Of a stretch of 64,000 bases of DNA, positions 1 through 64,000 are shown one piece after another; the stretch's first letter is position 1, and every line of letters starts with the position of its first letter. The translations under genes were made by a program, and so were the position numbers. Source of the DNA: Prochlorococcus marinus XMU1402 (lineage in GTDB: Bacteria; Cyanobacteriota; Cyanobacteriia; PCC-6307; Cyanobiaceae); contig NZ_JAAORD010000002.1 in assembly GCF_017696205.1 (NCBI RefSeq), positions 62,001 through 126,000 on the forward strand, in the 5' to 3' direction. The notes under the pieces are model-generated. The model was not told the origin of the DNA. It saw nothing but the letters and a program-made list of their open reading frames with translations, and did no database searches.

Positions 1-32
1 AAAATTACATACGTAAAAATATGAAATTCAAT

Positions 33-245
33 TCAAATAGAAAATTTAATTTCATTAATTATTTGAAGTTGACCATAGTAAAAATTTGCTTTCGCAATTT
101 TTTCAGAATCTTCTAATTGATCAAAAAAAACAAACCCAAGACTTTCCCATAATGAAGATCCGCAAACATTATTCAATTCATTTTTTGCTTCTTTTGCAAA
201 ATTATCTAGTTTTCGCTCAAGATTTTTAGACTTAGAAACAGACAT
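33..245 (-). CDS. Small conserved-type hypothetical protein (70 aa)
   Basis: I do not recognise this protein. The ORF opens at a TTG at 251, but an ATG at 245 is two codons inside and gives a product beginning MSVSKSKNLERKLD, so I chose the ATG. The first 30 residues are charged and likely helical (Lys/Glu-rich); the rest has a hydrophobic GFVFFDQLED stretch and no transmembrane segment or metal motif. It lies on the same strand as the ycf39-like gene, whose stop is at 300, and could be read from the same transcript. No function can be assigned. Confidence 0.55.
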   Translation of the reverse strand: MSVSKSKNLERKLDNFAKEAKNELNNVCGSSLWESLGFVFFDQLEDSEKIAKANFYYGQLQIINEIKFSI

Positions 246-299
246 AGTCAATACTATTTATATAGTACAAATATACTATACAAATCTAAGATTGCAATA

Positions 300-1262
300 T
301 TAAAAAGGTAATCTCTTTTTTTCCTCAATATTTAGATCTGCTTCCATTTCCCTTAACCTTTTAAGTATTTGTTGGTAGTACTCCTTTATATAACTCTCTA
401 GTGATGTCATATCTTCTTTTTTAAGTTCCAAAATTTCATAAGTTTTGCTCATGTCGGCATCTAATGATTCACCACTACTAGTTACTTCAGCGAAAGCCAA
501 TCTTTCAGCAACATTTAAAGAATCTTGGAAAAAGGAAACTACTTTTTGAGTAACAGTAATTAGGAAGGGGGAAACTCTAAAAATTTTCGCCTTTTTTTCA
601 CTAAATTTTTCACATAAAGATATAACTTCGTTTGAATCCCATGCTTTGGGACCTACTAACGGTAATGATGTTCTGTGAGTTTGAGGATTATCTAGTGCTG
701 CCACAACAACTTTCGCCATATCTTGAGTATTCATATACGCAATTTTAGTTGGGGTTCCACTCATCCAAACTGCTTGACTATCCAAGATTGGGATGGCGAA
801 TTGGCCAATAACTCCTTGCATAAATGCCGCACATTTGAAGATTGTATAGTTTAAATTAGACTTCTCAAGAAGTTTTTCAGTGCAAAATTTAATGTCCATC
901 AAAGGAACATTTCTAAACTTTTCAGTTAGAAGGATGGAAAGAAATATTACCCTTTTTACATTTAAAGATTCGCAAGCATTAAATAAATTAAGTTTTCCAT
1001 CCCAGTCTATCTCATAAATACTTTTTGGATCATCAGGCCTGCTAGTCGCCGCATCAATAACTACTTCAATATCTTGCAATGCATATTCAATATCAGATGA
1101 ATTTAATAAATTACCTTTTGTTAGTTCACAACCCCACTCTTGCAGAAAGGAAGCTTTTCTTGGGTTTCTTACAAAGCATCTGACTTCATGTCCATCTTCT
1201 ATAGCTTGCTTCGCTATTTGTCTACCAAGTGTACCTGTTGCTCCTACTAAAAGAATCTTCAT
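300..1262 (-). CDS. ycf39: Ycf39-like atypical short-chain dehydrogenase (PSII assembly factor)
   Basis: NAD(P)-binding protein of the NmrA-like/atypical SDR type. The start at ATG 1262 gives MKILLVGATGTLGRQ with the GATGTLG dinucleotide-binding loop at residues 7-13; the longer ORF to 1298 only adds a non-homologous leader. Length (320 aa) and the pattern up to LPLVGPKAWDSNEVI fit Ycf39/HCF244. In cyanobacteria and plastids this family works with high-light-inducible proteins in the synthesis and assembly of the D1 reaction centre; it does not appear to be a classical enzyme. It lies 57 bp downstream of petM on the same strand, so a shared transcript is likely. Family assignment is from sequence pattern; the D1 role is from the family. 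Confidence 0.85.
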   Translation of the reverse strand: MKILLVGATGTLGRQIAKQAIEDGHEVRCFVRNPRKASFLQEWGCELTKGNLLNSSDIEYALQDIEVVIDAATSRPDDPKSIYEIDWDGKLNLFNACESLNVKRVIFLSILLTEKFRNVPLMDIKFCTEKLLEKSNLNYTIFKCAAFMQGVIGQFAIPILDSQAVWMSGTPTKIAYMNTQDMAKVVVAALDNPQTHRTSLPLVGPKAWDSNEVISLCEKFSEKKAKIFRVSPFLITVTQKVVSFFQDSLNVAERLAFAEVTSSGESLDADMSKTYEILELKKEDMTSLESYIKEYYQQILKRLREMEADLNIEEKKRLPF

Positions 1263-1319
1263 ATTTAAGATTTGCTTAACTTGTAGACCATAACTCAAAT
1301 TGTGATGTATTCGTGAGAA

Positions 1320-1418
1320 TCAATCTCCCTGAAACTTTAATAACAAAGCGCCACCAACCAATCCAATTGGTATCAGTATCCAAAAAACTGCTGCAATACT
1401 AAAAATTTCTTTTGCCAT
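1320..1418 (-). CDS. petM: Cytochrome b6f complex subunit PetM (32 aa)
   Basis: A 33-codon ORF, easy to miss because of its size. The translation starts [19 protein letters not shown], continues with a Gly-rich hydrophobic stretch, and ends KFQGD. That is one membrane-spanning helix with a short charged tail, the expected size and pattern of PetM, a small subunit at the periphery of the cytochrome b6f dimer in the thylakoid membrane. It lies immediately upstream of the ycf39-like gene on the same strand. Recognition is from length, single helix and the MAKEIF start; I am fairly sure. Confidence 0.88.
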
Positions 1419-1511
1419 AGTAAAATTTTATGATTAATATAATTTACATTCAATATACATTTATTTGTTAAAAAAGTAGATAATGCAAATATCTTGAAAA
1501 TTTTTAAGTAA

Positions 1512-2453
1512 ATGAATAATAATTTTGCAAAAAATATAAACTTCCCTAATTACTGGAATTGGAATGGTTTTAAAATTTGCTGGAGTGTTGCAGGCGAAGA
1601 TAATGAAATTCCAATTATTTTTCTCCACGGATTTGGCGCCAATCGAAAACATTGGAGAAACAATTTAGAATATTTTGCGAAAAGGAATTGCGCCACATAT
1701 TCGCTAGATTTAATAGGATTTGGAGATTCAGATCAACCTGGGATTAGACAAATTGGAAAACTAGATAATGAGATTTGGTCTAATCAAGTGAAAGACTTTA
1801 TTGCACAGGTGATAAGACCAAAGAATTCTGGGAAAGTAATTCTTATTGGCAATTCTCTGGGATCACTAGTTGCTTTAACATGTGCTGTTTCATTGGAGGA
1901 TCAGATTGCAAAAGTTATTGCATCCCCGTTGCCAGATCAAATTCAAGAAAATAAAAAGTCGATAACAAAAAAATCATCACTTATAAAATTTCAAAATAAA
2001 TTCATAAGAATATTTTTTATATTTTTCCCTTTGGAGATCATTTTATTTTTAATAACCAAATTAGGAGTCATAAAACTGGGACTAAATTCTGCTTATTTCA
2101 AAAAAGATAATGTTGATCGGGAACTAATAGATTTAGTGACAAAACCAGTTTTAAGGAAAACTTCAGCTAGATCATTACGAGCAATGTGTATTGGGATGTC
2201 TTCAAGAGATGAAAAATTTAAAGCCTCTTACCTTTTGAGAAAACTCAGCGCCTCAAGAAAAGTTCCCTTTTTATTAATTTGGGGAGAAAAAGATAATTTC
2301 ATACCTTTGTTTGTTGGTAAAAAGATTGCAAATTTCCATAGATGGGTAAAATTAAAAATAGTATCCAATTCAGGGCATTGTATCCATGATGAAGATCCTT
2401 CAGTATTCAATAAAATCTCTTATGAATGGATTAGAGATTTAAAAACTTTTTAA
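1512..2453 (+). CDS. Alpha/beta hydrolase
   Basis: A 313-aa alpha/beta-hydrolase-fold protein. It shows the oxyanion-region motif HGFGANRKHW (residues 39-48), the nucleophile elbow GNSLGS with Ser116, a likely acid in WGEKDNF and a likely catalytic His in NSGHCIHDEDP near the C-terminus, so the triad seems complete. A hydrophobic segment around residues 165-190 could form a cap or touch the membrane. The substrate is unknown; related cyanobacterial proteins are annotated only as hydrolases. ilvH starts 6 bp downstream, so the two are probably co-transcribed. Confidence 0.8.
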   Translation: MNNNFAKNINFPNYWNWNGFKICWSVAGEDNEIPIIFLHGFGANRKHWRNNLEYFAKRNCATYSLDLIGFGDSDQPGIRQIGKLDNEIWSNQVKDFIAQVIRPKNSGKVILIGNSLGSLVALTCAVSLEDQIAKVIASPLPDQIQENKKSITKKSSLIKFQNKFIRIFFIFFPLEIILFLITKLGVIKLGLNSAYFKKDNVDRELIDLVTKPVLRKTSARSLRAMCIGMSSRDEKFKASYLLRKLSASRKVPFLLIWGEKDNFIPLFVGKKIANFHRWVKLKIVSNSGHCIHDEDPSVFNKISYEWIRDLKTF

Positions 2454-2459
2454 AAAAAT

Positions 2460-2984
2460 ATGAAACATACATTGTCAGTTCTTGTAGAAGATGAATCTGG
2501 AGCATTGAGTAGAATCTCAGGTCTCTTTGCTAGGAGGGGATTCAACATAGATAGCCTCGCAGTAGGCCCTGCAGAATCCAAAGGGATTTCAAGGTTAACG
2601 ATGGTTGTAGAAGGTGACGATGAAACTCTTCAACAAATGACTAAGCAATTGAATAAGTTATTTAATGTCCTAGGAGTTGTAGATTTTACTAATCTCGCAG
2701 CTGTTGAGAGGGAATTAATGCTACTTAAAGTTTCATCGAAAGAAGATACTAGAAGTAATATTTTAGATATAGTTCAGATATTCCGTGCAAAGGTTGTTGA
2801 CGTTTCAGATATAGCCTTAACACTTGAAGTGGTAGGAGATCCAGGTAAGTTAGTTGCTTTAGAGAAATTACTCGAACCTTACGGAATTCTCGAAATAGCA
2901 AGAACTGGTAAGGTAGCTCTTAAACGCTCTTCAGGAGTTAATACAGAAATGCTGAAAATAAACAAATTTTCTCTAGAAATTTAA
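2460..2984 (+). CDS. ilvH: Acetolactate synthase small (regulatory) subunit
   Basis: Regulatory subunit of acetohydroxyacid synthase, the first common enzyme of branched-chain amino acid synthesis. The N-terminal ACT domain (about residues 3-75) has [15 protein letters not shown] and [13 protein letters not shown], the valine-binding signature of IlvH/IlvN. The C-terminal domain ends in [15 protein letters not shown]. Length of 174 aa is normal. It follows the hydrolase by 6 bp; the catalytic subunit IlvB is not nearby. Its stop overlaps the stop of the convergent cyclophilin gene by 4 bp. Confidence 0.96.
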
Positions 2985-3634
2985 TTAGATATCTTGACTT
3001 CTTTGATATAGTCGCCATTCTCAATTTTTTTAAGAGTATCTAATCCTTTTATGATTTTTCCGAAAATTGAATATCTTCCGTCTAGTTCAGGAATATTATT
3101 AGTTACAAAAAAAAATTCAGTAGAAGAAGAATTATTTTTACCGCTCTTAACCATAGATATTGAACCACTCACAAAAGTATTAACTAATTTTTCAGTTTCA
3201 TAAGGATTTTTGGTTTGGTAATTATATCTCGGATTAATTTCTTCTTTAAATTTTATTTCTAAAGGTATTGAATGACTTTTTTTATTTAGAGTTTGAATTC
3301 GTTCAAAATAAAATTTGTTTTCTGGATTAATACCTCCATGTATAAATTTTAGTTGGGGATGATTTACTATTTTATAAAACTTTTGGTTTTCATAAATATT
3401 TTTTTCTATATTCTCTAAAAAGTTTGACACTGTTACTGGATTATCTTTCCCAAATAATTCAACCTCAAAATCACCTTTTGAAGTTTTAAAAAAAACTATT
3501 TTATTACCTTGGATACAATTGAATTTGAATTTTTGGCAGTAATAATTTGAATCAATTTCGTTTTTAAGACTACAAGCTACTACCAAAAGCGAGACCTGGA
3601 AAAAAGATAATGCTCTTAAAAGGTTATTTTTTAT
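2981..3634 (-). CDS. Cyclophilin-type peptidyl-prolyl isomerase, putative lipoprotein, possible ATA start
   Basis: The C-terminal part is a cyclophilin-like domain ([21 protein letters not shown], then [19 protein letters not shown]), so a cis-trans prolyl isomerase or a degenerate relative is expected. The ORF from its first conventional start (TTG 3586) begins inside a lipoprotein signal peptide, ahead of VVACS. Reading further upstream in frame adds [16 protein letters not shown], a good n- and h-region, but no ATG, GTG or TTG occurs before the in-frame stop. The best candidate is ATA at 3634-3632, preceded by GGAGGG six bases upstream and overlapping the TAA of ycf4 (ATAA), as in translationally coupled gene pairs. 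I use that start; the protein would be 217 aa and membrane-anchored at Cys. Confidence 0.75.
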
Positions 3635-4188
3635 TTTAGACCCTCCAAATTAACACCCAAAAATTTAGCCAGCCGAGCTCCTTCTTCTTCAACTTGAAGC
3701 AGTGGTTTAAGTTCACCTGCTCCGCTTAGGGGAAGAGGTTTTTTTCTACCCTTTAAAACCAAAGTAATTCTTCTTCTAGGGTTAAATCCCTCACTAATAT
3801 CTAACTTAACCGATTTAATTTCATCAAAATTTAATTTAACTTCAATTTCTTTAAATAATCCTTTTCTTTTTATTTCCACAGATTTTGATGATTTATCAAA
3901 ATAATTACTCCCTGAACCAAAATTTATGTAAACCAAATACCACAAGTAAAAATTTAATAGATTGGCAATAACTCCGTATGCTCCCATTATGATTCCTTGA
4001 GGGATAAACAATAAAGTGGAAGGATTCCCCAAAGGTAATAAATCCCTACCTGTGTAGCTAGATATAGAGGCTAAAAGAAAACCAATACCTCCTATGGTTA
4101 GCATTCCTCCAATAATATAATTTGAAATTTTTCTTGATCCACCAATTTTTTGTTCGATTTTATCGAAAGAAGTGAGGTCTGAATTCAT
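3631..4188 (-). CDS. ycf4: Photosystem I assembly protein Ycf4
   Basis: 185-aa thylakoid membrane protein needed for or assisting photosystem I assembly. Two transmembrane helices lie near residues 23-45 and 62-90 (YIIGGMLTIGGIGFLLASIS and MGAYGVIANLLNFYLW), followed by a hydrophilic domain with the typical GFNPRRRITLVLKGRKKPLPL segment. Length and order fit Ycf4 well. It is divergent from psbD with 180 bp between start codons, and its stop is overlapped by the proposed start of the cyclophilin gene downstream. Confidence 0.95.
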   Translation of the reverse strand: MNSDLTSFDKIEQKIGGSRKISNYIIGGMLTIGGIGFLLASISSYTGRDLLPLGNPSTLLFIPQGIIMGAYGVIANLLNFYLWYLVYINFGSGSNYFDKSSKSVEIKRKGLFKEIEVKLNFDEIKSVKLDISEGFNPRRRITLVLKGRKKPLPLSGAGELKPLLQVEEEGARLAKFLGVNLEGLK

Positions 4189-4368
4189 TTTTATCTTTTT
4201 TAGAGCCTAATTCAGATAATTTAACAAACTAAGGGAGTATTCTTACCTAATTTTTAATAAAAAAGTCAGGAAAGCTTTACAAGGCGTTTCAGATATACAA
4301 ATATTTCCCCACATTACTCACAATCTTTGTTACAGTCACTGCGTATCCCGAAGCTAAAAACGATTCTC

Positions 4369-5445
4369 ATGACGATCGCAGTTGGTAGCGCCCCACAAAG
4401 AGGATGGTTTGATGTCCTCGATGATTGGTTGAAGCGCGACCGCTTTGTATTTATTGGTTGGTCCGGACTACTTCTACTTCCTTGTGCATATCTTGCTATT
4501 GGTGGTTGGTTCGTCGGAACAACATTTGTTACCTCTTGGTACACACACGGAGTTGCAAGCTCATACCTTGAAGGTTGTAACTTTTTAACAGCAGCTGTAA
4601 GCACCCCTGGTGATGCCATGGGACACAGTCTTTTATTTTTATGGGGTCCTGAAGCCCAAGGTAGTTTTGTAAGATGGCTACAACTTGGAGGTCTTTGGAA
4701 CTTCGTTGCATTACATGGAGTATTTGGCCTAATTGGTTTTATGCTTCGTCAGTTTGAAATTGCTGGCCTTGTTGGAATTAGACCATACAACGCGTTAGCT
4801 TTCTCAGCAGTAATCGCAGTATTCACAAGTATCTTCCTTATTTATCCTTTAGGACAGCATAGTTGGTTCTTCGCGCCTTCATTCGGTGTTGCAGCAATCT
4901 TCCGTTATATCCTGTTCATTCAAGGTTTTCACAATATCACTTTAAACCCTTTCCACATGATGGGAGTTGCTGGAATTCTTGGTGGTGCTCTACTTTGCGC
5001 TATCCATGGAGCTACAGTACAAAATACTTTGTATGAAGATACAAGTATATATACAGATGGTAAGGTTCAAAGTTCAACATTTAGAGCTTTTGATCCAACA
5101 CAAGAAGAAGAAACCTATTCAATGATTACAGCGAATAGATTCTGGAGTCAAATCTTCGGTATTGCTTTCTCAAATAAGCGTTTCTTACATTTCTTGATGC
5201 TATTTGTACCTGTTATGGGTATGTGGACATCTTCAATTGGTATTGTAGGCTTAGCACTAAACCTGAGGGCTTATGATTTCGTAAGCCAAGAAATCCGTGC
5301 AGCAGAAGATCCAGAATTTGAAACTTTCTATACAAAAAATATACTTTTGAACGAAGGTATGCGAGCATGGATGTCTTCTGTGGATCAACCACACGAAAAC
5401 TTTGTATTCCCTGAGGAGGTTCTTCCACGTGGAAACGCCCTTTAA
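4369..5445 (+). CDS. psbD: Photosystem II D2 protein
   Basis: D2 reaction-centre subunit of photosystem II, which carries half of the core chlorophylls, a pheophytin and the QA plastoquinone. The ATG at 4369 gives [20 protein letters not shown], the conserved D2 N-terminus; the longer ORF from 4327 adds no homologous sequence. Five transmembrane helices are visible, with the ligand-bearing [11 protein letters not shown] and the iron/QA region [17 protein letters not shown]. Length 358 aa. The 3' end overlaps psbC by 17 bp, the arrangement found across cyanobacteria and plastids. Confidence 0.98.
5413..5419 (+). promoter_or_regulatory. Internal Shine-Dalgarno of psbC inside psbD
   Basis: GAGGAGG lies inside the last codons of psbD, nine bases before the GTG at 5429. 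It supports the GTG as the psbC start and suggests independent or coupled initiation of CP43 translation on the psbDC message. Confidence 0.8.
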
Positions 5446-6811
5446 TAATCTATTAAGAGCTCCAAACCAAAGTATTGAGGAAACTGGTTATGCCTGGTAT
5501 GTAGGCAACGCTAGATTAATCAATTTATCTGGACGTTTATTAGGAGCTCACATTGCTCACTCTGGACTAATAGTCTTTTGGGCGGGAGCAATGATGCTCT
5601 TTGAGGTTAATCATTTTACTTTTGATAAACCAATGTGGGAGCAAGGTTTAATCTGTATGCCACACGTTGCAATGTTTGGCTATGGAATAGGCCCTGGTGG
5701 TGAAGTTACTGATATCATGCCTTTCTTCCAAGCAGGCGTGGTTCACTTGATAGCTTCCGCTGTTCTTGGTTTTGGTGGTATCTACCATTCATTAGCAGGT
5801 CCAGAAAAGCTTGAAGAAGATTTTCCATTTTTCTCCACAGATTGGAGAGACAAAAATCAAATGACTAATATCCTTGGATATCATTTGATTGTTCTAGGTG
5901 TAGGTGCTCTAGCATGGTCAGTAAACTGGTGTTTTATTGGCGGTGCATACGACACATGGGCACCCGGTGGTGGTGAAGTTAGACTTGTAAACCCAACGTT
6001 AGATCCAAGAGTTATTCTTGGTTATCTATTCAGATCTCCATGGGGAGGAGCTGGTTCAATAATCGGTGTCAACTCCATAGAAGATATTGTTGGTGGACAT
6101 GTTTATGTGGGTATTACTGCAATTATTGGAGGAATATTCCATATCTTTACTAAACCTTTTGGATGGGCAAGAAGAGCATTTATTTGGAATGGTGAAGGAC
6201 TATTAAGTTATGCTCTTGGTGGAATTTGTGTAGCAAGTTTTATCGCTTCAACATTCATTTGGTTTAACAACACTGCTTACCCTTCCGAATTTTATGGTCC
6301 TACAAATGCTGAAGCTTCACAGGCCCAAAGCTTTACTTTCCTAGTGAGAGATCAAAGAATTGGAGCTAACGTAGGTTCAACAATGGGGCCAACAGGTTTA
6401 GGTAAGTATCTCATGAGATCTCCTACTGGCGAAATTATATTTGGTGGTGAAACAATGAGATTCTGGGATTTCAGAGGTCCATGGTTAGAGCCTTTAAGAG
6501 GACCTAACGGATTGAGCCTTGAGAAAATCCAGAATGATATTCAGCCTTGGCAGGTAAGAAGAGCTGCTGAATATATGACTCATGCTCCTAACGCTTCTAT
6601 CAACTCTGTTGGTGGAATTATTACAGAGCCTAATGCTGTTAACTTCGTTAACTTAAGACAGTGGTTAGCTGCAGCTCAATTCTTCCTAGGATGGTTTACA
6701 TTTATCGGTCACCTTTGGCATGCTGGACGTGCTAGAGCAGCCGCTGCTGGTTTCGAAAAAGGAATCGACAGAAAGAGTGAACCAGCTCTTGAATTGCCTG
6801 ATTTAGATTAA
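5429..6811 (+). CDS. psbC: Photosystem II CP43 core antenna protein
   Basis: CP43, the six-helix chlorophyll-binding inner antenna of photosystem II that also contributes a ligand to the manganese cluster. The GTG start at 5429 (product METPFNNLL..., 460 aa) overlaps the end of psbD by 17 bp and has a strong internal ribosome site; the longer ORF from 5402 lies only within psbD. The large lumenal loop (about residues 290-410) contains [20 protein letters not shown], including the Glu and Arg that face the oxygen-evolving cluster. A clear terminator follows 22 bp after the stop. Confidence 0.98.
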
Positions 6812-6833
6812 TTTCTATCTCAATTACAAAAAG

Positions 6834-6860
6834 CCCTATCTTTTGATAGGGTTTTTTTTT
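6834..6860 (+). terminator. Rho-independent terminator of psbDC
   Basis: CCCTATC (6834-6840), loop TTTT, GATAGGG (6845-6851), followed by nine T. A run of five A precedes the stem, so it may also stop maf transcription arriving from the other side. Confidence 0.9.
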
Positions 6861-6871
6861 GCTCAATTTTA

Positions 6872-7483
6872 CTATCTATACAAATTTTCTCTGAGCCATG
6901 GCAGGCTTAAACCCATTACATTACTGAAACAACCCTCTATTTTTTCTATATATTTCCCGCCTATACCTTCCAAGGCAAATCCTCCGGCGCAATATAAAGG
7001 TTCATTTGTATCTACATAACTCTTGATTTCCCAATCTTCCAACTTAGAAAAATAAACTCTTGAACTTACTGTTTTTTTTATTATTTCAGCAATTTTAAAA
7101 ATTTTGGAAGTTGAATCAAAATTCCCAATTATTAGAGTATGACCAGTATGTAAAAATCCAAATTCTCCAGACATTTTTTTCCATCTAATAAATGCCTCCT
7201 CTTTATTAGATGGTTTTCCATAAGCTTCTCCTTTAAATTCAAAAATTGAATCGCACCCAAGTATTTCCACTGGACCATAATTAAATTCTTCTGGAAATGA
7301 TATGTTTTGAATATTTTCAGATAAATTATTAGCCTTTTGAAAAGATAATTCCAAAGCTAAATTAAATATATTCTTTTCTTGAATAGTAGTTTCATCAAAG
7401 TCACTTGATTTTTGGATAAATTCAATTTGACAATTTTCTAGTAATTTCTTTCTAGATTGAGAAGCAGAGGCTAGAATTAACAC
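6872..7483 (-). CDS. maf: Maf-family nucleoside triphosphate pyrophosphatase
   Basis: House-cleaning nucleotide pyrophosphatase of the Maf/YhdE family. The GTG start at 7483 gives [16 protein letters not shown], the family N-terminal signature (S-x-S-x-x-R). The central [19 protein letters not shown] carries the catalytic Asp and the GKP motif, and the C-terminal [18 protein letters not shown] matches the third block. 203 aa, normal length. Divergent from cobQ with 67 bp between starts. Confidence 0.93.
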
Positions 7484-7550
7484 AAATTTTTTTCCAAATT
7501 ATAATTCAATTTACTTAATTAATAAATTTTTAAATTAATACAAATTACTT

Positions 7551-9080
7551 ATGGAGTTAGAAGCAAAATTATATGAAATAAAGAAACCAATAATGGTACT
7601 AGGCACTTCCAGTGGAGCAGGGAAATCTTTAACGGTTACTGCTATTTGCAGGATTCTTAAAAATTTAGGAGAAGAACCAATCCCTTTTAAAGGACAAAAT
7701 ATGAGTAACAACGCTTGGGTTGATTGGGAAGGTGGAGAGATGGCATATTCACAAGCTCTTCAAGCTTTTGCTTGTGGTATTAATCCCTCTGCAGAGATGA
7801 ATCCAATTTTATTAAAACCACAGGGCAACTCAAAAAGCGAGGTCATTCACCTTGGTAAAAGTGTAGGGATAACAACCGCCAAAAATTACTACCAAGATTG
7901 GTTTATTCCTGGCTGGGAAGTAATTAAAAAAAGTCTTAATTCTATTTATAAAAAAAAACCAAATTGCCGTTTAATTATCGAAGGAGCTGGAAGTCCAGTA
8001 GAGATGAATTTGATTCATAGAGACCTTACAAATTTAAGAGTTGCTAAGTATTTAAATGCAAATTGCATTTTGGTTACTGATATTGAAAGGGGAGGAGTTT
8101 TTGCACAAATAATCGGAACCCTTGAATTAATGAAACCTAAAGAAAAAAAACTTATTAAGGGAATAATTATAAATAGATTCAGAGGAGACCTTTCATTATT
8201 TGAAGAAGGGAAAAAATGGATAGAAGATAAAACTCAAATACCAGTTATCGGAATTGTCCCATGGTTAAATGATTCATTCCCCCCAGAAGATTCTTTAGAT
8301 TTACTAGAAAAAAAATCACGTTTCACAAATCCTGATATCAAAGTTGGAATAATAAAATTACCCTCTATAAGTAACTTCTCAGATTTTGATCCATTAGAAA
8401 ATGAAGAATCAATATTAATTGAATGGATTAGAGAATCGCAGAACTTGAGAAAGTATGACTTTATTATTCTGCCTGGGAGTAAACAAACTATTAAAGATCA
8501 GATTTTTCTTGAAAATTCTGGTATAGCTCAAGATATAAGGGAATATTCCAATAACAAAGGAAATATTATTGGAATTTGTGGAGGTTTACAAATGTTAGGA
8601 ACAACACTCGAAGATCCTTATTTCAAAGAGGGTTCCAAAAATATTTCCGAACAAAAAATTAAAGGAATTGGATTACTACCATTAAAAACAACTTTCTTTG
8701 AAAAAAAATTAACACGTCAAATTAACTCTGAATCTGTATGGCCATGCAAATCAAAAATTAATGGATTTGAAATTCATAATGGTCAAACCGAATTGAATAA
8801 AATGCAAAGTGCTTTAAAAATTAACCCTATTTTTAAGGAATTAAATCTAGGTTGGTATAAAGAAAATAATGGGGGAGGTACTATTGCAGGAACTTATATA
8901 CATGGGATTTTTGAAAATGATAGCTGGAGAGATCAATATATTAATTTAATAAGAAAGAGTAAAAATTTACCAATATTAAGTAAAAAATCAATATCTTACA
9001 AAATGAAGAGAGAATCTATTATTGATAATCTTGCTAACGAATTCGATAAACATTTAAATCTTAAACAATTTTTAAATTGA
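7551..9080 (+). CDS. cobQ: Cobyric acid synthase (glutamine-hydrolysing)
   Basis: CobQ/CbiP amidates the b, d, e and g side chains of adenosyl-cobyrinic acid diamide in cobalamin (pseudocobalamin in these organisms) synthesis. The N-terminal dethiobiotin-synthetase-like ATPase domain has GTSSGAGKSLTVTAICRIL and GQNMSNNAW; the C-terminal class I glutaminase domain has the nucleophile region GICGGLQMLGTT and the catalytic His in GTYIHGIFEND. 509 aa is typical. The last 4 bp overlap the start of the following ferredoxin gene. Confidence 0.97.
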   Translation: MELEAKLYEIKKPIMVLGTSSGAGKSLTVTAICRILKNLGEEPIPFKGQNMSNNAWVDWEGGEMAYSQALQAFACGINPSAEMNPILLKPQGNSKSEVIHLGKSVGITTAKNYYQDWFIPGWEVIKKSLNSIYKKKPNCRLIIEGAGSPVEMNLIHRDLTNLRVAKYLNANCILVTDIERGGVFAQIIGTLELMKPKEKKLIKGIIINRFRGDLSLFEEGKKWIEDKTQIPVIGIVPWLNDSFPPEDSLDLLEKKSRFTNPDIKVGIIKLPSISNFSDFDPLENEESILIEWIRESQNLRKYDFIILPGSKQTIKDQIFLENSGIAQDIREYSNNKGNIIGICGGLQMLGTTLEDPYFKEGSKNISEQKIKGIGLLPLKTTFFEKKLTRQINSESVWPCKSKINGFEIHNGQTELNKMQSALKINPIFKELNLGWYKENNGGGTIAGTYIHGIFENDSWRDQYINLIRKSKNLPILSKKSISYKMKRESIIDNLANEFDKHLNLKQFLN

Positions 9081-9328
9081 AAGAAAAAAAAATAAAAATT
9101 ATTTGGCCAAATAAAAATGAAACATTTGTTTCAGAGGGAGATGATTGGTTCTCATCTGCTGAAAAAGCAGGTTTAGAAATCCCAACTGGATGTCTCACTG
9201 GAAGTTGTGGAGCCTGTGAAATAGATGTAAATGGTGAAACAGTGAGGGCTTGTATAAGTGATATTAAAATTAAAAAAAAATGTACGTTAAAGGTTTCTCT
9301 TACTACAGATCCATTCTGGGAAAAATAA
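9077..9328 (+). CDS. Small plant-type [2Fe-2S] ferredoxin
   Basis: 83-aa ferredoxin with the cluster-binding pattern C-x4-C-x2-C (GCLTGSCGACEI) and the fourth Cys in RACISD. The TTG start at 9077 overlaps the cobQ TGA (TTGA), so translation is probably coupled; no ATG lies near the domain start. It is shorter than photosynthetic PetF (about 97-99 aa) and likely serves a specific reductase rather than photosystem I. Coupling to cobQ may hint at a role near cobalamin synthesis, but this is inference only. Confidence 0.88.
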   Translation: MKEKKIKIIWPNKNETFVSEGDDWFSSAEKAGLEIPTGCLTGSCGACEIDVNGETVRACISDIKIKKKCTLKVSLTTDPFWEK

Positions 9329-9334
9329 CTTTTT

Positions 9335-9880
9335 CTAAACATTACCAATTATTAGAAAAAGAAAAATATAGTAGAAAAGTGACCCTAAAAACGTGTTTAA
9401 GAATATTATCTTTTTCCTGATTTTTGTAGAGGCAATAATATAGCTTCCTAAAACATGGGGTAAGATTGGGAAAGATCTTATTATTAAAATATAGAAAGAT
9501 TTAAAATTAATTTTTACAAAAAATTTATACAAATTATTATTTTCTGGCTTTTTCAAGAACAACATATTTTTAGAAAATCTGAATTTAATTTTTCTCAAGA
9601 TAAGAACTTGAATTACACTTAAGATTGTTAATACAGGAGAAAAAAATAAAATATAATAAAGTCCAAAAAGCTTTATTAATAAAAAGTCAAAAATTATTGA
9701 AAAAGGGAGGCCTAAAAATATAGAAATAATATTCAAAGCTATTAAATAACTGTATTGAACATTTTCAAGTAACGATTCAAAATCATAGGTATATTTAAAT
9801 ATTAGTGCCAAAAAATAAACCACTAAATAGGTGAAAAATATTTTAAAAATTACTGATTTAAAATTCATATTTTTATTCAT
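9335..9880 (-). CDS. Probable TVP38/TMEM64 (VTT/DedA-like) membrane protein
   Basis: 181-aa integral membrane protein with about five hydrophobic segments. The C-terminal third has an RSFPILPHVLGSYIIASTKI block followed by a hydrophobic helix, like the R-x-x-P-x-x-P re-entrant motif of VTT-domain (SNARE-associated/DedA-like) proteins, and GLPFSIIFDFLLIKLFG resembles the first re-entrant loop. Such proteins are linked to lipid scrambling and membrane homeostasis. The transported molecule is unknown. It is convergent to the ferredoxin gene, 6 bp away. Confidence 0.6.
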   Translation of the reverse strand: MNKNMNFKSVIFKIFFTYLVVYFLALIFKYTYDFESLLENVQYSYLIALNIISIFLGLPFSIIFDFLLIKLFGLYYILFFSPVLTILSVIQVLILRKIKFRFSKNMLFLKKPENNNLYKFFVKINFKSFYILIIRSFPILPHVLGSYIIASTKIRKKIIFLNTFLGSLFYYIFLFLIIGNV

Positions 9881-10058
9881 ATAAGATCAATTATTCCAAA
9901 TAAATACAAAAAAAATTTTTAAAACACTTTTTAAAGGTAACACTTAGCAAAACATAAATTAATAAGGTATTGTCTTTTTTATTTTCTTTGAAAATAAATC
10001 TGGTATTTCTTAACTTAGTTTTCTAACTATGTACTTTGTCACTAAATGTATTTATGAA

Positions 10059-10143
10059 CGGAGAGGGTGGGATTCGAACCCACGAATAGTTTCCTATTAA
10101 ACGATTTCGAGTCGTTCGCTTTCGACCACTCAGCCACCTCTCC
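10059..10143 (-). tRNA. tRNA-Ser(CGA)
   Basis: Read on the minus strand, an 85-nt class II tRNA: acceptor GGAGAGG/CCTCTCC with discriminator G, anticodon arm AACGA-CTCGAAA-TCGTT giving anticodon CGA, a long variable arm and a T arm with GTTCGAATC. CCA is not encoded. It reads the UCG serine codon. Confidence 0.96.
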
Positions 10144-10205
10144 TTCTATTTATAAGTATGCATAAAATTAAAATATATTTACGTTCAATCAAATTATCTT
10201 AATTT

Positions 10206-11228
10206 TTAATCCCACCCTGCATCTTTCATTAATTTTATAGCAAGAGAGTTATTTTCCCCAAGGTCTTCAACAGTTACCTTATCAGGAGTGAATTCTCCAA
10301 AGTCTTTAACAATTGGATTTTGATTAACCTCTTTTAATGGATGTTCAAAAGTAGGGGCAGCCAGTCCTTTACTTCCCTTAGGAGATGCCAGATATTCAAG
10401 AAGTTTAATAGCTTCATTTTTGTTTGTTGCGTATTTAGCTACCCCACCAGCACTAATATTTACATGAGCGGGATTTGGCGTGATGACTGATGTTCGTTTT
10501 GCATATAAAGCATCTCTTCTTCCATTAACACCTGCTAACATTCTTGCGACATAGTAATGATTAACAATCCCTACTCCACATTTTTTCTTAGAAACAGCTC
10601 TTATTATTGAAATATCCCCTGGGAAGAAAGGTTTAGAAACATTAGAAATCATTCCACTTAACCAAGCTTTAGTTATTAATTCACCTTTGTTAACTATTTG
10701 ATTGGCAACTAAAGATTGATTATATGGACTTTTTCTATTTCTTAAGCATACTTTACCTTTTAAAGACGGATCAGCTAAATCAGTGTAGTCCCTAATCTTG
10801 CTCACATCTACAACTTTTGGATTGGCTACCATAACTCTCACTCTTCTAGTCAATGCATACCATTCTTTGCTTTTATCCTTTAGCCCTATTGGAACATCAT
10901 TTTCTAAGGATTTTGATTCTACACTTTGAAGCAATCCAGCTTTAGCCGCATTAGTAATTCTTGCTGCATCAACTAGCAATATTAAATCCGCTTGGGAATT
11001 CTTCCCCTCTCTTTTCAATCTTTCAAGTAATGATATTCCTGCAGCCTCGATAAGTCTAACTTTAATTCCCGTTTCATCTGCAAACTTTTTATAAACACTT
11101 CTATCAGTGTTGTAATGTCTACCCGAATAAACTTTGACTTCCTTTTCCTTTGAATTAGCAGGAATATTAAAATTCAGTACAAAAGAAAACGCTAATATAG
11201 AGTAAATTATTCTTCTTAGATTTTGCAC
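10206..11228 (-). CDS. idiA: Fe(III) ABC transporter periplasmic binding protein (FutA/IdiA)
   Basis: Periplasmic ferric-iron binding protein, 340 aa, with an N-terminal signal peptide (basic start, hydrophobic residues 8-22, cleavage near IPANSKEK). VKVYSGRHYNTDRSVYKKFADETG and the double tyrosine of VNHYYVARM match the FutA/IdiA/AfuA iron-site tyrosines. It delivers Fe(III) to an inner membrane FutBC permease, not present here. It is divergent from the piuC-like gene (102 bp), as expected of a co-regulated iron locus. GTG start. High abundance under iron limitation is known for the family in Prochlorococcus. Confidence 0.95.
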   Translation of the reverse strand: MQNLRRIIYSILAFSFVLNFNIPANSKEKEVKVYSGRHYNTDRSVYKKFADETGIKVRLIEAAGISLLERLKREGKNSQADLILLVDAARITNAAKAGLLQSVESKSLENDVPIGLKDKSKEWYALTRRVRVMVANPKVVDVSKIRDYTDLADPSLKGKVCLRNRKSPYNQSLVANQIVNKGELITKAWLSGMISNVSKPFFPGDISIIRAVSKKKCGVGIVNHYYVARMLAGVNGRRDALYAKRTSVITPNPAHVNISAGGVAKYATNKNEAIKLLEYLASPKGSKGLAAPTFEHPLKEVNQNPIVKDFGEFTPDKVTVEDLGENNSLAIKLMKDAGWD

Positions 11229-11330
11229 TTTCCAAAAATAGTATCTATGGTTACTTTATATCTAACTTGATAACAAGGCTTCTTAAAGAGAATTTCTATA
11301 CATCGATCTGTATCATTTTTTATATCAAAA
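11229..11330. promoter_or_regulatory. Divergent idiA/piuC promoter region
   Basis: The 102 bp between the two start codons must contain both promoters. An AGAGAATTTCT segment near 11287-11297 is a weak imperfect palindrome of the kind seen in Fur boxes, but it is too short to assert an operator. Confidence 0.35.
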
Positions 11331-11996
11331 ATGAATTATCTAACTCATCAACTATTGAATTCTGAAGAACTAGAAATTCTTATAAAAGAATTAAACAAAG
11401 AGGAATTATTTTGGGAAGATGGCAAACATACTGCTGGAAATCATGCTGCCAAGGAAAAAAATAATTTACAACTTAGGAGAGATTTAGATTTTTCAAAAAA
11501 ATTTTCAGGATTAATCATAAAAAAGATTCTTAGTAATGATTTAATTAAAAGCTTCGCCTTACCCAAAAAGATTCATGGAACAATCTTCTCAAAATCCAAG
11601 AGCGGGATGAAATATGGACGTCATATTGATAATCCTTACATGTCATCTGGTAGAGCAGATTTATCTTTTACAACATTTTTAAGTTGCAAAGACAACTACG
11701 AGGGTGGTGCATTATCAATTGAGAGTTTCGACTCAGAAAAAAAATTTAAACTTAATGCAGGGGAAATAATAATTTATCCAAGTACATTTATACATTCAGT
11801 AGAAGAAGTTATGTCTGGTGAAAGATTAGTATTTATTGGTTGGATTGAAAGCTATGTTAGAAGCATTGAAGAAAGAGAATATTTATTTGATCTAGATACT
11901 GCAGCAAGATCATTACTTACTAAATATGGAAGATCAGAAGAGGTTGACCTTGTCTTTAAATCATATTCAAATCTTTTAAGAAGATTAGGCGATTAG
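11331..11996 (+). CDS. piuC: PiuC-like Fe(II)/2-oxoglutarate dioxygenase (PKHD-type)
   Basis: 221-aa Fe(II)- and 2-oxoglutarate-dependent oxygenase of the PKHD/PiuC group. The metal triad is visible as GRHIDNP (His and Asp) and FIHSVEEV (His), with the 2-oxoglutarate-binding Arg in GERLVFIGWIES. PiuC genes in other bacteria are iron-regulated and lie beside siderophore or iron uptake genes; the substrate is not established. Here it is divergent from the Fe(III)-binding protein gene, supporting a role in iron stress. Length is normal. Confidence 0.9.
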   Translation: MNYLTHQLLNSEELEILIKELNKEELFWEDGKHTAGNHAAKEKNNLQLRRDLDFSKKFSGLIIKKILSNDLIKSFALPKKIHGTIFSKSKSGMKYGRHIDNPYMSSGRADLSFTTFLSCKDNYEGGALSIESFDSEKKFKLNAGEIIIYPSTFIHSVEEVMSGERLVFIGWIESYVRSIEEREYLFDLDTAARSLLTKYGRSEEVDLVFKSYSNLLRRLGD

Positions 11997-12073
11997 CCAT
12001 GAATCATTTTATACACTAGATAGAAAAACTTTTTTTAAATACTTAAAATAAAAAATATGTTTCGGAGTTTTCA

Positions 12074-12313
12074 ATGCCCAAGAAAAGCTCAATTGCAATA
12101 TTTTTAGCCGCAACTAGTGCTATTGCTATCTCATCTACAGAAAATTCAACCTTAATAGCATCAGAGAATGAGTTGGGAGGTTTAAAAGAATGGAATACTG
12201 ATATGCCCCTAGACGCTGATTTCAAATTAGATGCTAAAGCTCAAGAATTGGCTGACGAGGCTGCAGAATCAAGTGTCTGCATACCCATCGGTGAAGGAGA
12301 GAATTGTTGGTAA
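12074..12313 (+). CDS. Small exported protein of unknown function (79 aa)
   Basis: Not recognised. The N-terminus (MPKKSSIAIFLAATSAIAIS) is a clear Sec-type signal: lysines, then a hydrophobic core, with possible cleavage around residues 25-30. The mature part is acidic and small, with two Cys near the end (SSVCIPIGEGENCW) that could form a disulfide. CGGAG at 12061-12065 is a ribosome site for the chosen ATG. It lies downstream of piuC on the same strand and convergent to the porin gene, sharing a terminator with it. Confidence 0.7.
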   Translation: MPKKSSIAIFLAATSAIAISSTENSTLIASENELGGLKEWNTDMPLDADFKLDAKAQELADEAAESSVCIPIGEGENCW

Positions 12314-12330
12314 ATTTAAGCTGAATAGTC

Positions 12331-12361
12331 AAAAAAAAACACCCATATAGGGTGTTTTTTT
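12331..12361. terminator. Bidirectional terminator between the small exported protein and the porin
   Basis: CACCC (12340-12344), loop ATATA, GGGTG (12350-12354), flanked by nine A on the left and seven T on the right, so the stem extends through A-T pairs and works on both strands. Confidence 0.88.
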
Positions 12362-12387
12362 AATATTAGTTTAAGTAAAGCTAATAT

Positions 12388-13671
12388 TTAGAATTTGAAC
12401 TTTGAAGTAACAAGGAGACCAAAGATGTCGTCATCTTCATCTGCTGCGATGTCATTTCCACCGAAAATTGCAGGTGTTATCTCCATTGAATCATTTGGCC
12501 TGAAAGAATAATAAGCTTCCCAAACTTGGGCGCCAACTTCGCCAGTGTCTCCTCCACCTTGCACTTCAGTAGCTGATAAAGGTTGTGTGAATGCAATGCC
12601 GATTCTGTCATCTGCTTGGATCATATCTTTCCAAGTAAATCCAACCATGTAACTATTTGCTTGTGTAGTGTTACCAGCTGTAAATACTCCTCCATATGAT
12701 TTAGTGTCATAACCCACTGAGATTTCAGGCACTGTAGTACCTGTTTCCTCTGGCATCCAATAAGCTCTTAGGGCATAACCAATAGAGTCTCTAGCTACTT
12801 GCCTACCCATTGTAGTTGCATTGTAATCATGAGCACTCCAGTTACGTGCGTTTGATAGAGTTCCTGAAACGTGCCATCTATCAGTTGTATAGGCAATTTG
12901 TGAATCCCACTTAATTGCGTTACCAGGAGCAAACCAACCTTCGCCTTCGTCAGCACCCTTGTCAACAACATTGGTAGCGAAACCAATTCCGTTATCAAGT
13001 TCATACTTAAGTCCGTAACCTACATCTGTACTTGCTCCAAAGTTACTATTTCCACCAAGTTTAAAAGATTTAAGTGCACCTGGCTTATAGATAGAAGGAG
13101 TAATGTACATGTAGTAGTTTTCGATCCTTGGGCCTACAAAAGCGGTAACTTTTTCACCAAGAGGGAACGTATACCACATCTTATCCACCTCTAGGAGATC
13201 ACTATTATCTTTAGTCTCTATGTGATATGTGTATTTGTTTTTCCATTGATCTCCTTGTTCACCTGTCTTAAGACGAACATAAAGATTATCATCACCTGAA
13301 AAACTTGTATTCAAGTTCATTGTAAATGTATAACCTGTTTGAGTATCCTCAGAACCACCAAATTCGTTTCCACCATCAACAGCACCAGCCCACATCACAG
13401 CTTTACCATCCATAGTTGTGGTTTCAGAGAAGGTTCCAGCTTCAAATTGATTTCGTTGAACCTCAAGGCCATTAATATCGCCTTTATTATTTGAAACATC
13501 ACTAAAATCATTAGCGAATGTTTTATGGTCAAATCTTGGAGTTTTCTTTTTTTTGCTACGAGAGTAGCTATTCATCTCCTCAATATTGACTATATCGGAA
13601 GCTTGAGCAGCTATTGGAGCTAATAAGCTCAAAGTTGCACCAGCTACCAACATTTGTTGGAAGAGTTTCAT
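12388..13671 (-). CDS. som: Outer membrane porin (cyanobacterial Som type)
   Basis: 427-aa outer membrane beta-barrel. It has a signal peptide (MKLFQQMLVAGATLSLLAP, cleavage near AQAS), a short N-terminal region where Som porins of other cyanobacteria carry an SLH domain (here much reduced, residues 45-75), and many alternating strands ending in LLVTSKFKF with the C-terminal Phe needed for BAM insertion. The loops are acidic (DEDDDIF near the end). It is the likely route for small solutes, perhaps including iron complexes given the neighbours. It has its own promoter region upstream and a shared terminator. Confidence 0.9.
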   Translation of the reverse strand: MKLFQQMLVAGATLSLLAPIAAQASDIVNIEEMNSYSRSKKKKTPRFDHKTFANDFSDVSNNKGDINGLEVQRNQFEAGTFSETTTMDGKAVMWAGAVDGGNEFGGSEDTQTGYTFTMNLNTSFSGDDNLYVRLKTGEQGDQWKNKYTYHIETKDNSDLLEVDKMWYTFPLGEKVTAFVGPRIENYYMYITPSIYKPGALKSFKLGGNSNFGASTDVGYGLKYELDNGIGFATNVVDKGADEGEGWFAPGNAIKWDSQIAYTTDRWHVSGTLSNARNWSAHDYNATTMGRQVARDSIGYALRAYWMPEETGTTVPEISVGYDTKSYGGVFTAGNTTQANSYMVGFTWKDMIQADDRIGIAFTQPLSATEVQGGGDTGEVGAQVWEAYYSFRPNDSMEITPAIFGGNDIAADEDDDIFGLLVTSKFKF

Positions 13672-13690
13672 TTTACCTCACACTTAATAA

Positions 13691-13707
13691 ACCCAAATAA
13701 AATGGGT
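13691..13707 (-). repeat. Small hairpin in the porin 5' leader
   Basis: ACCCA, 7-base A/T loop, TGGGT, 20-36 bp upstream of the porin ATG. In the leader it could form a weak stem-loop near the ribosome site; it has no T-run, so it is not a terminator. Confidence 0.3.
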
Positions 13708-13812
13708 AACTATACTGTATCGAGCGTAACTAAAAAAGAAAGAAATATAAGTTTCAAATACGTGTAACTTTTGATACTTTTAGTTTCCATCTTTATATAA
13801 AATCTCTACAAT

Positions 13813-14682
13813 TCAAAACTTTCTTAATGGATAGTCTAAGAATTCTCTTTCTGCCACCCAAGACGACGCAACTTCTCTAGCTAATTTTCGAATCTTTTCA
13901 ATATATTGGGCACGATCTGTAACTGAAATAACTCCTCTCGCATCAAGCAAATTAAATGTATGACTACACTTTAAAACATAATCAAGAGCTGGATAAGTCA
14001 ACTTCTTTTGGATTAAGGAATTTGCTTCTTCTTGGTAAATTTCAAATAATTTCCTTAGATTAATAGGACTCGAATCAGTAAAATTATATGAGCATTGACT
14101 TTTTTCAAATTGAAGCCAGATATCACTATATTTAAGATTTTTATTCCAATTTAAATCCCAAATACTTTCTTTATCCTGCAAGAACATTGCAACTCTCTCT
14201 AATCCATAGGTAATTTCAATCGGTATTGGACTACAATCTAACCCCCCGCATTGTTGGAAATAGGTAAATTGAGTAACTTCCATTCCATCCAACCAAACTT
14301 CCCAACCTACTCCCCAGGCACCAAGAGTTGGTGATTCCCAATTATCTTCTACAAATCTTATATCGTGATTTTCAGGATTAATCCCTAATGACTCCAAAGA
14401 ATTCAAATATTTTTCCTGTATTCCATCTGGTGATGGCTTAATTATTACTTGATATTGAAAGTAATGTTGAGCTCTATTTGGATTGTCGCCAAATCTCCCA
14501 TCAGTCGGCCTTCTACATGGTTCTGTATATGCAACACTCCATGGTTCTGGTCCAATAGCCCTCAAAAAAGTATGAGGATTCATAGTCCCAGCACCCTTTT
14601 CAGTATCATATGATTGCATTATTAAGCATCCTTCTTCAGACCAAAATTTATTTAAGTTTTGAATTATATCCTGAAAAAACAT
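13813..14682 (-). CDS. glyQ: Glycyl-tRNA synthetase alpha subunit
   Basis: Alpha subunit of the bacterial alpha2beta2 glycyl-tRNA synthetase, which holds the glycine-activating site. The sequence is typical from [20 protein letters not shown] through [19 protein letters not shown] and [19 protein letters not shown]-like blocks (here [14 protein letters not shown]) to [14 protein letters not shown]. 289 aa is normal. The beta subunit gene glyS is not adjacent, as usual in cyanobacteria. 141 bp separate it from the porin promoter. Confidence 0.97.
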
Positions 14683-14830
14683 CTATTTAAAAAATCTAAA
14701 ACCTATAGCATAAACATACAACATAATAACAAACCTCTTAGGAAGAAGAACAAAAATAATTCATTCAAAATATTATTTTCTTTCCTAAAAAAATCTTTTT
14801 TCAGATGTCAAAAATAAAAACTTATCAATT

Positions 14831-14870
14831 TTGATTAACAAAATTGTTGATCAAATCTGATTAACTAATC
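14831..14870. repeat. Nested imperfect palindromes upstream of glyQ
   Basis: TTGATTAAC, 6-base loop, GTTGATCAA (one mismatch), followed at once by the palindrome-like GATTAACTAATC. They lie in the 247-bp gap between glyQ and the DUF1824-like gene. Could be an operator or part of a short RNA; in A+T-rich DNA it may be chance. Confidence 0.3.
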
Positions 14871-14929
14871 AAATTCTAAAAAAATATATTCTCGACATTT
14901 GATATTAATGATTAAAAAATTTAAAAAGA

Positions 14930-15316
14930 TTAATTAAAAAAATCTAGTGGGAATGGTCCATAAGTATTTGATCCTTTAGCATCTTCATCAAATTGACAAG
15001 TTATTAAAATTCCTTCTCCCAGACCATTTTCAGATCTAACAAAAACATTACCAGTTTTTTGGTTACCTTTTAAAAAAACACTCCCTTCAGCATGAAGCGA
15101 ATCTAAATTACAAAATTTAATTGAGGAGTATTTTTTTAAAATTGATTTTAATGATTCAATAGCCTTTGTATCACAAGGTGCCATTATTCCTATTGTTATC
15201 CAGTCGGCATTAAAAATATTAGTTTCTAATTCTTCTAATAATTTTTTTACTTCACTATCACTTAATTTAGGAGCAGTTCTAAGACTATTTAACTCTTTTA
15301 ATTTATTTATTTCCAT
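14930..15316 (-). CDS. DUF1824-like cyanobacterial protein
   Basis: 128-aa soluble protein without known function. The central NADWITIGIMAPCDTKAIESL block and the C-terminal GEGILITCQFDEDAKGSNTYGP block resemble the DUF1824 family, which is found essentially in cyanobacteria. No catalytic motif is recognised. It lies 26 bp downstream of the tautomerase gene on the same strand and is probably co-transcribed with it. Confidence 0.6.
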   Translation of the reverse strand: MEINKLKELNSLRTAPKLSDSEVKKLLEELETNIFNADWITIGIMAPCDTKAIESLKSILKKYSSIKFCNLDSLHAEGSVFLKGNQKTGNVFVRSENGLGEGILITCQFDEDAKGSNTYGPFPLDFFN

Positions 15317-15342
15317 TTAATTAATACCTAAAACAAAAACTA

Positions 15343-15675
15343 TTATCCAAAGGTTCTTCCATTCCAAGCCCACATTGAAGCAGGCACATCCTCGAATGAA
15401 ATATAAATCTTATCTATTGGAATTCCCATTTTCTTATACACAAAATTAGATATTGGCTTTGCCATTTCTGAAGGATTTAAAGATCCTATTGACTTAATCT
15501 CTAAGAAGCAACAAGGGCTATCATCATCAAAAAACATTTCGGAATTATTATCTAATTTAGCCATAACAAATCTTTTTGATTTATTTGTTAATGAAGAAAC
15601 TAATATTGAAATTTCTTCAAGTATTTTTTTCTTATCCTCTATTTTTGCTGAAGTAGAAATATTAATGTAAGGCAT
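15343..15675 (-). CDS. MIF/tautomerase superfamily protein
   Basis: 110-aa protein of the macrophage migration inhibitory factor (phenylpyruvate/dopachrome tautomerase) family. Pro2 after the initiator Met (MPYINISTS) is the catalytic base once Met is removed; the Lys-rich NKSKRFVMAKL segment aligns with MIF Lys32, and SPCCFLEIKSIGSL matches the conserved strand of the family. Such cyanobacterial homologues have tautomerase activity in vitro but no settled role. The 56-codon ORF upstream ends 2 bp before its ATG. Confidence 0.88.
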   Translation of the reverse strand: MPYINISTSAKIEDKKKILEEISILVSSLTNKSKRFVMAKLDNNSEMFFDDDSPCCFLEIKSIGSLNPSEMAKPISNFVYKKMGIPIDKIYISFEDVPASMWAWNGRTFG

Positions 15676-15677
15676 AT

Positions 15678-15848
15678 TTATGCAGCTAAATTATCTTTTT
15701 GCAAATCATTTTGAAGTTTAAAATTTTTATTTTTCAAAACTTTTTTTGATGAAAGATATGCAATATCATATTGACTTATTCCGTTTCTATATGGATTAAA
15801 AAGAGCATTTTTAGATCTACTTTTTTTGCTCCTTTTGAAATCAATCAT
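15678..15848 (-). CDS. Very small basic hypothetical protein (56 aa)
   Basis: An ORF below usual size limits: ATG at 15848, product beginning MIDFKRSKKSRSKNALF and ending KDNLAA. About a quarter of the residues are Lys or Arg, with no Cys, so a nucleic-acid- or membrane-surface-binding peptide is possible. The stop lies 2 bp before the tautomerase ATG, which suggests one operon with coupled translation. Not recognised; support is the operon-like spacing and the absence of rare features. Confidence 0.5.
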   Translation of the reverse strand: MIDFKRSKKSRSKNALFNPYRNGISQYDIAYLSSKKVLKNKNFKLQNDLQKDNLAA

Positions 15849-15996
15849 TTTCAACTAAATTATTAATTAGTAATTTAACTTTTTTTAAGTATATGTCTAG
15901 CTTTTTTAAAAATCTTTAATTAAATGCAAAATATATTCTTAATCACAATATGCATATCTATTTACTAGATTTAATTTACATAAATTCATAGTCATT

Positions 15997-16632
15997 TTGG
16001 AAGTTTTAAAAAATTATCAAAGAAAAAAACTTGATGAAAGCAATGATGAAGAATTCTATTCTGACCCAAAATTTGTTTATCATCTAGACGCTAACTTCAG
16101 GCAATATTTATCAAATATTTATAAAAAAGAAATTTCAGATAATTCAACTGTCCTAGATTTAATGTCCAGTTGGGATAGTTATTTACCTGAAGAGAAAAAA
16201 TACAAAAAAGTTATTGGGCATGGATTAAACAAACAAGAACTTGAGAAAAACAAAATTTTTGATAATTTTTGGACACAAAATTTCAATTTAAATCAAAAAA
16301 TTCATTTAGATAATGAAAGTGTTGATTATTGTTTAATGGTCGCAGCTTGGCAATATTTACAATATCCAGAAAATTTAACTAAAGAAATCTCGAGAATTTT
16401 GAGTAATCACGGCAAGTTCATAATATCTTTTTCAAACAGAGCATTTTGGCATAAGGCTCCCAACATATGGACTTCATCTACAGAAGAAGAAAGAATTAAA
16501 TATGTAAGAAAAGTATTAATATCAAACGGATTTAATGAGCCAAAAATAATTAAAAAGTTTAATGAACCAGCCTTGAATATCTTTAATTTTTTTAGTAAAG
16601 ACCCATTTTATTGTTTAATTGCAACTAAATAG
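15997..16632 (+). CDS. SAM-dependent methyltransferase-like protein
   Basis: 211 aa. The class I fold is suggested by STVLDLMSSWDSYLPE (motif I, with SSWDS in place of the usual GxGxG), a GHGLNKQEL strand 2 region, DNESVDYCLMVAAWQYLQYPE (motif IV/post-IV), and a HGKFIISFSNRAFW strand. This is the pattern of the Methyltransf_11-like proteins found in cyanobacteria. The substrate is unknown. The start is a TTG; no ATG precedes the domain, so the exact N-terminus is uncertain. Confidence 0.65.
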   Translation: MEVLKNYQRKKLDESNDEEFYSDPKFVYHLDANFRQYLSNIYKKEISDNSTVLDLMSSWDSYLPEEKKYKKVIGHGLNKQELEKNKIFDNFWTQNFNLNQKIHLDNESVDYCLMVAAWQYLQYPENLTKEISRILSNHGKFIISFSNRAFWHKAPNIWTSSTEEERIKYVRKVLISNGFNEPKIIKKFNEPALNIFNFFSKDPFYCLIATK

Positions 16633-16730
16633 TAAGTAATACTTTTACTACCTTTAAAACAAAGCTATGAAAAAGATCTATAGCCACACTTTTAAATTTT
16701 TACTAATATTGGATAGTTAAAAATAATAAT

Positions 16731-16976
16731 ATGGGCTCTAAAAGAGAAAAATATCCTGAAAAATGCCCTTGGGATCTTGGACCTAATCAGCATTTAGCTA
16801 AAGAAGAAAACTGGACTTTAAGATTAGGTGATGCACACGTATGTTTTAGCAAAAATAAATTAGACAATAATTATTTTCATGTAATTAGTAATGAAAATGA
16901 AGAACAAATTTTAGCCTTCAGAGCAAGACTTCTTTATCAAAAACTACTTGACAAAGGATTTAGATTGGTTGAATAA
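16731..16976 (+). CDS. Small conserved-type hypothetical protein (81 aa)
   Basis: Soluble 81-aa protein starting MGSKREKYPEKCPWDLGPN, with strand-like DAHVCFSKNKLDNNYFHVIS and a helical C-terminus. Two Cys are not arranged as a metal motif. The function is not recognised. It is convergent to the DUF3386-like gene with 4 bp between stops. Confidence 0.65.
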   Translation: MGSKREKYPEKCPWDLGPNQHLAKEENWTLRLGDAHVCFSKNKLDNNYFHVISNENEEQILAFRARLLYQKLLDKGFRLVE

Positions 16977-16980
16977 AAAC

Positions 16981-17652
16981 CTATTTTAATAAACTTAAAT
17001 CCTCGAAAAAAAACTTTTGTATTTCTTCTTCATTATTATGGTTTAGATATCTTATCGATCTAGAATTTAAAATCCAATAATCCTTTTTACCTACATTTAT
17101 AAACTCATCTTTGTATTCAAATTTTTGAGTATCTGTCTTCAGGGTTTTTGAATTAATTTGTTGAGAAGTATATTTCTTACTAAGGAAACCAACTCCAGTA
17201 TCAAAAAATTCCTCAACAAAAATTTCAATAATTGTTCCATGGATTCTTCTATAAACCATATTAATACAATCATCTTTAACCCTATACTTATCTCCTTCAT
17301 TTTTCCCGGAAACAACTATTTCAATTCCATTTTCAGAACTTTTAAGTAAATTAAAATTATTTTCTGAATGAACTGAATAAAATTCTCTTTTTACCCTGTG
17401 AATACATACTTCAAACAATTGCGAGGCAATACTTTTCTTGATCTTTTCATCTTCTATATATTTAATTTCAGGTTTAAAATTTTCTCCTAGTGAGAATTCA
17501 CCTTCATAAGCATGTTTGTCAAATAAATAAGTACATTTGCCTTTATATCCTCTGAAATCAGAATTCCATGTATATCTTTTTTGATAAGCATCTCGAAAAA
17601 TCTCCTTACAATTAATTTCTCCTTGATTCTCCATTGATTTTTTTGAATACAT
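16981..17652 (-). CDS. DUF3386-like cyanobacterial protein
   Basis: 223-aa soluble protein with a pattern like DUF3386: an N-terminal AYQKRYTWNSDFRGYKGKC block, then a beta-rich body (EFSLGENFKPEIKYIEDEKI; DDCINMVYRRIHGTIIEIF) and NSRSIRYLNH near the end. It may have a calycin-like beta-barrel. The function is unknown. The ATG at 17652 is used, but an ATG six codons later (17634) is equally possible. It lies downstream of the Pcb gene with a terminator between them. Confidence 0.55.
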   Translation of the reverse strand: MYSKKSMENQGEINCKEIFRDAYQKRYTWNSDFRGYKGKCTYLFDKHAYEGEFSLGENFKPEIKYIEDEKIKKSIASQLFEVCIHRVKREFYSVHSENNFNLLKSSENGIEIVVSGKNEGDKYRVKDDCINMVYRRIHGTIIEIFVEEFFDTGVGFLSKKYTSQQINSKTLKTDTQKFEYKDEFINVGKKDYWILNSRSIRYLNHNNEEEIQKFFFEDLSLLK

Positions 17653-17664
17653 TTAGTAATACTA

Positions 17665-17699
17665 CAAAAAAAACCCTCCTGTTAGAGGAGAGTTTTTTT
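17665..17699 (-). terminator. Terminator downstream of the Pcb gene
   Basis: CTCCT (17676-17680), loop GTTAG, AGGAG (17686-17690), with one C/A mismatch and then A-T extension on both sides. On the minus strand the stem is followed by eight T, so it ends the Pcb transcript; it may act on the plus strand too. Confidence 0.8.
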
Positions 17700-17710
17700 A
17701 TTAGATTGAA

Positions 17711-18769
17711 CTAGTTTTGAGTAATTTTTGTATTTTCAATATTGTCAAATGCTTGACCAATTTTCTTAAAGTCAAATCCCATTGCTCTTAATGCATGCCA
17801 AAGATGACCTTGTAAGAAAAAGAATCCCAAATAAAAATGAGTATTAGCAAGCCAAGCTCTTGAGCTGTATGCTCCCGAACCTAAATCAACCGTATCAACA
17901 AAATAAGGTGCAAATTCAAATTGAAGCTTTAAGGGCTCTCCATATAAATCAACTGGATATATGGTTGTATTTGAAGCACACCAAAAAGCAGCAACAAAAG
18001 CCATATAAGAAACACCAACTACTGAATAAGACAAAATAGCCTCAGCACCAAGTAATCCTTTTCCTTTAAATTCTGTATATTCTCCAAATTGCTTTGTACA
18101 AATATGGAAAACTCCTCCTATTATTTCAAGGAAAGCTAAGAAGGCATGTCCTCCCATAACATCTTCAAGACTATCTATTTTTAAAAAGTCAAATTGATGG
18201 TTCCAAATAGCAGCAATATCTAAGTTGTAAACAACTTGTCTTGTAGATCCTAAAGCTGGGTCATAAATTCCATGAATTCGTGCCCATTCAACGAACATTA
18301 TTGCTCCAAGACCAAGAAAGATTAGATGATGACCAAGAATAAAAGTTAATTTATCAGGATCATCCCATTCAAAGTCAAATTTTTGTGGCTTACTATTTTC
18401 CGGATAGTCTCCAAGATCACCTGCAAATTTATTGGAGTGTAATAATCCCCCAGCACCTAATACAGCTGAAAAAATTAGATGTAATGTGCAAATTACAACA
18501 ATTCCATATGGTTCTGTGATAACACCATTTTCAATACCGCCAATTCCAATACCGGCTAAGTGAGGTAAAACAATTGCTTTTTGTGCACCCATAGGAATAC
18601 TGGCGTCGTAACGAGCCAATTCGAATAATCCAAAAGCTCCTGCCCAAAACATCATTAAGCCTGCATGGGCAGCATGAGCTGCTATGAATTTACCTGAACG
18701 GCCAACAACACCAGAATTTCCTGCATACCAGTCATAGGTGACATCAGATTTTCCGTAAGTTTGTAACAC
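17711..18769 (-). CDS. pcb: Pcb/IsiA-family chlorophyll-binding antenna protein
   Basis: 352-aa six-helix antenna protein of the CP43/IsiA/Pcb family that binds (divinyl) chlorophyll a/b and surrounds a photosystem. Helices carry paired His (AAHAAHAGLMMFWAGAF, LGHHLIFLGLGAI, QGHLWHALRAMGFDFK). The large lumenal loop of CP43 is absent, which separates it from psbC. The MFWAGAFGLFEL and VLPHLAGIGIGG segments look more like IsiA and iron-stress Pcb proteins than the constitutive Pcb I remember from high-light strains. It lies 144 bp downstream of the flavodoxin gene on the same strand, an isiAB-like pair in reverse order. GTG start. Confidence 0.93.
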   Translation of the reverse strand: MLQTYGKSDVTYDWYAGNSGVVGRSGKFIAAHAAHAGLMMFWAGAFGLFELARYDASIPMGAQKAIVLPHLAGIGIGGIENGVITEPYGIVVICTLHLIFSAVLGAGGLLHSNKFAGDLGDYPENSKPQKFDFEWDDPDKLTFILGHHLIFLGLGAIMFVEWARIHGIYDPALGSTRQVVYNLDIAAIWNHQFDFLKIDSLEDVMGGHAFLAFLEIIGGVFHICTKQFGEYTEFKGKGLLGAEAILSYSVVGVSYMAFVAAFWCASNTTIYPVDLYGEPLKLQFEFAPYFVDTVDLGSGAYSSRAWLANTHFYLGFFFLQGHLWHALRAMGFDFKKIGQAFDNIENTKITQN

Positions 18770-18913
18770 TTGATTTAAATAAACAGCAAGTTGAGCATAT
18801 TGCTTATTAGTTTGTTTTTTTACATGTTCTTTACAGATTTAATTACTTATGTAAAAAAAACATATATCGAAAGAACAAATGTTACAACTTGGGAAATTAA
18901 TATCTTTGAAAGC

Positions 18914-19438
18914 TTAAGCCAATGATGGGATTTCGCTCTTAAGCTGAGAAGCCCATGTTTCAAGACGTGAATCAGTCAAATCGGATTCACTATCCTCATC
19001 AAGAGGTAATCCACAAAAGCTTTCTCCAATTACACTTTTAGACTCATCAAATGTATAAGTAGATTTATCTACGTAACCCACCATTTCCGCGCCTGCTTTT
19101 GTGAAGTAGCTATGAAGTTCTTCCATGGCGTCGCAATAATTTTCCGTGTAGGTAGAAGAGTCTCCTAAACCAAAAATTGCGACTTTTTTACCTGATAAAC
19201 TTAGTTCACCAATATCCTCTAATATTGAATCCCATGCAGTTCCTGATCTTTCTTCATCTGCACCAGTATTCCAAGTTGGTATCCCACAGATAATTCCCTC
19301 AAGACCTTCAAATTCTGAAAGATCATCCACATCAGATACATCTTTAGGTGCTTCTGCTGAAGAAATAAAGTTGTGAAGACGATCAGCTACGTCTTCAGTT
19401 TTTCCAGTTGTAGTTGCGTAATAAATTCCTACAGTCAT
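18914..19438 (-). CDS. isiB: Flavodoxin
   Basis: 174-aa long-chain flavodoxin, an FMN protein that replaces ferredoxin as photosystem I acceptor under iron limitation. The phosphate loop is GIYYATTTGKTEDVAD (residues 4-19), FMN-contacting loops are PTWNTGADEERSGTAWD and GLGDSSTYTENYCDAM, and the long-chain insertion is GYVDKSTYTFDESKSV. The next gene on the strand is the Pcb antenna, so both probably respond to iron. A 142-bp gap upstream holds its promoter. Confidence 0.97.
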   Translation of the reverse strand: MTVGIYYATTTGKTEDVADRLHNFISSAEAPKDVSDVDDLSEFEGLEGIICGIPTWNTGADEERSGTAWDSILEDIGELSLSGKKVAIFGLGDSSTYTENYCDAMEELHSYFTKAGAEMVGYVDKSTYTFDESKSVIGESFCGLPLDEDSESDLTDSRLETWASQLKSEIPSLA

Positions 19439-19580
19439 AACTTAAAAATGTTTACATTAGAATAATAAAATCTAAAAACGTTAAATTAATTTCTTTAAAA
19501 ACTTTTTCATGTAAAATTTTATACTAATCAAAGTAAGAAAATTTTTTTGAAATAATTTAAGAAAAAATATTTAAAATATC

Positions 19581-20315
19581 GTGACCGACAAATTTCAAAT
19601 TAAAATCAAAAACCTCGTTGAAGGATTTAATTTTAATGGAGAAAAAAATTTCAAATTAATTGTTTTATTTGGTTTATTAGGAGATTTTGATAGCTTTGAA
19701 TATGCAATAAATTTGAAAAATTTTATAGATAATCATCAAGATACAAATTTAGATATCTTTGCTATTGCTATTGGTACCCAAAGGGGAAAAGAAAAATTCT
19801 GTAACTTTACAGGTTTAGGTGTAGAAAATTTAAGAGTTGTTTCTGATAATCAAATCCACAATAATTTAAATGTTTCAAGAGGATTAGATATAGGTTTAGG
19901 AGGTTGGATGAATATGCTTTTGATGCTATCAGGAATCAATTCTTTTAAAACAATCAAGGAAGTTATAAGAGGTTATACAGGAGACCGAAAGGCAAAACAA
20001 ATCTATTCAGAAATTGACAAAATTGACGTTTTGAAATTACTAAATTTTTCAGGTAATTCTTTTAGCAAGGTTTTCGGAGATGGTTATTTGAGACCATTTG
20101 AATTAGCAACATTTAGATTAAACAACATGAATGAAATAATCCAAAATTGGGATGATTATATTCCTCATGCGAAATATCTTCCTCAAAGAGGAGCTTCCTT
20201 TTTATTAAATGATAAAAATCAAGTTATTTATAAATTTTTTTCAAGTGATGTTCTTGGTTATTCATCAAATATGAGAAATCCTTTAGGCTTTTTGTCTGAT
20301 TATATTAAAGAATAA
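19581..20315 (+). CDS. AhpC/TSA-like (peroxiredoxin-like) protein
   Basis: 244 aa with a thioredoxin-fold pattern: KLIVLFGLLGDFDSFEYAINLKNF, then DLDIFAIAIGTQRGKEKFCNFTGL and LRVVSDNQIHNNLNV. The region resembles the AhpC/TSA-2 (PRXL2-like) group annotated in marine cyanobacteria. The classic peroxidatic C-x-x-C or P-x-x-x-T/S-x-x-C motif is missing, so a peroxidase activity is doubtful. GTG start. It is followed after 14 bp by the SemiSWEET gene on the same strand. Confidence 0.6.
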   Translation: MTDKFQIKIKNLVEGFNFNGEKNFKLIVLFGLLGDFDSFEYAINLKNFIDNHQDTNLDIFAIAIGTQRGKEKFCNFTGLGVENLRVVSDNQIHNNLNVSRGLDIGLGGWMNMLLMLSGINSFKTIKEVIRGYTGDRKAKQIYSEIDKIDVLKLLNFSGNSFSKVFGDGYLRPFELATFRLNNMNEIIQNWDDYIPHAKYLPQRGASFLLNDKNQVIYKFFSSDVLGYSSNMRNPLGFLSDYIKE

Positions 20316-20329
20316 TTTTTTAACCTTTT

Positions 20330-20599
20330 ATGAATGAAGACATATTTGGATATCTTGCCGCGATTTTAACAACAGTTGCATTTCTTCCTCAATTGATAAA
20401 GACTCTAAAAACAAAAAAGGCAGATGATGTTTCATTGACAACTTTAATAATGTTCATTATTGGAGTTTTATCCTGGATTATTTACGGTTATAAAATTTCT
20501 TCTATCCCTATATTGATTGCTAATTTGATTACCTTAATTTTAAATCTTATGATATTAACCTCAAAATTATATTTTTCAAAAATCTCAAGTCAACAATAA
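20330..20599 (+). CDS. SemiSWEET-type sugar transporter (PQ-loop/MtN3)
   Basis: 89-aa protein with three transmembrane helices and the PQ motif in TTVAFLPQLIKTLKTKKADD, followed by VSLTTLIMFIIGVLSWIIYG. This is the single-repeat architecture of bacterial SemiSWEETs, which dimerise to form a sugar channel or carrier. The likely substrate is a small sugar, not determined. It lies 14 bp after the AhpC/TSA-like gene. Confidence 0.92.
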   Translation: MNEDIFGYLAAILTTVAFLPQLIKTLKTKKADDVSLTTLIMFIIGVLSWIIYGYKISSIPILIANLITLILNLMILTSKLYFSKISSQQ

Positions 20600-20673
20600 T
20601 TACCCTGATATTATTAAATTATAGAAATATTAGTTAAATACTATATATCATTAAACTAAATTTTTTTCTTATC

Positions 20674-20898
20674 TTGAAAACTTCAAAATGCTGGGTTTGG
20701 TTCAAAGGAAGCCTTAACAATGGTGGTTTTTGGAAAGAGGGATTTACTTGTACTTTTGATGAAAAACCCGGGGTTTTAATAGAAAGTCCTGCTTATGTCA
20801 CTTGTAGAGTTCCAAATTGGAGAGTTCTAACTAAAGAACCAGAAGATCTATATAAATCTCCTTTAATTCCAGATAATGCAATTTGGAAGATAATTTAA
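20674..20898 (+). CDS. Small conserved-type hypothetical protein (74 aa)
   Basis: Begins at TTG 20674 (MKTSKCWVWFKGSLNNGG) and is rich in aromatic residues (six Trp). Strand-like segments (FTCTFDEKPGVLIESP, AYVTCRVPNWRVLT) suggest a small beta-barrel. It resembles short cyanobacterial proteins without assigned function. No operon partner is obvious; the AEC transporter lies downstream. Confidence 0.6.
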   Translation: MKTSKCWVWFKGSLNNGGFWKEGFTCTFDEKPGVLIESPAYVTCRVPNWRVLTKEPEDLYKSPLIPDNAIWKII

Positions 20899-20967
20899 TT
20901 TATCCATGAGTTAAAAAAACTTTTTGACTGTTCGACGGCAAGTTAATATTGCTTTATTAAATATTTA

Positions 20968-21894
20968 ATTAATACTATCTACTCTCTTTTTATAAATATT
21001 ATCCCTTTATTAATTTTTGGTTTTTTTCTCGGGAAAAAGAATCCAAAGATTTCTAAATATATTGCAAGGCCTCTTATTAGATTTGGTATTCCACTAAGTG
21101 TAATGGGTCTTCTATTGAAAGAGGGTATAGATATAAACCTTATTAAAAGCTCATTTTTAGCATTCTCACTAATTGGATTTTTAATTATTCTGATAAATAT
21201 ATTCCAAATATTCAAAAATAAGCTCCCAAATTACACTTTACAGCTGGCAGGCCTAATAGGTAATACATCATTTCTTGGAATACCAATTGCAATTGCTCTT
21301 CTACCTTCAACAACTATTAATTTCACAATAGGTTATGACTTAGGTACAACACTATTCGCTTGGCTATTTGGACCTTTATTTCTTCAAGAAAATTCAGTAA
21401 ACAAGAAAATTCCAAATATCGAAGGATTATTAAACGCATTGATAAATAGTCCTGCCTCAAGAGGGATTATTGGTGTACTTTTGGCATATCTTTTTGATTT
21501 AAACGAGTTATTAGGCAATTATCTTTGGATACCTGCGAGAATAGTTATTGCATTCGCAATAATAATTGTCGGAACAAAACTGGGCATGATAACAAATCAA
21601 AAGGGTGAAGTTTTTGATCTAAAAGAAGAAATTAAATACTCAATTTTATTAAAGTTATTTATTCTACCTTTTATTGTTTTTGTAATAAGCAAATTATTAA
21701 ATTTTGACTTCTATCAATCATCTGCTGTAATACTTCAGGCAGGAACCCCAACCGCGATATCCACAATTTTAATGGCAGAGGCTTACGGCCTGAAACAAAA
21801 AATTGCATCAAAAATTCTATTTTCCTCCACTTTAATTTCAATAGTTACAATTCCTCTTTTAAAAATCTTAATGAATGCATTTAAAAATGCATGA
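20968..21894 (+). CDS. AEC-family (auxin efflux carrier-like) permease with no canonical start
   Basis: Ten-helix membrane carrier of the AEC family, whose bacterial members include malate and malonate permeases. GTPTAISTILMAEAYG near the C-terminus is a conserved crossover motif. The first ATG is at 21103, but in-frame sequence upstream from 20968 encodes a hydrophobic helix (INTIYSLFINIIPLLIFGFF) and the family segment RPLIRFGIPLSVMG, so the true N-terminus must lie upstream. The frame is open from 20947 and holds no ATG, GTG or TTG before 21103; ATT at 20968 is where homologues would start. Either an AUU start is used, the start was mutated, or translation begins at 21103 and loses one and a half helices. 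Confidence 0.7.
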   Translation: MNTIYSLFINIIPLLIFGFFLGKKNPKISKYIARPLIRFGIPLSVMGLLLKEGIDINLIKSSFLAFSLIGFLIILINIFQIFKNKLPNYTLQLAGLIGNTSFLGIPIAIALLPSTTINFTIGYDLGTTLFAWLFGPLFLQENSVNKKIPNIEGLLNALINSPASRGIIGVLLAYLFDLNELLGNYLWIPARIVIAFAIIIVGTKLGMITNQKGEVFDLKEEIKYSILLKLFILPFIVFVISKLLNFDFYQSSAVILQAGTPTAISTILMAEAYGLKQKIASKILFSSTLISIVTIPLLKILMNAFKNA

Positions 21895-21953
21895 TTTTTG
21901 AATATTGTAAAGATAATGTCCTGATAACTACATAATGTCTTAAGATTTAGGTT

Positions 21954-22205
21954 ATGAAGTCAGCGAACCCTGAAAATGAATACATTCCTTTAGATCTCAG
22001 GATTTCTGTAAGGAGGGATACTCTTAGGCTAATCTCAGAGATGGCTCAAGATATGGGAATAAGCATTAACGAAGTTTTTAGTTTTTTAGCCGAAGATTCT
22101 GTTGTAGATCTCGAATTACTTGAAGATTTAAATAAAATTGAAATCCCCAGCAAGTGTAGCCTTGATGATCTAAAAAACGCTCTTCTTAAAAAAAGACTTT
22201 GCTAG
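21954..22205 (+). CDS. Small conserved-type protein, possible ribbon-helix-helix fold
   Basis: 83 aa, soluble. The segment IPLDLRISVRRDTLRLISEM followed by AQDMGISINEVFSFL looks like the strand-helix-helix of a ribbon-helix-helix DNA-binding domain (arginine-rich strand, G-I-S turn before the second helix), but I do not recognise a family. Its stop codon TAG shares the CTAG palindrome with the stop of the convergent glycosyltransferase gene. Confidence 0.55.
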   Translation: MKSANPENEYIPLDLRISVRRDTLRLISEMAQDMGISINEVFSFLAEDSVVDLELLEDLNKIEIPSKCSLDDLKNALLKKRLC

Positions 22206-24007
22206 AATTTTTCAACATTTCTATTTTTCCAGTCTGATTTATAACCACTATTCACTAAAAGTTCCGAATACTTACGTAAATCACTTTTCTGAATTCGCCA
22301 TAAATTATAAATCCCATATACGCCCAATTTTTGATGTTTGATATTTGACCAGTGCTGTTCGCGCGAAGAGTATTGATCTATAACAACTAATAAAGATTTG
22401 TATTCATAATCAGGTTGATCCTCATAATTTTCTCTCCTATCAGTATTTAATCTGTCTGAGAGATTAATTAACCCTTCCTTAGTATTTGGTTCGTAAAAAA
22501 CTATTTGTCTAGAATAATAATGTAATGACGGTTTTCTTATCCCGATCATTGCTAAAGTTTCTTTCCCTTCACGAATATCTAATATTAATTTTGAGATATT
22601 CCTCAAAGGTAATTGTCTAGAGGTATCAGCTAATTTTCTTATTGGCGACATCAAAAAAGATTGTCCAATTAAAAAGAAAATTTGAAGATAAAGAAATATA
22701 TTTTTGACTTTGAAAGAAAATAAAATTATTGCAAGAATAGTAAACGAAGAGAATAACAATTTAGCTTTAAAAATGATCCCAGAAAGTATTAGTTCAGATA
22801 CCAAATTGGGCATTTCAGGATCATTTATTGTACTTAGCCAAATATTTGAGAAAAAGAATGCTATTGAGAGGCCAAACAAAATTAAAATATTAAAAATCCA
22901 TAAATATAAATAACTTTTATTCGAATTTTTTAAGTTTACAAAGCTATTACTAATTAAAATTGCCGCTGCGGGAATTGCTGGCAACCAATAGCTTGGAAGT
23001 TTCGTAGCAGAAATACTAAAGAAGATTAAAACTGACACTAACCAACATAGAGAATATGTGTAAAGAGTTTCAGTGACATTGCAACTTTCTTTTGAACTTT
23101 TCAAGAAATCCTTAAAAGCCCTAAATATACCGTCATATAAAAAAGGGGTGAATGGTAATGAAGCCAATATCATTATGTAAAGAAAAAACCAGAAAGGTTC
23201 TGCATGATTATTGACAACTGATGTATATCTTTGAAAATTATGGTAACCAAAAAAGTTTTCCCAGAAAGGCTTACCTTCTTTTATTAGTTCTAAAAAATAC
23301 CATGGAACACTTATTAAGGTTGTTATAAAAAAACCCTTCTTGGGGTTTATCTTGCCAAGCAAACTTTTCCAATCCTTTTGAATAAATAAAAAAGATGTAA
23401 CAGTCAATGTTGCTAAAATTAAAGCAACAGGTCCTTTAGTTAAAATTGCAAGCCCCAAAAAAACCCATGCTGAGATGCATTGATCATTATTGTCACTTGC
23501 CATTCTTCTCCAAAACAAGAGTAGACTAATCCCTAGAGTTCCTGTTAATAAAGCATCACTTACAGCAGTTCTACTCCAGATAATGATCAATGGAGACAGA
23601 GCAAATCCTAGTGATGCAACTATTGGAGTAAGGAATTGCCTATCACCTTTCTGTGGCCAACAAAACAAAGTATCTCCAATCATCAACATTAAAAATAATG
23701 ATCCCAAAGCTGAAGGAAGTCTCGCTGAAAGTGTCCCCAAACTATCCCAAATTTCGTTTTTCGGTAATGAGTAAAAAAAACCCATTAGCCAATATATTAG
23801 TGGAGGCTTATCAAAACGAAACATACCATTGACTTTTGGAGTTAACCAATCGCCAGATTCACTCATTGCCCGTGCAGCAGCTGCAAATAAAGGAGGAGTT
23901 TCATCCACTAGTCCTGTAGTTCCTAAACCTAAAATAAAAATAATAATTCCAGAAACTAAAACTATCAATAAGGTTATGAACCTTTTTTTTGAATCTAAAA
24001 GAATCAT
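22202..24007 (-). CDS. ArnT-like lipid-linked sugar glycosyltransferase (PMT family)
   Basis: 601-aa membrane protein of the GT-C fold. The N-terminal TM helix is followed by GLVDETPPLFAAAARAM, a D-E/D-x-P-motif region characteristic of ArnT/PMT enzymes, and PKVNGMFRFDKPPLIYWLMG, the conserved KPPLIYW signature. About 11-12 helices follow and end in a soluble periplasmic domain. Such enzymes move a sugar from a polyprenyl phosphate donor to lipid A, lipid or protein on the outer face of the inner membrane. The acceptor is unknown. The GT4 gene upstream (stop 15 bp before its ATG) is on the same strand. Confidence 0.88.
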   Translation of the reverse strand: MILLDSKKRFITLLIVLVSGIIIFILGLGTTGLVDETPPLFAAAARAMSESGDWLTPKVNGMFRFDKPPLIYWLMGFFYSLPKNEIWDSLGTLSARLPSALGSLFLMLMIGDTLFCWPQKGDRQFLTPIVASLGFALSPLIIIWSRTAVSDALLTGTLGISLLLFWRRMASDNNDQCISAWVFLGLAILTKGPVALILATLTVTSFLFIQKDWKSLLGKINPKKGFFITTLISVPWYFLELIKEGKPFWENFFGYHNFQRYTSVVNNHAEPFWFFLYIMILASLPFTPFLYDGIFRAFKDFLKSSKESCNVTETLYTYSLCWLVSVLIFFSISATKLPSYWLPAIPAAAILISNSFVNLKNSNKSYLYLWIFNILILFGLSIAFFFSNIWLSTINDPEMPNLVSELILSGIIFKAKLLFSSFTILAIILFSFKVKNIFLYLQIFFLIGQSFLMSPIRKLADTSRQLPLRNISKLILDIREGKETLAMIGIRKPSLHYYSRQIVFYEPNTKEGLINLSDRLNTDRRENYEDQPDYEYKSLLVVIDQYSSREQHWSNIKHQKLGVYGIYNLWRIQKSDLRKYSELLVNSGYKSDWKNRNVEKF

Positions 24008-24022
24008 TTAATATTATTTATG

Positions 24023-25099
24023 TTACTTATATTCATTAATTACTTTATTAAGCCAGTTCACAACCTTGTTAGCAAATATATTTGTAGAAGCATTATTTTC
24101 TACCCATTTTCTACAATTTTTACGCTTTATCTTTTCGATAATCCCTACATAGGAAAGAAGATCTTCTTTATCATCAGGATTAGCAAGATACCCTGTTTCC
24201 CCATGCCGAATAATTTCACTTGGCCCACCCCTATTATAAGCAACAACTGGAACCCCACAGGCTAAAGCTTCAACAATCACGTTTCCATATGCCTCATTCC
24301 ATTTCGGAGTATTTAGCAACACCCTACATTTACCAAGTTCTTTTTGTAATTCATCGGTTGCCAAAAACCCCATCCAATCTATGGTTCCCCTGGGGAATGA
24401 TTGTTCTATCTTTGATGCATAGTTTTCATCCTCTATAAATCCCCAAACTCTTAATTTTTCTCCAAGTTTATTTGCTACATAAGCTGCATCCTCTAAACCT
24501 TTCTCCGGTGCCACCCTTCCAACCCAGCCTAATGGCCCCTTCATTGAATCTTGAAAAATATAATTATCTAATTTAAAACCATTTCCAATAATTATTGGTT
24601 TTTTAATAAATGGATAATCATTAGCTTGATTTTTTGAATGAAAAGCAAAGTTATATGGATGTTTAGAATATACCTTTGAAATTAAATTACTTATTACTGA
24701 ACTTTCAGAACCCATACTAATAATGTGAGCAATCGGTATATCCGAATTTAGAGTAATCCAAATAGGCAACCAATCATAAGACATATTCAATAATACATCT
24801 GCTTTATTGGCGATATCTAACCCCTTTTCAACCATTCCTGCAAGAAGTGAATTGTCTGGGATAATTACAGGAGAATTGAAATCTTGATGCTGCCAACTAA
24901 TTTGATCTTCACCTTCTGCAAAATGCAAATTTGCTTTTTCATTACCTTTATGTAATTTAGAATTTCTTGGGGCTATTACATCTACAGAGTGACCTAAAGA
25001 AAGAAAACCTGAAACTAAAGAATTTAAAGTTAACTCAACTCCTCCACCTTTGCCACTTCCTAGAAAACCTATTGGAGTACTAATCAAAACTATTCGCAT
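24023..25099 (-). CDS. Glycosyltransferase family 4
   Basis: 358 aa, GT-B fold. The N-terminal Gly-rich loop is LGSGKGGGVELTLNSLV, and the donor-binding site is WNEAYGNVIVEALACGVPVVAYNRGGPSEII, with the E-x7-E motif. It transfers a nucleotide-activated sugar. It is in line with the ArnT-like gene downstream, consistent with a joint surface-glycan role outside the main island. No signal or membrane helix. Confidence 0.92.
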   Translation of the reverse strand: MRIVLISTPIGFLGSGKGGGVELTLNSLVSGFLSLGHSVDVIAPRNSKLHKGNEKANLHFAEGEDQISWQHQDFNSPVIIPDNSLLAGMVEKGLDIANKADVLLNMSYDWLPIWITLNSDIPIAHIISMGSESSVISNLISKVYSKHPYNFAFHSKNQANDYPFIKKPIIIGNGFKLDNYIFQDSMKGPLGWVGRVAPEKGLEDAAYVANKLGEKLRVWGFIEDENYASKIEQSFPRGTIDWMGFLATDELQKELGKCRVLLNTPKWNEAYGNVIVEALACGVPVVAYNRGGPSEIIRHGETGYLANPDDKEDLLSYVGIIEKIKRKNCRKWVENNASTNIFANKVVNWLNKVINEYK

Positions 25100-25127
25100 T
25101 ATTGAACTTTTTACACTAAAAAACTAT

Positions 25128-26069
25128 TTAAATAGTAGTATCTGTCAATTTATTTTCCCACAAAGACCTTCTCTGACTAACACAAAATACCGAGATAAGA
25201 ACAAAAACTACTCCTACCCATTGAATAATAGTAAGTCTTTCATCTAACCAAACACCTCCACTAAGAAGAGCAAATACAGGAGTTAAAAATGCAAGAGTAC
25301 TAAATCCAGTTATTTCTTTATTGTTAGCAAAGTAAAAAAACAACCCATAGGCTATTGCTCCTCCAAAAATACTTGCAAATGACATGAGAGTCCAATCAAA
25401 AATTGACCAATCTGGAATTATTTGAACATTTGATTTTAAGCAATGCTTAATAATCAAAGGTATACTCCCAAAAACCATGTGCCACCCTGTAACAGCAACT
25501 GGATCACTTTTTGTGCAAGTAAATCTAATTAAAATTGTTCCTATTGCCATAGCCAGAGAAGCCGCTAGCATCCAAAGTTCTCCAAAGTTAAAAGCCACAT
25601 TATTAATAGCCGTATCAGACATTAACCACCAATTTTGTAGAAATTCTTGAGGAACACCCAAAAATACGATTCCTCCCAAGCCAAAAAGTAATCCTAACCA
25701 TCCTATTGGATTAATTAAATTCCCAAAAATTGCCCTTGCTAAAATAGCTACCAAAAGAGGTTGAGAATCAATCAATACAGAGCCAAGACCTGCTCCAGTT
25801 TTTTCAATCCCATAAGTTAAAAACAACTGAAAGAAAGTGGCGTCTACAATTGTAAAAACAAAAAACCACTTCAAATCACACTTATAAATTTTTAAATCTC
25901 TTTTAAAGAAATATGTTGTAATTAGAACAAGAATTCCTGCAGGAAGTAACCTCAAAGAAGCAACAAACTCTGGCCCAGCACTAGATACTAAGGGGGTCAT
26001 AGCCGCCATTGAAGTACCCCATAGTGCAAAAGGTAGTATCATTAAAAACCAATTTAGGATTGAATTCAT
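25128..26069 (-). CDS. EamA/DMT-family permease
   Basis: 313-aa ten-helix drug/metabolite transporter family protein with two EamA repeats: the first begins near FALWGTSMAAMTPLV, the second near WMLAASLAMAIGTIL, and the last ends LTIIQWVGVVFVLISVF. Substrates of this family vary (amino acids, metabolites, nucleotide sugars) and cannot be inferred here. It is 28 bp upstream of the GT4 gene on the same strand and divergent from sppA with 52 bp between starts. Confidence 0.92.
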   Translation of the reverse strand: MNSILNWFLMILPFALWGTSMAAMTPLVSSAGPEFVASLRLLPAGILVLITTYFFKRDLKIYKCDLKWFFVFTIVDATFFQLFLTYGIEKTGAGLGSVLIDSQPLLVAILARAIFGNLINPIGWLGLLFGLGGIVFLGVPQEFLQNWWLMSDTAINNVAFNFGELWMLAASLAMAIGTILIRFTCTKSDPVAVTGWHMVFGSIPLIIKHCLKSNVQIIPDWSIFDWTLMSFASIFGGAIAYGLFFYFANNKEITGFSTLAFLTPVFALLSGGVWLDERLTIIQWVGVVFVLISVFCVSQRRSLWENKLTDTTI

Positions 26070-26121
26070 TAGGTCTGCTGATAATCTTTTTAAAGTAGTT
26101 TTATGTTTTTACTTTAAAAGA

Positions 26122-26931
26122 ATGATTTGGCCTTTTAGACGAAAGTCAAAAAAAAGAATGGCTCGTATTGTAATTGATGAGCCTATTACAAGTTCAACAA
26201 GAGTTTCCGTCCTTAAAGCTCTTAAACAAATTGAGGATAGGGAATTTCCTGCTTTAATCGTGAGAATTGATTCACCAGGAGGAACTGTTGGGGATAGCCA
26301 AGAAATATACTCCGCTATTAAAAGACTAAAAGATAAAGGATGTAAAGTTATAGCTAGTTTTGGAAACATATCGGCCTCTGGAGGAGTTTATATTGGTGTT
26401 GCATCTGACAAAATAGTTGCGAATCCAGGCACAATCACAGGATCTATTGGTGTGATTATAAGAGGAAACAATTTATCTGAACTATTTGATAAGGTTGGCA
26501 TAAAATTCGAGACTGTTAAAAGCGGCGTATTTAAAGATATACTTTCTCCAGATAAACCTTTAAGCGAGGAAGGCAGAGGACTACTTCAAGGCCTTATTGA
26601 TGAAAGCTATAAACAATTCACTGAAGCTGTTGCTGAAGGAAGAAAATTACCTGTAGAGGAAGTAAGAAAATTTGCAGACGGGAGAATTTTCACTGGTACA
26701 CAAGCAAAAAAATTAGGCCTCGTTGATGAGGTTGGAGATGAATTCGTTGCAAGAGAACTTGCGGCAAAAATGGCTGATATTGATCCTAAAGTTCAGCCCT
26801 TAACATTTGGGAAGAAAAAAAAGAAAATACTTGGCCTAATTCCAGGAAGTAAAATTATTGAAAAAGTTGTTAATAATATCTTTTTTGAGATTGATTCATC
26901 CAATAAAATACTTTGGTTATATAAGCCTTAA
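26122..26931 (+). CDS. sppA: Signal peptide peptidase SppA (short form)
   Basis: 269-aa S49 serine protease that degrades cleaved signal peptides in the membrane. The nucleophile Ser is in GNISASGGVYIG, and the general-base Lys is expected in the VKSGVFKDILSPDKPLSEEG segment. The single-domain size matches the short SppA type rather than the 60-kDa protease IV. No clear N-terminal anchor is present, which is unusual; residues 1-12 are basic. aroH starts 6 bp downstream. Confidence 0.92.
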   Translation: MIWPFRRKSKKRMARIVIDEPITSSTRVSVLKALKQIEDREFPALIVRIDSPGGTVGDSQEIYSAIKRLKDKGCKVIASFGNISASGGVYIGVASDKIVANPGTITGSIGVIIRGNNLSELFDKVGIKFETVKSGVFKDILSPDKPLSEEGRGLLQGLIDESYKQFTEAVAEGRKLPVEEVRKFADGRIFTGTQAKKLGLVDEVGDEFVARELAAKMADIDPKVQPLTFGKKKKKILGLIPGSKIIEKVVNNIFFEIDSSNKILWLYKP

Positions 26932-26937
26932 ATTAAT

Positions 26938-27321
26938 ATGAATGAAAAAATGAAAGATGATTATAAAATTACATTTATTCGAGGAGCTACAACAGCAACT
27001 GGAAACACTGTTAAGGAAATAGAGGATGCCGTAGTGGAATTAATAGATGAATTAATCTTACGCAACAATCTAATTAAGACCAACTTATTATCTATTATGT
27101 TTACCTCGACAAAAGACTTGGATGCATGTTTCCCTGCTTCAATTGCAAGGAAATGTAATGGACTTGATTCTGTAGCATTTTTAGACTGTCAACAAATGTA
27201 TGTCCCTAATGATGTTGATTTTTGTATAAGAATAATGGCACAAGTTTTATTACCTTCAAATAATTCTGTAAAGCATCCCTATTTAAGAGGGGCATCAAAA
27301 TTAAGGACCGATAGATGTTAA
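26938..27321 (+). CDS. aroH: Chorismate mutase (AroH type)
   Basis: 127-aa monofunctional chorismate mutase of the trimeric Bacillus type, converting chorismate to prephenate for Phe and Tyr. FIRGATTATGNTVKEI holds the Arg corresponding to B. subtilis Arg7 and CIRIMAQVLLP the Arg90 position. At the position of Glu78 the sequence reads Gln (LDCQQMYV instead of MQEM). YLRGASKLRTD matches the conserved C-terminal helix. It lies 6 bp after sppA, probably in one transcript. Confidence 0.93.
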   Translation: MNEKMKDDYKITFIRGATTATGNTVKEIEDAVVELIDELILRNNLIKTNLLSIMFTSTKDLDACFPASIARKCNGLDSVAFLDCQQMYVPNDVDFCIRIMAQVLLPSNNSVKHPYLRGASKLRTDRC

Positions 27322-27390
27322 CCTTAATAAAACAATTTCCACTTTAAATTTGGATATACTCTATTTCAACTTAAAAATTAACTCAATATA

Positions 27391-27969
27391 ATGTCAAAAA
27401 AAACAAAGAAACTTCCACTAAATTTTAAAATTTTAAGATTACTTCTTATTCCTACAATATTAATAACAGTTCCATTTTTCAATAAGATACAAGAAGCTAA
27501 AGCAGGTTTAGAATTTCAATGGGACGAGGACCCTTCTTTCAAAAGATTAAAGTGGTTCCAAAAAGAAAATAAAAAAAGATTTAGAAATAAAATTTATTTT
27601 TTCTTAAGGCCATCTGATAGAAATGCTGAGCTTTTAAAGATAAATCTATCCATCCCTAAAACCTTTAAAGTAAATTTAAAAGAAGAAAAAATAAGCCTTT
27701 GCAAGGTGAGAATAGGTGGTTTTGAAAATAGAACTAAATGTTTAGAAAATATTCCTGCTGATATTGAAATTATTTCTGAAGAATCATCTTTACGTTCTAT
27801 AAATATCTATCCCTATAAACCTATTCCCTCTAATAAAGAAAGTTATGCGATTCTTCTAAAAGTCTTCAATCCAAAAAAATCAGGGCTATATCAATTTCAT
27901 TCTTATGGGCAACCAAAAGGGGGATCAGTTTCAAGTTATTTAGGTAGCTGGACTATAGTGATCGATTAA
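27391..27969 (+). CDS. DUF2808 exported protein
   Basis: 192-aa protein with an N-terminal signal or anchor helix (residues 14-32, LRLLLIPTILITVPFF) and AKAGLEFQWDEDPSFKRLKW after it. The body is a beta-rich DUF2808 domain as found in cyanobacteria, with a conserved PKKSGLYQFHSYGQP block. The function is unknown; a cell-envelope location is likely. It lies upstream of rpmH with 30 bp between. Confidence 0.75.
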   Translation: MSKKTKKLPLNFKILRLLLIPTILITVPFFNKIQEAKAGLEFQWDEDPSFKRLKWFQKENKKRFRNKIYFFLRPSDRNAELLKINLSIPKTFKVNLKEEKISLCKVRIGGFENRTKCLENIPADIEIISEESSLRSINIYPYKPIPSNKESYAILLKVFNPKKSGLYQFHSYGQPKGGSVSSYLGSWTIVID

Positions 27970-27999
27970 ATGATAAATTAATTAAGGATAATAAAAAAA

Positions 28000-28137
28000 A
28001 TGACTAAAAGAACATTTGGTGGAACATCAAGGAAAAGAAAACGCGTTTCTGGTTTTAGGGTAAGAATGCGTTCTCATACGGGTAGGAGAGTTATTAAAAG
28101 CAGAAGACAAAAAGGTAGAGAAAGAATAGCTGTTTAA
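28000..28137 (+). CDS. rpmH: 50S ribosomal protein L34
   Basis: 45-aa basic ribosomal protein: starts [19 protein letters not shown], then [19 protein letters not shown], the invariant L34 signature. It sits in the conserved bacterial order rpmH-rnpA-(PH)-yidC; the rnpA ATG follows 13 bp later. It is the smallest clear protein in this block. Confidence 0.97.
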
Positions 28138-28150
28138 CAGACAATTTAAA

Positions 28151-28537
28151 ATGGCCTTACCTTATGATATGCGCTTAAAAGGTCATAGAGCTTTTAATTA
28201 TATCCATAAAAATTCTAAAAAATATCATGGAAAATTAATGACATTTAAACTTGCAAAATCAAATCCTGAAATTTTATCATCCCATAAACTCAAAAATACC
28301 TCAAACAATTTGAAGATTGCAATTGCTATTAGTAAAAAAGTTTCAAAAAAAGCTGTAGAAAGAAATAAAATTAGAAGAATCCTACAAGAGTGGGTATTAT
28401 CCAATAATAAAAAAATTGATAACCACAAACCTTATTGGTTACTTGTTAACCTTAAAATTGGAGATTTCTGCAATGATAAAAAAAGACTTTTGGAGGAATT
28501 TCAAAACTTAATGTTCAAATCTCGTCTAATCAAATGA
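28151..28537 (+). CDS. rnpA: Ribonuclease P protein component
   Basis: 128-aa basic protein that supports the RNase P RNA in tRNA 5' maturation. The signature is AISKKVSKKAVERNKIRRILQEW, containing the R-N-x-I-x-R core. It follows rpmH, the standard arrangement, and its TGA overlaps the ATG of the PH-domain gene (ATGA), giving coupled translation. Confidence 0.95.
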   Translation: MALPYDMRLKGHRAFNYIHKNSKKYHGKLMTFKLAKSNPEILSSHKLKNTSNNLKIAIAISKKVSKKAVERNKIRRILQEWVLSNNKKIDNHKPYWLLVNLKIGDFCNDKKRLLEEFQNLMFKSRLIK

Positions 28538-28947
28538 TTAACATGAATGAAGAAACCTTTTATGAGGGTGGTCCTGCAAAAAGTGATTTAATAATAAATC
28601 TTATAGCAGGTATAACTATTCTTGGTTTGCCTTTTACCTTTGCAGCAATTGTTAGATCCTTATGGTTGAGATATAAAATCACCAACAAGAGAATCTCAAT
28701 AAATGGGGGATGGTTTGGCAAGAACAAGACACAAGTCTCTTTAAGTAATATTGAAGAAATTAGATCTATTCCTAGGGGATTTGGGTCATATGGTGATATG
28801 GTTCTTATTCTTAATGACGGATCAAAGGTTGAGATGAAATCACTAGCACTTTTCAGAGAAAAGCAAAAATTTATTGAAGAAAATATAAACAAAAGATTTC
28901 AAATACCTAATCTTAATGAGGTTGAAGGATTTGCTACTAAATCCTAA
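28534..28947 (+). CDS. Membrane-associated bacterial PH-domain protein
   Basis: 137 aa. Two hydrophobic segments (about residues 18-45, IINLIAGITILGLPF) are followed by a bacterial PH-like (YdbS/bPH_2) domain: LRYKITNKRISINGGWFGK and SLSNIEEIRSIPRGFGSYGDMVLI. The conserved place between rnpA and yidC in marine cyanobacteria suggests a link to membrane protein insertion, but this is inference. The ATG overlaps the rnpA stop by 4 bp. Confidence 0.78.
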   Translation: MINMNEETFYEGGPAKSDLIINLIAGITILGLPFTFAAIVRSLWLRYKITNKRISINGGWFGKNKTQVSLSNIEEIRSIPRGFGSYGDMVLILNDGSKVEMKSLALFREKQKFIEENINKRFQIPNLNEVEGFATKS

Positions 28948-29019
28948 TTAAATTAATTACAAAAAACTTATTTTCTTGTAAAATAAAATGTCTACTAAAA
29001 TTACATTCTTTTTAATATC

Positions 29020-30162
29020 GTGATAGGGTTCATTTCTGAAAAACTACTTATCCCGATTCTAGATTTTTTCTACGGTTTAGTTCCAAGTTATGGTTTAGCA
29101 ATTGTTGCATTAACGGTTGTTATTAGAATTGCACTTTTCCCTTTAAGCGCAGGTTCAATTAGAAGTGCCAGAAGGATGAAAATTGCACAACCGGTAATGC
29201 AAAAAAGACAGGCAGAAATAAAATCTAAGTTTTCAGGTGATCCAAAGAAACAACAAGAGGAATTAGGAAAACTAATGAATGAGTTTGGTAGCCCTCTTGC
29301 TGGTTGCCTTCCATTAATAGTTCAAATGCCAGTTCTATTTGCATTGTTTGCAACACTTAGGGGGTCACCATTTGCTGATGTACCTTACAACATAAATCTA
29401 AAAGTCGTTCCTCAAGATCAAATTGCCGCTATCGATCCAAAACCTTATAAATCTCCGAGACACTCTATTTTTATTACAGAAAAGTCCCATTTCCCTGTAA
29501 TAGCTTCAATCCCTAGTGGAACAAAATTAGGAACAGATGAATCAATTAAAGTAAATTTGCAAACAACAAATGGGAACAGTTACTCGGAAGTTTTATCCAA
29601 TTATGATAATGGTTCAAAATTCCTTCCTAAATGGTCAGTTTCAAAAGGATCTGAAAATATAAAAGTTTCTCAAGACGGCACAGTAACGGCGATTAAACCA
29701 GGTGATGCAACAATTGAAGCAAAAATTCCTGGTCTAGCTGCTAAAAGTGGTTTCCTATTTATTAAAGCTCTGGGCCAAGTTGGTTTTTATGTAGATGGGG
29801 CTGTTAATTGGGATATTGCAGCACTAGTTGGTGCCTTTGGATTAACACTACTTCTCTCTCAAGTATTGTCTAGTCAAGGGATGCCAGCAAATCCACAGCA
29901 ATCAACAGCAAACAAAATTACACCAGTCATGATTACTGGAATGTTTCTTTTCTTTCCACTACCTGCAGGCGTTTTACTATATATGGTTGTTGCCAATATA
30001 TTTCAGGCATTTCAAACTTTTCTTCTTAACAAAGAAGCTCTTCCTGAAAACCTACAGAAAATATTAGATCAACAATTATTAGCCAAAAATGAAGTAATAA
30101 CAACTTCTTCGACACCCATTTCAGATAAAAGATTACCTTTTGAACCTAATAGTAAAAAATAG
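29020..30162 (+). CDS. yidC: YidC/Oxa1/Alb3 membrane protein insertase with Ig-like lumenal insertion
   Basis: 380-aa insertase for membrane proteins, essential for thylakoid and plasma membrane biogenesis. The core helices are [16 protein letters not shown] (about 26-41), [37 protein letters not shown] and [21 protein letters not shown], with a coiled-coil cytoplasmic loop between the first two. Between the second and third helices, about residues 150-250, there is an extra domain with [19 protein letters not shown] and [14 protein letters not shown], the pattern of a Big_2 (bacterial Ig-like) fold. GTG start at 29020. It follows the PH-domain gene by 72 bp. Confidence 0.94.
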
Positions 30163-30177
30163 TCTTAATCTTAGATA

Positions 30178-31644
30178 ATGAATTCTTGGTCTAGAAATTT
30201 AGAATTACTTATAAAATCAAGAACCTCATTAATTTGGATCAGGACTAAAGAAGAGGAAAGATTAAAAAAATTAATTAATTTCTCTTGTGAAAGATTAAAA
30301 GTAAAAAGATTCATTTGTTGGGACTGTGTTAACGGTATTAAAGGATTAATAAATGAAGAAGGTAAATTTTCGAACAACCCATTAGGTGTGCTTAATTGGC
30401 TTAAGGAACAAAATTCTGAAGTCTCAACAATTCTATTAGTTAAAGATTTTCATAAATTTTATGATGATCCATCTATCAATAGAACTATTAAAGAACTATC
30501 TTCAGCGCTTAAGGAAACTTGTCATAATTTAATTATTTGTTCTCATCTATTCCCATCATCTGAGGATCTTGATGAATTAATGACAATTATCAACTTACCC
30601 TTACCAGATCAAAAAGAGTTAAAAAATTTAATAAAGACAATTGCTATAAATACCGACTCAAATCTTAATGATCAAGACTTAAACGAACTTTCAATAGCTT
30701 CTAGTGGATTAACCGAAATAAAAGTAAAGCAAGTTACCGCAAAGGCACTTACTCAAAGAGGGAAAATAAGTAAAGAGGATATCAAAGATATTCTTGAAGA
30801 GAAAAAACAAGTTATAGCTAGAAGTGAAATTTTAGAATTTTTCGAAGCCAAATCAAGTCAAGATGATATTGGTGGTTTAAATGTTTTAAAAGTTTGGCTG
30901 AATCAAAGATACAGGGCTTTTTCTAAAGAAGCTAGAGAATATGGGCTACCTATTCCCAAGGGGGTCTTACTTGTAGGAGCACAAGGGACGGGGAAATCAC
31001 TTACCGCAAAATCAATTTCTAAGAGCTGGTCGATGCCGCTACTTAGGTTGGACGTGGGAAGACTATTTTCGAGCCTTGTTGGTTCAAGTGAGGCAAGAAC
31101 GAGAGAAACTATATCAAGAGCTGAGGCAATGTCACCTTGTATCCTTTGGATCGATGAAATTGACAAAGGCTTTGGTGGTGATGCAAGAAGTGATGGAGGA
31201 ACAAGTCAAAGAGTTTTGGCAAGTTTGCTCACTTGGATGTCTGAAAAAGATTCCCCCGTATTTGTAATTGCTACTGCTAATGCTATAGATAAGCTTCCTG
31301 CTGAATTATTAAGGAAAGGCAGATTTGATGAGATATTTTTTCTTGATTTACCGAATTCCGAAGAAAGGTTGAGTATTCTAGATTTGCACTTAAAAAAAAG
31401 AAGACCAAGTTATAATTTCCCTCTCACTACCATAATAGGGCGAACCGATGGATTCTCAGGCGCAGAACTTGAACAAGCAGTAATAGAGGGGATGCACATT
31501 TCATTCTCAGAAAATAGAGAACTTATGGAGAAAGACTTAATAAAGGCAGTTTCTGAATTAGTTCCCTTATCAAGAACAGCTAAAGAGCAAATTGATTTAC
31601 TAAAAGCATGGTCATCTACAGGACGAGCTCGTTCAGCATCTTAG
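30178..31644 (+). CDS. ycf46: Ycf46-type AAA+ ATPase
   Basis: 488-aa AAA+ protein found in cyanobacteria and red-lineage plastids. The N-terminal half (1-230) is a family-specific region; the AAA+ module has Walker A GAQGTGKSLTAKS, Walker B CILWIDEIDKGF, and a second-region-of-homology segment ELLRKGRFDEIFFLDLPN. Cyanobacterial Ycf46 is linked to growth under low CO2 and carbon acquisition in Synechocystis; the exact role here is unknown. It follows yidC by 15 bp. Confidence 0.92.
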   Translation: MNSWSRNLELLIKSRTSLIWIRTKEEERLKKLINFSCERLKVKRFICWDCVNGIKGLINEEGKFSNNPLGVLNWLKEQNSEVSTILLVKDFHKFYDDPSINRTIKELSSALKETCHNLIICSHLFPSSEDLDELMTIINLPLPDQKELKNLIKTIAINTDSNLNDQDLNELSIASSGLTEIKVKQVTAKALTQRGKISKEDIKDILEEKKQVIARSEILEFFEAKSSQDDIGGLNVLKVWLNQRYRAFSKEAREYGLPIPKGVLLVGAQGTGKSLTAKSISKSWSMPLLRLDVGRLFSSLVGSSEARTRETISRAEAMSPCILWIDEIDKGFGGDARSDGGTSQRVLASLLTWMSEKDSPVFVIATANAIDKLPAELLRKGRFDEIFFLDLPNSEERLSILDLHLKKRRPSYNFPLTTIIGRTDGFSGAELEQAVIEGMHISFSENRELMEKDLIKAVSELVPLSRTAKEQIDLLKAWSSTGRARSAS

Positions 31645-31767
31645 CTAAAATTTAATTTTTAAAATATTACATAAGTTAGGAATCATTAATTAAGTTAATT
31701 TTTCATCAAAAATACCTAATAATTAACTGAGATTAACTATCTTTATTAAGGTATCAAAAAAAAAAGA

Positions 31768-33045
31768 GTGTTAGATCAAAAATTAATAAGAGAAAATCCA
31801 ACATTAGTTGAAGAAAATCTATCCTTAAGAGGAAAAGTTTTTAATATATCTCTCATACACGAATTAACTGTTAAAAAAAAAGAAATTGATGTTGAAATAT
31901 CTAGTCTTCAATCTGAGAGTAAAAAATTAAGCAAATCGATTGGTCAAGTAATTGGTAAATCACAAAATAATAATTCACAAGAACTCAATGATTTAAAAAA
32001 AAAGGGAAATAAATACAGAATCAAAATTTCTGAACTTGAAGAAAAACAAAGAATATTAGATAAACAAGTAGATGATGAGATTTATAATTTGCCTAATTTT
32101 CCTAGCAAAGATGCTCCTCTCGGAAAAGATGAAAGTGATAATGTAGAAATAAAAACTTGGGGGGACCCTTTTAAAAAAGAGAATATTAAATCACACTGGG
32201 AAATAGGAGAAAGTCTTAATCTTTTTGACTCTGTAAAATCAACAAAAACATCAAAAAGTCGTTTTATTACTCTTTTAGGCAATGGTGCAAGATTAGAGAG
32301 GGCATTAATCAATTTCATGCTAGATATGCATACTAAAAATGGTTATTTAGAGTTAATGCCTCCCGCCTTAGTAAATTCAGAAAGTCTTAAGGGATCTGGA
32401 CAATTACCTAAATTTTCAAATGAAAGTTTTAAGTGCTCAAATGACGATTTATGGCTCTCTCCAACAGCTGAAGTTCCACTTACTGCTTTTCATAGAAACG
32501 AAATTATTGATCCCAAGCAGTTACCTATTAAGTATGTTGCATATAGTCCATGCTTCAGGAGAGAAGCTGGAAGTTATGGAAGGGATACTAAAGGTTTAAT
32601 AAGACTTCATCAATTTAATAAGGTTGAGCTTTATTGGTTTTGCGATCCAAGTAAATCTTCAGAAGCTCATAAAAAGATCACTGCAGATGCAGAGAGCATT
32701 TTAAAAAAGCTCAACTTACCGTATAGATTAGTAGATATTTGTACAGGAGACTTAGGCTTTTCTTCTAGTAGAACTTTTGATTTAGAAGTCTGGCTTCCGA
32801 GTAGTAGATGTTATAGGGAGATTTCAAGTTGCAGTAACTGCCTCGACTTTCAAGCTCGTAGATCATCAATTAGAACAAAAATTGATAAAAAAAATTCATA
32901 TATACACACCCTAAATGGCAGTGGGCTTGCTATCGGTAGAACAATGGCCGCGATTCTTGAGAATGGCCAACAAGCAGATGGAAGCGTTAAGATTCCAGAT
33001 GCTCTGGTTCCATATTTTGGGTCAAATATTTTAAAACTTGCTTAA
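31768..33045 (+). CDS. serS: Seryl-tRNA synthetase
   Basis: 425-aa class II synthetase. The N-terminal coiled-coil arm (residues about 27-110) that binds the long variable arm of tRNA-Ser is Lys/Glu-rich. Motif 2 is [18 protein letters not shown], motif 3 is [16 protein letters not shown], and [16 protein letters not shown] carries the serine pocket. GTG start at 31768 preceded by an A-rich leader. rseP follows 9 bp later. Confidence 0.97.
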
Positions 33046-33054
33046 TATAAAAAA

Positions 33055-34134
33055 ATGAATGTTTTAACCTCAATAACAGTACTTGGATTTCTGATTTTTT
33101 TTCATGAGATGGGGCACTTTCTCGCAGCAATTTTACAAGGCATTTATGTTGATGGATTTTCAATTGGCTTTGGACCATCAATTATTCAAAAAAAATATAA
33201 AGATATCACTTATTCATTTAGGGCCTTCCCTTTAGGTGGCTTTGTTTCCTTTCCTGATGAAGACTTAAATAATATTGACCCTAAAGATCCAAATCTTTTA
33301 AAAAACAGGCCAATAATTCAAAGAGTTATTGTAATATCTGCTGGAGTATTTGCTAACCTAATCCTTGCTTATACAATCTTAATAATAAATGTAACTACTG
33401 TTGGCATTCCATTTGATCCGGAACCTGGCATTTTAGTTTTAGCTACTCAACCTGAGAAGGCTGCCTATCTTGCTGGTTTAGTACCAGGAGATAAAATTTT
33501 AGAAATTGAAACCATAACTCTTGGAGCTGGTGATCAGGCAGTATCCACTTTAGTAAAAGAGATTCAAAATTCTTCAGATGATCCAATTTCTATAAAGATT
33601 GAAAGAGATGGAATTCTTAAAGATTTAACTTTGATACCAAAAAATGTTAATGGGAAAGGAACAATAGGGGCTCAATTACAACCTAATATAAAAAAAGAAA
33701 CTAAAAAGACAAAAAACGTTTACGAACTTTTTAAATACTCTAATAATGAATTTTCGTCTCTCTTGGTTAAAACAATTCAAGGTTATAAAGGATTAATAAC
33801 TAATTTCTCATCTACAGCTCAACAATTAAGTGGGCCGGTAAAAATCGTTGAAATTGGTGCTCAACTGTCGCAGCAAGGAGGTACAGGCATATTATTATTT
33901 GCTGCTTTAATTTCTATTAATTTGGCAGTACTCAATTCATTGCCTTTACCATTATTGGACGGTGGACAACTCGTTTTCACTTTAATAGAAGGTTTAAGAG
34001 GAAAACCTGTTCCATTAAAGGTACAAATGGTTGTAACTCAGTCCAGCTTTTTTCTTTTAGTTGGATTAAGTGTACTTCTCATTATTAGAGATACTAGTCA
34101 ACTTTTAATCGTACAAAAATTATTTAACCAATAA
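33055..34134 (+). CDS. rseP: RseP/site-2-protease family intramembrane zinc metalloprotease
   Basis: 359-aa membrane zinc protease that cleaves transmembrane segments. The HExxH motif is FFHEMGHFLAA in the first helix, and the third zinc ligand region is LNSLPLPLLDGGQL near the C-terminal helix. A PDZ domain (about residues 130-200) contains PEKAAYLAGLVPGDKILEIE. Substrates in cyanobacteria are thought to be anti-sigma factors, not known here. It lies 9 bp after serS and is followed by rpsN. Confidence 0.93.
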   Translation: MNVLTSITVLGFLIFFHEMGHFLAAILQGIYVDGFSIGFGPSIIQKKYKDITYSFRAFPLGGFVSFPDEDLNNIDPKDPNLLKNRPIIQRVIVISAGVFANLILAYTILIINVTTVGIPFDPEPGILVLATQPEKAAYLAGLVPGDKILEIETITLGAGDQAVSTLVKEIQNSSDDPISIKIERDGILKDLTLIPKNVNGKGTIGAQLQPNIKKETKKTKNVYELFKYSNNEFSSLLVKTIQGYKGLITNFSSTAQQLSGPVKIVEIGAQLSQQGGTGILLFAALISINLAVLNSLPLPLLDGGQLVFTLIEGLRGKPVPLKVQMVVTQSSFFLLVGLSVLLIIRDTSQLLIVQKLFNQ

Positions 34135-34195
34135 AAGTTTCAAAAAATTGATTACCTAGATGTTAAGATTAAGGATATTTTTATTTTTTAATTAA

Positions 34196-34498
34196 ATGGC
34201 GAAAAAGTCCATGATTGCGAGAGAAGTCAAACGCAAAAAGCTCGTAAAAAAATATGCCGCGAAGAGAAAATCATTATTAGATGAATTTAATGCTGCAAAG
34301 GATCCAATGGAAAGGTTAGAAATACATAGAAAGATTCAAGGCCTTCCAAGAAATTCTGCCCCAAATAGAGTTAGGAATAGATGTTGGGCAACTGGTAAAC
34401 CAAGAGGTGTTTATAGAGATTTTGGACTTTGCAGAAATCAGTTAAGACAAAGAGCTCACAACGGTGAACTCCCTGGGGTGGTTAAATCAAGTTGGTAG
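34196..34498 (+). CDS. rpsN: 30S ribosomal protein S14
   Basis: 100-aa S14 of the zinc-free (C-minus) type: the conserved [21 protein letters not shown] contains only one Cys and no C-x-x-C, followed by [21 protein letters not shown]. It lies outside the main ribosomal operons between rseP and pnp, as is usual in cyanobacteria, with 61 bp upstream and 166 bp downstream. Confidence 0.97.
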
Positions 34499-34664
34499 TT
34501 AAAGTTTTTTATTTAAATTTTTTTACAAAAAATTATTGGCATATAGGGATTAAAGATTAATTAAGAGACATTTTTAAAATTTTTTATAGCTTATCTAAAT
34601 AATTTACTCAATATGTCCCTATAAAATGTAAGAATAAATTATGTATAGATTTATAATTTAAAAA

Positions 34665-36830
34665 GTGGAAGGACAAAATAAGTCGATCACGTTTGACGGA
34701 CGAGAGATACGACTAACAACAGGACTATATGCTCCTCAAGCAAATGGATCAGTAATGATTGAGTGTGGAGACACCTCTTTATTAGTTACAGCAACAAAAA
34801 CTACTAAAAAAGAAGTTTCAGACTTTCTACCTCTAATTTGTGATTATGAGGAAAAACTTTATGCTGCAGGAAGAATTCCAGGCGGGTTTATGAGAAGGGA
34901 GGGTCGTCCTCCTGAAAGAGCAACTTTAATCTCAAGATTAATTGACAGACCAATGAGACCTCTTTTCCCTTCTTGGATGAGAGATGAAATTCAGATTGTA
35001 GCTTCCTGCCTTTCTCTTGATGAAAGGGTCCCCGCAGATGTGCTAGCAGTTACAGGTGCATCAATTGCAACTTTACTTGGAGAAATACCATTTTATGGTC
35101 CTATGGCTGCTGTTAGAGTTGGTCTTATAGGTGATGATTTCATCTTAAATCCAAGCTATAGAGAAATAGAAAAAGGTGATCTAGACATTGTTGTAGCAGG
35201 TTCACCTGACGGTATCGTAATGATTGAAGCTGGTGCTAATCAGTTAACCGAGCAAGATACTATTGAAGCAATAGATTTTGGGTATGAGGCTGTTTCTGAA
35301 CTTATTAAATCTCAAGAAGATTTACTTAAAGATTTAGGAATAAAACAGGTTAAGCCCTTAGAACAGGAAGAAGATCCAACTCTAGCTTCATATTTGGAAA
35401 AAAACTGCGCTAAACCTATTAATCTTGTTTTAAAGAAATTTGAACAAACAAAAGATGAAAGGGATCTTGAACTTGAAAAAATAAAACTTGATACACAAAG
35501 TAAAATAGAATCCTTAAAAGATGACAATCAATTAAAAGTTTTAATCTCAGAGAACGAAAAGTTAATTCACTCAGATTTTAAAAAACTTACTAAGAAGTTA
35601 ATGAGGGCCCAAATTATTACTAATGGCAAAAGAGTTGATGGGCGAGATCTTGATGAGGTCAGAAAGATAACTGCAAGTGCAGGGATTTTACCTAAAAGAG
35701 TCCACGGTTCAGCCTTGTTTCAGAGAGGACTTACACAAGTTCTATCTACCACAACATTAGGCACACCAAGTGATGCTCAGGAGATGGATGATTTAAACCC
35801 AAGTACTGAGAAAACATACTTACATCATTATAATTTCCCGCCATATTCGGTTGGCGAAACTAGACCCATGAGAACACCCGGCAGAAGAGAAATTGGTCAT
35901 GGAGCTCTAGCTGAGAGAGCAATAATTCCAGTTCTACCTGGCAAAGAGACTTTCCCTTATGTCCTTCGTGTTGTAAGTGAAGTTTTAAGCTCCAATGGAT
36001 CAACATCAATGGGGTCGGTATGCGGGAGCTCACTTTCATTATTAGATGCTGGTGTACCTCTAAAAGCTCCAGTTAGTGGGACTGCAATGGGTTTAATTAA
36101 AGAAGGCAAAGAAGTTAGGATACTTACAGATATCCAAGGAATTGAGGATTTTCTTGGTGATATGGATTTTAAAGTAGCCGGCACAGCTAAAGGTATAACT
36201 GCATTACAAATGGACATGAAAATAACAGGTCTACCAGTCTCTATCATTTCTGATGCGATAAAAAAAGCACGCCCCGCAAGGCTACATATATTAGAGAAAA
36301 TGCAAGCCGCAATTGACAAGCCTCAAGAATCTCTATCACCACATGCGCCAAGGCTACTAAGCTTTAGAATTGATCCAGAATTAATTGGAACTGTAATTGG
36401 GCCTGGAGGAAGAACAATCAAAGGCATAACAGAGAGAACGAATACTAAAATAGATATAGAGGATGGAGGTATTGTTACCATCGCTTCACATGATGGAGCC
36501 GCTGCTGAAGAAGCACAGAAGATCATTGAAGGTTTAACAAGAAAAGTACACGAAGGTGAAATTTTCTCAGGTGTTGTCACGAGAATAATACCAATAGGTG
36601 CTTTCGTTGAAATCCTTCCTGGGAAAGAGGGGATGGTCCATATTTCCCAATTATCTGAAGCGAGAGTTGAGAGGGTTGAGGACGTTGTTAGACAAGGTGA
36701 TGATGTAACTGTTAGGGTTCGAGAAATTGATAGCAGAGGAAGGATTAACCTTACACTTAGAGGAGTTGCGCAAAATGGAGGAATGTCTTATCCAGAACCA
36801 ACTCCAACACCTGTAGCGCCTTTAAACTAG
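34665..36830 (+). CDS. pnp: Polynucleotide phosphorylase
   Basis: 721-aa 3'-5' phosphorolytic exoribonuclease and polymerase of the RNA degradation system. Two RNase PH domains (about 10-230 and 310-540), then a KH domain ([19 protein letters not shown]) and an S1 domain ([20 protein letters not shown]). The catalytic segment [20 protein letters not shown] is intact. GTG start. Its last 4 bp overlap the convergent cysQ stop. No RNase E site is seen nearby. Confidence 0.97.
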
Positions 36831-37735
36831 GAATCAAAGGGATATAAATCATTTTTCATAATTATTTCTTTAATTTGTAAACATAAATTTTCATGTGTTT
36901 GATTATTATTTGAAGCAATAATTATTCCGCCTTGATGATAGTTCTTAGTCCCATAACAAAGTTCCTTATTGTCTATGTTTGTTATTTCGCCGCCAGCGGC
37001 TCTTAAAATAGCTTCTGGTGCAGCAAAATCCCAATCTTTTGGTGAGCTTTTGCCTGGTAAACTGCAACTTATATAAATATCACTTTCGCCTCTTAAAATA
37101 GAGGCTACTTTACAGCCTATACTGCCCATTACATTTACTCTCTTAAATCCAACCTTATTAATTAACTCACTTAAAGTTGCGTTTCTATGATTTTTACTTG
37201 TAACAATTGTCTTCTCTCTTAACGGCTTATTATTTTGGTGAGTAGCTTTTTTTGTCAATCCATCTTTGTTTTCACACCAAACATTTTCGTTATCTGTAAT
37301 CCAAAGCTCTTCTTTCTCGGGGATCAAAACTACACCAATGCAAGGTTTTTTTTCATAATTTAAGGCTAAATGCATCGCATAATTTTCTGTTCCCTGAATA
37401 AAATCCTTAGTACCATCTAATGGATCAAGAACCCACATCCATTTAGAATTAACATCTGAGTTATCTGATACAATTTTTACGTTTTCCTCACTTAATATAT
37501 GCCAATCTACTCCTTTGTAGTTTTTGTTAATTCTTTTAATTATTAAATCATTAACTGCTAAATCAGCTGCTGTAACAGGTGCTGAATCATCTTTAATATT
37601 GATTATTTCTTTTGCATAATTTGGATTCTTTAGTATTTTTGAGTAATGAAGCAAAATATCTGAGGCTTCCCAGCTAAAAACACGAAGATCATCGATAAGA
37701 TTATGAATATCAACACCAATTGGTAATTTAAACAC
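36827..37735 (-). CDS. cysQ: 3'(2'),5'-bisphosphate nucleotidase (CysQ family)
   Basis: 302-aa lithium-sensitive phosphatase of the inositol monophosphatase superfamily, which removes the 3'-phosphate of PAP, the by-product of sulfate activation. The metal-binding motif is [15 protein letters not shown], and SEEN plus [21 protein letters not shown] complete the site. GTG start (37735), only 3 bp from the divergent rsmI ATG; no other plausible start lies near. Its stop overlaps pnp. Confidence 0.9.
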
Positions 37736-37738
37736 AAT

Positions 37739-38602
37739 ATGAATATTAATTCCTCATCTTCTCATAGAAGCGAAGAACCTGAAAGTGGTGTTTTATATTT
37801 AGTTGGCACACCTATTGGTAATTTAAATGATATTTCTTCAAGAGCAATAAACATTCTTAGAAATGTTTCATTAATTGCATGCGAGGATACTAGACAAACA
37901 AAAAAAATTACTAACCGATTTGATATAAATAATAGACTTATAAGCTTTAACAAAAACAATTCATTAAATAAAATTCCAAAAATAATTAATTTCCTCAAAG
38001 AAGGTAAATCAGTTGCCCTTGTAAGTGATGCAGGTATGCCAAGCATTTGTGATCCTGGAGAGAATCTAGTAAGAAATGTTAAGTTACATAATTTAGAGAC
38101 AATCTGTATCCCTGGGCCATCTGCTGCTTTAACTGCACTTTTGTCCAGCGGTTTCTCCGCTTCAAAATTTATTTTTGAAGGATTTTTACCAAAAAAGAAG
38201 AATGAAAGAAAAAAAATATTATCTGAAATTAGCAATAATGAAAAAACAACTATAATTTTCGAAAGTCCGCATCGTTTTAAAAAACTTTTAATTGAATTAA
38301 AAGAACACTGCGGGGGCGGAAGGGAAATTTGTGTTTCACGAGAATTAACCAAAAAATATGAAGAACAAATAAATAATAAGGTTGATAAAATTATTGATAT
38401 TTTCAACCAGCGAGAAATAATTGGTGAAATAACCATTGTTATTAAAGGTCTCGAGAAAAGTAATATTGTAGAATTTAATAAATCTCATCTAAAAAAAGAA
38501 CTACAGGAATTAATTAATGCCGGACTAAGTCTTTCAGCTGCCTCCAAATATTTAGCAAAAAAGAAAAACTTAACAAAAAATATGATTTATAATTTGTACT
38601 AA
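37739..38602 (+). CDS. rsmI: 16S rRNA (cytidine1402-2'-O)-methyltransferase RsmI
   Basis: 287-aa SAM-dependent tetrapyrrole-methylase-fold enzyme that 2'-O-methylates C1402 in the ribosomal decoding region. Motifs: LVGTPIGNLNDISSRA, ACEDTRQTKKITNRF, SDAGMPSICDPG and CVSRELTKKYEE. Normal length. The ATG is 3 bp from the divergent cysQ GTG, so both promoters must lie within the opposite gene. A LapA-like small gene follows after 24 bp. Confidence 0.96.
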   Translation: MNINSSSSHRSEEPESGVLYLVGTPIGNLNDISSRAINILRNVSLIACEDTRQTKKITNRFDINNRLISFNKNNSLNKIPKIINFLKEGKSVALVSDAGMPSICDPGENLVRNVKLHNLETICIPGPSAALTALLSSGFSASKFIFEGFLPKKKNERKKILSEISNNEKTTIIFESPHRFKKLLIELKEHCGGGREICVSRELTKKYEEQINNKVDKIIDIFNQREIIGEITIVIKGLEKSNIVEFNKSHLKKELQELINAGLSLSAASKYLAKKKNLTKNMIYNLY

Positions 38603-38626
38603 GAGTAAATATTAAAAATACTAAAA

Positions 38627-38851
38627 ATGTTTTTTGAATTAAAGAAATTTTTATTCAATACATCTCTAAACATTACATTTTTTTTAATGTTACTTATTGG
38701 TATTCAAAATAGTTCGAATAAAGCGAAGATTAATTTCTTAATTAATGAGACTATTAAATTACCTATAAGTTTCATCATAGGAGCAAGTTTTATTAGTGGT
38801 TCTATGCTTGGTGGATTTATAACCTTAGATTTCTTCAAAAGCAGCAAATAG
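38627..38851 (+). CDS. LapA-like small membrane protein
   Basis: 74-aa protein with two hydrophobic helices (about residues 14-26 and 45-66) separated by a short loop (NSSNKAKINFLINETIKLP), the layout of the LapA/DUF1049 domain linked in E. coli to lipopolysaccharide assembly. The similarity is weak. It follows rsmI after 24 bp and is convergent to the HTH protein gene, whose stop is next to its own. Confidence 0.5.
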   Translation: MFFELKKFLFNTSLNITFFLMLLIGIQNSSNKAKINFLINETIKLPISFIIGASFISGSMLGGFITLDFFKSSK

Positions 38852-39502
38852 TCAAAGAGCTATTAAAACTTCAGAACTAACTATTCTAGATATTCCGCGT
38901 GATAACAAAATTGGCGCTGTTATTTTAAAAACATCGCTATTAGGCACTTTTATTACTCTTTGATCTTTTTTACTTGATCTTTTTGCCGACTTTAAGTCGA
39001 AAAAGATTTCAATAGTTTTTCTGCTCAAATCTTTTTCCGATAAAAAATTCCACTCAACATATTCTTTTAGAAATTTTGTCTCCAATTCAACTTGCTTACC
39101 AACAATCATATAGACAACTTTAGGTAATTCAACCTCCTTTATTGACACAGAAGATAAATCCTTTTGTTGCGTGTTTTCTATTTCTAAATTTAAAGGTGCA
39201 ATTTCAAGAAATGTATTCTCAGGGAATGAATCATAAATAAATTCTTTAGATGATCCATCAAAATTATTATCAATAACCTTTTCTTCATCTAGTTTATTGG
39301 GATCTGAAAATCTTTTATTAGATTTGTTAAGTTTATTTATTTCAGTAAACTTATCCTCGCCAAGATTTTTTTTAAGGTGTCTGCTTATTGTTAGTTTAGT
39401 AAAATTATATTTCTTTGATATTTCTTCTAAAGATTGATTTTTAATAAAAGCATCAATTATTTCTCTTATTTGTTTTTCTGAAATTCTTTTTGCCAAAATC
39501 AA
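38852..39502 (-). CDS. Putative HTH-containing cyanobacterial protein
   Basis: 216 aa. The N-terminal residues 8-45 (SEKQIREIIDAFIKNQSLEEI then KKYNFTKLTISRHLKK) form a Trp-repressor/transposase-like helix-turn-helix. A low-complexity linker follows, and the C-terminal part (VVYMIVGKQVELETKFLKEY; KTIEIFFDLKSAKRSSKKDQ) is not recognised. TTG start at 39502 with a second TTG two codons later; no ATG near. It lies between rsmI/LapA-like and tRNA-Arg, divergent from the island. A regulatory role is possible but not shown. Confidence 0.55.
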   Translation of the reverse strand: MILAKRISEKQIREIIDAFIKNQSLEEISKKYNFTKLTISRHLKKNLGEDKFTEINKLNKSNKRFSDPNKLDEEKVIDNNFDGSSKEFIYDSFPENTFLEIAPLNLEIENTQQKDLSSVSIKEVELPKVVYMIVGKQVELETKFLKEYVEWNFLSEKDLSRKTIEIFFDLKSAKRSSKKDQRVIKVPNSDVFKITAPILLSRGISRIVSSEVLIAL

Positions 39503-39638
39503 GTAATTATATTTAGTAGTTATTGTAAGAAAACAAAAGACAAAAAAAAAGTATAACTTTTATTTCTTTAGTTTAATAAATATTTAAAGAAGTCATTTTA
39601 ATTGTTTAGTCATAAGCTCTCGGATATAATAATGAAAT

Positions 39639-39712
<74 letters not shown>

Positions 39713-39800
39713 CATTATTATTTCTTAAAGAATCATTCAAAAATTAATTTTTCTAATAAATAATTTAGTAAAACACGAAATTTTTAAAACTTTTTAATGA

Positions 39801-41117
39801 ATGATAGTAAAAAAATTTAAACACATTAATTTGCGGAATAAATTAACTAATAATCAACCAAAAAAATTAGGATTTAAGCTATTTAGAATAGGTATTTTAT
39901 TATTAGCTACTGCTCCTTCTTTAAGCTTTTTGCTTTTGCTATTTTCAACTTTTGGAGGATTACTTAGTAGAGAAAATAAATTTTTAGAAGATAAATATAG
40001 CCGGTTATTAATTCTAAGTTCATTTTTAATGATCTTTAACTGTTTTTTAATAACAACAGATTTAATTAAAACACCTGAATCAGATAAATCACTTATCTGG
40101 TTAGGGCTACTAAATTGGATCCCTCTATTTTGGTGTTTCTGGGGTTTTCAAAATTATCTAAACACAAAAAATGACAGGTTGGTTGCTTCAAAATTACTTG
40201 TTATTGGATCAATACCAGTTTTAATAAGTGGTTTTTGTCAAAAATTCCTTGGTCTATATGGACCCTACAGATTTTTTAACAATTTAATAATTTGGTATCA
40301 ACGCCCTTTAGGAGCTGATGGAGGCGTATCTGGATTATTTAATAATCAAAATTATGCTGGTGCTTGGTTATGTATTATATTCCCACTTTGTCTAGGATTT
40401 TTATTACAAAAACATAAGAAAATTTTTCTGAACTATATTAATTTCTCAGTTGTATCCTCATTTGTAACAATGATAATCTTAACAACATCTAGATCAGCAA
40501 TATTAGCGATGTTAATTTCTTACTTAAATTTAGAAAAATTTACTAGAAATAAAGTTCTGGCAATTTTTATCTCTATCCTTTCATTAATTCTGTTAGGTAA
40601 TATTTTACTTCTTATTAATATTGATATTCAGAAATACATAACAGACTATCTACCAACTGGAATTTTAAATAAAATAATTTATTTTAAATTTTCAAATTTA
40701 GACACTTTACCAAGATTTGATATTTGGAGTAAATCACTAACTTTCATAAATCAAAATTTATTTTTTGGATATGGTGCTGGATCATTCCCAAATATGTATG
40801 TTCTATTTGATGGAAATTTTGAAGGAATGCAACATACACATAATATTTTCTTAGAGCTTGCCTTTAATCATGGATTATTAGTTGCGCTTTTAATTTTATT
40901 TACAATGGTTAGTATTTTAATTACTGCATCAAAAAATTATTTTTTTAATAATAGTCAGGATTTATCTTTAATTGATAAAGCATGGATTATATCATTTGCT
41001 AATTTCATAATAATTCATATGTTTGATATTACATATTTTGATGGCAGAATTAGTATTTTATGTTGGACCCTATTAGCAGGCTTAAGAAAAATGAAAAAAA
41101 ATATACCTAAAATATAG
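39801..41117 (+). CDS. O-antigen ligase/polymerase-like membrane protein
   Basis: 438-aa polytopic membrane protein with about 11 hydrophobic helices and a large periplasmic loop. The Wzy_C-like region is SLTFINQNLFFGYGAGSFPN with QHTHNIFLELAFNHGLLVAL, the His-rich ligase motif of the O-antigen ligase (WaaL)/IctB-like superfamily. Given the island it more likely joins or polymerises surface glycan than transports bicarbonate, but IctB-type annotations of relatives remain possible. It is the first gene after tRNA-Arg. Confidence 0.85.
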   Translation: MIVKKFKHINLRNKLTNNQPKKLGFKLFRIGILLLATAPSLSFLLLLFSTFGGLLSRENKFLEDKYSRLLILSSFLMIFNCFLITTDLIKTPESDKSLIWLGLLNWIPLFWCFWGFQNYLNTKNDRLVASKLLVIGSIPVLISGFCQKFLGLYGPYRFFNNLIIWYQRPLGADGGVSGLFNNQNYAGAWLCIIFPLCLGFLLQKHKKIFLNYINFSVVSSFVTMIILTTSRSAILAMLISYLNLEKFTRNKVLAIFISILSLILLGNILLLINIDIQKYITDYLPTGILNKIIYFKFSNLDTLPRFDIWSKSLTFINQNLFFGYGAGSFPNMYVLFDGNFEGMQHTHNIFLELAFNHGLLVALLILFTMVSILITASKNYFFNNSQDLSLIDKAWIISFANFIIIHMFDITYFDGRISILCWTLLAGLRKMKKNIPKI

Positions 41118-41587
41118 AAATAGAATTTCTAGCCTTTATAAATTTTTCCCCAAAAACACACTCATATAAAGTTCTTAATTAGTAACGAAAGTTCTTATTT
41201 TACAACTTTTAGTCAAGCTAAATTATTCTTCTAAAAAAGTCTTACATTAAACATATCAATCCTTTATTTTAGAAAATTCAGCAATAATTTAACTTACTAA
41301 AAAAATAGTAAGATCTTTTTATTTTATAAGTTCTTTTTCATTGACCAGAAATGATCTAAGGGCCACTATATTCATTTCTAATTTAATTAAAGAAGCTAAT
41401 TTATTTAATCGAATTTTTTCTTTTTTTATTTTCCCAAACGGAGGAATTTTCAATATTATAAAAATACTTTGAAAAATTTTTTATCCCTGTTCATTTCCTA
41501 AAACTTTTTAACTTTAACTTTTTAAGATTTTTCTCTACATATTTATTAAAAAGTAAGGAGAAATATATTTAGAATAAATGTATAAAT
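41118..41587. other. 470-bp gene-free gap in the island
   Basis: No ORF longer than about 30 codons with a start was found on either strand, and no tRNA or strong repeat. The sequence is about 75-80% A+T. The only structure noticed is the hairpin at 41293-41312. It could be a decayed gene or an RNA region. Confidence 0.7.
41293..41320 (+). terminator. Possible terminator in the gap after the O-antigen ligase-like gene
   Basis: CTTACTA (41293-41299), A6 loop, TAGTAAG (41306-41312), then ATCTTTTT. A perfect 7-bp stem but A/T-rich and 176 bp after the stop, so function is uncertain. Confidence 0.4.
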
Positions 41588-42727
41588 CTATAATTCATCA
41601 TATATTGATAATGTTTGCGAATTAATTATTTCAGATGAGAATTCTGATTTTGCAATTCTTAAACTCTCTTTTCCCATTTTAATTCTCAACTCTTTATCTT
41701 CAATCAATTTTTGGATTGCCAAAGATAATTTTTTAGATTCTTTTATAGGAACCAAATATCCATTTACTCCCTCTAAAACCACTTCTTTACATCCTACTGT
41801 ATTAGTAGTAACTAAAGGCAATCCAATAGCAGCACCTTCTAAGAGACACTTTGGAAGACCCTCTCTATAAGAGGGTAAACATAGGATATCAGTCTCCAAT
41901 AATATCCTGTTAACATCATTTACCCATCCTAACCATTCTATAATTTTTTTATCATTCCATTCTTCTAATTTTGATTGTTTGAGAGATGTTGGATTTTTCT
42001 TGTCAATATCCCCTATAAGTAAAAATCTAGCCTTTATCTTTTTATAATGTAAAATTTTTGCAGCTTCTACAAATTCATATATGCCTTTATCTTTTAACAT
42101 TCTAGCTACCAATGATATGGTTGGAATTTTATTTTCTTTCTTTTTTTTAATCAATTTCTCATCAATCTCTACTCCAGCCCCTCTAATTAAAATTGATTCA
42201 TTAATATTTACTATTTTTGCGTTAATAAAAAAATTCATATCATCTGAATTTTCAAAAATAACTCTATTGTTTTGATTACTACCATGATGTTTATTAAGAG
42301 TAAATTTAAACAAAAGAAGTAAGATATTTTTTAGTAATTTAGCTTTTAAACTTGATGAAGTGAATACAAATCCCATTCCAATAGGGGCATTAATTACCGA
42401 CTTAATTTTTAATAATTTTGCAATAATTGATCCATAAATAATTGGTTTAGGTCCTACATTATGAATTATATCTGGCTTTATTTTATTAAAAATGTATAAA
42501 TACTTTAAGAGCAAATAAAACTCATATATAGGATTAATTCCTCTTCTATCTAAAGGTAAAGAAAAAAATTTAATGCCATTTTCTTCTATATATTTTCTAC
42601 TATGTTCTTCATTACAAGAAATATAAACATCATATCCAGCTTTTTTTGCTTCAAGAGCCCTTCCAAGAAAATGCGAAACAAAAAACCAATCTTCTGTTAA
42701 ATTAATAATAATTTTTTTTTTAATCAT
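41588..42727 (-). CDS. Glycosyltransferase family 4
   Basis: 379 aa, GT-B fold. ATG at 42727 is used (MIKKKIIINLTEDWFFVSHF) rather than the in-frame TTG two codons upstream. The donor-site motif is PSYREGLPKCLLEGAAIGLPLVTTN with E-x7-E. The N-terminal EDWFFVSHFLGRAL pattern is common in WcaI/PglA-like hexosyl or N-acetylhexosaminyl transferases of polysaccharide clusters. Downstream lies the gene-free gap. The GT2 gene is upstream on the same strand. Confidence 0.93.
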   Translation of the reverse strand: MIKKKIIINLTEDWFFVSHFLGRALEAKKAGYDVYISCNEEHSRKYIEENGIKFFSLPLDRRGINPIYEFYLLLKYLYIFNKIKPDIIHNVGPKPIIYGSIIAKLLKIKSVINAPIGMGFVFTSSSLKAKLLKNILLLLFKFTLNKHHGSNQNNRVIFENSDDMNFFINAKIVNINESILIRGAGVEIDEKLIKKKKENKIPTISLVARMLKDKGIYEFVEAAKILHYKKIKARFLLIGDIDKKNPTSLKQSKLEEWNDKKIIEWLGWVNDVNRILLETDILCLPSYREGLPKCLLEGAAIGLPLVTTNTVGCKEVVLEGVNGYLVPIKESKKLSLAIQKLIEDKELRIKMGKESLRIAKSEFSSEIINSQTLSIYDEL

Positions 42728-42764
42728 CTTCAATTTTGTAATACTTAGGTATTAAAAAAGTAAA

Positions 42765-43625
42765 TTAATTTTTTAATAAAAATTTAATTTTCCTAAAAAA
42801 TAGGAAAGTTCTTAACATTAAAAATTCTGGTAGATAATTTAACATCAAATACCATATGAAAACAAGAATTAAAGGGTAATTACTTTCTTCAAGTCTCCAT
42901 TTATAAAAAACATTAACTATGTTTTTAAATTTATAAAAACTTTTATTTTTAGATTTTATGTATTTCCAGATTTTTATATGATTTCGAATTGATTTTGATA
43001 TTAACATGCCTGAATTAGAAACATGATAGTGAAAAAGAGGTTTAGATATACTTTTGCCATAAACCTTCCTTGATGCAAGTCTTATATTTAGCTCCCAATC
43101 CTCATATCCAAGCGTCATGTTTTCATCGTAAAATCCATTTTCTAAAAATACTTTTCTTGGTATAAAAATACAATATGGTATTTGATTTATAAACATTTGC
43201 TCGAATAAATTAAATATTTTTTTCCTCCTACCTTTTGATTCACCCTCTAAAAAACAATCCGTAAAAACATATGAGATTTTTCTCTCATTCTGCATATTAA
43301 AAAATAATTCTTCAAGAGTATTTTCTTCAATCCAATCATCTGCATCTAGAAAGAATAAATAATCACCTTTTGAAAACTTTACACCTTTATTTCTTGCTGC
43401 AGATAGACCTTTATTTTTTTGATTTATTAATTTAACTAAACTGTCATTTTTAAAACTATTTAAAATTTTTAAGGTTTCTTCATCATTCGAGCCATCATTA
43501 ATTAATATTACCTCTTTTTCATTCCAAGTTTGATTCTTAATGGAATTAATAGTTTTTCTTAAAGTTTTTCCGCTATTAAAGCAAGGCACAATAACAGAAA
43601 TCATTCTATGATTTTCAGAAATCAT
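42765..43625 (-). CDS. Glycosyltransferase family 2
   Basis: 286 aa, GT-A fold. The start MISVIVPCFNSGKTLRKTI at the second Met (43604) is typical of GT2, so the first seven residues from ATG 43625, which overlap the methyltransferase gene, are doubtful. The D-x-D metal site is KGDYLFFLDADDWIEENTL; the acceptor-site region is LGYEDWELNIRLAS (ED motif). It adds a sugar to a surface glycan; specificity unknown. Confidence 0.93.
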   Translation of the reverse strand: MISENHRMISVIVPCFNSGKTLRKTINSIKNQTWNEKEVILINDGSNDEETLKILNSFKNDSLVKLINQKNKGLSAARNKGVKFSKGDYLFFLDADDWIEENTLEELFFNMQNERKISYVFTDCFLEGESKGRRKKIFNLFEQMFINQIPYCIFIPRKVFLENGFYDENMTLGYEDWELNIRLASRKVYGKSISKPLFHYHVSNSGMLISKSIRNHIKIWKYIKSKNKSFYKFKNIVNVFYKWRLEESNYPLILVFIWYLMLNYLPEFLMLRTFLFFRKIKFLLKN

Positions 43626-44382
43626 ATTCGCATTTTGTCCAAATCTCTCCCCAATCAGTTATTGTTTCTTTCATAATTAAATTTACCTTCCCAAGCTCTT
43701 TTTCTAATTCTTCTAATGTATGTTCAATTTTATGATCATTGTCAGAAAAATAGTAAATCCCAAATTTCTTTCTAAAAGCAATTTGCCAATCCCTTTTAAA
43801 ATATGGGACTCTAACCAAAAAAGTTTTTGCACCACTTAACTTTTGAACATTTTTTAGAAACAAAACTCTATCTTCAATATGCTCTAATACATTTGAAAGA
43901 ATAACAACTTCCGAACCTATTTCAGAATAATCATCAATATTTCCATTAATAAAATTCAAATTTTTTAAATTACTTTCTTTTTGTTTTTGTTTAGCAAAAT
44001 CAATATTTTTTTTACTTATATCTATTCCAGTTATAAAGCTTTTTGAAAGTTTTTTTGCAATACTGATAGCTACTGATCCATTACCGCAGCCTACATCAAG
44101 GACATTTTCGCCATTAATGATACGATCAATAAAAAATTGATGATAATTAGTTAATTGATGTTTTGGATGAATTCCGTCACCATATTTCAATGCTCTTTCA
44201 TTAATAATCCAATCTAGTTTATCTTTTATTAAAAATAAGTTTTTTATTGAAATTAATGGGTTATTTTGTCTTGACTCTAAAATAAAAAAGCTTGTAAATA
44301 TATATCTTCTTAATTTAGTTGGAATTAATAACCAACTATAAGAAAAGAGCTTTGCAACGCCTAAGATTATAATTTTCTTCAT
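43615..44382 (-). CDS. Class I SAM-dependent methyltransferase
   Basis: 255 aa. Motif I is GENVLDVGCGNGSVAISIA, followed by GIDISKKNIDFAK (SAM ribose acidic position) and the motif IV region EVVILSNVLEHIEDRV. It is probably an O- or C-methyltransferase acting on a sugar or glycan, by its place between galE and GT2. The ATG overlaps the stop of galE (ATGA). Confidence 0.9.
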   Translation of the reverse strand: MKKIIILGVAKLFSYSWLLIPTKLRRYIFTSFFILESRQNNPLISIKNLFLIKDKLDWIINERALKYGDGIHPKHQLTNYHQFFIDRIINGENVLDVGCGNGSVAISIAKKLSKSFITGIDISKKNIDFAKQKQKESNLKNLNFINGNIDDYSEIGSEVVILSNVLEHIEDRVLFLKNVQKLSGAKTFLVRVPYFKRDWQIAFRKKFGIYYFSDNDHKIEHTLEELEKELGKVNLIMKETITDWGEIWTKCEYDF

Positions 44383-45386
44383 TTTGAATTTCTATTTACA
44401 AATTTCCATGAGCTTTCACACATTTGATTAAGATCATATTTTGCACTCCATTTAAGTATATCATTAGCTTTTTTAGGGTTCGCAAAACAGGCGGCACAAT
44501 CACCTTCCCTTCTTTTAGATATTTTTATTGGTACATTTAATCCCGATACATTTTCAAAGGCTTTTTTTAATTCCAAAACACTTACACCTTTACCCGTACC
44601 AATATTGAAAAAATTTATTCCATTTTTTTTATCAATAAAATTTAATGCTTTATAATGAGCTTCTGCTAAATCCATAATATGAATATAGTCTCTTATTCCA
44701 GTACCATCAGGAGTAGGATAATCATCCCCAAATACTTCTAAATAATCTTTTATACCTCTTACAACTTTTATGATCTCAGGCATTAAATTTGCATTTTTAC
44801 CAGATAATGGATCGTCTCCAATTAAGCCAGATTTATGGGCTCCAATTGGATTAAAATATCTCAAGCAAGCTACCGACCAATTTTTTTCAGCTTTATAAAT
44901 ATCTTTGAGGATATTTTCGATTATAATTTTTGTTTGCGCGTATGGATTTAATGGTTTCAAGATATGACTTTCATCAATTGGGCAAAAATCGGGTTCTCCA
45001 TATACTGCTGCAGAACTGCTAAAAAGAAACTTTTTAACGCCTGTTAATTGCATAGCTTTTAATAAACTTATAGTCCCATTAACATTAACTTCGTAGTATT
45101 CGAGGGGATTAACTATTGATTCGGAGACTGATTTAAGAGCTGCAAAATGTATTACCGATGTTACTTTATTCTCATTAATTATTTTTATTAAGTTCTTGTT
45201 ATCCCTTATATCACAATCGTAAAAGCAAACTTTATTCTTGGTGATTGTCCTAATCTTATCTACAATCTCTCTTTTACAATTACTAAAGTTATCCACTATG
45301 ACATATTTCTGATTCTTCTCCGACAGTAATGTTGCAGTATGAGATCCGATATATCCAAAACCTCCAGATATTAGGATACAAGACAT
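44379..45386 (-). CDS. galE: UDP-glucose 4-epimerase
   Basis: 335-aa extended SDR that interconverts UDP-Glc and UDP-Gal (or the GlcNAc/GalNAc pair). NAD loop GGFGYIGSHTATLL; catalytic Ser-Ala-Ala and Tyr in SSSAAVYGEPDFCPIDE and PYAQTKIIIENIL; the conserved ACLRYFNPIGAHKSGLIGDDP is full GalE. A complete gene on the minus strand supplying galactose donor for the island. Overlaps the methyltransferase gene by 4 bp downstream. Confidence 0.95.
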   Translation of the reverse strand: MSCILISGGFGYIGSHTATLLSEKNQKYVIVDNFSNCKREIVDKIRTITKNKVCFYDCDIRDNKNLIKIINENKVTSVIHFAALKSVSESIVNPLEYYEVNVNGTISLLKAMQLTGVKKFLFSSSAAVYGEPDFCPIDESHILKPLNPYAQTKIIIENILKDIYKAEKNWSVACLRYFNPIGAHKSGLIGDDPLSGKNANLMPEIIKVVRGIKDYLEVFGDDYPTPDGTGIRDYIHIMDLAEAHYKALNFIDKKNGINFFNIGTGKGVSVLELKKAFENVSGLNVPIKISKRREGDCAACFANPKKANDILKWSAKYDLNQMCESSWKFVNRNSK

Positions 45387-45439
45387 TTACAAAAATACCC
45401 TTATTAAAAATATATATCTATAAAATTTATATGACATTT

Positions 45440-45928
45440 TTAAAATATAATCCGCTCAGAATTTTTTTTAATATTTTCATTAAAAATCCAATCAACAATT
45501 TCTTTTCGTGGAGTATATCCTATTATTAATTTTCTAAGTATTAGGGTAATATTTTTTACATAATTTTTATAAATAAATCTTCCTAAAGAATCAATCTCAA
45601 TAGACAATTCTTTCCAAGGTAAAAAACAATATTGAGCCTTAAAAATTTTTAGATATTTTTTAGGTAAATATTTATCCTGTATTAGAAGTTCCTCAAACAA
45701 TTTTTCTACAGGTCTTAATCCAGTTATCAATATTTCAATATGAGCTTTTAGATAATTTTTATTTTTCAATTTTAAGCTAGAAAAATTAAATAACCCAATT
45801 CTTAAATAAAATTTCAGCCATACAGTTTTATCATATAAAAATGTATCTACAACAAATGAGATTATCAACCTAATTTCTCTAGGTAAATTCAGTAAAAATA
45901 ATCTTAATTTATTTATTCTTATGTTCAT
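45440..45928 (-). pseudogene. Internally deleted WbpM/CapD-type nucleotide-sugar dehydratase remnant
   Basis: 162-codon open frame that joins two distant parts of a WbpM/CapD/FlaA1 protein of about 600-650 aa. Residues 9-45 (LNLPREIRLIISFVVD, then WLKFYLRIGLFN) match the N-terminal membrane helix of WbpM. From residue about 65 on, IEILITGLRPVEKLFEELL and KLIIGYTPRKEIVDWIF match the very C-terminal part (normally TGLRPGEKLYEELL and YKPSGEIVDW). The NAD-binding and catalytic domains (roughly 400 residues) between them are missing, so it cannot be a dehydratase. ATG at 45928 is preferred over the TTG at 45934. It lies between galE and the acetyltransferase gene. Confidence 0.8.
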
Positions 45929-45964
45929 AAACAAGTATTTACAAGATAATGCTTAAAGTAAAAA

Positions 45965-46564
45965 TCATAACTTCAAATCTCTTTTTCTAATTAACTTAGC
46001 AGGAATCCCACCCACGACTGTATGTGACTCAATATCGCTTGTAACAACAGCACCGGCAGCTACTACTACCCCTTTACCAATCTTACAGTTTGGTAGGATT
46101 ACAGCATTTGAACCTATCCAGACATCATCGTTTACAATTATTTCTCCATCTTTCATTCCTTGTTCAATTATGGGTAATTTAATTGTCTCAAAAGAATGAT
46201 TACTAGATCTTAGAACAACATTTGGACCTATTAATACATTATTTCCAATTAAAATTTTACCCTTACCTCTAGCATTAATCATCACATTTGAGTTAAAACT
46301 AACATTCGAACCTATGGAGATTAGACTAGATTCAGAAGCATAAATTTTGCAATCCATCCCAAAGTAAGATTTTGAGCCTATTTTTATATTCTGAGGGAAT
46401 TCAATTCTTAGGCCTGATTCAAATCTATTATTCCCAAAAGATTTTTTTAATCTTATTTTGTAATAATTATCTCTTATAAAATAACCTACTCTGCCAGGGA
46501 TATTTCTTATAAAAAATTCAAGCCAATCTTTTAATTCCCTGCATATTAGATAAATCTTTTTCAT
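45965..46564 (-). CDS. Left-handed beta-helix acetyltransferase (WcaF/LacA-like)
   Basis: 199 aa. Hexapeptide repeats run from about residue 60 to 185 (IKIGSKSYFGMDCKIYA, ILIGNNVLIGPNVVLRSS, WIGSNAVILPNCKIGKG), the fold of trimeric acetyl-CoA transferases; SSNHSF contains the likely catalytic His. It probably O-acetylates a sugar of the glycan. The ATG overlaps the stop of the upstream GT gene by one base (TAATG), suggesting coupling. Confidence 0.92.
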   Translation of the reverse strand: MKKIYLICRELKDWLEFFIRNIPGRVGYFIRDNYYKIRLKKSFGNNRFESGLRIEFPQNIKIGSKSYFGMDCKIYASESSLISIGSNVSFNSNVMINARGKGKILIGNNVLIGPNVVLRSSNHSFETIKLPIIEQGMKDGEIIVNDDVWIGSNAVILPNCKIGKGVVVAAGAVVTSDIESHTVVGGIPAKLIRKRDLKL

Positions 46565-47643
46565 TATAAATTTTTATTGGGATTTTTCTTATAAAATAAT
46601 TTTACTATATTTCTAAACTTCAAAATTAAAAACAATAAATTCAAAAATAAATAAAAGGGTGATTTCAAAAGAAATCTTTTTTCTATGATTTTTCTCCTAT
46701 TTTTCAATAATTGTGAAAACAACGTTAAATATTCACTAGTCATCTTTTCAGAGTCATGAGGATATTGAATTATATTTTTTTTAAATTTAGAGTAATCTTT
46801 TATCATTTTCTTCAAAGCAGGTAAAAAATCTTGATTTTCAAAAGAAACACCAAAATCGCGACAATACTCAGGTAGCGCACCACTATTTCTATAAATAATT
46901 GGCAATCCACATAGTATCCCTTCTATATGGTGCATACCAGCTGGTTCGTTAATAGAAGCCGAAATGTATAAATCATTTTTAGATAGTTCTAAAGCAAGTT
47001 TTCGACCATTCATCGGACTTAAATGTTTTGTATTTTTGAAACTAAATCCTTTTGGCAAATTACCAATATAAGTAAACTCCACTTTGTTTTTCCAATCAGA
47101 AGTGGAAAGTAAGCTATCCAACTTTTGATATACATCAAAACCTTTCATTTTGTTTGGACTCCAATGATGAGTTACAAGTCTTATGGGGTTTGTACCATTC
47201 CAACTTTTCTTTTTATGACTATTAAATATTTTTTTATCCGCACCATTAAGGATTACTTTTGAGGGTTTATCTGTAAGGTAAATATCTAAATTTTTCAACC
47301 ATGACCCTATAAAAACAGTAAAGTCAGCACAGTAATTAGACCATTTGAGTAATTTATTCATATGAAATGTATTTTTTCTTTCATCACACTCATTAATCCT
47401 ATGAATTACCAATGCGTTTTTATTTTTTAAGATTAAATATTTTATTATCTCTAATGAACCAAAAGTAACTCCATCATTATAAGAGCGAGGATCTATCATG
47501 AGAATTATGTCTATATCTTTGTCAATAAGAGTATTAGTAACTTCGTGACCTTTAACTTTTAAAGCTTCTACGAGTGTTTTAACAAATTGGTTGCCTCCAC
47601 CCCAAGAACTATCTTTAACATCAAATCCAATAGCGACTTTCAA
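46564..47643 (-). CDS. Glycosyltransferase, GT-B fold (GT4-like)
   Basis: 359 aa. TTG start gives MKVAIGFDVKDSSWGGGNQF with the Gly-rich N-terminal loop; the middle has VTHHWSPNKMKGFDVYQKLD, and the donor site is NEPAGMHHIEGILCGLPIIYRNSGALPEYC. The C-terminal about 60 residues contain a basic hydrophobic stretch (FYLFLNLLFLILKFR) that may bind the membrane. Specificity unknown. It is divergent from gmd with 141 bp between. Confidence 0.85.
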   Translation of the reverse strand: MKVAIGFDVKDSSWGGGNQFVKTLVEALKVKGHEVTNTLIDKDIDIILMIDPRSYNDGVTFGSLEIIKYLILKNKNALVIHRINECDERKNTFHMNKLLKWSNYCADFTVFIGSWLKNLDIYLTDKPSKVILNGADKKIFNSHKKKSWNGTNPIRLVTHHWSPNKMKGFDVYQKLDSLLSTSDWKNKVEFTYIGNLPKGFSFKNTKHLSPMNGRKLALELSKNDLYISASINEPAGMHHIEGILCGLPIIYRNSGALPEYCRDFGVSFENQDFLPALKKMIKDYSKFKKNIIQYPHDSEKMTSEYLTLFSQLLKNRRKIIEKRFLLKSPFYLFLNLLFLILKFRNIVKLFYKKNPNKNL

Positions 47644-47784
47644 ACCTTTAGAAATTAATTTTTAATTTAATTAATAATATCAAATTCATAAATTTATAAA
47701 TTTATATAGCTATTAAACATTGAGTTTTTTAAAAATTAATTAATTTCTATATGTTATGTTTATAGATAAATATTTTTTATTTCT

Positions 47785-48897
47785 TTGAAAAAGGTCGCAT
47801 TGATAACTGGCATTACTGGGCAAGATGGTAGTTATCTAGCTGAATTCCTTTTAAATAAAGGTTATCAAGTTCATGGTATTAAGAGAAGATCGAGCAGTTT
47901 TAATACCTATAGGATTAATCATATTTATCAAGATCCTCATGATAAAGATTGTTCCTTTAAATTGCATTATGGTGACTTAACTGATAGCACAAATATTATA
48001 AAAATAGTAAAAGAAACTCAACCTGATGAAATTTATAACCTAGGAGCTCAAAGTCATGTTTCAGTAAGTTTCGAACAACCTGAATATACTGCTAACTGTG
48101 ATGGCTTAGGAATTCTTAGAATTCTCGAGGCGGTAAGGTTGTTAAACTTAGAGAAGAAGACTAAAATATACCAAGCCAGTACAAGTGAGTTATATGGTCT
48201 GGTCCAGGAAGTTCCTCAAACAGAAACAACTCCTTTTTATCCTAGAAGTCCTTATGCAGTAGCAAAACTTTATGCTTACTGGATTGCAGTAAATTATAGA
48301 GAAGCTTATGGAATTTATACATGTAATGGGATTTTATTTAATCATGAGAGTCCAAGGAGAGGAGAAACTTTCGTTACTAGAAAAATCACAAGAGGTTTAG
48401 CAAGAATTAGCGAAGAATTAGATAACATTTTATATCTTGGAAATTTAGACTCAATGCGCGATTGGGGGCATGCAAAAGAATATTGTGAATTAATGTGGTT
48501 AATGCTTCAAAAAGAAAAACCTGATGATTATGTTGTAGCAACAGGAAGACAACTTTCCGTAAGGAGTTTTGTTGAAATGACTGCTAGAGAATTAAAATGG
48601 AACAAAAATGATTCAATAAATGCAATTATCTGGGAGGGTGAAGGCATAAATGAAATTGGTAGAAGGTCTGATAATGGCCAAGTCGTTATAAGAATAGATA
48701 AAAGATACTATAGACCTTCTGAAGTAGATAATCTGCTTGGCAATCCTGAAAAAATTAAAAAAAATTTAGGATGGGAGCCAAAAATCAGTATTGAGGAAAT
48801 AGTCAAGGAAATGGTAGCAAATGATCTAGATGAAATTAGGCAAGAAAAATTCTTAAGAAATAACTATATTGATAAAAAAGCTCATTTACATAAATAA
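47785..48897 (+). CDS. gmd: GDP-mannose 4,6-dehydratase
   Basis: 370-aa SDR that converts GDP-D-mannose to GDP-4-keto-6-deoxymannose. NADP loop [31 protein letters not shown]; catalytic Thr/Tyr/Lys region [14 protein letters not shown] and [32 protein letters not shown] is diagnostic of Gmd. TTG start. It is on the plus strand together with fcl, 21 bp apart, between blocks of minus-strand genes. Confidence 0.97.
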
Positions 48898-48918
48898 AAT
48901 TAAAAGCTGAAAATTAAA

Positions 48919-49914
48919 ATGAATCTTATTAAAAAAAAAGATAAGATATTTGTTGCTGGATCTACTGGAATGGTTGGCAGCGCAATCATAAGACATTTAA
49001 ATCAAAAAGGCTACAAGAATATCCTTGCCAACAATAAAACTTTTCTCAATTTACTAGATTATAGCTCCGTTGAAAAATGGTTTGAAATACAAAAACCTGA
49101 TGTGGTAATTATCGCTGCAGCCAAAGTGGGTGGAATATTTGCAAATAGTAATTTTCCTGCAGAATTTTTATTAGAAAATCTCAAAATACAATCAAATTTA
49201 ATAGAGGTCTCATACAAAAAAAATGTAAAAAGATTACTATTTCTTGGGAGTAGTTGCATATACCCAAAGTTCGCTAATCAGCCCATATCTGAAGAGGAAT
49301 TGTTAACTGGGCCTTTAGAGAAAACTAATGAGTCTTATGCAATTGCTAAAATCGCAGGAATAAAACTTGTTGAATCATTCAGAAAGCAATATGGATTTGA
49401 TTGCATATCATTAATGCCAACAAATTTGTATGGTTATGGTGATAATTACAATCTTAAAAATAGTCACGTTGTGCCAGCCATGATAAGGAGATTTGTAGAT
49501 GCAAAAAGAGAAAATAATTCATCTGTAGTATGTTGGGGAACAGGAGCCCCATTAAGAGAACTTCTTAATGTTGATGATCTAGCAAAAGCATGCATTTTTG
49601 CATTAGAAACATGGAATCCCAGTCATAAAGATTCTCCAAAGATATTACCTAATGAAGAATTAACATATTTAAATGTTGGAAGTGAGGATGAAATTAGTAT
49701 TAAAGATTTAGCTGTATTAATTGCCAAAATTGTTGGTTACAAGGGGTCAATAATATGGGATAAAAACAAACCTGATGGCACTCCTAGAAAAAAGCTAAAT
49801 TATGAAAAAATCAAGAAAATAGGTTGGGTAACTTCCATAGATCTAGAACTAGGTTTAAAACAAACGATAGAAGATTTTAGAGTAAAATTTTCTGAAGGAC
49901 TTTTAAGAGATTAA
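48919..49914 (+). CDS. fcl: GDP-L-fucose synthase
   Basis: 331-aa bifunctional epimerase/reductase that finishes GDP-L-fucose synthesis after Gmd. Motifs: VAGSTGMVGSAIIRHL, AAAKVGGIFANSNFPAEF, LGSSCIYPKFANQPI, NESYAIAKIAGIKLVESF, and MPTNLYGYGDNYNLKNSHV. The two genes form a compact cassette giving GDP-fucose for a fucosyltransferase in the island. The last 12 bp overlap the end of the convergent GT4 gene. Confidence 0.97.
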   Translation: MNLIKKKDKIFVAGSTGMVGSAIIRHLNQKGYKNILANNKTFLNLLDYSSVEKWFEIQKPDVVIIAAAKVGGIFANSNFPAEFLLENLKIQSNLIEVSYKKNVKRLLFLGSSCIYPKFANQPISEEELLTGPLEKTNESYAIAKIAGIKLVESFRKQYGFDCISLMPTNLYGYGDNYNLKNSHVVPAMIRRFVDAKRENNSSVVCWGTGAPLRELLNVDDLAKACIFALETWNPSHKDSPKILPNEELTYLNVGSEDEISIKDLAVLIAKIVGYKGSIIWDKNKPDGTPRKKLNYEKIKKIGWVTSIDLELGLKQTIEDFRVKFSEGLLRD

Positions 49915-51027
49915 AAATTTTTCAAAAATTGATAAAGTTGAAATGTTAGCGTTTATCAGTGAAAAATGTTCCTCAACTATTTTCCTTGCTTCCTTAGAAA
50001 TATATTCATAAGTCTTTCTATCATTTTCTAAAAGCTTAATAGCATTCTCAATTCCTCTTACATCTCCAGGTTTAACAAAAATACAATTTTTAAGATTATG
50101 AAAGACCTCAGGGGCCCATAATCCTTTGGTGTATGTAATTATTACTGGTTTTCCGCAAGCCATAGCCTGAAGAGTGACGCTATATCCACTTGGTTGGAAA
50201 ACATCTTTTAGAGGTACTATCACAGCAAAAGAATCTTGATATAGTTTTTTAATTTGCAAATCTGATAGGGAATTTTTACTTTTATGATAGGTACCATTTG
50301 TTATTTTAAATTTACTATCATCTCTAAAATTAAGTAAGCTAGTGTGGATGTGTATTTTCTTTTTTGTAGAAACTTTCAGAAGTGTATTGAAATCTCTTGC
50401 AGGATCTTGTCCAATTGAAAAAAGATAATTTGAATTAAAATTTATTTTCTTATTTGGCTCCCAGAATTTAGTATCAACTCCAAATCTAATAAGAAATGTT
50501 TTTTCTTTTTTGATATTGAAGTTTTTAATAGAATTTAATCTATCTGCATTGCCATAAAATATTATAAAATCTAATCTTTTTAAAATTTTAAAAAATAATT
50601 TATAATAAAATTTCTTTAGAAATTTTGGAAGGTTAGTATCATAATCAGATAATTTATGAAAGGCACCTACTAATTTTATTTTGGTTTTAGTATCAATAAA
50701 AGTATAATAAAAAGCTAAACTAATACTAAATCCATCGGTTAAACTTACTACATAATCAGAAACTTTAATAATCCTTTTGAACTTGGCTACAGATAAAGGC
50801 CTTAAACCAATATTAGAAATCTTACAAAAAAAATCTTCTATTATTCGTCCAAATAAATTAAATAAATTTTTCTTATACTCTCCACTAGATGAAAGATGAT
50901 TTATATCAAATCCTTTTGCTCGAAGAAAATCTATGCTTTGAAAAAAATCTTTAGGCGCTTGATTATTTTTTACTAATTCCTCTCTTTCTTTTCTTCCGCC
51001 CTTATCAAATATCAAAATTTTAGGCAT
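49903..51027 (-). CDS. Glycosyltransferase family 4-like protein
   Basis: 374 aa. GT-B features are weaker than in its neighbours: FSIGQDPARDFNTLLKVS (start of the C-terminal domain), IHTSLLNFRDDSKFKI, and the donor site VFQPSGYSVTLQAMACGKPVIITYTKGLW. The last 12 bp overlap the convergent fcl stop. It is in line with the upstream epimerase gene (6 bp apart), so they may build one sugar branch. Confidence 0.82.
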   Translation of the reverse strand: MPKILIFDKGGRKEREELVKNNQAPKDFFQSIDFLRAKGFDINHLSSSGEYKKNLFNLFGRIIEDFFCKISNIGLRPLSVAKFKRIIKVSDYVVSLTDGFSISLAFYYTFIDTKTKIKLVGAFHKLSDYDTNLPKFLKKFYYKLFFKILKRLDFIIFYGNADRLNSIKNFNIKKEKTFLIRFGVDTKFWEPNKKINFNSNYLFSIGQDPARDFNTLLKVSTKKKIHIHTSLLNFRDDSKFKITNGTYHKSKNSLSDLQIKKLYQDSFAVIVPLKDVFQPSGYSVTLQAMACGKPVIITYTKGLWAPEVFHNLKNCIFVKPGDVRGIENAIKLLENDRKTYEYISKEARKIVEEHFSLINANISTLSIFEKFLIS

Positions 51028-51033
51028 TACTGG

Positions 51034-52005
51034 TTAGAAATTATCCTTATACCAACCTATCATTCTTTTAATACCATCTTCTATTTCAATAGTTGTTATT
51101 TTTTCTTCAAGAATTGAATTAAGTAATGTAGTGTCTGAACTTTTTATAAAACGACCTTCTGGTTTCGAAGTGTCAAAAATTATGCGCGGCTTTTTACCTG
51201 AAACATTACAAATTAAATTTACCATTTCGGATATGGAAACTGTCTCATTGGTGCCAATATTTACAGTAATATTTTTATCTACCTTTTCCATTATTTTTAG
51301 CATTATCCTTGAACAATCATATGCATGCATATAACTTCTCCTTTGATTTCCAGAACCCCAAGCATAAAGTGGATCTTCATCATCCAATATTCTTTTAACT
51401 AGCATCGGTATTGCACTTGAATATTCTCCTACCCATCTATACCTTTCGCCATATATATTAAAAGGCCTAACTATTTTTAAATTTATATTAACAATTTCTG
51501 ATAACAGTATAAATTTTTGCTCTAAAAATCTTTTTGCCCAACCATAACCTCTATTTACTCTCTCAGGATCATTTTCAAATAATTCTCTTTCTCCAATCAA
51601 ATCGGGGCCCTTATCCATATAAACACATGAAGAACTTGTAATCAGCAAATTCTCAGGTTTAGAACTCTCAAAAACCTCCAATAAATTATTTGTTATTTTT
51701 TCATTATGTAGCAAAGTTTCTATATGATTTTTTGATGAATAACCTACTCCATAAGCTCTACTTGCCAAATGAAATAAATTTTTAGCTTTACCAAGAGATT
51801 TTTGGGTTTGTGATAAATCTTGTAAATCAGCTTCGATAATTTCTATTTTGTCTTCAATATGTTTTAAGTTCTTTAACTGACCTTTAGAAAAGTCATCAAC
51901 AACAAATACTTTATAACCACTTTTAAGAAGTATCTCACATAAAAAAGAACCTATTAAACCAGCGCCCCCAGTTACATATATCTCTTTACATAAATTTTTA
52001 ATCAT
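51034..52005 (-). CDS. NAD-dependent epimerase/dehydratase (GDP-mannose 3,5-epimerase-like)
   Basis: 323-aa extended SDR. NAD loop VTGGAGLIGSFLCEILL, HLASRAYGVGYSSKNH, catalytic Ser region LLITSSSCVYMDKG and Tyr-Lys in GYGWAKRFLEQKF; RPFNIYGERYRWVGEYSSA follows. The GYGWAK motif resembles GDP-mannose 3,5-epimerases and related 4-epimerases, but the substrate cannot be fixed. It is upstream of the GT4 gene on the same strand, with 128 bp to the ABC exporter. Confidence 0.85.
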   Translation of the reverse strand: MIKNLCKEIYVTGGAGLIGSFLCEILLKSGYKVFVVDDFSKGQLKNLKHIEDKIEIIEADLQDLSQTQKSLGKAKNLFHLASRAYGVGYSSKNHIETLLHNEKITNNLLEVFESSKPENLLITSSSCVYMDKGPDLIGERELFENDPERVNRGYGWAKRFLEQKFILLSEIVNINLKIVRPFNIYGERYRWVGEYSSAIPMLVKRILDDEDPLYAWGSGNQRRSYMHAYDCSRIMLKIMEKVDKNITVNIGTNETVSISEMVNLICNVSGKKPRIIFDTSKPEGRFIKSSDTTLLNSILEEKITTIEIEDGIKRMIGWYKDNF

Positions 52006-52132
52006 AAGATATTAATTTAAAAGTTTGAAAAAAAATAATTTATCACTTTATGCAATTTTGTTAAAAATCAATTATATATCATAGGTTTTGTGGAATAAAA
52101 GATAATTTTTATAAATTAACTTTTCATTATTG

Positions 52133-53956
52133 CTAATTATTTATTTGTGAGTCAGCAAATTTTTTAAATAAAATTGAATTTTCATAAAGATAATTTAAGT
52201 CTCCTTGATCAACTAATCTACCGCTTCTGAACAAGAAAATATGATCCACAAATTTGAGAGTTGAAAATTGATGAGATATAGAAATTAATGTAACTTTTCT
52301 ATGTAATTTATTAAATGCAGATCTTATTAAATCCTGAGAAATAGAATCTAGGGAATTAGTTGCCTCATCTAAAATTATTATCTCAGGATCTTTATAAAGG
52401 GCTCTCGCTATTGCTATTAATTGTTGCTGGCCTCCAGAAAGAAGTTTGCCTCTTTCTTTTAAATTAGTTAATAAACCTTGAGGTAAATTATAAACGAAGT
52501 TTTTTAAACCAACTATCTCAAGACATTTTAAAACTTTATCTTCATCAATATCTGCTAATTCAATACCAAAAGCAATATTCTCTTTTATTGTCAAATCATT
52601 TATCTTTGGTTGTTGAGGTACGTATCCAATCTTACTTTGCCATTTGTCAACACCAAATTTTTCTAAATTTACCCCATCCACTAAAACATTGCCCTTTGTT
52701 GGATTCAATAGACCATTGCAAATATCTACTGTCGTTGATTTACCTGCACCAGAAAATCCTACGAAACCATAATGTAATCCTTTTTCAATTTCAAGATTTA
52801 TATTATTTAAAGAGTAATTTTTAGAAGAGGGATATTTATAATAGACATTTATTAAAGATAATTTATTCCATAAAAATGAAGAAAAATTATTATTTTTGGT
52901 TTTATCCAAATAATTTTCATGATGTACTTCTAAAAATATCTCCTTCAATTTTTTAGAAAAGACGTGTGCGTTAGAAACGGCATTTAAGGAATTCCCTAAT
53001 TTGTTCAAAAGGGGGACAATTTTGAAAGCAAGTAAAGTTATGACAGTCATAATCCCAACAAGCCTACTCTGACTAATATCACTTACGAATAAAGCGGTGC
53101 CTAATATTACAACAGACAATTGGCTTAACATAAGTACTGAATTAGCCGGAAGAAGATTATAGTTTTCTATTCGAGCTTGACCATATGCAAAATCTTTCCA
53201 CAAATAATTAAATTTTTTTAGAAAATTATTTTTATTATTTGAAAGTTTTATATCCTTTATCCCCTGCAGAAGTTCTGTGAGAAAAATATTTATTTCATCA
53301 ATTTTAATTCTTTGCAAATTGGTTATTCTATTTGTTCTTATCCTTATGTACTTTAAAAAATAAAATATAAAAAACGAAATCAGGAATAATAAAAACAAGC
53401 CATATCTTGGAGATAATATAACTACACTCACAAGAGGAATTATTAGACAAGAAATATATCCTATTAAAAGAGGAATTTGTTTGATAACCCCTCTACTCCA
53501 GTATGCTAAATGGTTAGAAAAAAGATTCATTAATTTTATGGAGTTTTTCTGTAAATGCCATTCATAATCCATAATTGCAAAATTTCTTACAATATCGTTT
53601 CCCAACCTACTTTGACATCTTGCTGCAAAAATATTTAAACGATATTGAGAGTAAAGACTAATTAGAGATGAACTAATTATTATTAATGTTATTGAGAGTG
53701 ATAAGTAAATAATGAATATGTTTATAGTTGGCGAACCTAATAAATGCCAAAGATAATTGTAATTTTTGTCATCATAAATTAAGTTTGGATTTAGAATTAC
53801 AGAAACAAAAGGGAAGATAGAAAAAACCGTTAAAATATCAAATGAAAAACTTACAAAACAAATTAAACAGTAGATAATTAATTTAATTTTTTCGTTCTTT
53901 TTAAGAAGCGAAAGAGATGTTTTAAAAACATCTAATTGATTGAATCTTATTTTCAT
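52133..53956 (-). CDS. ABC transporter, fused permease and ATPase (glycolipid exporter-like)
   Basis: 607-aa half-transporter of the MsbA/PglK type: about six transmembrane helices (residues 27-330), then an ATPase with Walker A GFSGAGKSTTVDI, signature LSGGQQQLIAIARAL, Walker B PEIIILDEATNSLDS and H-loop ISISHQFST. It acts as a homodimer. Its place between glycosyltransferases and the nonulosonate genes suggests that it flips a lipid-linked oligosaccharide across the inner membrane. Confidence 0.93.
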   Translation of the reverse strand: MKIRFNQLDVFKTSLSLLKKNEKIKLIIYCLICFVSFSFDILTVFSIFPFVSVILNPNLIYDDKNYNYLWHLLGSPTINIFIIYLSLSITLIIISSSLISLYSQYRLNIFAARCQSRLGNDIVRNFAIMDYEWHLQKNSIKLMNLFSNHLAYWSRGVIKQIPLLIGYISCLIIPLVSVVILSPRYGLFLLFLISFFIFYFLKYIRIRTNRITNLQRIKIDEINIFLTELLQGIKDIKLSNNKNNFLKKFNYLWKDFAYGQARIENYNLLPANSVLMLSQLSVVILGTALFVSDISQSRLVGIMTVITLLAFKIVPLLNKLGNSLNAVSNAHVFSKKLKEIFLEVHHENYLDKTKNNNFSSFLWNKLSLINVYYKYPSSKNYSLNNINLEIEKGLHYGFVGFSGAGKSTTVDICNGLLNPTKGNVLVDGVNLEKFGVDKWQSKIGYVPQQPKINDLTIKENIAFGIELADIDEDKVLKCLEIVGLKNFVYNLPQGLLTNLKERGKLLSGGQQQLIAIARALYKDPEIIILDEATNSLDSISQDLIRSAFNKLHRKVTLISISHQFSTLKFVDHIFLFRSGRLVDQGDLNYLYENSILFKKFADSQINN

Positions 53957-54010
53957 TATTGATTTTGTTTTTAATAATTTTTAAGAATCTTTTTAGATTA
54001 AAATAAAGCT

Positions 54011-55216
54011 TTAAGGGTATCCTTTCCCTACATTTATTAATTTTTCTCCAATATTCCGCACAATAGAACTATTAGCTTTAAACCCTATTTTTTTCATATC
54101 AATAGTAATAATTTTACTTTTTTTATTTTTTTCATTTGGATTTCTAATTTTAAGACTATCTAATATAAAATTAATACTTCCATTTTCTATACCAAGCCAA
54201 TCGCAAAATAATTGATTATACAAAGATGGCATTTGAGAATAATACTTAATGAGATTTCGGGCATCTTCTCTTGAAATCCTTTTGTGTCGTATTTCTCTGC
54301 ATGCATGATCAGTAACCTTGCTAAACCCATGTTTTTTTTGTTTAATAATGTCATGCATATTCATATAGAACCAATCATCAACATGATCAAAAGTATCGAA
54401 AGTCCTATTCAATTTCGATGATTTATAATCAAATTTTTTTATCATTTCTTTATGTTGCATCAAAGGGTCCCATCTTATATAGTTTCCTAAATAAATACCT
54501 CTAATCCCAATACTTTCAATTTTCGCTTCACTAGGGTATCTATACTGCCATATATCTTCTTCATTTAGAGAGTCATAAACTTGCAAAAGATCGTCTGGTT
54601 CATATCCCATTAAATCATGATCTTTTCTATATCTCCTAGTCATCTCTACATCATGAAGATGAGAAAACATTCCTACTTGCTCTAAGCCTTGATGAGCTCC
54701 CCATATTATCAATGGTATTTTGTGAGTAACTGCTGTTTGCACAGGGAATACACTCTGACCTGCCAACGCAGGCCATTGAAAACTTTTTAGTCTTCTCAAA
54801 GTAGTTTTAATTATTTTTTTAACGCTAGTTGGATTAACATTCATAGTCAAAATGTCACAGTTAAAATTCCTCCTTAGTGTTGCTAAATTGTGGATACCAA
54901 GGGGAGTGTTGTAGTAACGATTGTATGTAACCAAAAGAGGATTTAAACCTAATTTATTTTTAACATTATGTAAGATGTAAAATGAATCTCCAGCTCCAGT
55001 AACGGGGACAATACAATCATAATTTCTTGAATCTTTACTTTTATATGGCTTAACTAACTCAACTAACTTATTCCATCTTTCATCCCAATCAATACTGTCT
55101 TTTTCTTCATGAATTCTACATCCGCTACAAATTCCTTCATTATCAATAATTAAGCCCAAAGGATGATTTGAATCGTAAAGGCATCTTTTACAGGTTTTGA
55201 AACTAACTTTTTTCAT
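54011..55216 (-). CDS. N-acetyl sugar amidotransferase paralogue with degenerate PP-loop (PseA/WbpG family)
   Basis: 401 aa from ATG 55216, 1 bp after the HisF-like stop (the ORF reaches GTG 55225). An N-terminal C-x2-C pair and a second pair (CKRCLY, CSGCRI) resemble a zinc ribbon as in WbpG/PseA, enzymes that convert an acetamido group of a sugar to acetamidino using ammonia from HisH. The ATP PP-loop, SGGKDS in the family, reads TGAGDS here (residues about 73-78): the Lys is missing. The rest (RYRKDHDLMGYEPDDLLQVY; EIRHKRISREDARNLIKYYS) is family-like. It may be less active, use another nucleotide mode, or act as a partner. Confidence 0.82.
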   Translation of the reverse strand: MKKVSFKTCKRCLYDSNHPLGLIIDNEGICSGCRIHEEKDSIDWDERWNKLVELVKPYKSKDSRNYDCIVPVTGAGDSFYILHNVKNKLGLNPLLVTYNRYYNTPLGIHNLATLRRNFNCDILTMNVNPTSVKKIIKTTLRRLKSFQWPALAGQSVFPVQTAVTHKIPLIIWGAHQGLEQVGMFSHLHDVEMTRRYRKDHDLMGYEPDDLLQVYDSLNEEDIWQYRYPSEAKIESIGIRGIYLGNYIRWDPLMQHKEMIKKFDYKSSKLNRTFDTFDHVDDWFYMNMHDIIKQKKHGFSKVTDHACREIRHKRISREDARNLIKYYSQMPSLYNQLFCDWLGIENGSINFILDSLKIRNPNEKNKKSKIITIDMKKIGFKANSSIVRNIGEKLINVGKGYP

Positions 55217-55217
55217 T

Positions 55218-55979
55218 TTATCCACAACTTTTATGAAATCTTATTTGTTTAGAATTTAATGAATTTTTGATCTTTTTTATTGAATGTTCTTTATAGTTCA
55301 AGGTATTACCTATTAGTATTCCAGATATTTGTGGTGTAGAAAGTAACTTTGAAATTTGGTGATCGTTAACTATACCCCCAAAGACTAATATTGGCAGTGA
55401 AGTATAATTAATAATCTCGTTTACAAAATCGTCATTAAAACCACCAAGTGAACCCTCCCCTTCTTTATCAATTAAAATAATCTCAGATAAGCTTTGTAAA
55501 TCAGAAATTTTTTTTAAATATATGCTTATATCTTCTTTTTTGTTTAACCTATGATTATAGTACGAAATTTTTCCATTATTTTCTTTTATTAGAGGAATTG
55601 AAGCTAAGATTGCTTGCTTACCAACAGCTTCAGAAATAAGTTTAATCTCAGAAATATTATCATAAATAACAGTATCCAAAACTATTCTCTCAGCACCTGA
55701 ATTAATAACTTCAATTGCATCTTTACTATTCCTAATTCCTCCCCCATAAGTAAAAGGTGTGGTTAAGCCAAGAGCACTTATTGATTTGATTAATTCAAAA
55801 TCAGGTCCATTGTTTTGTCTGTCAGTTGATAGCAAAACTATTTCATCTGCTCCCCATCTATCAAAATTTTCTGCTAAACAATAGGGTTTTCCTAGAGGAA
55901 GCCATTCTTTATAAGAAAAAGACTGAACAGCCATGCTGTTTTTTACCACTATAGTTGCAATTATCCTTTTTTTTAGCAT
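55218..55979 (-). CDS. hisF: HisF-like cyclase subunit homologue (HisF2) of the amidotransferase system
   Basis: 253-aa TIM-barrel protein of the HisF family. It begins MLKKRIIATIVVKNSMAVQS; the catalytic Asp at position 11 of true HisF (CLDVKDG) is replaced (IVVKNS). A second Asp region (EIILIDKEGEGSLGGFN) is present. Lack of Asp11, the island context and the neighbouring amidotransferases show that it is the HisF2/WbpI-type ammonia-channelling partner, not the histidine enzyme. It sits directly after HisH (stop adjacent to its ATG). Confidence 0.88.
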   Translation of the reverse strand: MLKKRIIATIVVKNSMAVQSFSYKEWLPLGKPYCLAENFDRWGADEIVLLSTDRQNNGPDFELIKSISALGLTTPFTYGGGIRNSKDAIEVINSGAERIVLDTVIYDNISEIKLISEAVGKQAILASIPLIKENNGKISYYNHRLNKKEDISIYLKKISDLQSLSEIILIDKEGEGSLGGFNDDFVNEIINYTSLPILVFGGIVNDHQISKLLSTPQISGILIGNTLNYKEHSIKKIKNSLNSKQIRFHKSCG

Positions 55980-56597
55980 CTAAATTACCATCTCATTAAT
56001 TATTCTATCCAACAACTTCATTCCTGATTGTTGACTTTTTTCAGGGTGAAATTGCAGACCTACTGTTTTTCCTCTTCTTATAGCCGCTACTATTGGGTTA
56101 TCTTCTTGATTAATCCTGCTAGTAGCAAATATAAATTCCTTTGGTCCTTCGTAACAATATGAATGATTAAAAAACATTGGTTCATTATCGCTTAATTTAA
56201 AAATATTATCTTTTCTAGTAGCCTCAATTGAATTCCAACCAATATGCCATCTTTGCCCTTTAATTGGCTCAATAGAACCTGGGATTAATCCCAAACCATC
56301 TGTAAATTTTATTTCCTTTGAACAATCAGCAAACAATTGCATCCCAAGACATATTCCAATTAAAGGTTTACTAGACTTATGAGCATCTTTTAAGTAAGAA
56401 ACAAGATCATACTGATATAGATAATTCATTGCCGTGGGGAATGCCCCTACCCCCGGCAAAACAATAACATTTGCTTTATCAAGTTCATTTTTGTCTCTGC
56501 ATATTTTTGCTCTATAGCCCAGAGTTCTTAATGATCGCAATACAGATATGTGATTCCCAACCCCGTAATCGAGAATTGCAATAGAAATTCTACTCAA
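55980..56597 (-). CDS. hisH: HisH-like glutamine amidotransferase (HisH2)
   Basis: 205-aa class I glutaminase: nucleophile in GICLGMQLFADCS, His/Glu in GLQFHPEKSQQSG, oxyanion region LPGVGAFPTAM. It supplies ammonia to a sugar amidotransferase. TTG start overlaps the upstream amidotransferase stop (TTGA), and HisF2 follows immediately. The catalytic triad is intact. Confidence 0.93.
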   Translation of the reverse strand: MSRISIAILDYGVGNHISVLRSLRTLGYRAKICRDKNELDKANVIVLPGVGAFPTAMNYLYQYDLVSYLKDAHKSSKPLIGICLGMQLFADCSKEIKFTDGLGLIPGSIEPIKGQRWHIGWNSIEATRKDNIFKLSDNEPMFFNHSYCYEGPKEFIFATSRINQEDNPIVAAIRRGKTVGLQFHPEKSQQSGMKLLDRIINEMVI

Positions 56598-57730
56598 TAC
56601 TTAAGCCCAAATCCAACTTTAAATTTTTTTTTGATTTTTCCATTTTTATCTATTGTGAACAATTTTTTATTCATATTGTTATGAACCTTATCCCAAAAGT
56701 AATTTTCTGATATCTCAATATACTCACAGAAACTTTTAATATAATCTTCTCCACAACAACCATCATATTTCTCAATAATTTCAATACCTTGCTTTCGGTT
56801 TATTCTTTTTGCCCTAATTTCTTCGTTCACGTAGTCAGTAGCCCTACCAAAACCAAATTTATAATATTTTATCATTTGATTTAGTGTTACCCAATCCTCG
56901 TCAAGTGAAGTAAGCCCATAGAGATCGCCAGAATTTTCTGGTACGTCGCTTCTTAACTCCAAACCATTTAAAGAGGAATAGAGACCATTGTTAACTAAAG
57001 ACCAATCTCCTAAAAACCAGCCTAAATAGACAATTTGCAAATTAGCATTTTCAAATTCATCAATATCTGGATAAAGGTAGGGTAATAATATTCTTTCTTC
57101 AAATCCTTCATCTTTAATCCATTCGATTCCTCCTCCACTTAAAGTATTCATGAACCTTAAATTATTTCCGTCATAACCTGTTTTTCCTAAAGTCTTAAGA
57201 TCTCCTAGCTGTAAACCAGGATTTTCTCCCCAAAAAATCAATGGAATTTCATATTGAATCGCTAATCTTGGCACAGCACTAAATAATGCTAATTCAGTAG
57301 ACTTACACCAATTTGTAAATTTTGAGAACGATAGAGACATTAATTTTCTCCAAGTTTCAGGTGCAGGAGCAATAGTTCTCACATCAAATCCTAACTCTAT
57401 CAAGTTCGATAAATTATCAACCCCTCTTTCAGTTATCTGTTCGGGAGGATATGAAATACAGACTAATAAAGGATTAAGTTTTAATTTATCTCTTATCCAT
57501 AAAGCTTGCCTAGTGCTATCTTTACCTCCACTAACCCCAATAATACAATTATGTTTATTGGAACCTTTTATTGAATACTTATCTATTAGGTCTAATAATA
57601 TGTCAAATCTTTCTTGCCAATCAACATTTTTTAATTTGGAAAAATAATTACAAGCCGGACATACTCCATCATTGGTGAATGAACTATTTGGTCTTGTATT
57701 AGGTTGTAAACAACTAATGCAATATTTCAT
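56594..57730 (-). CDS. pseA: N-acetyl sugar amidotransferase (PseA/WbpG family, canonical PP-loop)
   Basis: 378 aa. C-x2-C pairs CISCLQ and CPACNYF at the N-terminus, then the ATP PP-loop CIIGVSGGKDSTRQALW (SGGKDS at 67-72). It is expected to convert an acetamido to an acetamidino group on a nonulosonic acid or its precursor, with ammonia from HisH/HisF next to it. The C-terminal region AKRINRKQGIEIIEKYDG aligns with the same segment in its paralogue at 54011, and ARPETW-like APAPETWRKLMSLSFS lies in the middle. Its stop overlaps the HisH start. Confidence 0.9.
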   Translation of the reverse strand: MKYCISCLQPNTRPNSSFTNDGVCPACNYFSKLKNVDWQERFDILLDLIDKYSIKGSNKHNCIIGVSGGKDSTRQALWIRDKLKLNPLLVCISYPPEQITERGVDNLSNLIELGFDVRTIAPAPETWRKLMSLSFSKFTNWCKSTELALFSAVPRLAIQYEIPLIFWGENPGLQLGDLKTLGKTGYDGNNLRFMNTLSGGGIEWIKDEGFEERILLPYLYPDIDEFENANLQIVYLGWFLGDWSLVNNGLYSSLNGLELRSDVPENSGDLYGLTSLDEDWVTLNQMIKYYKFGFGRATDYVNEEIRAKRINRKQGIEIIEKYDGCCGEDYIKSFCEYIEISENYFWDKVHNNMNKKLFTIDKNGKIKKKFKVGFGLKY

Positions 57731-57733
57731 AAT

Positions 57734-58675
57734 TTAGAGGATATTTCTTAAGTGGATTATATTTTCATGGGGTAATCTACATTTTGGAGCCCATGGAGGC
57801 ATGCTACTAAAGGTTGGCAATCCGCAATTCATAGAAACTACCAATGCTTGAGTTTCACATCCAAAACAAGCATCAGTATAAACTAAAACTTCTGCAAGAT
57901 CTTTTTCTATTGTTTTTTTTACAGGAATAATATTTTCAAAATTCTTTATTAAATTATCGTATTTAGAAAATTCCTCAGATGGATGAAGCTTTATTTTGAC
58001 TTCTCTAATTTCATCAAAAGGGCATATAACATTCAAACTGGATAACCTATTTAGGTTGGATAAAAAATATCTCATACTTTGAAACTCTCCTTTTTCAAAT
58101 TTACCCCAACTTGATCTAATAGGCTCAGTTAGATAAAGAAGTTTTGAGGGTAATAAAGAAGATTCATATGTTTCTAAATTTTTTAAATAATTAACCTTTT
58201 TCTTGATATTCTCTAACCAAATATTAGGTATTTTAAAAATTGGAGTTTCTGAAAAAACTTGATTTGCTATTTTAAAAGCTTCGCAATCAGTTACCCATAT
58301 TTCATTTGGAAGAATTTCTTCCTTTCCTCTACAAAATCTCTCAAAATAATTAACCCAATGATCAATTATTGCGATACTAAAAATTCCTCTTTCATGCGCT
58401 ATTTTTCTTGAATTATGCTCTAAATCACTACTCCAGCCAGTACCACTAATGAGAAACTTTGTATCAATTAGAGATTCTTCTAATTTATAGTTTTTAAATT
58501 TTTTAAAATTATCTTTAAAAATTTCTAAAGCAGGACCATCTAGGCATAATTTCGTATTTTTTGTATTATTTTTAAAAATTTCTAAAAGATGATTGGCAGC
58601 TCCTGCATCATTTGCACAAATTGTAATTTGATGATCAAAGTTTTTTATTAAAAATCTATTTAATTTATTTATCAT
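57734..58675 (-). CDS. Hypothetical protein, possible GT-B nonulosonic acid transferase
   Basis: 313 aa, not firmly recognised. CANDAGAANHLLEIFK at the N-terminus and a Rossmann-like pattern (KFLISGTGWSSDLEHNSRKIA) fit the first half of a GT-B fold. The C-terminal half has REVKIKLHPSEEFSKYD around residue 230; a conserved His-Pro after a Lys is typical of sialyl- and polysialyltransferase-like (GT52/GT38) and CDP-glycerol transferase families. Between pseA and pseI on the same strand, it is a reasonable candidate for the enzyme that adds the nonulosonic acid to a glycan, but this is inference. Confidence 0.5.
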   Translation of the reverse strand: MINKLNRFLIKNFDHQITICANDAGAANHLLEIFKNNTKNTKLCLDGPALEIFKDNFKKFKNYKLEESLIDTKFLISGTGWSSDLEHNSRKIAHERGIFSIAIIDHWVNYFERFCRGKEEILPNEIWVTDCEAFKIANQVFSETPIFKIPNIWLENIKKKVNYLKNLETYESSLLPSKLLYLTEPIRSSWGKFEKGEFQSMRYFLSNLNRLSSLNVICPFDEIREVKIKLHPSEEFSKYDNLIKNFENIIPVKKTIEKDLAEVLVYTDACFGCETQALVVSMNCGLPTFSSMPPWAPKCRLPHENIIHLRNIL

Positions 58676-58709
58676 TTAATTTAAAAAATTTTAAAATATA
58701 GGATTACAT

Positions 58710-59768
58710 TTAAAGAAATTGATCAAAGTTAAAAGGGGAACCTTTTTTAAAACTCTTATTAGCAGTTTTACCTATAAAAGAGGATAAAAGGTATGGTGGA
58801 GCCCCCATTCCCGGTCTTACAATTCTAAGATTTTTATACGTAAATTTCTCACCCTTTTTAATATCTCTAGCAACATAAATAGATCTTCTGAATATTAAAC
58901 TTTTCTCTTCAGATTTGGTTGGGCCATAATTTATTTCACCAATTGCTTCCCAAGCTCTTTTAGATTCATTTACAAGTTGAGAAAACTCCTTTGGTTCCAT
59001 TGAGAATTGACTATCAACTCCACCATCAGACCTTGCTAAAGTGAAATGCTTTTCGATCACACTTGAGCCAAACGCTATGGATGCTACAGAAACCCCAATT
59101 CCAAAGGTATGATCAGAAATGCCTACTTCACAATTAAAAAGTTGCCTCAAGTGTTTAATAGTAGAAATATTTGTATCTTTAGCATTTGCAGGATACGTGC
59201 TTGTGCACTTTAGGAGGATTATTTTTTCACATCCGGCCTCTTTGGCAGTTAAAACAGCTTGTTCTAATTCTCCTAAGGAAGCCATACCTGTAGAAATAAT
59301 CAAAGGTTTACCTGTTGCAGATGCTTTTTTAATCAATGGCAGATGATTATTCTCAAAACTTGCTATTTTATATGCGGGAGTATCCAATTCCTCTAAGAAA
59401 TCAACAGCTTCTTCAGAAAAAGGAGAGCTAAAACAAATAATTTTTTTTTCTTTGGCTCGTTTAAATATTGCTTCATGCCATTCCCAAGGTGTATATGATT
59501 TTTTATAAAGTTCATGCAAGTTTTGGCCCTGCCACAAGCTCGATTTATCTTTTATTTTAAAATCACCTCCCTTAACGTTTAAAGTCAATGAGTCAGCCGT
59601 ATATGTTTGCAACTTAATTGCATCTGCTCCACTTTCAGCAACTGCATCAACAATTTCTAAAGCCTTTTCTATACTTTGATTATGGTTACCACTCATTTCA
59701 GCTATTATGAAAGGTGAATAATTTCTACCAATTTTTCTATTAGAGATCGAAATGCCTTCCTTAAACAT
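58710..59768 (-). CDS. pseI: Pseudaminic acid synthase-like protein (NeuB/PseI family)
   Basis: 352-aa NeuB-family synthase that condenses phosphoenolpyruvate with a 6-carbon diamino-sugar to give a nonulosonic acid. FIIAEMSGNHNQSIEKALEI and ADAIKLQTYTADSLTL, then YTPWEWHEAIFKRAKEKKI and CFSSPFSEEAVDFL, are closer to PseI (pseudaminic) than to NeuB (sialic) or LegI as I remember them. A C-terminal SAF (antifreeze-like) domain begins near residue 290 (RRSIYVARDIKKGEKFTYKN). EKHFTLARSDGGVDSQFSM supplies the metal/PEP segment. The product in this strain may be Pse or an epimer. Confidence 0.9.
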   Translation of the reverse strand: MFKEGISISNRKIGRNYSPFIIAEMSGNHNQSIEKALEIVDAVAESGADAIKLQTYTADSLTLNVKGGDFKIKDKSSLWQGQNLHELYKKSYTPWEWHEAIFKRAKEKKIICFSSPFSEEAVDFLEELDTPAYKIASFENNHLPLIKKASATGKPLIISTGMASLGELEQAVLTAKEAGCEKIILLKCTSTYPANAKDTNISTIKHLRQLFNCEVGISDHTFGIGVSVASIAFGSSVIEKHFTLARSDGGVDSQFSMEPKEFSQLVNESKRAWEAIGEINYGPTKSEEKSLIFRRSIYVARDIKKGEKFTYKNLRIVRPGMGAPPYLLSSFIGKTANKSFKKGSPFNFDQFL

Positions 59769-60003
59769 TTATATTAAGAATTTTTAGATATTTTACTATA
59801 AATTAATTTAATGATCAGCTATCTTATTGGGATATAAATTTCTTAGTTGAAATTAATTTATTAATTTAATTAAACTTTTAGAAAAAATAAATTCAAATAT
59901 GTATTTTAGAGTTTTAGCGATCATCAAAGAAAATTTTTTGCAAAAGAATATTCTTTTATGGAATTTGGATATTTAAAGTAAAATTGGAAGACTAATCAAA
60001 TTT
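59769..60003. promoter_or_regulatory. Leader region of pseI
   Basis: 235-bp gap between the GNAT gene and the pseI ATG, with no ORF. It presumably holds the promoter of pseI and the downstream amidotransferase genes; no motif is clear enough to name. Confidence 0.3.
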
Positions 60004-60441
60004 TTAAACATCTTTTTTCCTAAATTGAAAAGTTGATTGAATTTGCTCTGCACCTAGTTTAAGTAGATCATCTACATAATCATAATCACTAACAGAAACA
60101 TTAAAAATGAATTGATTAGGTATTAAACTTGTAATTCCAGGTTCCGGAGAGAAGTTTTCTAATACTTTTGTTATGACATTTCTCCTATAAACTACGTATT
60201 CAGGGAGTAAATGTATGCCAACTGTGTTGTTGAAGCCTATGTATTGCGCTCCAATATGTGTATTTCCTTTAATTACTATATTCCAAGTTTTATAAGGGTG
60301 GTTTAATACAAATTTCCGATGATCTTCAAAAGATGGTAACTTTTTATGACTTATAGAAGCATTCCTATTTTTCAGAAGAAAATATAGGAATTTAATTTCT
60401 TTCTCATTTGGAGGATTACTTAAAGAGATGAGTGAAATCAC
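60004..60441 (-). CDS. Putative GNAT-like acetyltransferase, divergent
   Basis: 145 aa. GTG start overlaps the stop of the upstream GNAT gene (GTGA). IKGNTHIGAQYIGFNNTVGIHLLP resembles the central beta-strands of GNAT enzymes, and LLKLGAEQIQSTFQF their final strand, but the Q-x-x-G-x-G/A acetyl-CoA loop of GNATs is replaced by EYVVYRRNVITKVL, so activity is doubtful. In the context of pseI and GNAT it may be a PseH-related or structural remnant. Confidence 0.5.
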   Translation of the reverse strand: MISLISLSNPPNEKEIKFLYFLLKNRNASISHKKLPSFEDHRKFVLNHPYKTWNIVIKGNTHIGAQYIGFNNTVGIHLLPEYVVYRRNVITKVLENFSPEPGITSLIPNQFIFNVSVSDYDYVDDLLKLGAEQIQSTFQFRKKDV

Positions 60442-60944
60442 GAGACTTCTAATGAATACATATGGAACCCTTCGTTTGTGGAAGGACAGGGTAAGAATCC
60501 TGCGGAAATAAATAAATTACTGCTTCTGTAGTTATTTTTCTTTATTTCAGCAAATATAAGACTTTTCTTTCTAATTTCGCTGTTAAAGAAACTAATACCA
60601 GAAGAAAGAAGCTTTAAACCATAGCCTTTCCCTCTGAAAATAGGAGATATATTTATACTGACTTCATAATGACTTTTATTCAAATTAATTAATTCAAACC
60701 TTAAAACACCAATTGATTTTTTTTCTGATAAATCTGTAGAGATTCCTAAGTAAATAAATTTATTAGGATCTTCAAGAGAATCTTTAAACCATTTTTCATG
60801 TTCTTCCCAAGTAATAATTTTAGGATTTCTTGATAAAGATCTTGTTTCATCATCATTTCTCCATTCCCAAGTTACTCTAGCGTGAAGAATATTAGCTTTT
60901 TCTATATGAAATTTATTAATTGAATCCATAGCCTTAAAATTCAT
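60438..60944 (-). CDS. GNAT acetyltransferase of the nonulosonate cluster (PseH-like)
   Basis: 168 aa from ATG 60944 (an ATG five codons on, 60929, is also possible). Contains TWEWRNDDETRSLSRNPKI and ITWEEHEKWFKDSLEDPN, a start characteristic of GNATs linked to pse/leg clusters, then the acetyl-CoA loop ISPIFRGKGYGLKLL (R-G-x-G-x-G). It probably N-acetylates a 4-amino intermediate before PseI. Overlaps the next GNAT-like gene by 4 bp; translation coupled. Confidence 0.8.
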   Translation of the reverse strand: MNFKAMDSINKFHIEKANILHARVTWEWRNDDETRSLSRNPKIITWEEHEKWFKDSLEDPNKFIYLGISTDLSEKKSIGVLRFELINLNKSHYEVSINISPIFRGKGYGLKLLSSGISFFNSEIRKKSLIFAEIKKNNYRSSNLFISAGFLPCPSTNEGFHMYSLEVS

Positions 60945-61128
60945 TATCAAAAGTTATCAAATGTGTATTAAAAAAATATTGAACGAATATACTTTTAAAA
61001 AATGTCATAACAGAAAAAATATACTTTCTTTTTGAACTTTTAATCAAAAGATAATTTAAAAATTATTAATTCAAAAATAGTTATTATTAATTAAATAATG
61101 TTGTTAAATAAAATTTAATCACTTCAGC

Positions 61129-61620
61129 ATGGAACTTCGTATATTAACGCCTAAAGATGTAACAAAAGCTTATGTTGATTGGATGCAAGATAAGGAAGTA
61201 GTTAAATACTCAGAAAATCAATATAAAATATTTTCAATTAAGAGCCAAAAAATTTATGTGAAAAATTGTCTTTCAGAAAAGGATATAGTTTTATATGGTA
61301 TTTTCATCAATTCAAAACATGTTGGAAATATATGCTTAAAAGGACTAAATTCAACACATAAACGAGCAGAGTTAACCTATATGATAGGAGTTAAGCAGCT
61401 TTGGGGTAAAGGTTTAGGCAATCAAGTAGTAGAAAAAATTGTATTAAAAGCAAAAGAAGAATATAAATTAAAAAAATTATATGCAGGTGTTGCTAGTGAA
61501 AATATTGCGAGTAAAAAAGTTTTAGAAAACAATAATTTTAAATTAGAAGGAATAAGAAAGAAACATCTTTTTTTAAATGATAATTTTATGGACCAGCTTG
61601 ATTACGGATTAATTTTATAA
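61129..61620 (+). CDS. GNAT acetyltransferase (RimJ/RimL-like)
   Basis: 163 aa on the opposite strand from its neighbours. ELRILTPKDVTKAYVDWMQD, strand GNICLKGLNSTHKRAELTYM, acetyl-CoA loop QLWGKGLGNQVVEKI and the SENIASKKVLENNNFKLEGI end match the GNAT/RimJ group. Likely acetylates an amino-sugar or protein N-terminus. It is divergent from the PseH-like gene with 184 bp between. Confidence 0.85.
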   Translation: MELRILTPKDVTKAYVDWMQDKEVVKYSENQYKIFSIKSQKIYVKNCLSEKDIVLYGIFINSKHVGNICLKGLNSTHKRAELTYMIGVKQLWGKGLGNQVVEKIVLKAKEEYKLKKLYAGVASENIASKKVLENNNFKLEGIRKKHLFLNDNFMDQLDYGLIL

Positions 61621-61639
61621 TTATTTCACAAATTCAATT

Positions 61640-62929
61640 TCATTTTAAACTTTCTAAATTACTCCAAACTTTATTAAACGCCTTAACTATGTTATTGATA
61701 TCTTTATCTGATAATTCAAACAAACACATTTCGAATCCCAAATAAGTCTCATCTTGTAGTTTTTCTGCGATTGGACATATCCCCTTTTTATAATTAATTT
61801 CTCTTTTACAGATTTCAGAATTCCAAGGGAAACCTTTAGATCCATAAGCTATTTTTTTCTGATAAAGGGGTAGAAGGTGTAAATTGACATATTGTCTACT
61901 TAGACCTTGTACGCCCTCTGCAATCAAAGCTTCATATATTTTATCTCTGGATATTCCTATAATTGTTATATCCAATTGCATGAAAAACATATAGTAAGAA
62001 TGAGTACAATCCTCTTTAACAAATGGTGTCTTTAAGCCTTTTAATTTAGACAAACTTTCAGATAATTTATTAGCTGCTAATCTTCTTGTTTGAACAAGAA
62101 AGTTAAGTTTTTTTAATTGTTCAATTCCAATTGCGCATTCAATTTCTCCTAATCTAAAATTATGCCCAATCATATTACTTATATTTTTCAAATCAATTGC
62201 CTCAACTGAAGCCTCTGCATGATTTCTTATTAAATACATCCTCTCGGCCAGAAAATCGTCATTAGTAACTAATATTCCTCCTTCTCCAGTATGAATATGT
62301 TTATGGTAATTAAGGCTGTAACCGCCAATATCAGTTAACGTCCCTGCAAATTTCCCTCTATTCAATGCTCCGGGGGCTTGGGCAGCATCTGAAATAACCC
62401 TTAAATTATATTTATCAGCAATTCTATTTATTTCTTTTGTATTAGCAGGATGTCCTCCTATATCTACACTTATTATTGCCCTAGTATAAGGAGAAATATT
62501 TCTTTCTATTGATTCAGGTGATATACAAAAAGTATCTTCTTCAATGTCAGCAAAAACAGGAATTGCATTCCAATGAAGTATTGCAGTAGCAGTAGCGCAC
62601 ATTGTCCAAGTTGGAACAATGATTTCATCACCAGGTTCTATTTCTAAAGCACCTACCGCAGTAACAAGTCCTGATGTCCAAGAGTTTACTGTTATTGCGT
62701 GCTTAACATTAAAAAAAGCCTCACAATCTTTTTCAAATTCTTTTACTTTAGGACCCCCAAAAAAATCTTCTCCCCATTTACCTAAATATTTTGATAACAA
62801 ACCGCTATCCATAACTTTCTTAACTGCGTCTGATTCTTCTTTGCCTATTGAGTTATACTTCTTAAAAGGTTCTAATATTGTTTTTTTGCCCCCAAATAGA
62901 GCAAGTGTTTTATCTTCGTTAGTAATCAT
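61640..62929 (-). CDS. DegT/DnrJ/EryC1/StrS-family sugar aminotransferase
   Basis: 429-aa PLP enzyme. VNSWTSGLVTAVGALEIEPG and DEIIVPTWTMCATATAILHW at the start of the cofactor site, VISDAAQAPGALNRGKF, and the PLP Lys in YSLNYHKHIHTGEGGILVTN; RNHAEASVEAIDL follows. It transfers an amino group from Glu to a 3- or 4-keto NDP-sugar. It could be the PseC-equivalent of the cluster, but is longer than typical PseC, so another NDP-sugar is possible. Its ATG overlaps the stop of the Gfo/Idh gene. Confidence 0.9.
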   Translation of the reverse strand: MITNEDKTLALFGGKKTILEPFKKYNSIGKEESDAVKKVMDSGLLSKYLGKWGEDFFGGPKVKEFEKDCEAFFNVKHAITVNSWTSGLVTAVGALEIEPGDEIIVPTWTMCATATAILHWNAIPVFADIEEDTFCISPESIERNISPYTRAIISVDIGGHPANTKEINRIADKYNLRVISDAAQAPGALNRGKFAGTLTDIGGYSLNYHKHIHTGEGGILVTNDDFLAERMYLIRNHAEASVEAIDLKNISNMIGHNFRLGEIECAIGIEQLKKLNFLVQTRRLAANKLSESLSKLKGLKTPFVKEDCTHSYYMFFMQLDITIIGISRDKIYEALIAEGVQGLSRQYVNLHLLPLYQKKIAYGSKGFPWNSEICKREINYKKGICPIAEKLQDETYLGFEMCLFELSDKDINNIVKAFNKVWSNLESLK

Positions 62930-63897
62930 AAATTTGACTTGATTTGGTTTAAAATCTTTTGTGTAAGTAATGCATCTTTACCAGTACATAAAGTAACTTT
63001 TTCATTTTTTAAAGCATTGTTAATTTGCTCAGTAAAATGGAATTGTATTCTATCAAAATCATTTATATAAAGCTTTGGTTCATCTTCTAATACTTTATAT
63101 CCAACAAATCTTTGATCATTTTTGGATTTTCTCCATATTATTTGGGATCCGCCATTTTCGAAAGTTAGTTTACCATTAGAAAATATTAAATCTATATTAT
63201 TTAAAAAAATATCATTGTTCTTATTTGAATAGAAAACTATATTTCCCTCTTCGAAAATTAATTCAAAATCAGGTTGAGGGTCCTTTTTCTTTTTATTAAT
63301 ATTAATGATCCTCACTTTTTTTACATCACCAAAATAAAATTGAAATAAATCAATAAAATGAGATGAAGTATTAAAAATACCCTTTGAATAAATGCAAATA
63401 CCTTGAAAAGGTAAATGTATATTTTTCAATTTTAATTGGTTATAAATTTCTAAAAATGCTGGTTGTACTCTTCTAAAGTAATTAACAAATAATTTGCTCG
63501 AATTCTTTTTACATATTTCTACTATTTCAATCGCCTCATTTAATTCATAAGACAAAGGCTTTTCGCAAATTATTATTTTAGGTTTACCGTATTTAAAAAT
63601 CTTCTTTATATTGTCAAGATGAGATTCAGAAGAAGTTGAAACAATTACTATATCAGGGGAGAGGTTAATCATAGCTTGTTTAATTTCATTAAAAGCTAGA
63701 CATTTGTAATGTTTTTCAAATAAATCTCTAATCTCTTTCTTTATATCTACCCCACCTACTAATTTGAATTTCTCATTAAGATAAAATGATTTGCAGTGAG
63801 TAAGTATTTTTTCTTCACCTTGAAAATTCAAGTCATATAACATACCTATATTTCCAAGACCGATAATTAAAACTTTAGGTATTGGAGATGAATTCAT
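62926..63897 (-). CDS. Gfo/Idh/MocA-family sugar oxidoreductase
   Basis: 323 aa. Rossmann start KVLIIGLGNIGMLYDLNF, then PKIIICEKPLSYELNEAIEI with the conserved E-K-P motif and a C-terminal alpha/beta domain. It oxidises or reduces an NDP-sugar or inositol-type sugar. Paired with the DegT aminotransferase by a 4-bp overlap, a common keto-sugar amination arrangement. It is the last complete gene; the upstream 103 bp to the window edge hold no ORF. Confidence 0.88.
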   Translation of the reverse strand: MNSSPIPKVLIIGLGNIGMLYDLNFQGEEKILTHCKSFYLNEKFKLVGGVDIKKEIRDLFEKHYKCLAFNEIKQAMINLSPDIVIVSTSSESHLDNIKKIFKYGKPKIIICEKPLSYELNEAIEIVEICKKNSSKLFVNYFRRVQPAFLEIYNQLKLKNIHLPFQGICIYSKGIFNTSSHFIDLFQFYFGDVKKVRIININKKKKDPQPDFELIFEEGNIVFYSNKNNDIFLNNIDLIFSNGKLTFENGGSQIIWRKSKNDQRFVGYKVLEDEPKLYINDFDRIQFHFTEQINNALKNEKVTLCTGKDALLTQKILNQIKSNL

Positions 63898-64000
63898 TGT
63901 TTAATAAATTTCAATATTTAAAGTAAGCTAATTTTTTAAAATTAATTTATTACTTAATAACAGTTGTAAAGTTGCTACTATTTAGCATTTTGTAGGTATG

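Follow-up and report, generated by a model that had tools for sequence, protein, structure and literature searches.

On the minus strand of a 64,000-nucleotide stretch of contig NZ_JAAORD010000002.1 from Prochlorococcus marinus XMU1402 (hereafter the window), we found a run of genes comprising pseI, an unclassified gene, two genes for N-acetyl sugar amidotransferases (NASATs; WbuX family) enclosing a HisH-HisF pair, and an ABC exporter gene. The coordinates of the open reading frames and the profile scores bear out this order as originally predicted, with every gene present as claimed. The features, with their minus-strand neighbors, are:

62926..63897, minus strand: Gfo/Idh/MocA oxidoreductase (Pfam PF01408)
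61640..62929, minus strand: DegT-family aminotransferase, not PseC (217.8 bits with the PseC model, cut-off 423.5)
60438..60950, minus strand: PseH-like GNAT N-acetyltransferase, under the curated cut-off (TIGR03585, 55.3 bits, cut-off 93.1)
60004..60441, minus strand: short protein encoded between the pseI and PseH-like genes; neither NCBIfam nor Pfam gave a match at E 0.001
58710..59768, minus strand: PseI-type nonulosonate synthase with NeuB and SAF domains (TIGR03586 PseI, 490.7 bits, cut-off 340.25; Pfam NeuB and SAF)
57734..58675, minus strand: unclassified protein with a GT-B fold in its AlphaFold model, unmatched in NCBIfam and Pfam at E 0.001
56594..57730, minus strand: NASAT1, canonical NASAT with an SGGKDS PP-loop, WGEN and a tetracysteine (TIGR03573, 269.9 bits)
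55980..56597, minus strand: HisH-type glutaminase, start codon TTG, with intact GICLG and HPE catalytic motifs (TIGR01855, 175.9 bits, cut-off 105.4)
55218..55979, minus strand: divergent HisF with V at the D11 and P at the D130 position (the cyclase aspartates)
54011..55225, minus strand: NASAT2, amidotransferase paralogue, start codon GTG, with a degenerate PP-loop (TGAGDS), WGA replacing WGE and the tetracysteine kept (TIGR03573, 303.8 bits)
52133..53956, minus strand: ABC exporter, downstream of NASAT2 and just beyond the 54011-59768 span

The PseI and unclassified genes are separated by 34 nt, and the latter and NASAT1 by 3 nt; NASAT1 and HisH overlap by 4 nt, HisH and HisF abut, and HisF and NASAT2 overlap by 8 nt.

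A four-gene cassette across bacterial phyla

A bacterial genome scan, whose patterns described NASAT2 only and hence did not select for the presence of NASAT1, recovered the identical order NASAT1-HisH-HisF-NASAT2 on one strand in all 27 loci with all four genes (the window and 26 others), with 2583-2665 nt between the NASAT1 and NASAT2 stops; this uniformity excludes chance as the source of the gene order. In the remaining two of the 29 loci (L062, L069), contig ends cut the block. The block spans Cyanobacteria, Proteobacteria, Verrucomicrobiota, Chlorobiota and Bacteroidota, although, given their shared ancestry, the loci are not independent tests. We removed duplicate entries for any one locus; L044 and L036 denote one and the same locus, and L043 and L060 come from the same MAG.

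Model searches gave a similarly tight pairing: among 399 genomes of one family, NASAT1 (at least 500 bits) occurs in five and NASAT2 (at least 430 bits) in the same five, and among 321 genomes of one class, at the same thresholds, NASAT1 occurs in two and NASAT2 in those two and in G471, where it adjoins a canonical NASAT of another lineage. Of the seven genomes with both, the scan had already yielded five (G392, G399, G396, G402, G411), and the model searches added two (G1022, G838). Cultured strains with the cassette include Pseudanabaena sp. UWO311 and SR411 and Aquabacterium humicola. NASAT2 is accompanied by an intact NASAT in all loci covered on both sides.

The surroundings are more variable. 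PseI (>350 bits) is found nearby in 17 of the 29 loci, homologues of the unclassified gene (>120 bits) in 13 of them, the window included, and ABC homologues directly follow NASAT2 also in L043 and L059. Gfo/Idh genes (family 8) adjoin the cassette in 11/28 loci, and DegT-family aminotransferase genes (family 4) similar to that of the window recur beside it; the 17-kb stretches of L045, L048, L053 and L056 have neither Gfo/Idh family 8 nor GNAT family 9. Phage or plasmid carriage of the cassette was rejected, since phages gave no match at E 1e-10, plasmids a single match at 28% and viral contigs a single distant match at 33%.

Two NASAT lineages and a degenerate HisF

Both NASATs exceed the TIGR03573 WbuX cut-off of 203.2 bits and carry the CXXC...CXXC tetracysteine (CKRC/CSGC in NASAT2). 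NASAT1 combines these features with the SGGxDS PP-loop given for the family (PMC10607449). NASAT2 has the score, the tetracysteine and the NASAT fold (model of pLDDT 76.4; Z 30.6, rmsd 3.1 and 26% identity over 337 aligned residues against 8WEX) but reads TGAGDS in place of SGGxDS, which makes it a homologue rather than a proven enzyme of the family. The two are 27% identical and form separate clades with 100/100 support (a second tree omits the long or divergent rows of 10 loci); together with the greater conservation of NASAT2, detailed below, this rules out the suggestion that they are recent duplicates, one of them decaying.

The PP-loop is SGGKDS in 27/27 NASAT1 orthologues. All 27 NASAT2 members of alignment A2, which leaves out L043, match TIGR03573 at E 1e-8, and their usual loop form is [TS]G[AS]xDS; among the 28 members of the clade, only L063 has an exact SGGxDS (SGGQDS), with TGGQDS in L047. 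The loop aspartate is kept in 28/28 NASAT2 and the last serine in 27/28, whereas the glutamate of WGE, invariant in canonical rows, is alanine in all 28. At 20 positions that are near-invariant in 29 canonical NASATs (8 divergent ones with SGG[TLAV]DS loops were set apart, and the very long branch L041 was excluded from the counts), NASAT1 keeps all 20 and NASAT2 changes four, namely the PP-loop residues S, G and K and the glutamate of WGE. Ranked by conservation, the loop falls in the top 0.3% of six-column windows in NASAT1 and in canonical rows versus the 55th percentile in NASAT2, where each of two loop columns requires 8 parsimony steps, with none in NASAT1. Overall, NASAT2 is the better conserved protein, with lower entropy and a mean pairwise identity of 73% against 66% for NASAT1 over shared columns (68% against 65% over all columns), and its pocket side shows almost no variation.

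L079 (VGTGDD) and L076 (RGTAEY), which branch first within the NASAT2 clade, both adjoin a canonical NASAT and are long branches in a tree made by a quick method. The nearest intact-loop relatives of NASAT2 (L024, L026, L029, L081) are the sole clear family members seen in their own genomes at the thresholds used. The proposal that TGAGDS is normal for an active subgroup holds in that this loop type is the rule within a conserved subgroup of wide distribution, yet in two outliers the loop is gone entirely; since loop loss may be a single old event, the loci are again not independent.

For the window HisF, the best-scoring families are WbuZ (127.8 bits, cut-off 299.7) and AglZ/HisF2 (114.4 bits, cut-off 310); as both scores fall far under the curated cut-offs, this gene is no standard HisF2, which corrects the label initially given to it. 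We mapped positions D11, K19 and D130 (Thermotoga HisF numbering) through the housekeeping HisF of the XMU1402 genome. The D130 position is proline in 28/28 cassette HisF proteins, whereas D130 is kept in nine of 10 HisF encoded beside single NASATs in a chosen sample; its loss is confined to the four-gene block and L076. D11 is also lost in nine of 10 of the chosen single-NASAT HisF. With the cyclase aspartates replaced, the cassette HisF is unlikely to be a working cyclase. The HisH catalytic motifs are kept in the cassette. NASAT2 distances correlate more with those of HisF (r 0.87) than with those of NASAT1 (0.59; L043 omitted), though shared ancestry means that these are not independent tests either. 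The conservation across phyla and the degeneracy of HisF extend the original prediction.

Pseudaminic acid genes and known amidination systems

PseB, PseC, PseI and PseF are above curated cut-offs in the XMU1402 genome, with PseB, PseC and PseF lying ~6-9 kb past the window end. PseH is represented by the sub-cut-off PseH-like gene, and a profile search of the genome did not find PseG (best 33.7 bits, cut-off 153.55), so that by curated models the six-enzyme pathway PseB/C/H/G/I/F is incomplete. A NASAT with HisH and HisF linked to pseudaminic acid synthesis genes, as in PseA-type amidination, supports a Pse-type amidination cassette as far as sequence goes; the expectation of an amidinated nonulosonic acid system is upheld in part by the four enzymes over their cut-offs and weakened by PseG and PseH.

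The model of the unclassified protein (pLDDT 88.8) matches MurG (Z 16.3), UDP-GlcNAc 2-epimerases (up to 15.8), NeuC (15.8), polysialyltransferase (14.3) and PseG (13.7). It is perhaps a glycosyltransferase, the GT-B fold itself drawing no distinction among transferase, hydrolase and epimerase. The missing PseG suggested that this gene might substitute for it. The gene has no PseG profile match at E 0.001 in NCBIfam, and as a general role this was rejected, since PseG proper passes its cut-off in 22 of the 27 genomes with the cassette (L060 and L069 not included); of the 13 that have the unclassified gene, 12 also have PseG. XMU1402 is the exception, and for it alone such a substitution might hold.

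The P. aeruginosa O5 system has a single NASAT and a hexuronic acid substrate, not a nonulosonate, unlike the window system with its two NASATs and predicted nonulosonate. HisH2 and HisF2 act together with WbpG there, and PseA is a member of the WbuX family. WbpG of Pseudomonas aeruginosa O5 is a NASAT that gives an O-antigen sugar its acetamidino-type group (PMC10607449), and the window system would likewise amidinate a surface sugar. Acetamidino-pseudaminic acid is known from C. jejuni (PMC3068675; PMC13317340), and Campylobacter PseA (Cj1316c) adjoins HisH (Cj1315c) and HisF (Cj1314c) by locus number (PMC12102941). The window resembles this system in having a predicted acetamidino synthase within a pseudaminic acid locus and differs in that one NASAT has a degenerate ATP site. 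PMC13317340 assigns a second C. jejuni synthase, PtmG (Cj1324), to legionaminic acid; this synthase lies outside the PseA-HisHF block, unlike the two separate-clade NASATs flanking one HisHF pair here. LpNASAT of Legionella pneumophila (PDB 8WEX), crystallized as a dimer of itself (PMC10607449), shares fold and zinc tetracysteine with NASAT2 but has SGGKDS where the latter has TGAGDS. Among our loci, L077 and L080 bring together PseB, PseC, a NASAT, HisH, HisF, a PseG match and PseI; unlike the window block, they have one canonical NASAT, no NASAT2 within 18 kb and a HisF that keeps D130.

Proposed roles of the paired amidotransferases

We posit that NASAT1-HisH-HisF-NASAT2 forms one conserved machine that would convert an acetamido to an acetamidino group on a pseudaminic-type nonulosonic acid. 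HisH would release ammonia from glutamine and HisF, no longer a cyclase, would convey it; NASAT1, with its intact PP-loop, would use ATP to activate the acetamido oxygen for displacement by ammonia. NASAT2 would be a former amidotransferase with its ATP site disabled or nearly so, now an obligate partner whose most likely tasks would be to bind HisF, the sugar or both and to offer substrate or ammonia to NASAT1. We give this reading, with NASAT1 catalytic and NASAT2 an obligate partner, an even chance of being correct. The broader proposal would make the cassette a four-subunit amidination machine that is widespread and moves horizontally, with a NASAT2 that is dead or nearly so and a HisF that is dead as a cyclase serving as obligate non-catalytic subunits between glutaminase and live amidotransferase. 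It is tentative and falls a little short of even; a pseudoenzyme partnership of that kind for sugar amidination was not found described in the literature searched. The near-invariant pocket side of NASAT2, which an enzyme with a substrate of its own would likewise show, and the PseG result in XMU1402 are observations that sit less well with the even-chance reading.

The original prediction had left open whether the two amidotransferases modify two positions or one is a partner or regulator of the other; loop loss in the two outliers favors the latter. Amidination of both N5 and N7 of pseudaminic acid by two active NASATs sharing one HisHF ammonia source, yielding a di-acetamidino sugar, is a possibility that we consider doubtful. 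Pse5Ac7Ac does offer two acetamido groups (PMC3210612), NASAT2 retains its fold, tetracysteine and, mostly, the PP-loop D and S, and single-NASAT Pse loci (L077, L080) are expected if one NASAT serves one group. Two intact-loop NASATs also surround one HisHF in G280/L037 (SGGVDS, SGGLDS) and G223/L038 (SGGKDS twice), so two active enzymes can share one glutaminase, and the retained D and S together with the SGGQDS and TGGQDS rows make nucleotide binding or chemistry by NASAT2 possible. Set against this are the changes at K and E, both fixed in canonical enzymes, the loop drift confined to NASAT2, the destroyed loops of L076 and L079, and the absence of such a sugar from the literature searched.

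Those two destroyed loops also fit poorly with an ATP-dependent NASAT2 acting in another reaction or on another substrate, such as another sugar in the same glycan, an option that we regard as unlikely. The fixed E-to-A change in 28/28 does look like a re-specialized pocket rather than free decay, and the neighboring Gfo/Idh, DegT aminotransferase and GNAT genes, the first two of which recur beside the cassette, could build a second sugar; the four loci lacking Gfo/Idh family 8 and GNAT family 9 tell against it. Ordinary redundancy with one copy decaying would explain the degenerate PP-loop, but is very improbable and already contradicted by the divergence into separate clades, the lower entropy of NASAT2 and its retention beside an intact NASAT.

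Little is known of the NASAT family (PMC10607449). For the cooperation of NASATs with HisHF, and for the presence of two of them in some loci, this module offers a clean comparison of one intact and one degenerate NASAT fed by the same ammonia source. The calculated Pse residue masses are 316.13, 315.14 and 314.16 Da for none, one and two amidino groups. For DMB-labelled quinoxalines, PMC7371886 gives m/z 451.18 for PseAc2 and 450.20 for LegAmAc, which correspond to none and one amidino group; the value calculated for two is 449.21. The original prediction also raised a possible role in phage adsorption or grazing for an amidinated surface nonulosonate. PMC4690887 describes a protein of a Campylobacter phage that binds acetamidino-modified pseudaminic acid, and by analogy a role for the cassette in phage contact in picocyanobacteria is conceivable.

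Gene order and pathway context in the window

The minus strand of the window encodes, in succession, the pseudaminic-acid (Pse) synthesis enzyme PseI, an unclassified protein, a canonical N-acetyl sugar amidotransferase (NASAT1), HisH, HisF, a second amidotransferase (NASAT2) and an ABC exporter, with the core genes overlapping or spaced by a few bases. Both NASATs exceed the cut-off of the curated WbuX model and keep its tetracysteine motif; they are 27% identical, and their PP-loops read SGGKDS (NASAT1) and TGAGDS (NASAT2). The unclassified gene product, which adopts a GT-B fold in the predicted structure and has no family model in the NCBIfam/Pfam search, is perhaps the transferase.

The NASAT1-HisH-HisF-NASAT2 cassette sits in a somewhat AT-richer surface-sugar stretch of the window (GC 0.25-0.31 after 40 kb versus 0.29-0.37 before) that starts near a tRNA-Arg (39639-39713). 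Since a close NASAT2 is present in just 1 of 131 genomes sampled from the genus (44 of them with a completeness of 90% or more and a contamination of 5% or less), namely this one, and the next best match is 30% identical, the block was most likely acquired by this genome.

In the stretch of the same genome past the window (L006), genes for PseB, PseC and PseF lie 6-9 kb from the window end, each scoring above its curated cut-off. PseH has a below-cut-off match only, and PseG, which would account for the UDP-sugar hydrolysis step, was not found in this genome beside PseB, PseC, PseF and PseI (best match 33.7 bits against a cut-off of 153.55). The cassette is predicted to yield a pseudaminic-type acid bearing an acetamidino group. 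A second nonulosonate locus lies ~11-14 kb past the window end (L006:11107-14041), with NeuC over its cut-off; the NeuB-type synthase and the cytidylyltransferase encoded there score under the respective cut-offs. Further on (L006:17095-17906) is a tandem pair of 124-aa ORFs with nearly identical N-termini, likely a duplication.

Conservation and pairing across phyla

A scan of a collection of 84,980 species with a two-row NASAT2 alignment recovered 30 loci, 28 of which are close relatives (53-67% identity) from Gamma-, Beta- and Alphaproteobacteria, Verrucomicrobiota, Chlorobiota, Bacteroidota, Pseudanabaena and a Sericytochromatia MAG. With the window added, the four genes are complete in 27 of 29 loci, the other two being cut by contig ends; all 27 show the order NASAT1-HisH-HisF-NASAT2 on a single strand, and their stop-to-stop distances range from 2583 to 2665 nt. 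PseI scores above 350 bits in 17 of the 29, and several of the others end at contig edges. Two settings recur: in one, the cassette and PseI accompany Pse genes that include a long PseG (a PseG-PseH fusion in L048, with PseG of similar length in L053 and L054); in the other, they are joined by Gfo/Idh, a DegT aminotransferase, GNAT and the unclassified gene (e.g., L046, L049, L067). The window displays a rearranged version of the latter. Its GNAT gene (61129-61620, plus strand) lies on the strand opposite to the cassette; elsewhere this family is mostly in line with it. Two differing cassette copies (L043 and L060) come from contigs of one Sulfuritalea MAG, which could reflect binning.

Model searches (at least 500 bits for NASAT1-type and at least 430 bits for NASAT2-type) detected NASAT1-type proteins in 5 of 399 genomes of one family and NASAT2-type proteins in the identical five. 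Among 321 genomes of a class, NASAT1-type proteins occur in two; both of these also have a NASAT2-type protein, and so does G471 (459 bits). Family and class together give seven paired genomes, five of which the NASAT2 scan had already recovered; G1022 and G838 are new, both NASATs of the latter being more diverged (46% and 41%). NASAT2 of G471 (L079) has a partner too, though of another lineage: it adjoins a canonical NASAT placed outside the NASAT1 clade. In G926 (L081), HisH and HisF are accompanied by a relative of NASAT2 whose SGGKDS is intact, and no second NASAT was seen there by model searches and locus inspection.

Divergence of NASAT2 and its possible role

A maximum-likelihood analysis of 93 NASATs resolves the 27 NASAT1 rows and the 28 NASAT2 rows as separate clades (support 100/100 each) that are not sisters; the sister group of NASAT2 comprises L024, L026 and L029 (98/97). 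In a 92-row tree built by a quicker method, L079 branches first within the NASAT2 clade and L076 next, and L081 groups with L024, L026 and L029 adjoining the clade (fork support 91). The genomes of L024 and L026 have one NASAT match each, and that of L029 has one real match and a second at 22.8 bits. Given these lone relatives and their placement, what was once a regular amidotransferase appears to have become linked to another.

Of 20 positions near-invariant across 29 canonical NASATs, NASAT1 retains all, and the NASAT2 consensus differs at four, three of them in the PP-loop (S, G and K) and the fourth being the E of WGE. All 28 NASAT2 proteins have another residue (Q, N, H, G or A) in place of the lysine, and the WGE glutamate, kept in 29/29 canonical NASATs and 27/27 NASAT1, is A in 28/28. 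The PP-loop aspartate is retained in 28/28 and the last serine in 27/28; the loop reads RGTAEY in L076 and VGTGDD in L079. Among six-column windows, PP-loop entropy ranks at the 55th percentile in NASAT2 versus 0.3% in NASAT1, and as a whole protein NASAT2 is the more conserved. Cassette HisF has lost the cyclase aspartates in all 28 rows (D11 replaced, D130 to P), along with K19 (to Q); HisF beside single NASATs keeps D130 in 9/10 and D11 in 1/10. Cassette HisH keeps GxCxG and HPE in 28/28, two variant rows reading GFCLG and HPEIS. NASAT2 distances track those of HisF (correlation 0.87), PseI (0.86) and HisH (0.81) better than those of NASAT1 (0.59; 26, 27 or 17 loci, L043 left out).

HisHF supplies ammonia to NASAT. 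The known systems cited have one NASAT per sugar. The conservation pattern of the cassette fits a machine made up of a glutaminase, an ammonia carrier, an ATP-using NASAT and a further NASAT with a relaxed ATP site, the last freed from constraint at that site with the remainder of the protein held; we therefore prefer a pseudoenzyme partner role for NASAT2, to which we give about an even chance. That both NASATs are active enzymes appears rather unlikely, even with the retained PP-loop aspartate and the very conserved NASAT2 pocket in its favor, as well as the two intact-loop NASATs near one HisHF each in G280 (L037) and G223 (L038), pairs that also count against a general rule that the second NASAT must be degenerate. 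ATP use at the NASAT PP-loop is proposed in PMC10607449, whose alignment legend includes a pair of V. vulnificus proteins with adjoining accession numbers, which may represent a further tandem. Related literature comprises PMC11340318, PMC7371886, PMC3210612, PMC13130089, PMC12102941, PMC13317340, PMC3068675 and PMC4690887. Our search, covering mostly open-access literature, returned one unrelated match for a di-acetamidino nonulosonate and, at listing level, no paired canonical/degenerate NASAT module.

Other NASAT architectures were also observed. Three NASATs of the cyanobacterial G280 (L008, L037) exceed the cut-off, and two of them (loops SGGVDS and SGGLDS) flank another HisHF. An apparent HisH-HisF fusion, with both homologous stretches in a single open frame next to other NASATs, occurs in G223 (L038:7640-9079) and likewise in L011 and L032 (same family or genus), whose frames extend past the end of the locus. 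In L029 (1426-3471), the NASAT carries a ~300-residue N-terminal extension within a single 681-aa open frame.
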